From: an uncultured Eubacteriales bacterium
GTDB taxonomy: Bacteria > Bacillota > Clostridia > Peptostreptococcales > Anaerovoracaceae
Direction of reading: 5' to 3'
DNA: 41,101 bases
Assembly (NCBI GenBank): GCA_902774265.1
Contig: CACYHR010000060.1
Coordinates: 1 to 41,101 of the forward strand
In this document: piece after piece, positions 1-41,101 of the stretch
Position numbering within the stretch: position 1 is the stretch's first letter
Layout of the letters: each line of letters begins with the position of its first letter
Position numbers and translations under genes: made by a program
The notes under the pieces: model-generated
The model's input: the letters and a program-made list of their open reading frames with translations, nothing else
Told to the model about the DNA's origin: nothing
Database searches by the model: none

Positions 1-99
1 AGCCATCGTTCTTGATGTTTTGGTAAAAACAGTCATGATAATGCCTATAACTACGAATAATACTCCTATAATAAAATATGTTCTCGCTTTTCCCTGCAT
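1..99 (-). CDS. N-terminal part of an unknown membrane-anchored protein (runs off the window)
   Basis: Thirty-three codons are visible from an ATG at 99-97, preceded by a G-rich AGGGGG Shine-Dalgarno-like stretch about 8 bases upstream. The peptide starts with a short basic stretch (MQGKARTYF) followed by a run of about 17 hydrophobic residues (IIGVLFVVIGIIMTVF), so it is a signal anchor or first membrane helix. I do not recognise the family. It lies downstream of the permease-kinase gene on the same strand and could be the last gene of that operon. The competing ATG at 106-104 is in another frame and lacks a hydrophobic segment. Confidence 0.5.
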   Translation of the reverse strand, partial: MQGKARTYFIIGVLFVVIGIIMTVFTKTSRTMA

Positions 100-175
100 A
101 ATCCATCCCCCTGCCTTTTCTATCCGCCGTCAGCAGATCGTCTGATAGTGTGAATCAAATAATCCGCCCCGGATG

Positions 176-3100
176 TCACTTGTTCTTCGACTCGGCTTCG
201 TATATCAGTTCTCCCAGTGTCCTTATCAGCTGCTCGGATTCCACTGGCTTGCTGAGGTGGGCATTCATTCCTGCCTGCATAGATCTCTGTACATCTTCAT
301 CGAATGCATTTGCTGTCAGAGCAACGATAGGTATACGCTTTGCATCCTCCCTGTCAAGAGCTCTGATAGCTGCAGTCGCTTCAAGACCGTCCATCTCAGG
401 CATGCGCACATCCATCAGTATTGCTGCGTATGTACCGACTTCGCTTTCTTCGAACATCCTGACTGCTTCAAGTCCGTTTTCGGCGTGATCGGTCACTATG
501 TTCTCAAGTTCAAGAAGATCCATAAGGATCTCTGCATTGATCTCCATATCTTCGGCAAGCAGTATGCGGCGCCCGCTCAGATCAGCACGGTCTTTTTCTT
601 TGAATATCTTAAGATTGTTGTTCCGGGCTATCTGCTCCAGCTGCTCGAGTATACTGGATGCAAACAGAGGCTTGGTGAGGAAGCTGTCTACACCGACCTT
701 TTCAGCATCATCCTGTATATCGTCCCAGTTATATGCTGTAAGAACCACAACAGCGGACTCATCATCATATTGTTTGCGTATTTCCGAAGATGCCTCCATA
801 CCGTTCATACCCGGCATGTTCCAGTCCATAAGAACGAGATTGTATGGCTTGTGCTTGGTATGCTGTATCTCCATCAGCCGCAGAGCCTCTTCTCCGCTGG
901 TGCATATGTCTGCTCTGATGCCGACTTCGTCAAGCACCATTCTGGCGTGTTCTGCCGCGATTATGTCGTCATCGACTACAAGCACATAGAAAGCACTTGT
1001 ATCTATCGATTCACCGCTCTCCTCTTCAAGCTGATCACTGTTTCTCAGAGTAACGGTCACAGCGAATTCAGTACCGACGCCCTTTTCGGATTCAACGCTG
1101 ATCGATCCGTTCATCATCTCTACTATCCTCTTGGTGATAGCCATTCCGAGACCGGTGCTGCCATATTTGGAACTGAAGCTGCCATCCTCCTGTGAGAAGG
1201 AGTCGAATATCTTAGGTATAAATTCATTATCCATGCCGATACCGGTATCCCTGATGCAGAATCTGAGAGTAGAATGATCCTCATATCTGACGGTCCTCTC
1301 CAGTGTCAGTGTGATAGTTCCCGGCGCCTCGGTAAATTTAACAGCATTGGACAGAATATTGATCAGCACTTCCCTGAGCTTGTTGTCGTCACCGATATAT
1401 GATTCATCTACATGATTCAGTATATGACTCTCATAAATCAGGCCCTTATCTCTGCACTGTGCGAGTATCATGGAATCGATCTGCTCCATCATGGACATAA
1501 GAGAGAACACCTCTCTGCGCAGTATCAGGCGGCCGGACTCAATGCGGCTCATATCGAGTATATCATTTATCAGACTGAGAAGATGACGGGCGCTTCCCTC
1601 GATCTTTTTCAGATAATCCCTTGTCTGATCATTGATCGTTTCATCGTGAAGCGCAAGAGTTCCGAGTCCTATTATCGCGTTCATAGGAGTACGTATCTCG
1701 TGGCTCATGCTTGACAGGAATGATGTCTTTGCCTTATTCGCTTCCTCTGCAGCAGTCAGAGCTGTCGCAAGCGCTTCGCTCTTTGCCATAGCGTCACGCA
1801 TCTCAGCATCAACATTCTCTATACCTACTATGATGAAATGCTCATCCTCCTCCATACGCGAAATCTTTATGCTGACATAGGCCGGACCTCTCTCGCCGTT
1901 CTGGCGGTATGTCATCATAAAGCTGTTTTTGCGTTCAAGAGCCTTCATCAGAGTCCTTCTATCCATTGCAGCAAGAAATGCATCCCTGTCTTCCGGCCAC
2001 ACATTCTGCGCAAGCTCATTCTTACAGTCGCTGAAGAAATGCCAGCCCCGCCTCATCTCGGACAGATTGCTGCTCTCATCACCCCTGCGGTATTCGATGA
2101 ATTCCTCAGTATCTGTGTTGACATAGAACATATCCGTGTAATCACGCGCCAGAGTCTGCGCTATATGAGTATACATAATACCGGAGCTTCTCGCGCTCTC
2201 ATATGCCTCTCTGGTCATTGCGTTCTCGTGCTGTATGCGCACCAGATCCGTCACATCCTGACAGATACCGAGCACACATGTACGTCCGGATGCATCGATG
2301 TATTTGAGCTTGGTTGTCTGAAGATTTCTCAGATTGCCCGCAGCATCAGGGACATCCTCAAAAAATATATAAGGAGTATCCATAGAGAGAGCAAGACTGT
2401 CATCCTCAACGAAATGTCTGGCGGTCTCCGGATCGAAAATCTCAGCATCTGTCAGACCGGCAACCCCATCGGGATCTGCCTTGTGAGCATATTCTGCAAA
2501 AGATTGATTACAGGCCAGATAAACGCCGGTCTCTGCATCCTTGGTAAATGTCATGCCCGGAATATTATCCAGCAGAGAAGCTATTGTTTCCTTGAGCTCT
2601 GCGATCTTGCGCGCAGATTCCGCTTCCTCTTCCGCTTCGGTCAGTTTTTCATCAAGAATCAGTGCGTCACGATAATTATTCAGTATCATTGCGATGAACA
2701 GTATGAACAGCCCCAGAGATACGGCAATATACAGTGTATTGGTGCTGGATATATCTGCTGCCTGTTCATGCAGGTATTCTGTTCTCTCCTCGATCGCCTC
2801 TTCGCTTGAATCATGATCCGGATGGCTCTGATGATACTCAAAAATTCTTTCAACTGCCTGATTTGCAGCGATTTCTGTTGCTCTTGAGACCCACATCATA
2901 GACGCGAACATCACAAGTATGAGCAGTATGCTCCATACAACAATACGCTGACTTCCGTATTCGCGGGTTGTATCTCTGCGGATAAGACCTCTGTAATACA
3001 GCAATCCCAGCACTGCCCATGCTATGAACAGTATATATGATTCAGATTCCATTGTATGGAAAGGCAGCAGGCCAGGGATCAGTATCAGCAGCAGGAAGCA

Positions 3101-4312
3101 CAGCATCAGAACCATGCCTGCTATCCCGGTATACTTTTCCCTGCGGTGTTCTGAATCAACGGCATGTCTATAGACGGCATGCGATATCAGAGCATAGATC
3201 AGCGTCGCGCCTATCGTTGTCGCATCCACAATCCAGCCGATGGCTGTCCTTCCCAGGAAAGGAATCAGGACGGAGACCGCGACAACGGCATATACAGCAT
3301 TGTTCGGAACTCCCCGTTTGTTCAATCCGGTAAGCGCTTTCGGAGCATCGCCTTCTCTCCCTGCCGCATACAAAAGGCGGCTGAGAGCCAGCATGTTTCC
3401 GATAAGGCTTGTAAGTATCACTCCAAAGAGTGCAAGCATCAGAATAACGATGCCGCTCTGACCCATATAGTGATAGGCAGCATAAAACGCAGGAACAGCT
3501 TTAATTCCTTCGAGATTTCCCATGTCACGTAAGTATTCAATCCAGCTTGCATATTCAGGCGGATAGGCAGAAACCGACAGAACTGATACGAAGATATAGA
3601 GCAGAGTGGTAAAGATCACGGAAAAAATAAGGACACCACGCACTTTTCTGACAGGAAATGTATATTCTTCTGAGAAATGCGCAACATTCTCGAATCCTAT
3701 GAAAGCCCATGGAGAAATGGCTGCTATATGCACTATCGTAAAGCCTGCAGTAAATATCACTGCGGCGGTAACCATTATCTTATTTGTCAGACGCGAGCTG
3801 AATGAACATAATATGCCGATGATCAGAACCGCGCATATGGACAGCAAGGCTTCGCCGAACCACACATCATATCCGAATATGCTGTAATGAAAACCGGCCT
3901 GATATGTATCGCCCAGAAAGAAGCGCGCGAAGAGAGGGACAGATGTAATATTTGCCCACAGTATGGCCATATATGTAAGGAAAACAAACCAGAAGGCAAG
4001 GAAGCCAAAATCCTTGCCGTTGGTACGTCTTTCAAAGGTGTAGATACCGCCGGCATCCTGCGAATTGCATATCATATACTGCAGATTCCATGTTATGACA
4101 AGGATGACCGCCAGTCCTATGATGAGTCCGAATACAGTGCCGAGAATACCTGATTTGATCAGATATGTGTTACAGGTAACAATAAAAGACCCCCAGCCTA
4201 TGCTGGTACCTATCGAAAAGGCCCATATGCCTGCAGGCGTAAATGACCTGCCCAGGCCGCCTCTGTTGCTGCTGTTGATTCCCGAGGAGCTTTCGGATCC
4301 GGTGAATTCCAT
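176..4312 (-). CDS. Amino-acid permease (APC) fused to a hybrid sensor histidine kinase with two receivers
   Basis: The protein has 1378 residues. Residues about 20-455 form an APC-superfamily transporter core with about 12 membrane helices; helix 1 has a glycine-rich SIGTSIGWGSF motif and a later helix has FIGFENVAHFSEE. A glutamate-rich extracytoplasmic loop (about 470-523) and one more helix lead to a short coiled coil, a PAS domain (about 580-690) and a second PAS-like module (about 715-835). The kinase core has the H-box SMSHEIRTPMN with His871, N-box near 980, DTGIGM, and GSTGLGM near 1055. Two receivers follow with phosphoacceptors Asp1163 (LMDWNMP) and Asp1301 (LMDVRMP). The ATG overlaps the stop of the upstream diguanylate cyclase (TAATG), so translation is coupled. 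By analogy with CbrA (SLC5-kinase fusion) the permease part may sense or import an amino acid; the ligand is unknown. Confidence 0.92.
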   Translation of the reverse strand: MEFTGSESSSGINSSNRGGLGRSFTPAGIWAFSIGTSIGWGSFIVTCNTYLIKSGILGTVFGLIIGLAVILVITWNLQYMICNSQDAGGIYTFERRTNGKDFGFLAFWFVFLTYMAILWANITSVPLFARFFLGDTYQAGFHYSIFGYDVWFGEALLSICAVLIIGILCSFSSRLTNKIMVTAAVIFTAGFTIVHIAAISPWAFIGFENVAHFSEEYTFPVRKVRGVLIFSVIFTTLLYIFVSVLSVSAYPPEYASWIEYLRDMGNLEGIKAVPAFYAAYHYMGQSGIVILMLALFGVILTSLIGNMLALSRLLYAAGREGDAPKALTGLNKRGVPNNAVYAVVAVSVLIPFLGRTAIGWIVDATTIGATLIYALISHAVYRHAVDSEHRREKYTGIAGMVLMLCFLLLILIPGLLPFHTMESESYILFIAWAVLGLLYYRGLIRRDTTREYGSQRIVVWSILLILVMFASMMWVSRATEIAANQAVERIFEYHQSHPDHDSSEEAIEERTEYLHEQAADISSTNTLYIAVSLGLFILFIAMILNNYRDALILDEKLTEAEEEAESARKIAELKETIASLLDNIPGMTFTKDAETGVYLACNQSFAEYAHKADPDGVAGLTDAEIFDPETARHFVEDDSLALSMDTPYIFFEDVPDAAGNLRNLQTTKLKYIDASGRTCVLGICQDVTDLVRIQHENAMTREAYESARSSGIMYTHIAQTLARDYTDMFYVNTDTEEFIEYRRGDESSNLSEMRRGWHFFSDCKNELAQNVWPEDRDAFLAAMDRRTLMKALERKNSFMMTYRQNGERGPAYVSIKISRMEEDEHFIIVGIENVDAEMRDAMAKSEALATALTAAEEANKAKTSFLSSMSHEIRTPMNAIIGLGTLALHDETINDQTRDYLKKIEGSARHLLSLINDILDMSRIESGRLILRREVFSLMSMMEQIDSMILAQCRDKGLIYESHILNHVDESYIGDDNKLREVLINILSNAVKFTEAPGTITLTLERTVRYEDHSTLRFCIRDTGIGMDNEFIPKIFDSFSQEDGSFSSKYGSTGLGMAITKRIVEMMNGSISVESEKGVGTEFAVTVTLRNSDQLEEESGESIDTSAFYVLVVDDDIIAAEHARMVLDEVGIRADICTSGEEALRLMEIQHTKHKPYNLVLMDWNMPGMNGMEASSEIRKQYDDESAVVVLTAYNWDDIQDDAEKVGVDSFLTKPLFASSILEQLEQIARNNNLKIFKEKDRADLSGRRILLAEDMEINAEILMDLLELENIVTDHAENGLEAVRMFEESEVGTYAAILMDVRMPEMDGLEATAAIRALDREDAKRIPIVALTANAFDEDVQRSMQAGMNAHLSKPVESEQLIRTLGELIYEAESKNK

Positions 4313-6765
4313 TATAACTGCCTTTCATTCTTTTCAGTTTTAAGTCTGTTCTTGTTTTCGTACATGTTCTGATCAGCGCGTTCAAATACAGGAGCCACAC
4401 TGCTGTCATGTTCGGATTTTGCCATGCCGCAGGCAATGACTATGCCTCCCGTATTCATAGCCTCCATATTCTGATCCCTGACCCGTTCTACCAGTTCATC
4501 AATGCACTCATAGTCGCCGCCCTGAGCGATAACAGCAAATTCATCGCCTCCTATACGGAAGACCGGACTGTGCTTGAAGATATTGCATACGATCCTGCAT
4601 GCATCCTTGAGATACTGATCTCCCGCATTGTGTCCCATGGTATCGTTGACTGTCTTAAGGTCATTTACATCCAGTATCACGATAGCATATTCAGGATCAT
4701 GGCCTTCTGATATCTGGACATTGAGTCGCTCCTCTGCCATCAGATATGCATGTCTGTTTTTTACACCTGTCAGAGCATCCACATTGGCCTCCATACGTGC
4801 TCTGGCAAGATGCTCCAGATACTCTTCCTCCTGACGCACCTGAGAATCGATATCATTGATGCCTACTATCAGGCGGGCCCCGTCTTTTTCTTCAACAATA
4901 GCTGCCTTGAGCTGCACATATACAGGCCTTCCTTCAAGAATTATACGATAGCTTAAAGTGAAGATGCCATTGGCTTCGATCTCAGCCATTACTCTCTCTT
5001 TTGTGAACGCAGCAAGGAAGCGGTTCAGGTCATCAGGATGGTTGATCCTTACAGCCGCTTCACGCACTGTTGCAAAGAAATCCCATCCTTCCTTTTCCTG
5101 TGAAAGCATACCGTAGCCTGCTGTCGAGCTGAACTCACGGAAGCGTCCTGACTTTGGCTCAACTATGTATACGCAGAGGAATACTCCGGTGAGAGCATTC
5201 AGCCTTGCGTAAGCTATCTGCTCTTCCTGCATGCGCTCTGCAAAGCGTCTCTGCTTCATCTCATTGTCAATATCCGTAATGCCTATAACTATGAAGCGGT
5301 CATCATCCTCCATGCGGGAGATCCTCATGCTGACATATATAGATCCTCTTTCCGACGCGTATCGGAAGGTTATTACAAAGAGCTTATCGCGTTCAAGAAC
5401 ATCAACAAGAGTCCTGCGGTCGATCGCCTTCAGAACAGCTGCCAGGTCATCAGGATGCACCAGCCGCTCTGCGGTGAGTCCGGCCTCTTCGAAGAAATGC
5501 CAGCCGCGTCTTGCCTCTGTAAGAATACCGCCCTCATCCTGCGTGCGGTACTGGACAAATTCTTCACTGTCAAGATTGACATAGTAAAGGAATTTGTAAC
5601 CGCGGGCCAGCGCCTTTGCTATATGCGTATATATCAGACCTGTGCTGCGGGCCTTTTCGTAAGCTTCCTTTGTAGTTGCATCCTCGTGCTGTATACGGAC
5701 CATATCGGTAACATCCTGAAATATTCCAAGCACACACTGCCGGCCTGATATATCCGTATATTTGATTTTTGTTACCTCCATCTGCCTTTTGTACCCCGCT
5801 GCATCGTGCATATCTTCATAGTAGATATACGGCTGATCCATCGAAAGTGCAATTTTATCATCGTCAGCGAAACGTTTCGCTTTGACCGGATCGAAGATCT
5901 CAGCAGCAGTTCGCCCGATCACAGCTTCGGGGCCGGATCTATGAGCAAATTTCGCAAATGCCGGATTGCAGGCGAGGTATTCACCGGTCACGGCATCCTT
6001 TGTAAATGTCATTCCCGGCATATTATCGAGCAGCGAGCTGATAGTATCTTTGACTTCTGTGATCTCTGCGGCTTCCTCCAGTTCACGTCTGTATCCTTCT
6101 TTTTCATCGCTGACCACAAATGTGTGCAGAAGACTGGTTCCCAGCATATATGCGATCGCATATAAAGGCAGATATGGGTACCACAGCTGAGCAAAAAGAC
6201 ATACTGCCATTATCAGTCCGAACAGAGTCAGTGAGCTGTGGATTTTTATGCGAGGAGATGAATCATCCCTGCTGTGCATCGTTACGGATGCGTACACTGA
6301 TATCAGAAGGAGCAATATGATCTGGCAGACAAGCAGAATATATCTGAGAGGAAGAGCCCTGTAAACAGCTGAGTCATCCACTGTAAACAGAACAGGACTG
6401 AATATGTTGACAGCAGCCATGGCAGTGATCGTACCCGCAATGATACGTCCTGCATACAAAAGCGAGCGTCCAAACGAGTCGTTCTTTCCGAAATATCCGA
6501 CAATGAACTGCGCCCAGAACAGAACTCCGGCCGCCATAGCCACAAAATACACTGTCGTGTCTGCAAACAGCAGGACCGCCAGCTTGCGGCTCTCAAGGAT
6601 TCCCCACGCGATATCGGTAATGTAGTACACGAAAACAGCGTACAGAAAATTCCTGTACACATTCCATACCGGTTTTTCAAAATTTCTTCCGGGTTTCAGA
6701 AAAACATCCTGATTCTCAATCAGCAATATAGCGGCTGCAAGCAGCCCGATCGCAGAATAATACAT
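4312..6765 (-). CDS. Membrane-bound PAS-GGDEF diguanylate cyclase
   Basis: The protein has 817 residues. The first 220 hold 6-7 membrane helices. A PAS domain follows (about 245-355), then two copies of a PAS-like module (about 370-505 and 510-640, each with a GWxFF segment, an HPDD motif, and a closing VGIxDID). A C-terminal GGDEF domain (about 650-810) has an intact GGDEF at residues 739-743, which should make c-di-GMP. No RxxD inhibitory site is seen five residues before GGDEF (FKHS sits there), so product inhibition is probably absent. PAS and first module are clearly homologous to those in the coupled downstream permease-kinase. The start at 6765 follows a purine-rich AAGGGTGG site. No EAL or HD-GYP domain is present. 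Confidence 0.93.
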   Translation of the reverse strand: MYYSAIGLLAAAILLIENQDVFLKPGRNFEKPVWNVYRNFLYAVFVYYITDIAWGILESRKLAVLLFADTTVYFVAMAAGVLFWAQFIVGYFGKNDSFGRSLLYAGRIIAGTITAMAAVNIFSPVLFTVDDSAVYRALPLRYILLVCQIILLLLISVYASVTMHSRDDSSPRIKIHSSLTLFGLIMAVCLFAQLWYPYLPLYAIAYMLGTSLLHTFVVSDEKEGYRRELEEAAEITEVKDTISSLLDNMPGMTFTKDAVTGEYLACNPAFAKFAHRSGPEAVIGRTAAEIFDPVKAKRFADDDKIALSMDQPYIYYEDMHDAAGYKRQMEVTKIKYTDISGRQCVLGIFQDVTDMVRIQHEDATTKEAYEKARSTGLIYTHIAKALARGYKFLYYVNLDSEEFVQYRTQDEGGILTEARRGWHFFEEAGLTAERLVHPDDLAAVLKAIDRRTLVDVLERDKLFVITFRYASERGSIYVSMRISRMEDDDRFIVIGITDIDNEMKQRRFAERMQEEQIAYARLNALTGVFLCVYIVEPKSGRFREFSSTAGYGMLSQEKEGWDFFATVREAAVRINHPDDLNRFLAAFTKERVMAEIEANGIFTLSYRIILEGRPVYVQLKAAIVEEKDGARLIVGINDIDSQVRQEEEYLEHLARARMEANVDALTGVKNRHAYLMAEERLNVQISEGHDPEYAIVILDVNDLKTVNDTMGHNAGDQYLKDACRIVCNIFKHSPVFRIGGDEFAVIAQGGDYECIDELVERVRDQNMEAMNTGGIVIACGMAKSEHDSSVAPVFERADQNMYENKNRLKTEKNERQL

Positions 6766-6818
6766 CCCAGCCCACCCTTATCCGGATATCCTTAATGAAA
6801 AGTACCTATTTGGCTTTA

Positions 6819-6824
6819 ATTATA
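6819..6824 (-). promoter_or_regulatory. Possible -10 box for the GGDEF/permease-kinase operon
   Basis: A perfect TATAAT reads on the minus strand about 54 bases before the GGDEF start codon. I see no convincing -35 hexamer at 16-18 bases, so this is only a candidate. Just upstream (6877-6898) is a short direct repeat of CTCCGGGACCG with spacing of one turn, of unknown meaning. Confidence 0.35.
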
Positions 6825-6992
6825 CAATATATCCGGACTGCATTCCATACTTGTTAAGCTATTGCAACTAGGTCTCCGGGACCGCCTCCGGGACCGTTAC
6901 AATTCACTATGCAGCCAGAGTCATACATAAGCGAAATACTCTGCTTATCAGAAATCACAGACTGTAATGCAGGATTACAGATTTCAATGCAG

Positions 6993-7020
6993 AAAAAATG
7001 ATCCGCAGTATGCAGATCAT
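6993..7020 (-). terminator. Rho-independent terminator after marR
   Basis: On the minus strand an ATGATC...GATCAT stem, extended by a TGC/GCA pair inside, is followed by six T residues. It starts 4 bases after the marR stop codon and ends transcription of that gene. Confidence 0.75.
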
Positions 7021-7024
7021 TTCT

Positions 7025-7456
7025 CTACTGTTGTATCCCGAGCTCTTCGGCGATTATGCTGTTTGCCTGATCCATCAGCTCAATGAAGTGATCGAATTCT
7101 TCTGTTCCTATCCTTTCTCTGAGCTGTTCAGTCCGTCTTCTGTATACATCTGAAACAGCCTTTATTATCTCATGTCCTTTATCCGTGACTTGCAGCTCAA
7201 TTACTCTTGCATCTGTCTCCGACCTTTTCCTGCTTATCAGATCCTTCTTTTCAAGATTCATGACCATTCTGGAAACCGCAGGTTTGCTTATCATGAAGAA
7301 AGATGCTGCCGCAACGGATGTATGCACCGTATTATCACTGTCCAGATAAAACAAAAGTCCTATCTCTCCGGCCCTCAGCGGGTTTGTCATTCGGGATCTT
7401 GTGTTAAGTCTGCAAAACAGCGATATGGTTTTTGCTGCATTCCTGTTATCGACCAT
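7025..7456 (-). CDS. MarR-family transcriptional regulator
   Basis: The 143-residue protein is a winged helix-turn-helix dimer of the MarR family. The recognition helix lies in a segment reading SKPAVSRMVMNLEKK, followed by the wing ISRKRSETDARVIEL and the usual TDKG...I sequence before the C-terminal dimerisation helix. The open frame extends eight codons further upstream, but the ATG at 7456 has a GGAGG at 7463-7467 at ideal spacing, so I chose it. It is divergent from the amino-acid ABC operon, its likely target alongside itself, since MarR genes are commonly autoregulated. The effector cannot be inferred from sequence. Confidence 0.9.
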   Translation of the reverse strand: MVDNRNAAKTISLFCRLNTRSRMTNPLRAGEIGLLFYLDSDNTVHTSVAAASFFMISKPAVSRMVMNLEKKDLISRKRSETDARVIELQVTDKGHEIIKAVSDVYRRRTEQLRERIGTEEFDHFIELMDQANSIIAEELGIQQ

Positions 7457-7509
7457 TTCCTTCCTCCGACCGTTAAACAATTTACGATATCCTGCAATTG
7501 TGCTAAGTC

Positions 7510-7517
7510 ATTATAAC
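7510..7517 (-). promoter_or_regulatory. Extended -10 promoter of marR with nearby operator-like palindrome
   Basis: The minus strand shows TGTTATAAT, an extended -10 element, about 55 bases before the marR ATG. A palindrome TTAAT-GA-ATTAA sits just upstream, and an imperfect dyad GTTAAACAATTTAC lies in the leader at about 7472-7485. Both are plausible sites for MarR autoregulation; this is inference. Confidence 0.5.
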
Positions 7518-7641
7518 ACATTAATTCATTAAGCGTCCTTACAAATAAAACTCGGCGGCTTATACGTTACAATTCATGATAGATAATCCTATAGTCATAT
7601 ACTGTAAGGCAGTACCATCCAGAGAAGGTTTCCGCTCTATA

Positions 7642-7754
7642 TATAACAGACACCGGATGTCCCCCGCCTCTTAGGCGGCGGGTTCCATTTTCGACCATCA
7701 GTGGTGGGTAACAATCCCCCACTGATGCTCTCAGGAGCTGCTCCTGGTTGAATT
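7642..7754 (+). repeat. Structured repeat, copy A
   Basis: This is the short form of a repeat found five times in the window (also 10511, 16889, 27519 and 30888). It begins ATAACAGACACCGG and ends CTCCTGGTTGAATT. It holds two strong hairpins: CCCGCC/GGCGG with a short loop, and CATCAGTGG/CCACTGATG around a GGGTAACAATCCC loop. It sits just upstream of the ABC operon promoter. A 108-codon minus-strand frame across it is produced by the repeat and is not a gene. Confidence 0.9.
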
Positions 7755-7761
7755 CCTGCTG

Positions 7762-7790
7762 TTCACTGAATTGTTCCGTCATGCTATAAT
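7762..7790 (+). promoter_or_regulatory. Promoter of the amino-acid ABC operon
   Basis: A -35-like TTCACT (7762-7767) is separated by 17 bases from a perfect TATAAT (7785-7790) that carries a TG extension. The transcript would start near 7797, giving a leader of about 57 bases before the ATG at 7854. Confidence 0.7.
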
Positions 7791-7810
7791 GAGCAAAACG
7801 GCTTCGCTGT

Positions 7811-7837
7811 GAACCGGTTGTATTAATCCGAACCGGT
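7811..7837 (+). promoter_or_regulatory. Repeated GAACCGGT element in the ABC operon leader
   Basis: GAACCGGT occurs at 7811-7818 and again at 7830-7837, 19 bases apart. Because each half is itself near-palindromic, the pair can also fold as an ACCGGTT/AACCGGT hairpin. Its position just after the transcription start suits an operator or a leader hairpin. The regulator is unknown; the divergent MarR protein is a candidate. Confidence 0.4.
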
Positions 7838-7853
7838 AATATATGGAGGAAAA

Positions 7854-9428
7854 ATGCATAACATACAGGTAAAAGCTCTTTTAAAGCGATCATTTGCTAT
7901 TCTCGGCATCTGCATAATGCTGGCAGCTTTGCTGGGAGGCTGTGCTTCGAAAAAAGTTGATGACCCGCTTGCAGATGTCAAAACCTACAAAGATCTCAAC
8001 GATCCGAAATACCGCGTGGGTGTTTGCAACGGAACAACTGAGGGCGCTATTTGCGAAGAGGTTATTCCTAAGGCGCAGCGGCTTTATTACAATTCATATG
8101 TCGATCTTCTGACCGCCGTTGAATCACACAAAGTCGACGCTATCGTCGGTGATGATATGACCTGGATCTATTACAACGTTCAGACCGGCGGCAAGATCCG
8201 TATACTTGACGGTTTTCTCAAGCCGTATGAATTCGGATATATTTTCTCAAAAAAAGCCAGAGGCAAGGAGCTTCGCGATCAGCTGAACGAATTTCTCGGG
8301 AAGCTCGAAGCTGAAGGGACTCTTGAAGAGATCACACATATCTGGATGGATGAATCCGGCGCAAGAACGCTTTCTGTGGACTATAAGTCTCTTCCGGCCA
8401 AAAACGGAGTCGTTAAAGTAGCTACAACTTCCACCGGGCCGCCGTTCACTTATATAGAGAACGGAATAATTACAGGTCTCGATATTGATGTTATCTCCCG
8501 ATTCTGCCAGGAATACGGATACGGACTTGAGGTTACAGACATGCAGTTTGACGGCCTTATACCTGCTGTCAGCACCGGCAAATACGATATCGGAGCCAGC
8601 GCTATAACCATAACAGATGAGCGTAAGGAAAGTGTTGATTTCTCTGAGCCGTATTACTTCGGAGGAACGACAGCCGCTGTCTATAACGTAAACTACGGTT
8701 CAGATAAGAGTTTCCCGGAGAAAATCAAAGACAGTTTCAGAAAGACATTTATTAAGGAACACCGCTACAGGCTGTTTATTTCAGGTATTATTGTCACACT
8801 GCTGATCACACTGCTGTCGGCACTGTTCGGCACACTCCTGGGTTTTGCGGTATATATGCTTTGCAGAAACGGGAATCGTGCGGCAAATGCTGTAACGAAG
8901 ATCTGCGTCAGAATTATACAAATGCTGCCTGTTATCGTAATGCTCATGATCTTCTATTACATAGTTTTCGCAAATGCACCGGTAAGCGGAGCTTTCGTAT
9001 CTACCATAGTTTTTTCGCTTACCTTCGGAGCATCGGTATTCGGCATGCTTACATCAAGCATAAATACGATCGACAGAGGGCAGACGGAAGCTGCCTATGC
9101 GCTTGGATTCAGCAACCTGCGCACATTCTTCAAGATCGTACTGCCGCAGGCAATGAAGTTTTTCCTGCCGTCATATAAATCCGAGCTTGTAGCACTGATC
9201 AAAGCAACTGCAGTCGTCGGATATATTGCAGTACAGGATCTGACCAGGGTGGGCGATATTGTTCGAAGCCGCACATATGAGGCATTCTTCCCTATCATTT
9301 CTGTAGCTGTTATCTATTTCATAATGGCATGGATACTGATACTGATCGTTGACAGGATAGAAATAAAGATAGATCCGAAGCGCAGGAAAAGAGATGATAT
9401 TCTCAAAGGAGTAAAAACAAATGATTGA
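7854..9428 (+). CDS. Amino-acid ABC transporter: substrate-binding domain fused to permease
   Basis: The 524-residue lipoprotein has a signal peptide with lipobox LLGGC (Cys30). Residues about 40-175 match the second lobe and C-terminus of SBP_bac_3 proteins (VGVCNGTTEGA, VDAIVGDD, YEFGYIFSKK, LEAEGTLEEI). Residues about 185-285 match the first lobe (PPFTYIENG, GLDIDVI, FDGLIPAVSTGKYDIGAS, VDFSEPYY). About five membrane helices then make a HisM/GlnP-type permease with the EAA motif EAAYALGFSNLRTFFKIVLP. The lobes are therefore in reversed order, or are two half-domains. GGAGG lies 4 bases before the ATG. The ATPase gene follows with an 8-base overlap. Polar amino acid uptake is likely; the substrate is not determinable here. 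Confidence 0.92.
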   Translation: MHNIQVKALLKRSFAILGICIMLAALLGGCASKKVDDPLADVKTYKDLNDPKYRVGVCNGTTEGAICEEVIPKAQRLYYNSYVDLLTAVESHKVDAIVGDDMTWIYYNVQTGGKIRILDGFLKPYEFGYIFSKKARGKELRDQLNEFLGKLEAEGTLEEITHIWMDESGARTLSVDYKSLPAKNGVVKVATTSTGPPFTYIENGIITGLDIDVISRFCQEYGYGLEVTDMQFDGLIPAVSTGKYDIGASAITITDERKESVDFSEPYYFGGTTAAVYNVNYGSDKSFPEKIKDSFRKTFIKEHRYRLFISGIIVTLLITLLSALFGTLLGFAVYMLCRNGNRAANAVTKICVRIIQMLPVIVMLMIFYYIVFANAPVSGAFVSTIVFSLTFGASVFGMLTSSINTIDRGQTEAAYALGFSNLRTFFKIVLPQAMKFFLPSYKSELVALIKATAVVGYIAVQDLTRVGDIVRSRTYEAFFPIISVAVIYFIMAWILILIVDRIEIKIDPKRRKRDDILKGVKTND

Positions 9429-10506
9429 ACTCGTACATCTCAGGAAATCATATGATATGGGGACTCCTCTTAAGGATGTCAATGTGGTTATAAACGACGG
9501 AGATGTGATCTCCGTAATCGGACCGTCAGGCACGGGCAAGTCCACACTTTTACGCTGCCTCAATCTTATTGAGCGTCCCACATCCGGGCAGATCATATTT
9601 GACGGTGAGGATATCACTGCGCCGGGTTATGACATCAGCAAAGCCCGCAGAAAAATGGGCATGGTCTTCCAGTCCTTTAATCTATTCGGTCATCTGACGG
9701 TGATAGAGAATATCATGCTCGCTCCGATGGAACTGCTCGGTACCTCAAAGCAGGACGCATACGACGAAGGCATGAGGCTGCTCCACAAGGTCGGTCTCTC
9801 AGACTTCGCTCTCCGATACCCGGATGAGCTCTCCGGCGGGCAGAAACAGCGTGTAGCCATTGCCAGAACTCTGGCCATGGATCCCGAGGTAATACTCTTT
9901 GACGAGCCGACCAGCGCTCTTGATCCGACCATGGTCGGAGAAGTCGAAGCAGTAATCAAAGACCTCGCCGGCAGCGGTAAAACTCTCATAATCGTTACAC
10001 ATGAAATGCGCTTTGCGCGTTCGATCTGCAACCGTGTATTCTACATGGATCAGGGCGGTATTTACGATGATGATATTCCGGAAGTAATTTTTGATGCTCC
10101 TGAAAAGGAACTCACCCGCAGATTCATCCATCAGCTCAAGATACTCGAAATGTTCATCGAGAGCAAGACCTATGACTATCTCGGAGAAGGGGCGGAAATC
10201 GACCGCTACTGCAGCAAAAACCAGATACCGCCTAAGACTGCAAACCGCATCAGGCTTGCCATCGAAGAGCTGGTTCATCAGATCCTGCTACCGGAATTAA
10301 GTGAGCCGAAGATCCATGTACTCGTAGAATATAATGAGAAAAATGATAAGACCGTCGTAAAGATTCGTTACAACGGTCCTGAATTCGATCCTAAAACAAG
10401 CGGCAATGAACTGTCTCTTTCGCTGCTCAGATCTGCCGTATCATCCTTTGATCACTCCGTGATCGCGGAAGGTGAATACACCAATCAGATAGTATTCGAG
10501 CAGTAA
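9421..10506 (+). CDS. Amino-acid ABC transporter ATPase with C-terminal RsbW-like GHKL domain
   Basis: The protein has 361 residues. Residues 1-240 are a GlnQ/HisP-type ATPase: Walker A GPSGTGKST, signature LSGGQKQR, Walker B VILFDEPTSALDP and switch His in VTHEM. Residues about 245-361 look like the GHKL ATPase fold of anti-sigma factors (RsbW/SpoIIAB): an N-box-like RLAIEELVHQ, a G1-like IRYNGPEFDP and a C-terminal SLSLLRSAVSSF segment. GlnQ homologues normally stop near 245 residues, so the tail is an addition. It could be a nucleotide-sensing or protein-interaction module; whether it binds ATP is uncertain because the canonical DNG is changed to YNG. It is coupled to the permease by an ATGATTGA overlap with an AAAGGAG site inside the permease gene. 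Confidence 0.93.
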   Translation: MIELVHLRKSYDMGTPLKDVNVVINDGDVISVIGPSGTGKSTLLRCLNLIERPTSGQIIFDGEDITAPGYDISKARRKMGMVFQSFNLFGHLTVIENIMLAPMELLGTSKQDAYDEGMRLLHKVGLSDFALRYPDELSGGQKQRVAIARTLAMDPEVILFDEPTSALDPTMVGEVEAVIKDLAGSGKTLIIVTHEMRFARSICNRVFYMDQGGIYDDDIPEVIFDAPEKELTRRFIHQLKILEMFIESKTYDYLGEGAEIDRYCSKNQIPPKTANRIRLAIEELVHQILLPELSEPKIHVLVEYNEKNDKTVVKIRYNGPEFDPKTSGNELSLSLLRSAVSSFDHSVIAEGEYTNQIVFEQ

Positions 10507-10510
10507 ACCC

Positions 10511-10606
10511 ATAACATAAGCCGGATATCCCTCGTCTCTACGGGCGGGTCCCATTTCGACTGTCGGTGGCGTGTATCAGTCTACGACCGATACCTTCAGG
10601 CGCTGC
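10511..10606 (+). repeat. Structured repeat, copy B (diverged)
   Basis: This copy aligns end to end with copy A but has many substitutions. The second hairpin survives through paired changes: TGTCGGT opposite ACCGATA replaces CATCAGTGG opposite CCACTGATG. The first hairpin survives as CGT/ACG within CCC...GGG. It starts 5 bases after the ATPase stop codon. With copy A in the same orientation it brackets the ABC operon. Confidence 0.75.
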
Positions 10607-10627
10607 AATCATTTCTCATAGTAGCGA

Positions 10628-11305
10628 TCATTTCTCAGAGCTGTGATCATTGATCATATCATTGATTGCAGCTCTGAATTCATCTGTAATATTACCAAGC
10701 AGCGTATTCCATGCGGGTTCGCATGCCATTATCTGCGGGATCAGGCTTTCCATCGCAAGATCATATGCGGATTCGTTTCCTATCCTCCACATATTCTCGA
10801 TAAAACCGCAGAATCGTCTGAACTGAACCGGATTTGTCGCAGATTCGCTTATCATCCGGTCTGCTACATTTACAAAAAAGTCAGTTAAGTCACTTTTGCC
10901 TTCAGCCGTATACGCCTCAAAGTCTTTACCCGCCTCACTGTAGACAGAATTAAGTGAAATCAGGAATCCCTGTATACTTTTGACACCGAAGCCCTCCCTC
11001 ACAGGACGCTCCGGCCTGATCCCGTCGAACTCAAAAGTTTCTATCCACGGATGTCTTTCATATCTTATACAGACCGGTTCGTCAATCTGCACTCCATCCT
11101 TTGGAAGATATACCTTTCCCAGAACAGAATCACATTCAGAGTATTCGTCTTGTGATGGTTTCTCGTCTTCGCCGGTAAAACTTACCGACATCTCCATTCG
11201 CGGAGGATCACATCACGTAGTATGCTCTATCACACTCAGAACGATATCTCTGAAGTCAAGTCTCTGCATATATTTAATTGCTTCGTCATTAAGTATTACA
11301 TGCAT
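10628..11305 (-). CDS. Candidate selenoprotein of the CC/Se-motif type with a C-terminal extension
   Basis: A conventional reading gives a 189-residue protein from ATG 11197, with no ribosome binding site. In the same frame upstream lie 30 good codons from ATG 11305 (MHVILNDEAIKYM...EHTT), then UGA at 11215-11213, then CDPPRMEMSVSF. This matches the layout I recall for the small CC/Se motif (seleno)protein family: an N-terminal DEAxxY helix, a CC/UC pair before PP, then VYLPKxG and a hydrophobic end. UGA would be selenocysteine 31 next to Cys32. Full length is 225 residues. From about residue 100 a different domain follows (GVKSIQGF, then DFFVNVADRM...FCGFIENMW), loosely like small immunity-type DUFs. 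Function is unknown; a redox role of the U-C pair is inference. It converges with the ABC operon. Confidence 0.65.
11187..11215 (-). promoter_or_regulatory. Candidate bacterial SECIS element
   Basis: Directly after the in-frame UGA the RNA can form CTCC/GGAG extended by an AU-rich pair past a one-base bulge, with a six-base loop GCGAAU. Eleven bases separate UGA from the loop G. This resembles the small hairpin with an exposed loop G that SelB needs, at the short end of usual spacing. Confidence 0.45.
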
Positions 11306-11482
11306 AATAATAATGTCATGGTCAAAAGGTCGCCGCAATTCTGTTAATTGTGCCGGTCAGCAAATTGACCCGATTATCGATTAGTTGATTGAGTTTTCAG
11401 TTGGCCCGCTTGCATGAATTTGTTGAATTTCACAACCAATTCATGTACGGCGATCTTTTGACCCCGGCAACATAATAATAAT
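11303..11482 (+). repeat. Palindromic insertion flanked by 12-bp direct repeats
   Basis: A 144-bp segment (11320-11463) is bounded by 16-bp inverted repeats, GGTCAAAAGGTCGCCG and CGGCGATCTTTTGACC, pairing throughout with one GU. Outside them CATAATAATAAT occurs at both 11303-11314 and 11471-11482, like a target duplication. It separates the selenoprotein start from the MATE stop. No open frame is inside. It is probably a miniature transposable element; the family is unassigned. Confidence 0.6.
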
Positions 11483-13283
11483 TATACCGTCACTGTAAAT
11501 ACATTAATGCCCAGGGTAAGCTGATACTCGGTCGATTTGATGATCCCCATAAACAAGCGGATACTGATACTCTTAGGCGAATCGTCCTTAGGATTGAGGA
11601 AGGCCTCACGATCCCTGGGATTATATGCTTTGCAGTCATCCTTTATGCTCATAAGGACATCACCGCCTTTTTTATTAACGATGCGGACTTCTATGGTATG
11701 CTTCTTTTTGTCCGCACCGAAACGGTCTTTGATGATACCGAGGCACAGTTCCTCAAGCGCGAGAGCAGCGCAGTAAGCTTTCCTCTCATCAAGGCCCCTC
11801 CCCTGACAGAAATCCTGGACTTTCTTAGCAATGCTGGTTGTGTCCTCCAGACTGTGAATGCTGGCATCGAATCGTTCATCGTCTGCGGCGCCGAAATCTG
11901 CCGGTATGGTCACCCATTCGCTCAGCGACCTAGGTATGCGCTTCCAGTAGATAATTGCATAGATCGGTCCGCACAGCGCTACTATGGCATATCCGACTAT
12001 AATTGTGATCATGGAACCCAGAACTCCCATTCTCGGTATCAGTATCAGTCCTATAGGGAGCATAGCAGCGATACCTTCCATGACAGACATCACATTTACG
12101 ATGACCGTCCTTCCAATCGACTGAAAATAATTGGAAAAGACGGCAGAAATCGTTACAAGGATTACAGTCAAAGCTCCAAAGCGCAGCGCCATTACCGTCA
12201 GCTTATATACTTCGGATGATTTATCGGAATAGAACAGACCTGCAACAGAACCCGAAAGCAGGAACGTAAGCGCAGCAGCAGCGAGCGCGATCAGCAGTCC
12301 TTTGGTAAAGACTGTTCTCATGATTGCAGTCATGGAACGGCCGTCTTCCTCTCCGTAGCATACGCTGGTCAGGATGCGGCCTGCCGCCGCGATGCCCTTG
12401 CCGACAGACTCGAATATCATAATCGCTATAGAATAAGTCGACATTGCCGCAACGGCTATCATGGTTGGATCATAAGCGGCCAGCAGATTGTTGAACAAAC
12501 CGCTCCGGATGGATGTCAGGAAAAACACCATAGCACTCGGGAACCCGATCTTGAGCATCCCCCGGACCTCATTCCATCTGATACTCTTAAAGGAATACCT
12601 GAGCGAAGCCTTCGATGTCAGGAAAAATGTGCCTGTTGTGATCATATTTATCCACTGGCTGAGAGATGTGGCGACTCCCAGTCCCGGAATGCCCATTCTG
12701 ATGACGGCAACGAAGAGTATATCCAGCACAACATTTGCGATCAGCATGGAACCGGTAGCAATAAAATTCCTCCTGTCCTGACCCTCAAGTGAAAGGAATG
12801 CCACGAACTGCGAACTGAGCACCATCGGAATCAGTCCGACACCTCTGCCCATTATATATCCGGACAGGTCGCTGAGAGCAGCCGGTGAAGCTCCGAATAT
12901 ACGCGCTATCGGCGAGGACAGGGTGAAGCTCACAATCGTCGCAAGGACGGTAAGCACTAATGCGAGTGTTAAGTTAAGCGAAAATACACCTTTTGTTCTC
13001 TCCAGATCGCCTGCGCCCATGTATCTGGCGCAAAGCACCTGCGAGCTCACCACCAGTACTGTTCCCGTCGCGACCCAGATCAGCTGGAAAGGTGAGTAAA
13101 GTCCGATCGTGAGTAAAGTCCGATCGTGCTCATGGCTCCGGCACCCAGAAAATTAGTGCCGACCAGACCGTCGACCATATTGTTGATTCCCGTTAGCAGC
13201 AGCAGAAATATCTGAGCCGGAAGCACTCGAAAAAAAAGGCCTGACAAAAAACGTCCGTCTGACTGTTGAATTGTATTGCTCAT
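11482..13283 (-). pseudogene. MATE-family exporter with RsbW-like domain, frameshifted by a 17-bp duplication
   Basis: Read from ATG 13283, the frame gives a normal MATE N-terminus (NNMVDGLVGTNFLG, AGAMSTIGLYS) and then runs into a stop at 13080. The rest of the gene, from about 13107, is open in the next frame to 11482. Cause: GTGAGTAAAGTCCGATC is present twice in tandem (13092-13108, 13109-13125). Removing one unit restores STIGLYSPFQLIWVATG and a continuous 594-residue protein with 12 membrane helices. Residues about 465-594 are an RsbW/SpoIIAB-like GHKL domain (ALEELCLGIIKD, MSIKDDCKAYNPRD). The gene could be a null allele, a reversible slippage switch or an assembly error. Substrate unknown; MATE proteins expel cationic compounds using ion gradients. 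Confidence 0.88.
13092..13128 (+). repeat. Perfect 17-bp tandem duplication inside the MATE gene
   Basis: The unit GTGAGTAAAGTCCGATC occurs twice, followed by three bases of a third copy. Because 17 is not a multiple of three it shifts the reading frame; deleting one unit repairs it exactly. Confidence 0.97.
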
Positions 13284-13333
13284 AATCTGTTCCCATTCTA
13301 CCCTCTGAAATATCTTACTACCCTTTTCTAAGG

Positions 13334-13584
13334 ATGAAGTCCTTTTTCATCCCGATATCATACCGCATTTTATCACAAACAGGCATGATATTTGTATACA
13401 CATTGATCAGACCCAGAACACCCTGGCACAACGGCAAGGTAGAGCGAAGCCACAGAAATGATCAGGAGCGATTCTACAATTTCCTGAGTTTCTATTCTTT
13501 CAAGGATCTGAAAGAGCAGATGTACCGATATATGCGAAGATCAAACAATATCCCGATGGCTGTGCTCGGCGTTCACTATACTTC
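13334..13584 (+). pseudogene. IS481-type transposase C-terminal remnant
   Basis: The plus strand encodes, from about 13406, IRPRTPWHNGKVERSHR, then ERFYNFLSFYSFKDLKEQM and RRSNNIPM. This is the end of the DDE integrase core typical of IS481 (IS3-like) transposases, including the glutamate in GKVERSHR. The N-terminal HTH region and the first two catalytic aspartates are missing, and the frame runs on into the murE antisense. It is a dead fragment between the MATE gene and murE. A small dyad, GGATGAA/TTCATCC, lies at 13334-13354. Confidence 0.8.
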
Positions 13585-13590
13585 AATTTC

Positions 13591-15108
13591 TTATTTCATG
13601 AATTCTATGACAACATCTGCATCTGAAGGAGTATCTATGTACTGGATGCCTCTCTTCTCCCTGGTCTCGCGGCCCTTGCCCGGCAGGAACAGGATCGTAT
13701 CATCATCCATCAGTGTGATAGCCTTCTTGATAGCCTCGACTCTGTCAGTGATGATCTCGAATTTGCCGCCTGCAGCTGCAACGAACTCACCAATCTCGCG
13801 GCAGATCTTGTTTACATCCTCTTCACCGTAATCCTCTTCAGTGATGATCGAGTATTCACAGTTGTGGCCGGCGATGGTACCGAGCTCTTCACGTCTTGCA
13901 AAAGCTTTGCCGCCCGGGCATCCGAATACTATGATCATTTTCTTGCCCGGGAACTCATCCTTGATCGTCTCGAAGAATTTCTCATAGCTCAGCTTGTTGT
14001 GCGCGTAGTCGACGATAGCGATCCTCTTGCCGTCCTCGCTGTAGAATACTTCCATGCGGCCCGGCGATATCGCTTTGGCAAGCCCTGATACCATGTATTC
14101 GAGAGGTACCTGCAGCAGAGCGGACATGGAGATAGCAGCAAGAGCGTTTTCCACGTTGATGGTACCGAACGTGCCGAGAGTGAACTCCTCGTCGAAATCA
14201 TCGTATCCTTCGATGCCCCTGCCGCGTACGCGCAAAGTGACTTTGCCCTCCTGAGACTTTACGTCATAGCCGTAGACATTGGCGCTGCCCTCCTTCTGGC
14301 TGAAGGTGATCACATACGGGCAGTCTTTGGAAGCTGCATGGATCCTGTCCTGCTCCTCGCAGTCGAGATTGACGGCTGCCTTGCGGCAGTGTGAGAACAG
14401 TCTGAGCTTGGATTCAAGGTAATCGTTGAAATCAGGATGCTCGATCGCACTGATATGATCCGAGCCTATGTTGAGGAATGCTCCTGCGGCAAAAGTGATG
14501 CCGTCAACTCTGTCATACTTGAGAGCCTGGCTTGAGACTTCCATGGTCAGATAGGTGATTCCTGTGCTGAGAGCATTATCCATGTGCTGATACATCTCCA
14601 TTATCTCAGGTGTCGTAAGGTGTGATTCTTCTTCGATAACGCCGTCATAGTTATCTATACCGGAACAGATAGCGGTTCTCTTACCGCCGGTTGCAGCCAT
14701 ATAGTCATCAAGGATGTAACGCATGAAGTAAGCTGTTGTGGACTTGCCCTTGGTTCCGGTAACGCCGACGAGCTTCAGCTCATCTGACAGCTTTCCGTAA
14801 AAGGTCTCTGCAATAACAGGCATTGCCACTCTGATGTCGCTTACGAGTATCTCAGGACAGTTGTCTGTACCGAGCCCGTATTCTGATTCTGTCACGTAAC
14901 AGGATGCGCCCTTGTCGATCGCGTCCTGCAGGTACTGCGCCCTGAAATGCGCTCCCTTGCAGACGAACAGGCTTCCCTCTCCCGCTTCCTTCGAATTATA
15001 TGTGACCGAGCTGACAACATTGCCGTCATTTCCCACCGCGGATCTGAGTATCCCCGCATTATCAAGAGTTGCGATAAAATCTGCTACCTTTACGATTCTC
15101 TTCTCCAT
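13591..15108 (-). CDS. murE: UDP-MurNAc-tripeptide synthetase, L-lysine-type MurE
   Basis: The 505-residue cytoplasmic Mur ligase adds the third residue of the peptidoglycan stem peptide, using ATP. The three Mur domains are present: N-terminal uridine-binding part (TYNSKEAGEGSLFVCKG), central ATPase with VTGTKGKST (116-124), HLTTPE and a catalytic segment DHISAIEHPDFNDYLESK, and the C-terminal domain (SPGRMEVF, DYAHNKLSYEKF, GGKAFARREELG). The IEHPxFxDY segment and SHLTTPE resemble lysine-adding MurE of Gram-positive cocci. The DNPR motif of the diaminopimelate enzymes is absent (EEDYGEED in that place). Lysine or ornithine may be the substrate; the ornithine genes nearby make ornithine worth considering. 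It starts 22 bases after larC with an AGGAGAG site. Confidence 0.85.
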   Translation of the reverse strand: MEKRIVKVADFIATLDNAGILRSAVGNDGNVVSSVTYNSKEAGEGSLFVCKGAHFRAQYLQDAIDKGASCYVTESEYGLGTDNCPEILVSDIRVAMPVIAETFYGKLSDELKLVGVTGTKGKSTTAYFMRYILDDYMAATGGKRTAICSGIDNYDGVIEEESHLTTPEIMEMYQHMDNALSTGITYLTMEVSSQALKYDRVDGITFAAGAFLNIGSDHISAIEHPDFNDYLESKLRLFSHCRKAAVNLDCEEQDRIHAASKDCPYVITFSQKEGSANVYGYDVKSQEGKVTLRVRGRGIEGYDDFDEEFTLGTFGTINVENALAAISMSALLQVPLEYMVSGLAKAISPGRMEVFYSEDGKRIAIVDYAHNKLSYEKFFETIKDEFPGKKMIIVFGCPGGKAFARREELGTIAGHNCEYSIITEEDYGEEDVNKICREIGEFVAAAGGKFEIITDRVEAIKKAITLMDDDTILFLPGKGRETREKRGIQYIDTPSDADVVIEFMK

Positions 15109-15130
15109 ATGTCTCTCCTTATAACCTGAG

Positions 15131-16000
15131 CTATATCGTCTGTCCTATCATGATCCTGACGCAGTTGGCTGTGTCAAAATCCTTCTTCCCCATTCCGTAT
15201 CCTATTGCTTCAGTGGTCATCATAGGCATGCTGCCATACCCTGTGGCAAAATGCCTGAGCAGCGCGGCTCCCGTCGGTGTACACAGTTCGCTCCTTATCC
15301 CGTTTGAATATGCCGGAATCCCAATCAGGATGTTCGCAGTTGCCGGTGCAGGTACAGGCAAAATCCCGTGTGCGCATCTGACGGTTCCGCTTCCGGTGTT
15401 GACCGGAGATGCGACGACCTGCTCTGGTGCTATCCGGTTCATCAGCATGCACACCGCTGTAACATCAGCCAGTGCATCCATCGTTCCGACCTCGTGGAAA
15501 TGCACTTCTTCTACAGGCATTCCGTGCACTTTGCTCTCTGCTTCAGCAATGATCCCGTATACTGCAAGTATATCTGCTTTCACCTTGTCCGGAATGTCCA
15601 GATGATCATTCACGATGTGTGCTATATCTGCCGTTCCGTGATGCGAATGCGTGTGGCAGGTCCCGTCGGCATGGACATGCTCGTGCTCGTGGTCCTGAGC
15701 ATGATGGTGTCCGTGATGGTGCTCGTGTTCATGGTCATGATGGTGATAATCATGGTCGTGGTGATGATGCTCATGCATATGCTCATCTTCCTCTTCACCG
15801 TTCACCTTGATGGTGACATGCGTACCTGTGATCCCGCATTTTACTGACGGAGCAATGCTCATCTCCACGCCCGGTATTCCGAGCGCATTGAATTCCGAAA
15901 CGAAAGCAGCCCGTTCATCCTCAGGAAGCAGTTCTATGAGAGCCGCGATGAGCATATCACCCGCTGCTCCATTGCCGCAGTCGATGTATGCTGTCTTCAT
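15131..16000 (-). CDS. larC: Nickel-pincer cofactor metallation protein LarC, LarC1 part only
   Basis: LarC inserts nickel into the pyridinium-dithiocarboxylate mononucleotide made by LarB and LarE, giving the nickel-pincer nucleotide. The 289 residues contain the N-terminal YIDCGNGAAGDMLIAAL, a very His-rich loop (about 75-125, repeats of HHHDH and HEH) that should bind nickel, EVHFHEVG, and the closing PTGAALLRHF and GYGMGKKDF. It stops where LarC1 normally joins LarC2; full LarC is about 400-420 residues. The murE start follows 22 bases on, leaving no room for LarC2 in any frame. The start overlaps the larB stop as ATGA. Confidence 0.88.
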   Translation of the reverse strand: MKTAYIDCGNGAAGDMLIAALIELLPEDERAAFVSEFNALGIPGVEMSIAPSVKCGITGTHVTIKVNGEEEDEHMHEHHHHDHDYHHHDHEHEHHHGHHHAQDHEHEHVHADGTCHTHSHHGTADIAHIVNDHLDIPDKVKADILAVYGIIAEAESKVHGMPVEEVHFHEVGTMDALADVTAVCMLMNRIAPEQVVASPVNTGSGTVRCAHGILPVPAPATANILIGIPAYSNGIRSELCTPTGAALLRHFATGYGSMPMMTTEAIGYGMGKKDFDTANCVRIMIGQTI

Positions 16001-16752
16001 TTCCGCACCTCCATGTGATTGATCCTGCTTGCCATGAATCCGGCGCCGAACCCGTTATCTATATTGACCACTGCAACTCCGCTCGCGCATGAATTGAGCA
16101 TCGACAGAAGTGCTGAAAGGCCTCCGAACGAAGCACCGTACCCTACGCTTGTCGGAACAGCTATCACAGGGCAATCGACCAGTCCGCCGACGACGCTGGC
16201 AAGCGCGCCTTCCATTCCCGCTACTGCTACAACTACAGATGCTTTCTGAAGGTGGTCCCTGTTGGCAAGCAGCCTGTGGATCCCTGCCACGCCAACATCA
16301 TAGAGCCGTTCGACTTCATTGCCGAGGCATTCCGCAGTCAGTGCCGCTTCCTCTGCGACAGGAATGTCGCTTGTGCCGCCTGTGGCAATAACAATCGTTC
16401 CGATCCCGTCAGGCTCCGGCATGTCTCCGATTATTGCTATCCTGGCATGCTCGTTATAGCTGATCTCATGATTCTCCGCTAGGCGTTCTGCCTTATCTCG
16501 GTTTATCCTTGTGATCAGCACCGGTATCTGTCCATGCCCGGTCAGCATGTCAGCGATCCCGATGATCTGATCGACCGTTTTGCCTTCTCCGTATATCACC
16601 TCGGGTGCGCCCTGTCTGATCTTGCGGTGCAGATCCACTTTGGCATATCCCATCTCTTCAAAAGGCTCGTCCTTGAGGTGCAGAAGAGCATCGTCCACGC
16701 TCATCCTGCCGCTCTTTACCTCTTCAAGTATATTTCTGATTTCGTTGTTCAT
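15997..16752 (-). CDS. larB: Nickel-pincer nucleotide biosynthesis carboxylase/hydrolase LarB
   Basis: LarB carboxylates nicotinic acid adenine dinucleotide at C5 and releases AMP, the first step of nickel-pincer nucleotide synthesis. The 251 residues show the LarB-specific N-terminus (YAKVDLHRKIRQGAPEVIYG) and the AIR-carboxylase-like fold (ATGGTSDIPVAEEA, VAGMEGALASVVGGL, VPTSVGYGASFGG). Length is typical. It overlaps larC by four bases, so both are co-translated. LarE and LarA are not in the window and must lie elsewhere if the pathway is complete. Confidence 0.93.
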   Translation of the reverse strand: MNNEIRNILEEVKSGRMSVDDALLHLKDEPFEEMGYAKVDLHRKIRQGAPEVIYGEGKTVDQIIGIADMLTGHGQIPVLITRINRDKAERLAENHEISYNEHARIAIIGDMPEPDGIGTIVIATGGTSDIPVAEEAALTAECLGNEVERLYDVGVAGIHRLLANRDHLQKASVVVAVAGMEGALASVVGGLVDCPVIAVPTSVGYGASFGGLSALLSMLNSCASGVAVVNIDNGFGAGFMASRINHMEVRK

Positions 16753-16785
16753 GTGTATACCGATTTCCTCTTTTTGAACTTATCT

Positions 16786-16794
16786 ATTATAGCA
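16786..16794 (-). promoter_or_regulatory. Extended -10 promoter of larBC-murE
   Basis: TGCTATAAT reads on the minus strand about 35 bases before the larB start. No good -35 is visible, as is usual with extended -10 promoters. It means larB can be transcribed separately from the ornithine cyclodeaminase gene upstream. Confidence 0.55.
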
Positions 16795-16817
16795 CGTCCC
16801 GGGCAGATATGCCCTAA

Positions 16818-16859
16818 TATCAGGAAAGAGCAGCTCTTCCGGCTACTCTTATTTCCTGA
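16818..16859 (-). promoter_or_regulatory. Strong hairpin upstream of the larB promoter
   Basis: TCAGGAAA and TTTCCTGA close a stem that continues inside with AGAG/CTCT and AGC/GCT. The run of T that a rho-independent terminator needs is weak. It may end transcription from the ornithine cyclodeaminase gene or be a regulatory structure. Confidence 0.4.
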
Positions 16860-16888
16860 GATCTCATTATTGTCTAATAGGAGTTTAT

Positions 16889-17034
16889 TTCAACCAGGAG
16901 CAAAGCTCCAACAAGCTCGCTTGATTGGAGCGAGCGACGCCGTCAACAGACACCGGGAGCTTCAGCTCCTGAGAGCATCAGTGGGGATGGAACCCGCCGC
17001 CTAAGAGGCGGGGGACATCCGGTGTCTGTTATAG
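16889..17034 (-). repeat. Structured repeat, copy C (long form)
   Basis: This inverted long copy has the common ends plus an internal block of about 60 bp missing from copies A and B. The block brings a 12-bp inverted repeat, AACAGACACCGG (16945-16956) against CCGGTGTCTGTT (17019-17030), that encloses the hairpins. Compared with A it lacks about 28 bases around the second hairpin loop. It fills most of the 309-base gap between larB and the cyclodeaminase gene. Confidence 0.9.
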
Positions 17035-17061
17035 TTCTGGTATTATCGCGGTTATCAGGTA

Positions 17062-18156
17062 TTAGTACTCAAGTCCGAGACCGTCTGCAACGTTGCAGAT
17101 GAAGTCCTGAACGTTAGCTACGATACCCTTTGAGGACAGTGATCCTCTGTCAGCGAGCTTGTTGATAACGAACTCGGATACATCGCAGATGTAGAAGTAT
17201 GTCTGACGTACTGTTCCGTCTTCCATTACTCTGAATGAAGGTGTCATGTTGCCTACTGCGATGGAGTGGAGCATTGTAGCGAGAGTGATGACTGTAGTAG
17301 CCTTTCTTACGCATGCTCTCATAGCATCCTGTGCCTCGTAGCAGTTTCCGTATACTTCAGGCAGCGGGCCGTCGTCTCTGATGGATCCGCCGAGTACGAT
17401 AGGAACATTGCTCTTGACTGCTGCTGTGATAACACCGTTGTCAAGGCCTTCCTGGTCTATGAATGCAGGGATGGAGCCTGCTGCTCTTACTCTGTTGATC
17501 AGGTCGAGGTGGTTGTAATGTCCGTTGTGAACGTTCTCCTGTGTATAGATGTTCTGTCCGAGAGCTGTGTTCATATAAGCTCCCTCGAGGTCATGTGTAG
17601 CAAGAGCGTTTCCTGCGAGTACGGCATCAGCATAACCATTCTCAATGATTGCTGCGAGAGCTTTCCTTGCTCTGATGTCGAATGCGAATGCAGGTCCGAG
17701 TACCCATACTACATTGCCGTGCTCTTTCTCGTGCTTGAGGAGCTCAACGATCTCATCGAGGTCTTTGCCGAATGCAGTCTCTCTTGATCTGCCTGTACGG
17801 AATGCGAATGTATCTCCAGCTTTAGTCCCTTCTTCAAATCCCCATGCATGCATGTAGATTCCTTCTTCACAGGCTTCTGTTCGGCCGCAGACTACGAGGT
17901 CACCCTTATTGAGCCTTCTTGCTTCTACGGACTGTACCTTCTCGCCGTCCCATACAGGAACAGTGTCCATTCTGCTCTCTTCGCACATTTGCCACTGTCC
18001 GTCGATTTTGAAGTACTCAGGATAGATGGAGAGTGCGTGGAAATCGAATGGAGCTACGCCGTCGGCAGGTGCTGCTTCCAGTCTGCAGTCCGGAGAGTCA
18101 ACGAACTTCTGCTCTGTGAAATCCGGATGATGATACTTTCTGAGTTCAAATGCCAT
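17062..18156 (-). CDS. Ornithine cyclodeaminase, TIGR00300 (AgrE C-terminal/archaeal OCD) family
   Basis: The 364-residue protein belongs to the TIGR00300 family, formerly called LOR/SDH bifunctional domain. This family includes the proline-forming half of cyanobacterial AgrE/ArgZ and the archaeal ornithine cyclodeaminase, and converts L-ornithine to L-proline and ammonia. Diagnostic stretches are VWVLGPAFAFD, VLAGNALATHDLEGA, HYNHLDLINRVRAAGSI and VPIVLGGSIRDDGPLPEV. I recall bacterial members being annotated as nickel-pincer-nucleotide dependent; larB and larC immediately downstream fit that, but I cannot prove it. AAAGGAGG lies 8 bases before the ATG. The EamA exporter gene ends 70 bases upstream, so the two are probably co-transcribed. 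Confidence 0.85.
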   Translation of the reverse strand: MAFELRKYHHPDFTEQKFVDSPDCRLEAAPADGVAPFDFHALSIYPEYFKIDGQWQMCEESRMDTVPVWDGEKVQSVEARRLNKGDLVVCGRTEACEEGIYMHAWGFEEGTKAGDTFAFRTGRSRETAFGKDLDEIVELLKHEKEHGNVVWVLGPAFAFDIRARKALAAIIENGYADAVLAGNALATHDLEGAYMNTALGQNIYTQENVHNGHYNHLDLINRVRAAGSIPAFIDQEGLDNGVITAAVKSNVPIVLGGSIRDDGPLPEVYGNCYEAQDAMRACVRKATTVITLATMLHSIAVGNMTPSFRVMEDGTVRQTYFYICDVSEFVINKLADRGSLSSKGIVANVQDFICNVADGLGLEY

Positions 18157-18226
18157 GTCAGGCCTCCTTTGTTAATTAATTAAGTACTTATACTCGCTTA
18201 TTACTACTTTGTAATCTTAAATTTCA

Positions 18227-19117
18227 TTATTGTGCCAGCTGCTTCTTAGGCCTCAGGAATGAGAGCTCCGTCTCGGATACGATGATAGCGATGAACATCA
18301 GTGTGAAGCCGATCACCGAGCGGACTGTCAGTGTCTCGTTGAAGAATAGTACGCCGCAGATGATTCCGAAAATGTTCTCGAAGCTCAAGATGATGGATAC
18401 GCTTGTAGGATCCTCTGTCTCCTGTGCGATAGTCTGGAGCGAGAAGCACATTCCGGAGCAGATGAGTCCGAGGTACAGAACTCCGATGATAACCGGTGTG
18501 TTGAGCTGGATAGTGCTTAAGTCTTCTGCGAAGATAGTGAACAGCCATGCGCAAACACCCGATGTCATGAACTGGAGCATTGAGATCAGCATAGGGTCTT
18601 TGCCCTTTCCGAATTTAGCGATAGCTACGATCTGTGATGCCCAGAATACCGAGCTGAGGATGGATGTGCTGTCTCCGATGCTGATGCTGAATCCGCCTGA
18701 TACCGATACGAGAACGATACCTACCGCGCACATGATAGCTGCTGTAATGTTATATTTTGTAGGTCTTTCCTTGAGGAACGCCCATGCCAACCAAGGTACG
18801 AATACGCAATAAGCTGATGAGAGGAAGTGGCTCTTGCCCGGCATCTCGAGCATTACACCGATAGTCTGTGTGAAGTAAGCCAGGAACAGACACAGTCCGA
18901 TGATGATACCGCTCTTGATATAGTCCTTATCGAGCATGTGCAGTTTCTTTCTGTTGATGAATGCCAGTGCTGCACTTGCCAGTGTGAATCTGCATGCGAG
19001 CAGGAACCCCGGCGGGATGTAGTCGGTAGCACCCTTGATAACTACCATTGTGCTTCCCCATGCCAGTGCTACGAAGAGCAGCATGAGTTTGCCCTTGTAC
19101 TTCTTGATAAAATTCAT
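18227..19117 (-). CDS. EamA-family (DMT superfamily) transporter
   Basis: The 296-residue membrane protein has ten predicted helices in two EamA repeats (first helix MLLFVALAWGSTMVVIKG; second repeat begins about residue 150). DMT/EamA proteins export or import amino acids and other metabolites; the substrate cannot be read from sequence. AAGGAGG precedes the ATG. It is the first gene before the ornithine cyclodeaminase, which suggests export of proline, ornithine or a related amino acid, as inference only. The stretch from 19118 to 19243 has no clear promoter hexamers but lies after a strong terminator, so transcription should restart there. Confidence 0.9.
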   Translation of the reverse strand: MNFIKKYKGKLMLLFVALAWGSTMVVIKGATDYIPPGFLLACRFTLASAALAFINRKKLHMLDKDYIKSGIIIGLCLFLAYFTQTIGVMLEMPGKSHFLSSAYCVFVPWLAWAFLKERPTKYNITAAIMCAVGIVLVSVSGGFSISIGDSTSILSSVFWASQIVAIAKFGKGKDPMLISMLQFMTSGVCAWLFTIFAEDLSTIQLNTPVIIGVLYLGLICSGMCFSLQTIAQETEDPTSVSIILSFENIFGIICGVLFFNETLTVRSVIGFTLMFIAIIVSETELSFLRPKKQLAQ

Positions 19118-19243
19118 ATGATCCTCCTTGAAAGATAGTGGCTTCTGAACAGAAAGCTGTTAAATTGCTTTATCCGTTTGCTGCATTATCGCCTGTGCCC
19201 TACACAAAAATTCACAAAAATACCTGTCGTTTCAAAAAACATC

Positions 19244-19280
19244 AAAAAAACTGTGCCCCGGTATCTATCCCGGAGCACAG
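19244..19280 (-). terminator. Rho-independent terminator of the two-component operon
   Basis: CTGTGC-x-CCGG pairs with CCGG-x-GCACAG around a short loop, followed on the minus strand by seven T residues. It ends transcripts of the kinase/regulator pair. Confidence 0.9.
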
Positions 19281-19299
19281 GCCGCTCAGTTCTTATATT

Positions 19300-20169
19300 C
19301 TATATATTATTGTTATACAGCAGCAGTCCCTCTATGAATCTTGAGATGCTTATCCGGCCTCCGCTGCCGGTGCCTTTGCTCAGGTAATTCATCTCATCTC
19401 TCAGTGCGGAATAGTCATAGACATAGTTGGCATATACCGTGAACTTATCACTCCCTATGTCTTCCAGGCCTGCCTTAGCTGCATTCGATATGCCTTTCCG
19501 AATGGCACGTCTGACGCGCTGCTCAACATTTCTCACGTTGTCGCCTTCCTCTTCAGCGACCTTTTCAAGGATGAGTTTGTCATAGACGCGGTCATTTTCA
19601 GCGGCATAGCTGCATATGAGCCGTATGTCCTTAACTCCGCTCTCTCCGAGTATGCCGATCTCGCCAAGCAATATGTCTATATTCCGGCAGTCCATACCTT
19701 TCGGCACTTCCCGCCTGCTGTGCTCAGCAGTACCTGTATAAACAGGCTGCACAATGTGGGAATTGTCGAACATGCTGCGTATGCTGTTCATCATGGTACG
19801 CATTTTTATCCTCTCGGACACGTTCCCAAGCACCCTCTCTATCTCAACTATGCTCACCGGCTTGCTTATGAAGAACTCCACGCCGGCATTGTACGCCTTC
19901 TGCACTATGCTCTTGTCGCTGACCTTGGATATCATGACAAAACTGACATCCGGTCTTCTCTCTTTGACCTTTTCAACGAGCTTGATGCCGTCCATTCCGC
20001 TCATCATGAAGTCTACAAGCACTATGTCAGGATTCGTTCTGATTATCTCATCGATTGCGATCAGAGGGTCCGTCTCTGTTCCTGCTATATCCCCGAGGCC
20101 CTTATCCAGGATGATATCCTCGAGAGCATCGGTCATGGCAATGTCATCATCAAGTATATAGTATCTCAT
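19300..20169 (-). CDS. GlnL/YcbB-like response regulator
   Basis: The 289-residue protein has a receiver domain (1-115; acidic DDD near residue 7, phosphoacceptor Asp53 in LVDFMM, Lys in SKPVS). The C-terminal DNA-binding region (about 150-285) resembles the YcbB domain of Bacillus GlnL, which controls glutamine use; RRAIRKGISNAAKAG and YVYDYSALRDEMNYL are typical stretches. It starts one base after the kinase stop codon. By family it should activate amino-acid uptake or catabolism genes; the nearby EamA/cyclodeaminase genes are plausible targets. Confidence 0.85.
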   Translation of the reverse strand: MRYYILDDDIAMTDALEDIILDKGLGDIAGTETDPLIAIDEIIRTNPDIVLVDFMMSGMDGIKLVEKVKERRPDVSFVMISKVSDKSIVQKAYNAGVEFFISKPVSIVEIERVLGNVSERIKMRTMMNSIRSMFDNSHIVQPVYTGTAEHSRREVPKGMDCRNIDILLGEIGILGESGVKDIRLICSYAAENDRVYDKLILEKVAEEEGDNVRNVEQRVRRAIRKGISNAAKAGLEDIGSDKFTVYANYVYDYSALRDEMNYLSKGTGSGGRISISRFIEGLLLYNNNI

Positions 20170-20170
20170 C

Positions 20171-21532
20171 TTACTGCTGTGAAACTCCTTCCGGCCTCAG
20201 TTCATTCCTGTTATTTACCGGTATAGTGATCCGGAAATGTGCTCCCCCGGCCTTATCATCAGGTATCTCTATTGACCCTTTCATGTCTTCTTCAATGTAG
20301 CTTCTGACTACAGGGAGTCCCAGACCCCGTTGTATGTGCCCGGTCTTGTGACTGAACTTGGTTGAATAACCTTCCATAAAGATCTTATCTCTCTTGCGCG
20401 GCGGTATTCCCGGCCCGTTGTCTGATACACCTATGACGCAGGTCTTCTCACCGGTTTCTGTTTCATCTAGCCGCTGGGACAGGCTTATTATCCCATGTTC
20501 GCAGCTATTGCTGTCGGCAATAGCTTCAATGGAATTGGTCAGCAGATTGCGTATGACGGACATGAGCTTATACCGTTCTTCGGGGATAAAGTCTCCTGAC
20601 AGCTCGGTAATGATATCTGCATCGATGTTTTCAGCGCTTATATATGCTTTTGCGTTCGCTTCTTCAATATGGATGATCTCATGCATGGAAGACCTGTCCC
20701 GGGCCAGATCTTCATCGTACAGTCCGTTCAGGACATTGATGACATTACGGTAATCGCCTTTGATCTCATGCGTAAGCTTGGTGATCTCAAGCATTTTGCC
20801 AACAGTATCTTCAGGGTATCCTTCACGGTCCATTTCCTCGTACAGGTCATACCCTTTCTTCATAACATTTTCAACGTCTGCCATGTTCTTATTCATCAGG
20901 TATATCTCGTCCTTGAGTATGGCTGATTTTGCAAGCATAGACCTGTATTCTCTGAGCCTGACCACATTCAGCTGGAGCTGTGTATTCCAGTCGAGAAGGG
21001 CAATAATGGAATATGCCATGACCGTTCTCGCTGCTGCTGCAAAAACAGCAAAGCCTACTATAGTATATGAGAACGCTGACTGATTGATGAGCGCTGATCT
21101 TACTACCAGTTCTGCGGTATTACCGGCCAGGTCGCCGGCAAAAGCGGTCATGACAAATGCCCCGATGTCAAAATTCTCACCGCAGATATATTCCGATGCC
21201 ATGTAATAGACCATTCCGAACGTAAGAAAGAACACAGCGTCCGGAAGAGCTGTCAGCGCAGCATCCGGCAGCTTCGTTCCTGACATCCATATCACTGTCA
21301 TCCTGAACAGCGGTGATACTGCCGCCGTGAGCAGGGTCAGTCTCTTGACGTCTATATCTTTATATGTATATAAAAGGATGCTGTAGAATACGACATCGAG
21401 TGCTATAACGAAGCCATGTGTCCCGCTTGAGAACATCTCTATCTTCATCATGGCGAAGCTCATTATAGCTACAACTATCCACACTTCCCTTTTTATTCTC
21501 TGTGTTAATACTGACGATCTTAGGTGCTCCAA
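20171..21532 (-). CDS. GlnK/YcbA-like membrane sensor histidine kinase
   Basis: The 453-residue kinase begins with about six membrane helices (20-200), then a coiled segment with an atypical H-box LTHEIKGDYRNV (His255) and a GHKL ATPase domain: N-box RNLLTNSIEAI, DNGPGIP, and RGLGLPVVRSY. This layout is that of the Spo0B-type kinases such as YcbA/GlnK and CitA/DcuS. It starts with a rare TTG, chosen because GGAGG lies 5 bases upstream and no ATG precedes the first helix. The adjacent regulator is its partner. Confidence 0.88.
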   Translation of the reverse strand: MEHLRSSVLTQRIKREVWIVVAIMSFAMMKIEMFSSGTHGFVIALDVVFYSILLYTYKDIDVKRLTLLTAAVSPLFRMTVIWMSGTKLPDAALTALPDAVFFLTFGMVYYMASEYICGENFDIGAFVMTAFAGDLAGNTAELVVRSALINQSAFSYTIVGFAVFAAAARTVMAYSIIALLDWNTQLQLNVVRLREYRSMLAKSAILKDEIYLMNKNMADVENVMKKGYDLYEEMDREGYPEDTVGKMLEITKLTHEIKGDYRNVINVLNGLYDEDLARDRSSMHEIIHIEEANAKAYISAENIDADIITELSGDFIPEERYKLMSVIRNLLTNSIEAIADSNSCEHGIISLSQRLDETETGEKTCVIGVSDNGPGIPPRKRDKIFMEGYSTKFSHKTGHIQRGLGLPVVRSYIEEDMKGSIEIPDDKAGGAHFRITIPVNNRNELRPEGVSQQ

Positions 21533-21638
21533 CCCGTCCTCCTGAATCCGGAGTTTATGTTCTTAACTTTCAGTTATATTCTATACCTTCCGTATTATCA
21601 TTGTGAATAATTAATCTGTATCAAATAAAAGGCAAATC

Positions 21639-21661
21639 AAAACCGGAGCTTTCCGCTCCGG
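21639..21661 (-). terminator. Terminator after the rpmE remnant / lysS operon
   Basis: CCGGAGC/GCTCCGG forms a 7-bp stem with a five-base loop, followed on the minus strand by TTTTGATTTG. It is 16 bases past the rpmE stop. Confidence 0.8.
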
Positions 21662-21677
21662 CTCATTTCTGGTCTTA

Positions 21678-21824
21678 TTACAGGTTGTACTTGTTCTTGA
21701 ACTTCTCAACACGACCGCCTCTGTTAGCAAACTTCTGCTGGCCTGTGAAGAATGGGCGGCATTCTGAGCAGATGTCTACTCTCATCTCGTCCTTGTTGGA
21801 TAGAGTCATGAATGTATTCCCACA
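21678..21824 (-). pseudogene. rpmE: Ribosomal protein L31, 5'-truncated
   Basis: The frame encodes CGNTF, then [15 protein letters not shown] and [12 protein letters not shown], the C-terminal two thirds of a zinc-type L31. The usual 15 or so N-terminal residues and first cysteine pair are missing; upstream in frame the sequence is unrelated ([10 protein letters not shown]) and meets TGA at 21873-21875. The first internal ATG (21809) would give only 43 residues, compared with about 65-70. The replaced 5' part contains GGGGTAG twice, 18 bases apart, possibly an insertion remnant. Another L31 gene must exist elsewhere if this is real. Confidence 0.8.
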
Positions 21825-21932
21825 GGGGTAGTAACCGCCGAAATGGGGTAGCAAATATGCCTCTGGGAGCGATCATTCAGATCATTATCTCATGCTCCAG
21901 AAGGTCTTTCCCAGACCCTTCTCCATTGCTTT

Positions 21933-23879
21933 CTAGTACAGCTTTGCGCCGGCAGGGATCCTGTCGTCTACGAGCAGGAGGTTGAGCATCTCTTCTCCGT
22001 CGTACTCATTGACTGCGCTGATCAGCATTCCGTTGGAGTACTCGCCCATCATCTTTCTCGGCGGAAGGTTCACGATCGCTATCGCAGTCTTTCCAACGAG
22101 TTCAGAAGGATCGTAGTATTTCTTGATGCCGCTCAGGATGACTCTGTCCTCACCGGATCCGTCGTTCAGGACGAACTTCAGCAGCTTGTCGCTCTTCTTG
22201 ACCTCTTCGCAGCTCTTGATCTTTACCGCGCGGAAGTCGCTCTTGCTGAATGTATCGAAGTCGACCGTTTCCTCGAAGAGAGGCTCTACCTTTACCTTGC
22301 TGAAATCGATCTCGACGCGCTCCTTCTTTGCGCCGCCCTTGCCTTCCGGCTTCATTGTCGGGAAGAGCTGGACGTCTCTGATGGTTGCGCTGTCGGTCAG
22401 CAGCATTACCAGTCTGTCTACACCGATACCTATACCGCCTGTAGGAGGCATTCCTACTTCGAGTGCGTTGACGAAATCGGTATCCATAGGATGTGCCTCA
22501 TCGTCTATACCGAGATCAAGCTGTCTCTGCTGTTCAGCGAATCTCTCATACTGATCGATAGGGTCATTAAGCTCAGAGAAAGCGTTGGACATTTCCCAGC
22601 CGTTGATATAGGACTCGAATCTGCGTGTGATACGAGGGTCCTTAGGGTCTTTCTTTGCAAGCGGCGAAACCTCCAGAGGATGTCCGCATACGAAGCACGG
22701 TCCGTCCAGGAATCCCGGGATATCCTCGCAGTAATCCTCGAACATTTCGGCAATGAGCTTTCCTCTGCTCCAGTCGTCCTCGTTTTCAAATGTCATGCCG
22801 TATTTCTTCGCTGCCTCGATAGCCTCTTCATCGCTGTCGATCTTGTCGAACGGGATGCCTGTAGCATCGATAACTGCCTGTGTCATATCGATTTTCCTCC
22901 ATGGAGGAGTTACATCGAATTCCTTATCTCCGTATTTTACGATAGGTGTACCGTTGACAGCCATCGCGCATTTATATGTAACCTGCTCCATAAGATCCAT
23001 CATAGTTTCGAGGTTTACATATGCCTTGTAAGCCTCCATCGATGTGAACTCAGGGCTGTGGTTTCTGTCCATTCCCTCATTTCTGAACACCTTGCCGATC
23101 TCGTATACACCGTCAAGTCCGCCTACGATAAGTCTCTTGAGGTGAAGTTCAAGAGAGATCCTCATTGTCATATCTATATCGAGAGTGTTGTGATGTGTCA
23201 GGAAAGGCCTTGCAGCTGCTCCGCCTGCGATGTTTCCGAGAACAGGAGTCTCGACCTCGATGAGGTCATAATCCTCTTCGAGTACTTTACGCATAGTGCT
23301 TATGATCTTTGCTCTCTTGCGGAATACTTCTCTGACATCCTCGTTCATGATGAGGTCAACATATCTCTGACGGTATCTGAGATCCGTATCCTTGAGTCCG
23401 TGCCATTTGTTAGGCAGTACCTGCAGGGATTTGCACAGGAGTCTCACTTCCATAGCTCTGACGCTGATCTCGCCTGTCTTCGTCTTGAATACGACGCCTT
23501 TTACGCCTATGATATCGCCGACATCATAGGTTTTGAATACATCATATTCCTCCTGCCCGATATTATCTCTGGCTACAAATACCTGTATCCTGCCCTGCTT
23601 ATCCTGCATATCGACAAATGCGACCTTGCCCATTCGGCGAAATGCCATAATACGTCCGGCGACTCTGACCTCCTGGTCTTCCATCGCTTCGAAGTTTTCT
23701 TTGATATCTCCTGAATGTGCAGAAACATCGAAAGTTTCCTCAAGATAAGGATCCCTGCCCATAGCGCGCAGTTCCTCGAGCTTCTTTCTCTTGATCTTTC
23801 TCTGTTCGCCTATCTCCTTTTCGGTCAGTTCGCGTTCTTCCGCCTGATCAGCCTTTTCTTTAACCTTATTCTCTGCCAT
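21933..23879 (-). CDS. lysS: Lysyl-tRNA synthetase, class II, with C-terminal Trbp111-like domain
   Basis: LysS charges tRNA-Lys. The 648 residues contain an N-terminal OB-fold anticodon-binding domain (about 65-180, VRVAGRIMAFRRMGKVAFVD), class II motif 2 (FRNEGMDRNHSPEFTSME) and motif 3 (GIGIGVDRLVM). Bacterial LysRS normally ends just after FPTMKPE at about 500-510 residues. Here about 120 residues follow that look like the Trbp111/MetG C-terminal tRNA-binding OB fold (DFRAVKIKSCEEVKKSDKL, NLPPRKMMGEYSNGMLIS). This probably raises tRNA affinity. The start overlaps the greA stop (TAATG), so the two are coupled. Confidence 0.96.
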   Translation of the reverse strand: MAENKVKEKADQAEERELTEKEIGEQRKIKRKKLEELRAMGRDPYLEETFDVSAHSGDIKENFEAMEDQEVRVAGRIMAFRRMGKVAFVDMQDKQGRIQVFVARDNIGQEEYDVFKTYDVGDIIGVKGVVFKTKTGEISVRAMEVRLLCKSLQVLPNKWHGLKDTDLRYRQRYVDLIMNEDVREVFRKRAKIISTMRKVLEEDYDLIEVETPVLGNIAGGAAARPFLTHHNTLDIDMTMRISLELHLKRLIVGGLDGVYEIGKVFRNEGMDRNHSPEFTSMEAYKAYVNLETMMDLMEQVTYKCAMAVNGTPIVKYGDKEFDVTPPWRKIDMTQAVIDATGIPFDKIDSDEEAIEAAKKYGMTFENEDDWSRGKLIAEMFEDYCEDIPGFLDGPCFVCGHPLEVSPLAKKDPKDPRITRRFESYINGWEMSNAFSELNDPIDQYERFAEQQRQLDLGIDDEAHPMDTDFVNALEVGMPPTGGIGIGVDRLVMLLTDSATIRDVQLFPTMKPEGKGGAKKERVEIDFSKVKVEPLFEETVDFDTFSKSDFRAVKIKSCEEVKKSDKLLKFVLNDGSGEDRVILSGIKKYYDPSELVGKTAIAIVNLPPRKMMGEYSNGMLISAVNEYDGEEMLNLLLVDDRIPAGAKLY

Positions 23880-24358
23880 TATCTCTTGACCTCCAGGATC
23901 TCATACTTTGCCATTCCGTCAGGAATAGCGAATTCAACCACATCACCGGCCTTATGTCCTATGATGTGCTGCCCTACCAGTGATGCGTTGGACAGCTTAC
24001 CGTTCAGAGGATCCGCCTCTGTTGTTCCCACGATCTTGTAAGTAGATGTGATGCCCAGCTCAAGATCACTGAGTGTAACTGTACGGCCTGTCTGAACCGT
24101 ATCATCACCGTCATCTGTTTCATCTACGATAACCGCTGTACGTAGGATTTCCTCTATGCTGGAAATTCTCTCTTCGGTTTCCGCCTGAGCGTCCTTTGCA
24201 GCATCATATTCCGCGTTCTCGCTGATATCACCGAGGGAGATCGCTTCCTTGAGTCTTGCTGCGTTCTCCTTACGAACTACTGTAATAAGATGTTCCAGTT
24301 CCGCGTTCAGGTTATCATAACCTTCACGTGTCATTTCGTTGATCTTGTTAGTTGCCAT
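23879..24358 (-). CDS. greA: Transcription elongation factor GreA
   Basis: GreA enters the secondary channel of RNA polymerase and stimulates cleavage of backtracked RNA. The 159 residues show the N-terminal coiled coil (LNAELEHLITVVRKE, AISLGDISENAEYDAAKDAQ with the acidic tip residues) and the C-terminal FKBP-like domain (VGTTEADPLNGKLSNASLVG, GHKAGDVVEFAIPDG). The length is standard. A weak AAGGGA precedes the ATG. It is coupled to lysS, a common arrangement in Clostridia. Confidence 0.97.
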   Translation of the reverse strand: MATNKINEMTREGYDNLNAELEHLITVVRKENAARLKEAISLGDISENAEYDAAKDAQAETEERISSIEEILRTAVIVDETDDGDDTVQTGRTVTLSDLELGITSTYKIVGTTEADPLNGKLSNASLVGQHIIGHKAGDVVEFAIPDGMAKYEILEVKR

Positions 24359-24447
24359 TCTGTTCCCTTTCTTAAGTGGTAATTACTTTAAAATATATGT
24401 GTTTATTGTTTTGACTGTTTAATTAATCGTTGAATACAGCTGCGCGG

Positions 24448-25542
24448 TCATATTTCGTATATCGTGACATTTTCACTTGCTGTCAGATACAATATCGCGG
24501 AATAACGGAGTTTGAATCTCACTATATCTCCCGCCTTCAGGTTCTCAGCGCAGTCCTCAATATCCAGTATGGTATGATCACCCGACGCTCCAAGCACCTC
24601 CGCTCCCGGAATAAGCGGGACAAGGTCTCCCGGATCACCGTAATCCGCCCTGCCTATGGCCAGAAGAGCGCGCTTCCTGTTGCCCCGGTCTTTATATACA
24701 GCAGTATGTCCGGTCGCATCGACTCCAAGCTCCCCAATCGGATATGTAGGCTTGGTTCCTGCCTCTATCACCTCCGCTTCGAGAATGAACACCTCATCGC
24801 TCATATCGTCAACTTCTTTGCGTCCGTATGCCTCTCTGATCTGTACAAGCGGTCCTGTAAAAACAACCTCACCTATCCTCAGCATATTGACCTTTGCAGG
24901 CATTTCTTTATCGAATACAGGCATCAGACTTGAAGACGCTCCGCCGGAAACTATCTCAAGAGGTCTGCCTATTGCTTCCTCTACAGCCTCCGTATATGAA
25001 GCCAGCTGCTTCATTTTCTCCCCGGTAGGTATCACAGATCCGTAACAGCCGAGGTTTGTGCCTATACCTGCAAGATGCAGCCCGCTCAGCACATCCTCAG
25101 TATATTTGGCGACAGCAACAAGCTCGTCTTTATCGATGAAACCTTCTCTGAGGTCTCCCAGATCTGTCATAAGAATTACATTGTGTATCTTTCCTGCTCT
25201 GATAGCCTCTTCATCCGTGGCTTTCAGCACGGAATAATCACTCTGAAGACTGTAGTCACATGTCCTGACCAGTTCCGGCAGCTCTGAGATCATCGGGACG
25301 CGTATCATCAGCATAGGCAGGTCCACACCGCTGTCCCTTGCTCTCACCAGCTGTTCAAGCCGGGATGATGCGATCCATTTTGCACCGCAGGCTTCGAAAT
25401 CTTTTGCCACAGAAGCCATTCCTCCTGTAACTTTAATGACGCCTGCTACATCTATATTCGCATCTCTGCACCACCCGATCGCGGTATCCATATTACTGCG
25501 CAGCTTAGCGTGGTCTAGTATAAGCGCCGGTCTTTTTTTCAT
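24448..25542 (-). CDS. orr: Ornithine racemase-like PLP enzyme (alanine/ornithine racemase family)
   Basis: The 364-residue fold-type III PLP enzyme interconverts L- and D-ornithine (or a similar amino acid). The PLP lysine is Lys37 in AGVIKVTGG. Other marks are LVRTCDYSLQSD, GIGTNLGCYG, EIVSGGASSS and LRIGEVVFTGP. An ATG six codons upstream (25560) is in frame, but AGGTGAT at good spacing supports 25542. With the cyclodeaminase at 17062 it suggests ornithine fermentation, since D-ornithine enters the oxidative ornithine pathway in Clostridia. It lies 58 bases after the acyl-CoA synthetase gene and 89 before greA. Confidence 0.82.
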   Translation of the reverse strand: MKKRPALILDHAKLRSNMDTAIGWCRDANIDVAGVIKVTGGMASVAKDFEACGAKWIASSRLEQLVRARDSGVDLPMLMIRVPMISELPELVRTCDYSLQSDYSVLKATDEEAIRAGKIHNVILMTDLGDLREGFIDKDELVAVAKYTEDVLSGLHLAGIGTNLGCYGSVIPTGEKMKQLASYTEAVEEAIGRPLEIVSGGASSSLMPVFDKEMPAKVNMLRIGEVVFTGPLVQIREAYGRKEVDDMSDEVFILEAEVIEAGTKPTYPIGELGVDATGHTAVYKDRGNRKRALLAIGRADYGDPGDLVPLIPGAEVLGASGDHTILDIEDCAENLKAGDIVRFKLRYSAILYLTASENVTIYEI

Positions 25543-25600
25543 AGTATAATCACCTGCCATTCCTTCGAATCAATGATCGATAAACATTTACTGCTGCTCA

Positions 25601-27490
25601 TCAGTCAGCGGTCCTGTTATCCTCAACAAATCTGCGGATCTTCATTGCCGTAGTTTTGTTGAACGCACCCTTTTTAATGATAATATGTTTTATCCTTTTC
25701 CATTCCGGCAGCCCGGCATTGATCCTGTCCACCTCTTCATCTATCAGTTTATAGACCTCATCTGCATCATCGGCTCTGTCACCAAGCTTCTCTGCGATGT
25801 TCTCCCTGTCAGGTCTCAGCGTGACATATATCCCGCGCTTCATCCTGTCTTCGCTATTCTCATCCGCCCATACCATGCATTCCTCGATGTATGGACTGCG
25901 TCCGAGTTTTTCTTCGATCTCTTCCGGAAAAACGTTCTTACCGTTTGCGGCGATGATCACATTCTTTTTGCGGCCTGTTATGTACAGGTAGTTGTCCTCA
26001 TCGAGATAACCGAGGTCGCCTGTATGAAGCCATCCGTTTTCCATGCATTCAGCCGTTGCCTCAGGATTCTTATAATATCCCATCATGACCATAGGTCCTC
26101 TGAGACATATCTCACCGTTGCCATCCTCATCAGGATCTGTTATCCTGCACTCGGTGAACTGGAACAGCTTTCCGGCCGAATCATTTCTCATATATTTCCA
26201 CTGATCTGGATTGAGCGCGACCATAGGTGAAGTCTCGGTCATGCCGAAGCCCTGCAGGCACGGTATTCCCATGCTTCGGAAAAAAGCCAGCACCTTGGGA
26301 TCGACTCTGGCACCGCCGGCAATGAACATATCGATATTTCCGCCGAACTGAGCCATGATTATCTTTGCTACAGGTTTAGCAACATTGATTCCTACCCTGC
26401 TTGTCACATTGTTGATCCGCAGGACTGTGTTTACCAGCTTGTCCTTTCCCTGTTTTTTGAGTGTTTTCTGTATGGTATTGTAGAATTTTTCGTATATCAG
26501 CGGAACTGCGAGCAGGAATGTCGGCTTTACCGCCTGCATATCCTTTGTGATGTATTTGAGGCCTCTGCAGAAAGCCATGGATGCGCCCATGAAAAGGCCT
26601 TCTATCATAGTGCATGTGCACTCGTATGTGTGATGTATCGGCAGTACGCTGAAAAATATATCCGACGGACAGACTTCGAGGTATGTCTGGGCAATAAGCA
26701 CGTCGGTACACAGATTGCGGTGAGACAGCATTACACCCTTGCTGAGACCGGTCGTACCTGATGTGAACAGTATCGACACCATATCCGATGCACGTACTCT
26801 TGCATCGAGATAAGATCTGTCACCGGCAGCTACTCTAGCTTTTCCGTCTTTTCTGAGAAGGTTCCATGAATACAGGCCGTTTTTCTCATCTTCATGGGTC
26901 TTTTTATTGACTCCGATAACGAATCCGAGCCCTGTCTCTCCCTCTTCTTTTATGTCTTTAAATATATTGTAGTATTTATCCTGACAGCAGATCACCGCTT
27001 TGATGTCGCCCATCAGACAGAGATTTTTGAGTTCCCCTGCACTTAGCTCCTTGTCGAGCGGAATGACGACCCCGACGCCGCCTGCGATCGCAAAATATGA
27101 TTCAGCCCACTCATAGCAGTTAGCGCCTATAACGCCTATATGTTCACCTCTTAGTCCAAGGGCCAGAAGTGCTGTACCCAGACCCCGTACGTCATCGCGG
27201 ACCTGACCGTAGCTGAATTCCGTAAATTTACTGTCGCCGGGCATTATCTGATGATAGAGAACCTTGTCTCCGAATGCCTCTACACCTGATTCCATCATAT
27301 ATTTCAGATCCGGAACAGCTCTGCCTTTCCTGTACATGACCTCAGGAACCTCACTGTCTCTGATGGCATCAACATAGCTCTGCATATCAGCCATTTCAGC
27401 ATCCTTGAGTTCCCTGTATTCCTCTTCAGTCATGCTGTAAAGATCTGTATCTTTATATTTTTCAATTATCTGTTTGAAATCTCTGTCCAC
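25601..27490 (-). CDS. Long-chain acyl-CoA synthetase-like AMP-binding enzyme
   Basis: The 629-residue adenylate-forming enzyme activates a carboxylic acid to acyl-AMP and then the CoA thioester. Motifs are SILFTSGTTGLSKGVMLSH (P-loop), QGFGMTETSP, and TGDLGYLDEDNYLYITGRKK. The open frame extends to 27673, but that extension is translated repeat D. I chose GTG 27490 (VDRDFKQIIEKY), which has AGAGG at 27498-27502. The catalytic lysine would be in the C-terminal FNKTTAMKIRR. The chain length of the substrate is not predictable. The promoter is at 27756-27785, so repeat D lies in the mRNA leader. Confidence 0.9.
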   Translation of the reverse strand: MDRDFKQIIEKYKDTDLYSMTEEEYRELKDAEMADMQSYVDAIRDSEVPEVMYRKGRAVPDLKYMMESGVEAFGDKVLYHQIMPGDSKFTEFSYGQVRDDVRGLGTALLALGLRGEHIGVIGANCYEWAESYFAIAGGVGVVIPLDKELSAGELKNLCLMGDIKAVICCQDKYYNIFKDIKEEGETGLGFVIGVNKKTHEDEKNGLYSWNLLRKDGKARVAAGDRSYLDARVRASDMVSILFTSGTTGLSKGVMLSHRNLCTDVLIAQTYLEVCPSDIFFSVLPIHHTYECTCTMIEGLFMGASMAFCRGLKYITKDMQAVKPTFLLAVPLIYEKFYNTIQKTLKKQGKDKLVNTVLRINNVTSRVGINVAKPVAKIIMAQFGGNIDMFIAGGARVDPKVLAFFRSMGIPCLQGFGMTETSPMVALNPDQWKYMRNDSAGKLFQFTECRITDPDEDGNGEICLRGPMVMMGYYKNPEATAECMENGWLHTGDLGYLDEDNYLYITGRKKNVIIAANGKNVFPEEIEEKLGRSPYIEECMVWADENSEDRMKRGIYVTLRPDRENIAEKLGDRADDADEVYKLIDEEVDRINAGLPEWKRIKHIIIKKGAFNKTTAMKIRRFVEDNRTAD

Positions 27491-27518
27491 TTTTTTACCT
27501 CTTTTTATCCTGCCGGAA

Positions 27519-27651
27519 ATAACAGACACCGGATGTCCCCCGCCTCTTAGGCGGCGGGTTCCATTTTCGACCATCAGTGGTGGGTAACAATCCCCCACTG
27601 ATGCTCTCAGGAGCCAAGCGAGCTTGTTGGAGCTTTGCTCCTGGTTGAATT
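27519..27651 (+). repeat. Structured repeat, copy D
   Basis: This copy is identical to A over the two hairpins and carries part of the internal block (CAAGCGAGCTTGTTGGAGCTTTG) before the common end. It lies between the acyl-CoA synthetase promoter and start codon, so it is transcribed in the mRNA leader in the sense TTCAACC to TGTTAT. It is responsible for a false 61-codon N-terminal extension. Confidence 0.92.
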
Positions 27652-27755
27652 CCCGGAGACATGATAAACACAATCAAACACAGCAGGCCGCTATTTCTCC
27701 CATGCGCCTCTCTGCTGTATCCGATATTATTATCCCGTATGTTAAATGACGTTGA

Positions 27756-27785
27756 ATTGTAACATTTTAGCTGCTGCACTGTCAA
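27756..27785 (-). promoter_or_regulatory. Sigma-A promoter of the acyl-CoA synthetase operon
   Basis: A perfect TTGACA (27785-27780) is separated by 18 bases from TACAAT (27761-27756). Transcription would start near 27749, about 260 bases before the GTG start, and run through repeat D. Confidence 0.75.
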
Positions 27786-27794
27786 TTCACGCAG

Positions 27795-28271
27795 CTATTC
27801 AGGCAGTTTGCTCACATCTATCCAGGCAAGCGATCCTGATATATCATACAGCTCATCCGGGGTGAATTCCGCGCATGAATTAGACGAGCCGCAGGCAGGA
27901 TATATCTTGTCGAAACGTTTCATCGACTCATCGCAGTATATCCTTACATCGTCTCTTGTTATGCCGAATGCGCAGACTCCGCCGATCTCGTGGTTCGTAT
28001 ACTGCGGCACCTCGTCAGGAGCAAGCATCTTTGCTTTTTCGCCGAAGTAGTCTTTGTATTTTTTATTATCTACTCTTGCATCACCTGCGACCTGCACCAG
28101 TATTCCCGTACCATCCTTAAGCTTGAAACTGAGCGTCTTGCAAATGCGGGCAGGTTCAACGCCTACGGCTTTTGCGGCCAGCTCGACCGTTGCGCTCGAC
28201 ACATCGAATTCTCTGATCCTGTCTTCCATTCCTTTTGATGCGAGATAGGCTCTTGCGATTTCTATTGACAT
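27795..28271 (-). CDS. YbaK/EbsC-family aminoacyl-tRNA deacylase
   Basis: The 158-residue protein has the YbaK/ProX editing fold, which hydrolyses mischarged tRNAs (typically Cys-tRNA-Pro). Marks are ICKTLSFKLKDG, VQVAGDARVDNKKY, and EIGGVCAFGI. The invariant lysine is in the CKTL segment. An in-frame ATG 20 codons upstream exists, but the one at 28271 has AAGGGACGAAAG just before it and starts the conserved region. It is probably a single gene between brnQ and the acyl-CoA synthetase operon. Confidence 0.9.
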   Translation of the reverse strand: MSIEIARAYLASKGMEDRIREFDVSSATVELAAKAVGVEPARICKTLSFKLKDGTGILVQVAGDARVDNKKYKDYFGEKAKMLAPDEVPQYTNHEIGGVCAFGITRDDVRIYCDESMKRFDKIYPACGSSNSCAEFTPDELYDISGSLAWIDVSKLPE

Positions 28272-28301
28272 CTTTCGTCCCTTACCTTTCTCTGTAACAA
28301 T

Positions 28302-28336
28302 ATGGGCCGCCGCTTCAGCGCGACCGCCCATATCTT
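28302..28336 (-). terminator. Probable terminator of brnQ
   Basis: ATATGGGC and GCCCATAT form an 8-bp stem around GC-rich inner sequence that also pairs partly. The following T-tract (TTGTTA) is weak. It lies 20 bases after the brnQ stop. Confidence 0.55.
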
Positions 28337-28355
28337 ATTTCCCGCTTAATACGGC

Positions 28356-29717
28356 TTATGCAGCCTTTTTGTTTTTGCCGCCCATGATCACTGTCAGGAT
28401 TATTCCTATTACTAGACCGATGCATGCCGGTACTACCCATCCGAGTCCATGCTCAAAGAACGGGAATATCCTGCCTGCGAATTCTGTAACAGCAGGAATT
28501 CCTGCGGCATTCTGTATTCCTTCAGGCAGGGTCTTGAGGAAATCGAAGACTGCCGGAATAAATGCGCCAAGTGTTACACATCCGTATACATATCTGCTCT
28601 TTCCGAAAAGTCTCTCTGTCAGTGCCATGATGATAAGTACTGTAGCGAGAGGATAGAGCAGCATCAGTACAGGAACAGCATAATTGATGATCGCTGTCAG
28701 TCCTACATTTGAAATGATGAATGAGAACAGAGTGAAGAACATTGTCCATCCTCTGTAGTTCAGTTTGCCCGGTACGAGGCTGAGGAACATCTCAGCGCAG
28801 CTTGTAACCAGTCCAATGGCTGTCTTGAGGCAGGCCAGTGTTATTGTCGCTCCGAGAACCAGCATTCCGAACACTCCGAAATAGTGGTTGGAGATCTGAG
28901 TCAGAGCTATTCCTCCGTTATCAGATACATCGAAGAGACCTCTTGACTGTGCTCCCATAACTATAGTCAGCAGGTAGATAACGCCCATCAGTATTCCCGC
29001 AAACACTCCGGATTTGAGAGTTTCACGCGCTACATCATTGTCTTTTTCAACACCCAGATCCCTGATTATGTTGATGATGACAATACCGAAGGCGAGTCCT
29101 GCGATAGCATCCATTGTTCCGTATCCTTCGAGGAAACCGTTAAAGAGAGCACCGCTCTGATATGCTTCAACAGGCTCTACATCAGCAATGTTTGCGCCCG
29201 GATTGATCATAGCAACGATTATCAGGACCGCAAGAAAAACCAGGAACAGCGGATTGATCACCCTGCCTATCCATACTGTAATCTTGCCCGGTTTCAGTGA
29301 AAAATACATTACAAAGGCAAAGAATATAAATGTGAAGATGAGCTGTGCTATTCTCGGCGAAAAACCTCCGATAACAGGCTCCAGTCCCGTCGTGAACGAT
29401 ACTGTAGCGCATCTCGGGATAGCGAAGAAAGGTCCTATCGTAAGATACAGAACCGCTGTGAACAGTTTGCCGTACCATCCCGATACCTTGCTGCTCAGCT
29501 GCAGCAGATCGTCACTGTGTGTATTGCCTATAGCCGCAACAGCAAGAATAGGAATACCTACAGCGGTGATTACAAATCCTGCGATTGCAGGCCATGCATT
29601 GCTTCCAGCCATCTGTCCCAGATGGACAGGGAAGATAAGGTTGCCGGCACCAAAGAACATGCCGAACAGCGTACTCGCGACAATGACTGTCTCTTTCATT
29701 GTCAGTTTCTTTTTCAT
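28356..29717 (-). CDS. brnQ: Branched-chain amino-acid permease BrnQ (LIVCS family)
   Basis: The 453-residue protein with about 12 membrane helices is a cation-coupled importer of leucine, isoleucine and valine. The N-terminal FGMFFGAGNLIFPVHLGQ is the family hallmark, and IGPFFAIPRCATVSFTTG is in the fourth helix region. AGAGAGGAG precedes the ATG. Between it and recR (about 29742-29776) lies a dyad, AAGCTGCA/TGCAGCTT, without a T-run. Confidence 0.95.
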   Translation of the reverse strand: MKKKLTMKETVIVASTLFGMFFGAGNLIFPVHLGQMAGSNAWPAIAGFVITAVGIPILAVAAIGNTHSDDLLQLSSKVSGWYGKLFTAVLYLTIGPFFAIPRCATVSFTTGLEPVIGGFSPRIAQLIFTFIFFAFVMYFSLKPGKITVWIGRVINPLFLVFLAVLIIVAMINPGANIADVEPVEAYQSGALFNGFLEGYGTMDAIAGLAFGIVIINIIRDLGVEKDNDVARETLKSGVFAGILMGVIYLLTIVMGAQSRGLFDVSDNGGIALTQISNHYFGVFGMLVLGATITLACLKTAIGLVTSCAEMFLSLVPGKLNYRGWTMFFTLFSFIISNVGLTAIINYAVPVLMLLYPLATVLIIMALTERLFGKSRYVYGCVTLGAFIPAVFDFLKTLPEGIQNAAGIPAVTEFAGRIFPFFEHGLGWVVPACIGLVIGIILTVIMGGKNKKAA

Positions 29718-29810
29718 GAGATCAAAACTCCTCTCTGTGTGGTTAAGCTGCAGTTCCCATGCGTAAATGCAGCTTAAAGCTCAAAAGTATTCTGATAAAC
29801 CTGCATAATT

Positions 29811-30413
29811 CTACAGCTCGCGCCTGCCTTCAACCGCCTTGAGCAATGTGACTTCGTCTGCATATTCGAGATCTCCGCCGACCGGTATCCCGTGTGCGAT
29901 GCGTGTCACTTTGATGCCCGCAGGCTTTATCAGTCTGGAAATATACATTGCTGTCGCCTCCCCCTCGATATTGGGATTGGTGGCAATGATTATCTCCTGT
30001 ACTTCCGGGTCGTCCTGCAGCCTGGTAATAAGGCTCTTTAAATTGATATCGTTCGGACCGATTCCTTCCGCAGGCGAAATAGCTCCGTGAAGGACATGAT
30101 ACAGCCCCTTGTATTCCCTGATCCTTTCCATTGCAACGACATCCTGCGGGGTTTCGACTACGCATATAGTCGTACGATCCCTTGATTCGTCAGAGCAGAT
30201 CAGACATTTTTCCCTGTCAGTCAGATTGCCGCAGACACTGCAGTAGCGCAGGCTTTTTTTTGCGTCCACAACAGAAGCGGCCAGCTCTTCTGCTTCCCTG
30301 TCACTCAGACTGAGAATGTGAAAAGCAAGCCTCTGTGCTGTCTTGCCGCCTATTCCGGGCAGCTTGCTCAGCTCATTTATAAGTTTATTCAGCGATCTGG
30401 GATATTGCTTCAT
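29811..30413 (-). CDS. recR: Recombination protein RecR
   Basis: RecR acts with RecO/RecF to load RecA at gaps. The 200 residues contain the N-terminal HhH ([20 protein letters not shown]), a four-cysteine zinc finger ([16 protein letters not shown]) and a Toprim domain ([15 protein letters not shown]...YHVLHG). The length is standard. It is the last gene of dnaX-ybaB-recR. Confidence 0.98.
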
Positions 30414-30467
30414 TTCCGCTTATTGCGATATGGTTCCGGTACAGAATATAAGATTTGCCTGCAGCTC

Positions 30468-30839
30468 CTAGAATCCCGGGAATCCCATGCCGCCCATGCC
30501 TAATCCTCCGGTGATTTTATTCATCTCGGACTCTGCAAGCTCTTCCATCTGTCTTGTAGCTTCATTCACAGCAGCCATTACGAGATCCTGCAGCATTTCA
30601 ACATCATCAGGATCAACAACATCCTTATCGATGATCAGTTTTGTGATCTCCTTGTTTCCGTTGATCGTTACCTCTACAGCACCGCCGCCTGCAGTCGTGG
30701 TGAGTTCCTTCTTCTCCAGCTCAGCCTGAGTAGCTTCCATCTCAGCCTGCATCTTCTGCAGCTGCTTCAGCTGGCTCTGCATGTCTTTTCCGCTCTGTCT
30801 TGTCTTAGGCTTTTTGCCGGCTCTCATACCTTTGCCCAT
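30468..30839 (-). CDS. ybaB: Nucleoid-associated protein, YbaB/EbfC family
   Basis: The 123-residue dimeric DNA-binding protein has the central coiled-coil helix (SQLKQLQKMQAEMEATQAELEKKE) split here over two recognisable stretches, then VEVTINGNKEITKLIID and a Met/Gly-rich tail. The N-terminus (about 20 residues, basic) is longer than in most homologues. AGGAG precedes the ATG. Repeat E is inserted 49 bases upstream, between it and dnaX. Confidence 0.96.
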   Translation of the reverse strand: MGKGMRAGKKPKTRQSGKDMQSQLKQLQKMQAEMEATQAELEKKELTTTAGGGAVEVTINGNKEITKLIIDKDVVDPDDVEMLQDLVMAAVNEATRQMEELAESEMNKITGGLGMGGMGFPGF

Positions 30840-30887
30840 TTTGTTTCTCCTTTTTATCTGTTTTGCAAATTGATTTCAATCAGTGTT

Positions 30888-31032
30888 AATTCAACCAGGA
30901 GCAAAGCTCCAACAAGCTCGCTTGATTGGAGCGAGCGACGCCGTCAACAGACACCGGGAGCTTCAGCTCCTGAGAGCATCAGTGGTGGAACCCGCCGCCT
31001 AAGAGGCGGGGGACATCCGGTGTCTGTTATAG
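30888..31032 (-). repeat. Structured repeat, copy E (long form)
   Basis: Same long form and orientation as copy C, with a slightly larger deletion at the second hairpin. The GTCTGTTATAG end is duplicated (to about 31045). It occupies most of the dnaX-ybaB intergenic interval, which is normally very short in this operon. Confidence 0.9.
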
Positions 31033-31103
31033 TCGTCTGTTATAGAATCTGATTGCTGTGACACAGAATGTCTATGCTTTCAGATTATTGATCTGTTAAT
31101 AAA

Positions 31104-32834
31104 CTATCCCGTTACTTCCGGTTTGATACCGAACAGGCTCTGTATGTCGGATACAACATCATTTACATTGATGTCTTCATCTATGATGCGTGAAGTTTCC
31201 TCCTGCTGCGCTTCCGTTACAGCTGCCGCGCGCCTTGCCTGCTCCGGCTCACCTTCTCTCAGTGTTACGAACACTTCAGATCCGTAAATAGCCTTTGCAG
31301 CCCTTGAAATATCCCCGAGCCTGTCATTGGCAGTTCTCATCTTTTGCGGCTTGACCGTTATGATCAGCTCACCGGATTCTGATTCGTATTCCGAACCCGA
31401 GGCATGTCTGCCGAGCTGGCTGACGAAGCTCCGGTCTGACGCAGCTATGGTATCGACTATCTTATACCACATGTCCGCTGCATCCCCCGGCACCTCACGG
31501 GGAGCTGAGGCTATCGATTCTATAGGCTCATCCTCTGCTTTTCCGGCATTTGCCGCAGCAGAAACTGTTTTTTTTGCGTCTGTATTATGCGATATGCCAT
31601 TTCCCGGACTTCCGCCCGACAGACCTGCCGAGGCCGATGATCTGCCTGCTGCCTGTCTGACAGGCCTTGCCGCGGCCGTTGTACGGACAGTCCCGCTCAG
31701 ATTACTGCTTTCGTATGTGCCGCCGTCTGACAGCCTCACTGCAGCTGTTTCCAGCAATATCCTCGGTCTCTCCGAATATCTCCCTATATTGATATATTCG
31801 GAAATAAGCCTTATCGCCCTCTCTATCGTCCCGATATCTATAGCATCTGCCTGGGATTTGAGTCTGCTCATGTTTTCTTCGGAGTAGCCCAGCATTCTGC
31901 CCGGTCTGCTTACGTATTTTACTATCATCAGATCGCGGAAATGTGTGAGCCAGTCCTTCAGTATCTGTCTTGCATCCTTACCGCGCTTTATTATCTCATC
32001 TATATATATTAATGTCTTTCCGATATCGCCCGCAGCAACTGCACCTGTCAGTGCCAGATAGAAATCCTCTCCTGCTGCGCCGGTATATTCCAGCACAAGA
32101 CCTCTGTCTAATTTGCTGTCCCCTGCCGCCATGCATTGTTCGAGAATGCTGAGCGCGTCTCTCACAGAACCGTCGGCTCTGGATGCAATAGTGACAAGCG
32201 CATCCGGAGTGACCTCGACACCTCTCTTAGCGCAGATCCTCTCCATTCCGGCTGCAAGTTCCTCTTCAGAAACCCTTCTGAAATTGAGCTCCATACAGCG
32301 CGACCTGATTGTCTGTCTGACTTTCTGCGGGTCTGTTGTTGCGAGAATAAAGATAGCATGTTCAGGCGGTTCCTCGAGAGTCTTGAGAAATGCGTTCTCT
32401 GCTGCCTGGCTCAGCATATGTACCTCGTCTATTATATAGACCTTGTATCTGCCCATGCTCGGCGGATATTTGACCATATCGATGATCGCTCTAAGGTCAT
32501 CAACTCCGTTGTTTGATGCCGCATCAAGCTCGATGCAGTCAACGAAACGTCCTTCTCTTATAGCCTCGCAGTTCTCGCAGTGTCCGCACGGAATAGTACC
32601 GCCTCCGGGAAGTTCAGCGCTCTCTGTTCCGGGTTCTCCCTCAAGACAGTTGACTGCCTTGGCGAGTATCCTTGCAGTTGTTGTCTTTCCTGTACCATGT
32701 GTACCCGCAAAAAGATAGGCCTGACTCACCGTTCCTGTCCTGATCTGATTCTGCAGGATCTTTACGATGTGCTTCTGACCTATAATGTCCCCGAATACTT
32801 CCGGGCGTTCCGCCCTGTACAGTGCAAGCTGCAT
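31104..32834 (-). CDS. dnaX: DNA polymerase III subunit gamma/tau
   Basis: The 576-residue clamp-loader ATPase has Walker A GTHGTGKTTTARILAK, zinc-binding CGHCENCEAIREGRFVDC, Walker B with sensor IIDEVHMLSQAAENAFLK, and the SRC-like IRSRCMELNF. A poorly conserved linker (about 400-470) and the tau C-terminus follow. The open frame runs 53 codons further upstream through the SRP RNA; those codons are not protein, and MQLALYRAERPEVF at 32834 is the family start. Eight consecutive A (31575-31568) at codons 420-423 offer a slippage site that would give a gamma form of about 435 residues. Confidence 0.96.
   Translation of the reverse strand: MQLALYRAERPEVFGDIIGQKHIVKILQNQIRTGTVSQAYLFAGTHGTGKTTTARILAKAVNCLEGEPGTESAELPGGGTIPCGHCENCEAIREGRFVDCIELDAASNNGVDDLRAIIDMVKYPPSMGRYKVYIIDEVHMLSQAAENAFLKTLEEPPEHAIFILATTDPQKVRQTIRSRCMELNFRRVSEEELAAGMERICAKRGVEVTPDALVTIASRADGSVRDALSILEQCMAAGDSKLDRGLVLEYTGAAGEDFYLALTGAVAAGDIGKTLIYIDEIIKRGKDARQILKDWLTHFRDLMIVKYVSRPGRMLGYSEENMSRLKSQADAIDIGTIERAIRLISEYINIGRYSERPRILLETAAVRLSDGGTYESSNLSGTVRTTAAARPVRQAAGRSSASAGLSGGSPGNGISHNTDAKKTVSAAANAGKAEDEPIESIASAPREVPGDAADMWYKIVDTIAASDRSFVSQLGRHASGSEYESESGELIITVKPQKMRTANDRLGDISRAAKAIYGSEVFVTLREGEPEQARRAAAVTEAQQEETSRIIDEDINVNDVVSDIQSLFGIKPEVTG
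31568..31575 (-). other. A8 slippage candidate for gamma-subunit production
   Basis: The dnaX reading is GCA AAA AAA ACA. A -1 shift meets UGA after 13 codons and a +1 shift meets UAG after 15. Either yields a product of about 435 residues, close to E. coli gamma (431). Whether slippage happens is untested. Confidence 0.5.
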
Positions 32835-32908
32835 CCTACGGCCTTGCCTTTCTGTTTTATGATTGATCTGCTGTAAAACAGTGATCTTACTGTCTACATA
32901 TAAAAATC

Positions 32909-33050
32909 CCGGCAGGCGATCCGTTGTACGCAGAGGCTTGTCTGCGGCACACAGAACGGGCCGCTTAATGCTGCTACCTCTCGGTCCTGACATGGTTCAC
33001 GGTGTCCTGTTGCGCAGGGCCCCCGCGCACAACGCGTCGCCCGCCGGCAC
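32909..33050 (-). ncRNA. ffs: Signal recognition particle RNA
   Basis: The minus strand carries the conserved SRP core: ACCATGTCAGGACCGAGAGG followed by TAGCAGCATTAAG, the Ffh-binding domain IV. The ends pair as CCGGCGGGCGA with TCGCCTGCCGG (11 bp, one GU), and a T5 run follows at 32907-32902. The length is about 140 bases, between the small (about 100) and large (about 270) bacterial forms. It lies directly upstream of dnaX as in many Bacillota. Confidence 0.95.
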
Positions 33051-33053
33051 TTG

Positions 33054-33068
33054 TGTGATTATATCACA
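33054..33068 (-). promoter_or_regulatory. ffs promoter with palindrome over the -10 box
   Basis: TGATATAAT is an extended -10 ending 7 bases before the expected RNA start. It is embedded in a perfect dyad, TGTGAT-ATA-ATCACA (33054-33068). A TTGTCA lies upstream but only 14 bases away. Confidence 0.6.
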
Positions 33069-33126
33069 ATGTTTATCTGACAACTACACTTTTTTTATAT
33101 TTTCTTTCAAATCTGTGCTATCTGTG

Positions 33127-34392
33127 CTATTCAGAGTCGCGGCTCGAAATGTTGAGAAGGAACCACATTACCAGTGCTGCTGCTGAGAATCCTATTATTG
33201 CATAGAAATTGGTATTATAGCTGCCGTCTGCTGCCTCGAGCAGGGCCGAAGAGATCATCGGTCCTATTGTTGCCGCAGGAATAAGGCTGAAATTGGCTAT
33301 GCTGAAATTAGTAGGGAAATTGACCGGGCCGAACGCTCTGTTGATATATGCAGATGTTATCGTTGGGCAGCCGCCGTAAGCGAGTCCGACAAAGATAAGA
33401 CCTGTCAGTATAAAAATATATTTCCCGCTCATTCCGCCTATCGTCAGGAATATTCCTGCTGTAAGCATAAATGCATTGTTTACGATTGTCGCCAGTTTGC
33501 GTCCGAATTTATCAAAGTTATTGCCTGCAATTATTCTGCCCGCACCGTTAAAGAGTGAGACTATCATACCGAGTACTGCCGTTCCTCCGAATGCTACGGA
33601 AATATTTGCCGCACTGTTTATAACAAGAAGGCCTGCTGAATTGAGCAGTATTGCCCATATAGTGAAGAACCAGAATCTCGCGGTTCTCAGCATCTCTCCT
33701 GCTGTATAGTCCTTTGAAGCTGCCTTTGATGCCGCAGAATCCTCAGCGCCACCGTTTGCAGGAGCTTTTACTGAAGCCGCCGCAAGCTGTGCAAGTTCAG
33801 CGCTGTCTTCTGCCGTCGGAGCCTTGATTATAAATGCTGCCGCAACACAGATCACAGCTATAACAATGCCCAGTACTTTGAAGACAGGAAGTATACCCAT
33901 TGCTCCTATCATGCTGTTAACGACAGAGCCGAGCACAAGTCCTCCGAGACCGAATCCCATCAGCATGATTCCGGATGCGAGGCCGACCTTATCAGGGAAC
34001 CATTTGTTAAGTGTTCCAATTACGGTATTGTATGCAAAGCCGACGCCGCCGCCCCCGAACACACCGTAGAAAATGTATAGCATTGTAAGACTTCCTGACG
34101 GATTCTCAGGTTTGAGCATGGATACTGCGAAGAATCCGATAAACAGCATTACAGCCGAAATAAGGAATCTTACCCTGACACTGCTTTTTTTGCTCATTAT
34201 GCCGCCGGCAAAACCGCCCAGGCAGAAAAATATCATTGATATTGTAAATGTCAGTGACATCTGCGAGATCGACCAATCCGGGAACAATTCTCCCAGCGGT
34301 GTCCTGAATATTGACCATGCATAAATCAGTCCCAGGAACAGAAGAGTCAGTGTTGCTGTACCAAGATAAACCCATCTCTTATTAGTGTTCAT
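33127..34392 (-). CDS. OFA-family MFS transporter (oxalate/formate antiporter-like)
   Basis: The 421-residue protein with 12 predicted helices belongs to the OFA branch of the major facilitator superfamily (WVYLGTATLTLLFLGLIYAWSIF at the start, shown here only in its first part, GVFGGGGVGFAYN, and NKWFPDKVGLASGIMLMGFGLGG). A central cytoplasmic loop is Ala-rich. Substrates in the family range from oxalate/formate to other carboxylates. AGGAGG precedes the ATG by 9 bases. It sits between the ribosomal cluster and ffs. Its stop lies within a 9-bp tandem repeat (TCTGTGCTA twice, 33112-33129). Confidence 0.88.
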   Translation of the reverse strand: MNTNKRWVYLGTATLTLLFLGLIYAWSIFRTPLGELFPDWSISQMSLTFTISMIFFCLGGFAGGIMSKKSSVRVRFLISAVMLFIGFFAVSMLKPENPSGSLTMLYIFYGVFGGGGVGFAYNTVIGTLNKWFPDKVGLASGIMLMGFGLGGLVLGSVVNSMIGAMGILPVFKVLGIVIAVICVAAAFIIKAPTAEDSAELAQLAAASVKAPANGGAEDSAASKAASKDYTAGEMLRTARFWFFTIWAILLNSAGLLVINSAANISVAFGGTAVLGMIVSLFNGAGRIIAGNNFDKFGRKLATIVNNAFMLTAGIFLTIGGMSGKYIFILTGLIFVGLAYGGCPTITSAYINRAFGPVNFPTNFSIANFSLIPAATIGPMISSALLEAADGSYNTNFYAIIGFSAAALVMWFLLNISSRDSE

Positions 34393-34442
34393 AAATATGA
34401 TTCCTCCTTGTGCTGCCTGCAGGTTTAATAGTATTTTATTCC

Positions 34443-34454
34443 GGCAGATCTGCC
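34443..34454. promoter_or_regulatory. Operator-like palindrome upstream of the OFA transporter
   Basis: GGCAGATCTGCC is a perfect 12-bp palindrome about 50 bases before the start codon. No convincing promoter hexamers are seen around it. Confidence 0.35.
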
Positions 34455-34489
34455 TGTTTACACGGCATATAGCCTTTTTCCTGACTTAC

Positions 34490-34541
34490 AAAAAAAATCG
34501 GGATAACAGAATCAGTATGCATGTGATTCGTATTCCCCGAT
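34490..34541 (-). terminator. Long hairpin with T8 tract upstream of the OFA transporter
   Basis: Arms of about 18 bases (ATCGGGGAATACGAATCA opposite TGATTCTGTTATCCCGAT) with few mismatches are followed on the minus strand by eight T. Since the rplQ operon already has a terminator at 34634, this one, 98 bases before the transporter start, is either a second terminator or an attenuator in its leader. Confidence 0.7.
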
Positions 34542-34633
34542 TAGTTCCGTCGAATTACTGTAGATATTCTACGAAAAATGAGCCGCTAAATCAACAGGTA
34601 TTTTTATTATTATGATTAACTATGCAAATATAA

Positions 34634-34664
34634 ACAGGCTTCCGCGTATTATGCGAAAGCCTGT
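34634..34664 (-). terminator. Terminator of the alpha operon after rplQ
   Basis: ACAGGCTTTCGC and GCGGAAGCCTGT form a 12-bp stem (one GU) with a seven-base loop, followed by TTTATATTTG on the minus strand. Confidence 0.75.
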
Positions 34665-34700
34665 CTGTTATTGTAATTGTATGCTTTGTACTGAACAGTA

Positions 34701-35042
34701 CTATACCAGCTCGAGATAAACGACTTCAGCGTTGTCGCCCTGACGAGGTCCCAGCTTGAGTATTCTGGTGTATCCGCCATTGCGGCTCTCGTATCCCGGT
34801 GCGATCTCATCAAACAGCTTGGTTACTACATCCTCATCGAACAGATACTCGAGTACCTGTCTTCTTGCGTGAAGGTCGCCCTTCTTTGCTATAGTGATGA
34901 GTTTCTCAGCCTGACGGCCTGCTTCCTTTGCTCTCATATCGGTAGTTGTGATTCTACCCTCTCTGAAAAGATCGGTTACCAGGTTTCTCAGCATGGATTT
35001 TCTGTGTGCAGAATTTCTGCCCAGCTTCTTATAACCCTTCAT
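34701..35042 (-). CDS. rplQ: 50S ribosomal protein L17
   Basis: The 113-residue protein starts with [20 protein letters not shown] and has the family middle segment [23 protein letters not shown], seen here as consecutive stretches, and ends with [21 protein letters not shown]. The length is standard. It is the last gene of the alpha operon, 18 bases after rpoA. Confidence 0.98.
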
Positions 35043-35060
35043 CGATACTACTCCTTTCGA

Positions 35061-36008
35061 TTATTCCTCTTCGCTCGGCTTGAGGGAAAGTCCCAGCTCA
35101 GCCAGCTTATTCTTGACTTCTATCAGCGACTTCATCCCGAGATTTCTGACTTTCATCATATCCTCTTCGGTGCGCTGTGTGAGTTCTTCAACAGTGTTGA
35201 TCGAAGCCCTCTTCAGGCAGTTGAATGAACGTACGGACAGTTCGAGTTCTTCAATGGCCATTACAAGAGCTTTTTCCTTGCGGTCCTCATCCTTTTCGAT
35301 CATGAACTTCATGTCGCTGACCTCTGTTCCGAGGCCGATGAAGAGATCAAGATGCTCCTGAATGATCTTTGCGCCAATGGATACACCTTCTTCAGGTGTG
35401 ATCGAACCATCAGTCCAGATCTCCAGAACCAGTCTGTCGAAGTCTGTGACCTGTCCTACTCTTGTATTCTCAACAGTAAAGTTGACCTTTTTGACAGGTG
35501 TATAAATGGAGTCCACAGGAATCACCGCGATAGGAGTATCGGCTGTCTTGTTCTGCTCTGCAGGAACATAGCCTTTTCCTGTTGCGATGTTCATCTCCAT
35601 TACCAGAGTTGCATTATCTGCAAGTGTTGCGATATGCAGATCCGGATTGAAGATTTCTGTGTCGGCATCGATGATTATGTCGGCTGCCGTTACTTCCGTA
35701 GGACCAACAGCGTTGATGATGGCTCTCTTATCCTCATTGCCGTCGATCTTGACTGCAAGTCTCTTGAGGTTGAGGATGATCTCCGTAACGTCTTCTTTTA
35801 CGCCCGGAATCGTCGAGAACTCATGAAGAATTCCATCAATCTTGACCGTTGTAATAGCTGCACCCGGAAGGGAACTGAGAAGCACTCTTCTCATGCAGTT
35901 ACCGAGAGTAGTGCCGTAACCTCTTTCCAGAGGTTCGATCACAAATTTACCATACTGGCCGTTTGCATCAACTTCTTTAGTGATTGTTGGCTTTATAATC
36001 TCGATCAT
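35061..36008 (-). CDS. rpoA: RNA polymerase subunit alpha
   Basis: The 315-residue alpha subunit has the N-terminal dimerisation/assembly domain ([36 protein letters not shown]) and the C-terminal domain contacting UP elements ([36 protein letters not shown]). The length and order are standard. Confidence 0.99.
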
Positions 36009-36085
36009 TCTCTTCCTCCTGGATTATTCAATTGTGATCTGACTGCTGTATACCGGCATGCTCTTAAGCCGCCGTATCCAGACTA

Positions 36086-36673
36086 TTATCTTGAATAGAA
36101 CTCTACGATGTAGTGTTCTTCTATCGGCAGATCTACATCTGCACGTTCAGGAGTTCTTGTGATTTTACCTTCGAACTTATCAAGATTCAGGTCTATCCAG
36201 GCTGGAGTTGTGATGATCATTTCCTTAAGCTCGTTGAACTTAGGGGATGACTGTGACTTTTCTTTAACGCTTACTACATCGCCGGCCTTGAGTTCCATTG
36301 AAGGAATGTCAGCCTTTTTGCCGTTTACCAGGAAATGTCCGTGGTTAACAAGCTGTCTTGCTTCTCTTCTTGTAGCTGCGAATCCCATTCTGAATACAAC
36401 GTTGTCCAGTCTGCTCTCGAGCATGATGAGGAGATTCTCACCAGCTCCGCCGGCTCTCTTTGATGCCTTTTCGAACAGGTTGTGGAACTGAGTCTCGCTG
36501 AGTCCGTAAGTGAATCTTACTTTCTGCTTCTCTGTCAGCTGGATACCATACTCGCTCTTCTTGCGGCGTCTTACAGCACCATGCCTCTTGGATTTTTTAT
36601 TTACACCCAGGTACTGCGGCTCGATACCGAGAGCTCTTGCTCTCTTCAGTACAGGTCCTCTATCTCTTGACAT
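36086..36673 (-). CDS. rpsD: 30S ribosomal protein S4
   Basis: The 195-residue protein has the S4 RNA-binding domain (LESRLDNVVFRMGFAATRREA, RQLVNHGHFLVNGKKADIPS). It lacks the zinc cysteines of the C+ type in its N-terminus (MSRDRGPVLKRARALGI). S4 is a primary 16S rRNA binder and often a translational repressor of its operon. It is 77 bases upstream of rpoA. Confidence 0.98.
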   Translation of the reverse strand: MSRDRGPVLKRARALGIEPQYLGVNKKSKRHGAVRRRKKSEYGIQLTEKQKVRFTYGLSETQFHNLFEKASKRAGGAGENLLIMLESRLDNVVFRMGFAATRREARQLVNHGHFLVNGKKADIPSMELKAGDVVSVKEKSQSSPKFNELKEMIITTPAWIDLNLDKFEGKITRTPERADVDLPIEEHYIVEFYSR

Positions 36674-36694
36674 ATGTGTTACTCCTCCTTCCGA

Positions 36695-37090
36695 TTAGAC
36701 TCTTCTCTTCTTAGGCGGCCTGCAACCATTGTGAGGGATAGGTGTGATATCCTTGATCATGGTTACCTTGAGACCGGCTGTCTCGAGTGCTCTAACTGCG
36801 GAATCTCTGCCGGAACCAGGTCCCTTAACATAGACTTCTACAGTCTTGAGACCGTGTTCCATGGCTGCCTTTGCTGCTACTGTAGCTGCCTCTGCTGCTG
36901 CAAACGGTGTGCTCTTACGTGAGCCTCTGAATCCGTTTGATCCAGCGCTGGACCAGCTCAGTGCATTTCCGTCCATGTCGGTCAGAGTTATCAGTGTATT
37001 GTTGAAGGTGGACTGGATATGAGCCTGGCCTCTTTCAACGTTTTTACGTTCTCTCTTTTTCTTTCTTACTGTTCTTTTTACAGCTGCCAT
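36695..37090 (-). CDS. rpsK: 30S ribosomal protein S11
   Basis: The 131-residue protein contains [21 protein letters not shown] (given in two parts in the family profile), [29 protein letters not shown] and ends [14 protein letters not shown]. It is standard in length and place in the operon. Confidence 0.98.
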
Positions 37091-37109
37091 AACTTATACC
37101 TCCTTCCCC

Positions 37110-37396
37110 TTATCTCTTCTTTCCGGCGAGACGCTTCGGACCTTTACGTGTCCTTGCGTTTGTCTTAGTCTTCTGACCCCTTACAGGGAGTCCTCTTCTG
37201 TGTCTGATGCCTCTGTAGGATCCGATCTCCATGAGTCTCTTGATGTTAAGAGAAACCTCTCTTCTGTGATATCAGGATCTACATCTGCTTTTTTGAGAAT
37301 TTCTCTCGATGTGTGCAGACCGATTCCGTAGATATAAGTCAGACCGTATTCGATCCTCTTATCTCTAGGCAGGTCAACTCCGGCAATTCTTGCCAT
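37110..37396 (-). pseudogene. rpsM: 30S ribosomal protein S13 with an internal deletion and frameshift
   Basis: The ATG at 37396 begins a normal S13 N-terminus ([28 protein letters not shown]) through VDPDI, about 43 residues. The C-terminal part, [15 protein letters not shown] to [13 protein letters not shown] with stop at 37110, is intact but in another frame from 37265. About 28 codons plus one base (roughly 85 bases, the segment ending VEGDL in homologues) are missing at the junction near 37265-37268. As written it yields a 71-residue nonsense-tailed product. Because S13 is a core protein and the rest of the operon is intact, an assembly or consensus error should be suspected first. Confidence 0.88.
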
Positions 37397-37516
37397 TCCT
37401 TTCCTCCTTTCCCATCTTCCGTCGCCTTTCCGGGGGCGATACAGACGGGTGTTCCAAGATTTGTAAAGCGTTTATCCGCGGTTCCCGGCGCCGCAGCGCT
37501 TTCTCAATAATGTTTT

Positions 37517-37579
37517 GGAGGGCGAACCCCTCCTTGTTGTTTGCGTGCTAAAACCCGAGGGCATAAAACACCCTTGGGT
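37517..37579 (-). promoter_or_regulatory. Structured leader upstream of rpsM
   Basis: Two hairpins lie between the internal promoter and rpsM: ACCCAAGGG against CCCTCGGGT (37553-37579, 9 bp with one GU) and GGAGGG against CCCTCC with loop GTTCG (37517-37533). The second buries a Shine-Dalgarno-like sequence. It may be a ribosomal-protein-responsive leader. Confidence 0.45.
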
Positions 37580-37599
37580 CTGTTGCTGTACGCGAACGC

Positions 37600-37611
37600 T
37601 TTATAATAGCA
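37600..37611 (-). promoter_or_regulatory. Internal promoter before rpsM
   Basis: TGCTATTATAAAG provides an extended -10 (TGnTATTAT). The transcript would start near 37596, about 200 bases before rpsM. No good -35 is present. On the plus strand the adjacent 37616-37641 reads as a hairpin with T7, which overlaps the promoter upstream part. Confidence 0.5.
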
Positions 37612-37665
37612 TATTGCTGACTCAAAAAGCCAGCTTTTTTTGCGTAAATATTATATTTTTTTGCG

Positions 37666-37842
37666 GTATCCTGCGATAGAATTCTTCGTTATGCGAGGCA
37701 CACGAGAGTTCCTGCTTGCAGGATGACACGGCTACAGATTTTTTCGTCTGACGAGGCGTGCGATCAAATCGTGAGCGCGCGTACCGCCTTTGGCCGTGCT
37801 GTATCCTGCGATAGAATTCTTCGTTATGCGAGGCACACGAGA
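37666..37842. repeat. Perfect 42-bp direct repeat in the rpmJ-rpsM gap
   Basis: The 42-bp sequence beginning GTATCCTGCGATAG and ending CACACGAGA occurs at 37666-37707 and 37801-37842, exactly 135 bp apart. Each copy leads a structured unit: in the first CACGGC...GCCGTG encloses CAGA/TCTG; in the second GAAAAGTCT...AGACTTTTC encloses a GTAC/GTAC hairpin. Confidence 0.95.
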
Positions 37843-37928
37843 AAAGTCTGAAGGAGCGTACACTGAAGTACGTGACTGAAGACTTTTCGATGTAGTAACA
37901 AAGCAGAACGGAGAATTATGAAGCAGGA
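37801..37928. repeat. Long imperfect palindromic element abutting rpmJ
   Basis: The left end TCCTGCGATAGAATTCTTCG and the right end, read in reverse complement, TCCTGCTTCATAATTCTCCG, match with few changes. The whole 128 bp can fold into one long hairpin with a 9-bp perfect inner stem. It ends exactly before the rpmJ stop codon. It has no open frame and is probably an interspersed extragenic repeat. Confidence 0.7.
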
Positions 37929-38042
37929 TTAGCCCTGACGCTGCTTATGCTTCGGATTCTCGCATATTACCATAACACGTCCGTGTCTTTTTATTACCTT
38001 GCACTTATCGCACATAGGCTTTACTGAAGCTCTTACCTTCAT
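37929..38042 (-). CDS. rpmJ: 50S ribosomal protein L36
   Basis: A 37-residue reading frame starts [17 protein letters not shown] and ends NPKHKQRQG. The CxxC and C..H zinc ligands are present (C11, C14, C27, H32). GGAGG lies 8 bases before the ATG. It occupies the expected place after infA. It is separated from rpsM by an unusual 532-base gap filled by repeats and a leader. Confidence 0.97.
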
Positions 38043-38130
38043 TTTTCAATCCTCCCATTTTTTTATGAGATCAATCAACGATTATTACGGCGATCAATCT
38101 ATATCTGATGATTTATTGTATCAGCGGATA

Positions 38131-38349
38131 CTATTTTTCACGCCATGTTATTCTTCCACGGGTAAGATCATACGGCGATAATTCGACCCTGACCCTGTCT
38201 CCTGGCAGAATACGTATGTAGTTCATTCTGATCTTGCCGGAAATGTGCGCGAGTACCTCGAATCCGTTTTCCAGCCTGACCTTGAACATTGCGTTTGGCT
38301 GAGCATCTACTACTGTGCCCATTGCCTCAATGGTATTGTTCTTAGCCAT
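38131..38349 (-). CDS. infA: Translation initiation factor IF-1
   Basis: The 72-residue S1/OB-fold protein ([52 protein letters not shown]) binds the ribosomal A site during initiation. The length is exact for the family. It lies 11 bases after map. Confidence 0.98.
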
Positions 38350-38360
38350 CAGTTTTCCTC

Positions 38361-39110
38361 CTATAACAGAGTCAATATCTCCGGTTCACCATCGGTGACC
38401 AGTATAGTGTTTTCATAGTGAGCAGCTTTGCGTCCGTCAAGCGTTACTACTGTCCAGTCATTTGCAAGCACTCTGCACTCATATGTGCCGAGCGCAAGCA
38501 TTGGTTCAACTGCCAGAGTCATGCCTTCCTTGATCTTGGCTCCCGTTCCCGGCTTGCCGTAGTTAGGAATCAGCGGATCTTCATGAAGTTTGCTTCCTGT
38601 GCCGTGGCCGGTGTAATCTCTGATAACACCCATGCCGTGGGCTTCCGCATATTGCTGAACACCGTGTCCTATGTCGTGGATACGATATCCGACCATTGCG
38701 TATTTGATGCCTTCGAAGAATGACTGTCTGGTGACATCTATGAGCTTGCGATCCTCAGCGCTGATTTCTCCTACGGGGAAAGTCCTCGCCGCATCGCTGT
38801 TATAGCCGTGATAGGTGCCTCCAATATCTATGCTCACAATATCGCCTTCTTTGAGAATTCTTCTGTCGGAAGGAATACCGTGAATGATTTCTTCGTTAAC
38901 CGACACGCAGGCTGCGGCAGGAAACCCGCCGTAGCCCTTGAATGTCGGTGACATTTTGTGTTTCAGATATCTGTCCTCAACAAATTTGTCGATATCTTTG
39001 GTCGATATCCCCGGTCTGATGAACTCAGCAAGGTCTTCGAACAGCTCGGCTGTTACCTTGCACGGTTCTCTCATCAGGTCTATCTCCCGTTTGGATTTGA
39101 TTATGATCAT
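38361..39110 (-). CDS. map: Methionine aminopeptidase, type I
   Basis: The 249-residue metalloprotease removes N-terminal methionine. Metal ligands are visible in [17 protein letters not shown] (two aspartates), [13 protein letters not shown] (His), MTLAVEPML (Glu) and [14 protein letters not shown] (Glu). It starts 5 bases after adk. Confidence 0.98.
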
Positions 39111-39115
39111 TATTA

Positions 39116-39760
39116 CTACTCTCCGATTTCTGCAACGATCTCGTTGAATACTATTTCATGATCTCTTTCTGCGTTAAAGTTTTTGAGAGCGCCTGTTTTT
39201 TCGTAGTAGCCGATCAGAGGTGCTGTGGATTCTCTGTAAACGCTGATTCTGTTTTCAGCAGTCTCAACAGTATCGTCCTTTCTCTGTTCAAGTTCTCCGC
39301 CGCACTTGTCGCAAACTCCCTCTTTCTTCGGAGGTATGTTTACGATGTGGTAACTTGCGCCGCATTTTTTGCAGATTCTGCGTCCTGTCAGTCTCGTGAT
39401 AAGTTCATCATGTCCGACTTCGAAATTGATGACCGCATCGAGTTTCTGTCCCTGCTCCGCAAGGAATTTATCAAGCTCTTCTGCCTGATAGATAGTCCTC
39501 GGGAAACCGTCGAGCAGATATCCGTTAGCGCAGTCTTCCTGCATGAGTCTGTCTTTTACAAGGTCTACTACAAGTTCATCAGGTACGAGTTCGCCGGCAT
39601 TCATGTATTCCTGAGCCTTTTTGCCGAGCTCTGTTCCTTCTTTAATATTCTTGCGGAAAATATCTCCGGTCGAGATCTGCGGAACGCCGTATTTCTCTAC
39701 GAGTTTAACGGCCTGAGTTCCTTTTCCTGCTCCCGGAGGTCCGAGTAATACTGCTCTCAT
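39116..39760 (-). CDS. adk: Adenylate kinase, zinc-containing long form
   Basis: The 214-residue enzyme interconverts ATP + AMP and 2 ADP. It has the P-loop GPPGAGKGTQA, NMP-binding STGDIFRKNI, DGFPRT, and a LID zinc site CKKCGASYH...CDKCGG with four cysteines, as usual in Gram-positives. It is between secY and map. Confidence 0.98.
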   Translation of the reverse strand: MRAVLLGPPGAGKGTQAVKLVEKYGVPQISTGDIFRKNIKEGTELGKKAQEYMNAGELVPDELVVDLVKDRLMQEDCANGYLLDGFPRTIYQAEELDKFLAEQGQKLDAVINFEVGHDELITRLTGRRICKKCGASYHIVNIPPKKEGVCDKCGGELEQRKDDTVETAENRISVYRESTAPLIGYYEKTGALKNFNAERDHEIVFNEIVAEIGE

Positions 39761-39785
39761 AACTCTCTCCTTTCCTCACTTTTCT

Positions 39786-41066
39786 TTACTTGAGGAATCC
39801 CTGATAATTTCTCATCAGCATCTGGTTCTCAAGCTGCTGCACCAGATCGAGTGCAACGCCTACCATGATCAGCAGTGAAGTACCGCCGAATGAGAAATTG
39901 AACGGTGTAAATACGCTTACTATTGTAGGGATAGTAGCTACTGCTGCAAGGAAGATGCCTCCTGCGAAGCAGAGCCTGCTCATTATTCTTGACAGATATT
40001 CAACGGTTGCAACTCCCGGCCTGATACCAGGGATAAATCCTCCGTTCTGCCTCATGTTATCTGCTACTTCAGCAGGATTGAACATGATTGCAGTGTAGAA
40101 GTATGTGAAGAACAGAGTCAGTGCAATATTGAGTGCTCCGTAGATCCATACTCCCGGATTGCCTGATGGCGACAGATACTTTGTCACAAAATCCGTAAAG
40201 CTCGAATTAGGGAAGAAGTATGTTATCGTCAGCGGGAACTGCAGCAGTGAGATTGAGAAGATGATTGGAATAACGCCTGCCTGGTTCACTTTCATAGGAA
40301 TGTGAGTCGACTGGCCGCCGTACATCTTACGTCCCACAACTCTTTTTGCATACTGTACCGGAATCTTTCTTACGCCCTGCTGCATCATGATGATCACCAT
40401 TGTGACCAGAACAGCTACGATGACGAGAACGATAACGGCTACAACAGATACAGCTCCGTCTTTTACCTGAGTATAAACGCTTCTTACTGCGGACGGCAGT
40501 CTTGCGACGATTCCGCCGAAGATGATCAGTGAGATACCGTTTCCGATACCATATTCGTTGATCTGTTCACCGAGCCACATCAGGAAAGCCGTTCCTGCTG
40601 TCAGAACTATGATAATGGTGCAGATACTGAACCAGCTCTGATCTATGATGGCTCTCCTGAAGAGACCGACTGTAAGTCCTATAGCCTGTACGAGGCCGAG
40701 AACTACTGTCATATACCTTGTGATCGTTGCCATCTTCTTACGGCCTTCGGTTCCTTCCTTGGCGAGACGCTCAAAGTAAGGGAATGCGACCGTCAGAAGC
40801 TGAACGATGATCGACGCGGTGATGTATGGCGTAATACTCAATGCGAAAATAGTGAAGTTGCTGAATGCGCCGCCCGAGAACAGGTCGAAGAGATCGAGCA
40901 GTCCTGTTTCTCCCGTGAACATCTGAGCAAGATACTCTCTATCGATACCAGGAACCGGAATATTGGAACCGATTCTGAATACCAGCAGCATGAGAAGCGT
41001 GAAGATGATCTTTTCACGGATCTCTTTGATTTTCCATGCCTTAGAGAATGTCTTCACAAATTCCAT
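39786..41066 (-). CDS. secY: Preprotein translocase subunit SecY
   Basis: The 426-residue protein has ten membrane helices and forms the Sec channel. It has the plug/N-terminal region (RIGSNIPVPGIDREYL, FSGGAFSNFTIFALSITPYI), IPMKVNQAGVIPIIFS, and a cytoplasmic C5 loop GFIPGIRPG. The ATG overlaps the rplO stop as TAATG, so it is coupled to L15. Confidence 0.99.
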   Translation of the reverse strand: MEFVKTFSKAWKIKEIREKIIFTLLMLLVFRIGSNIPVPGIDREYLAQMFTGETGLLDLFDLFSGGAFSNFTIFALSITPYITASIIVQLLTVAFPYFERLAKEGTEGRKKMATITRYMTVVLGLVQAIGLTVGLFRRAIIDQSWFSICTIIIVLTAGTAFLMWLGEQINEYGIGNGISLIIFGGIVARLPSAVRSVYTQVKDGAVSVVAVIVLVIVAVLVTMVIIMMQQGVRKIPVQYAKRVVGRKMYGGQSTHIPMKVNQAGVIPIIFSISLLQFPLTITYFFPNSSFTDFVTKYLSPSGNPGVWIYGALNIALTLFFTYFYTAIMFNPAEVADNMRQNGGFIPGIRPGVATVEYLSRIMSRLCFAGGIFLAAVATIPTIVSVFTPFNFSFGGTSLLIMVGVALDLVQQLENQMLMRNYQGFLK

Positions 41067-41101
41067 TAGATGACCTCTGCCTTTCCGCCTGCCTTTTCAA
41101 T
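41066..41101 (-). CDS. rplO: 50S ribosomal protein L15, C-terminal end (partial)
   Basis: The last 11 codons read IEKAGGKAEVI and stop, the usual L15 C-terminus. The assignment rests on this peptide and on the fixed rplO-secY gene order. The gene runs off the window. Confidence 0.85.
   Translation of the reverse strand: MEKAGGKAEVI

Follow-up and report, generated by a model that had tools for sequence, protein, structure and literature searches.

A predicted two-domain selenoprotein with exchangeable C-terminal parts in the Anaerovoracaceae

According to a 2026 review, most characterized selenoproteins are thioredoxin-like and carry a redox-active motif (PMC13188914), and for that reason a DNA-binding domain on a selenoprotein, as proposed below for some relatives of the protein described here, would be unusual. 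Table 1 of the review enters the CC/Se motif family NF041239 with the motif CxxU, one selenocysteine and no named fusion, and the HesB-like selenoproteins with the motif UxGP. It contains no entry for a fusion with DUF7674 or a winged helix (PMC13188914), and one section of the deep-Sep paper likewise names no such fusion (PMC12013277). In the open-license papers searched we found no report of the family described here, and none of them mentions DUF7674 by name. Among NF041239 members the vicinal pair occurs as UC (Sec first), CU (Sec second) and CC, and either residue of the pair can be selenocysteine.

The gene described here lies in a stretch of 41,101 nucleotides (the window), which forms one contig, C60, of the 110 that make up the 3.26-Mb genome of an uncultured Eubacteriales bacterium. 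A reading made from the letters alone (the sequence-only reading) had proposed an unannotated selenoprotein with an additional C-terminal domain on the minus strand, and re-reading that strand reproduced the proposed frame: ATG at 11305, 30 sense codons, UGA at 11215-11213, 194 sense codons and a TGA stop at 10630-10628. The gene (10628..11305, minus strand) would encode 225 residues with one predicted selenocysteine, Sec31 (codon 11213..11215), whose partner is Cys32 (TGT, 11210..11212); residues 31-35 read U-C-D-P-P. Open reading frame listing without selenocysteine rules gives instead a 189-aa frame from ATG 11197 (10628..11197, minus strand) that lacks the Sec-Cys pair. A gene caller of this kind would probably cut the gene off at the UGA or take 11197 as its start, and thus leave out the active pair. 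The absence of a ribosome binding site had been held against ATG 11197. We saw no Shine-Dalgarno sequence there, but none was seen 5' of ATG 11305 either, so the two starts cannot be separated on this point. Comparison with relatives indicates that the gene does encode a selenoprotein and that the fusion is genuine.

Of 296 genomes in the same family, 30 have a match at E<=0.01, the window genome being one of them; one place was read per genome, G186 having a further weak place outside this count. The motif carries an in-frame UGA in 29 of these 30 genomes. It stands in the same column as in the window and is followed by Cys in 23 rows, the window counted, and in six divergent rows (L027-L031 and L033) it stands in the neighboring column of the aligned pair, which reads CU, TU or GU. 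The sole Cys-Cys row is L032, from genome G212. A second collection, obtained by an alignment scan of contigs, has U-C at the motif in 37 of 37 loci. It overlaps the 30-genome set, with many contigs common to both, and includes Dorea sp. D27 and a Lachnospiraceae isolate, both outside the family. Among the scan matches, the closest relatives with names belong to Mogibacterium and to other Clostridiales assemblies, often from ruminant gut, which suggests a place for the window genome in the Anaerovoracaceae. A Cys form was also sought in the contig scan, with two DNA patterns of which one was specific to Cys-Cys, and none was returned. When the window protein alone was the query, the contig scan gave 55 stretches with no confirmed relative. 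A scan of viral contigs gave 14 stretches, none confirmed. In a sample of the class, the family profile matched 6 of 391 genomes; the four that lie outside the family have CC/Se-like proteins, three with UGA and one with Cys-Cys. Homologs aligned across the UGA, which the sequence-only reading had proposed to look for, are thus at hand in both collections. Of the Cys-31 homologs that it had also suggested seeking, we found the distant Cys-Cys form L032 and no close one in the family.

The ratio dN/dS was 0.04-0.21 on the 3' side of the UGA (computable in 12 of 14 pairs, the other two giving no dS) and 0-0.28 on the 5' side (11 of 14 pairs), values which are rough where dS exceeds 1, as it does in several pairs. 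These ratios point to purifying selection on both sides of the UGA.

The N-terminal selenium domain comprises residues 1-100 (11006..11305, minus strand). The sequence-only reading had noted a resemblance to the CC/Se motif family, and this kinship is very probable on the profile comparison, although the window protein by itself does not match NF041239. In hhalign, the domain set aligned with NF041239 members at 97.1% (E 4.9e-11, 96 columns), E-values here being those of single pairs. The window set was compiled without L011 and L077 (long insertion) and without duplicates, and its window-clade rows were trimmed to their first 102-105 residues; the NF041239 set held 21 of the 22 places over the cut-off, L120, whose locus is cut short, being left out. 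When the C-terminal and winged-helix domains were used as controls, the pairs stayed at or below 1.9%, save one at 93.5% that reflects a 16-residue overlap of the pieces. With NCBIfam 20.0 the window protein gave no NF041239 match at E<=1 and no model recognized it; the Pfam and NCBIfam scans assigned it to no family, and DUF6918, at E 0.014 and below its cut-off, was not credited. Ten of the 30 rows match NF041239 at E<=1, the best being L028, whose 31.5 bits fall short of the 40-bit cut-off. Since the window protein itself misses the model at this threshold, its N-terminal domain is a divergent branch and not an ordinary member of NF041239. The family profile found no relative among solved structures (best E 0.56).

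About 125 further residues follow (101-225; 10631..11005, minus strand), and the extra C-terminal domain that had been read from the letters was borne out by alignment. The domain is likely to be DUF7674-like (Pfam PF24722), an assignment that comes from its homologs, as the window protein itself gave no DUF7674 match. Seven C-terminal domains were compared with this model: L070 reached 34.0 bits (gathering score 27), L071 matched at 7e-5 and L079 at 8.3e-4, two were weaker and two gave no match. All long, DUF7674-like forms of the 30-genome set lie within the genus of the window, and a C-terminal profile matched only the window genome among 391 genomes of the class. The DUF7674 profile matched four genomes at E<=0.01 among 60 relatives. 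Two loci of the same genus, L170 and L171, were considered as free-standing DUF7674 domains and rejected, being further copies of the selenoprotein. No relative of the C-terminal domain was found among solved structures (best E 0.077).

The same N-terminal domain occurs with other C-terminal parts. A tree of 50 rows, from which L029 and rows already present under another locus identifier were left out, contains 16 rows with the long C-terminal domain, 17 with a short tail, five with a winged-helix-like part and 12 with nothing recognizable. A Cys-Cys motif near the C-terminus (e.g. VCCIWQPP) is found in 16 of the 17 short-tail rows (L082-L084, L086-L095, L097, L100 and L103), and L099 has S-C. 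This second vicinal pair is a candidate resolving or co-ligand pair. The tail forms make up one clade (100/100) nested in the long-domain group, which suggests that the DUF7674-like domain was lost, or replaced by the short Cys-Cys tail, once. Winged-helix forms fall elsewhere on the tree and are less well supported; its deep joins are unsure owing to several long branches. These fusions (L096:3998-4522, L102:3992-4516, L018, L019, L021, L024 and L025) occur in Mogibacterium pumilum ATCC 700696, M. timidum ATCC 33093 and their relatives. Matches to winged-helix models are weak (HTH_27 in two of 30 rows, best 0.0046), and two of the C-terminal parts taken alone matched nothing in NCBIfam, so DNA binding is put forward as a proposal. 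The winged-helix form could possibly be a selenoprotein DNA-binding regulator.

Gene neighborhoods differ among the architectures, and no neighborhood common to all of them was seen among the 20 loci compared, the Pfam names of neighbors being taken from one locus per group. The short form stands behind a tRNA-editing-domain gene in three of four loci and ahead of a sodium:alanine symporter in all four; four long forms have in common a gene of the histidine phosphatase family and an ABC transporter of the methionine type; and the form attributed to M. pumilum sits between nucleoside diphosphate kinase and choline-related genes. Gene context was therefore rejected as a guide to function. In one genus, g37, the gene adjoins selenocysteine genes: locus L065 of G036 has selA at 3114-4505, selB at 4507-6360 and a divergent member from 6427 (L065:3114-6753), and G111 has the gene immediately after selB on contig C4.

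Several other features of the window were observed. The transporter genes on either side of the selenoprotein gene, an ABC ATPase gene (9421-10506, plus strand) and a MATE gene (11482-13053, minus strand), both have weak C-terminal HATPase_c_2 matches (E 0.033 and 0.0031, respectively). An imperfect inverted repeat of 16 nt (15/16, by eye; 11320-11335 and 11448-11463) lies in the spacer that separates the MATE gene from the start of the selenoprotein gene. A 24-nt piece of this stretch has one other match in the genome (C19:627-650) and the arms are absent from the repeat-finder output, so a mobile-element reading is unsupported. A frame at 13334-13831 (plus strand) contains the end of an IS481-type integrase core, overlaps a MurE-like gene on the other strand and is probably a transposase remnant. 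A bacterial small SRP RNA lies at 32927-33026 (minus strand).

What might such a protein do? In the explanation that we moderately favor as a whole, it is a two-domain selenoprotein acting as a Sec-Cys redox or soft-ligand switch. SelB and tRNA-Sec would decode the UGA at 11215-11213, guided by a hairpin at 11189-11171; Sec31 and Cys32 would be linked reversibly as a selenenylsulfide or would bind a soft ligand; the N-terminal domain would thereby serve as the switch; and the exchangeable C-terminal part, whether DUF7674-like, Cys-Cys tail or winged-helix-like, would relay its state to a partner. The functional part of this explanation, the switch, we hold more tentatively, at somewhat less than an even chance. 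It is suggested by the Sec-Cys pair, by the several architectures built on one Sec module, by the additional Cys-Cys pair that the short form carries and by the selA-selB-gene order in L065.

Another possibility, which we consider rather unlikely, is that the Sec-Cys pair serves permanently to bind or carry a soft metal, a metalloid or a selenium species, in the manner of A-type (HesB/IscA-like) carriers. NF041239 members align with HesB-like proteins in hhalign (92.6%, E 4.5e-7), a comparison that used 20 of 30 listed places, 15 of them below the TIGR01911 cut-off, with L152, whose locus is cut short, left out. One family row matches Pfam Fe-S_biosyn at 7.3e-5, and a gene placed after selA and selB, as in G036, would suit selenium handling. 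However, direct similarity to the HesB set is 1.1% in the window clade and 12.7% in the divergent rows, and only L031 of the 30 rows matches TIGR01911 (E 0.046). Any link of the window domain to the HesB/IscA fold thus appears to be indirect, running through the CC/Se family. Among the annotated neighbors, moreover, no metal-handling gene was seen.

A SECIS-like hairpin follows the UGA at 11171..11189 (minus strand), with an 8-bp stem, the loop GUU at 11181-11179 and 31 nt from the UGA to the loop; folded alone, it has an MFE of -9.7 kcal/mol. Published rules for bacterial SECIS elements call for a loop of 3-9 nt with a G within its first two positions, a stem of 4-16 bp, a spacing of 16-37 nt and an MFE <= -7.5 (PMC13188914). 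We applied these rules by hand and with a script, and the window hairpin satisfies the constraints on loop (3 nt, G in first position), stem (8 bp), spacing (31 nt) and MFE (-9.7 kcal/mol), so that the part of the sequence in which a SECIS element had been suspected (11170-11215) does contain a hairpin that fits. A smaller hairpin lies between the UGA and this stem (11192..11205, minus strand; arms 11205-11202 and 11195-11192), with seven bases between the UGA and its arm, which places the start of the arm at base 11 when the U of the UGA is base 1. The sequence-only reading had pointed to this smaller hairpin, and correctly so insofar as it exists and ATG 11197 lies partly in its loop; as a SECIS element it was rejected, because covariation supports the next hairpin downstream.

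In 36 distinct 24-nt sequences, 98.5% of 324 cells of the 11189-11171 hairpin are paired, against 23.8-53.4% in slid controls. This set includes divergent Sec forms, whose hairpin is one codon nearer the UGA. Changes on both sides of a pair were found in 40 cells against 10.5 in shuffles, and the covariation score was matched by none of 500 shuffles; both-side changes affect six of nine pairs, a count attained in 34 of 500 shuffles as well. When 48 distinct sequences were folded for minimum free energy, the second hairpin (at least six of eight core pairs) was present in 43, the first (at least four pairs, in a shifting register) in 45 and both in 40; the SECIS stem is absent from the predicted structure in five of the 48. 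A rule-conforming stem of at least 7 bp was found in 47 of 50 real genes (one counted twice, L018 being the same as L096) against a mean of 15% of synonymous recodings; L073, L088 and L094 lack such a stem. The folding energy of the window's own 61-nt region is ordinary, both against shuffles (z -1.21; 27 of 200 as low) and against synonymous recodings (17 of 100 as low), so the case for the SECIS element stands on the comparison across homologs.

The sequence-only reading had also asked after selA, selB, selC and selD, and all four were found in the genome. The genes for SelA, tRNA-Sec (selC) and SelB are contiguous on contig C2, selA as two pieces of one frame with 548 bits together (cut-off 267.9) and selB with 361 bits (cut-off 242.25). 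The selD gene, on contig C40, scores 366.5 bits (cut-off 125) and itself has one in-frame TGA (L042:1528-1530; GGT GGC TGA GGC GCC AAG, motif GG-U-GAK), which we take to be the catalytic Cys/Sec position. A second match to the tRNA-Sec model in the genome, at 48.5 bits, is barely above the 47-bit threshold.

Across the family, selB is over its cut-off in 81 of 296 genomes. It is present in 27 of the 29 genomes with a UGA form and in 54 of the 266 that do not carry the gene (Fisher's exact test on 27/30 versus 54/266, p 3e-14, uncorrected for kinship). The UGA-form genomes without selB over the cut-off are G288 (82% complete) and G186 (89% complete). In the Cys-Cys genome G212 (99% complete), nothing matched selB at E<=1e-40. 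Three genomes of the window's genus have selB and lack the gene.

With the sel genes, the conserved UGA, purifying selection, the covarying hairpin and the co-occurrence with selB taken together, we are nearly certain that the UGA at 11215-11213 is decoded as selenocysteine. It could still be a true stop, with a 30-codon peptide followed by a separate 189-aa protein, for which ATG 11197 is a possible start and the want of a Shine-Dalgarno sequence 5' of 11305 is convenient. Such an arrangement is very improbable in view of the UGA kept in the motif across genera, the selection on both flanks, the covarying SECIS element, the selB pattern and the alignment of the frame, across the UGA, with members of a known selenoprotein family that have Cys-Cys or Sec. 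An error of sequencing or assembly, which a 110-contig source might invite, or a reassignment of UGA to, for example, tryptophan is scarcely credible, as the same UGA recurs in many assemblies including those of named ATCC strains, the terminal stops of the homologous genes are TGA as well as TAA and TAG, and relatives (L032 and several NF041239 members) carry Cys in the pair.

With selenocysteine decoding preferred, the family enlarges the selenoproteome of the Anaerovoracaceae by one Sec module found in several architectures. A bolder and fairly improbable extension sees in the Sec domain a portable selenium-dependent sensor which carries its own SECIS element and has been joined to a DUF7674-like, Cys-Cys tail or winged-helix-like partner. 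If so, cultured Mogibacterium would hold selenocysteine-containing DNA-binding regulators, and a sensor located behind selB, as in one genus, could let the cell report its own selenium or redox state. Two bearers of the winged-helix form, M. pumilum ATCC 700696 and M. timidum ATCC 33093, are cultured strains, which makes this reading testable.

Compared with known systems, the window protein shares with the CC/Se family NF041239 a domain of about 95 residues in which a helix is followed by a vicinal pair with Sec or Cys, and differs from it in the sequence U-C-D-P-P, in an end of the form W-I-x-x-F-E-x-D-G and in the extra C-terminal domain. With the HesB-like selenoproteins (TIGR01911), distant relatives of the CC/Se family, the divergent rows L027, L031 and L033 share the reading U-x-G-P, whereas the window clade has no direct similarity to them. 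With respect to DUF7674 (PF24722), the homolog L070 passes the gathering score, while the window copy is too divergent to match. The hairpin resembles the bacterial SECIS model in its short loop beginning with G and then U, its stem length and its distance from the UGA, and departs from it in having an extra small hairpin between the UGA and the SECIS stem.
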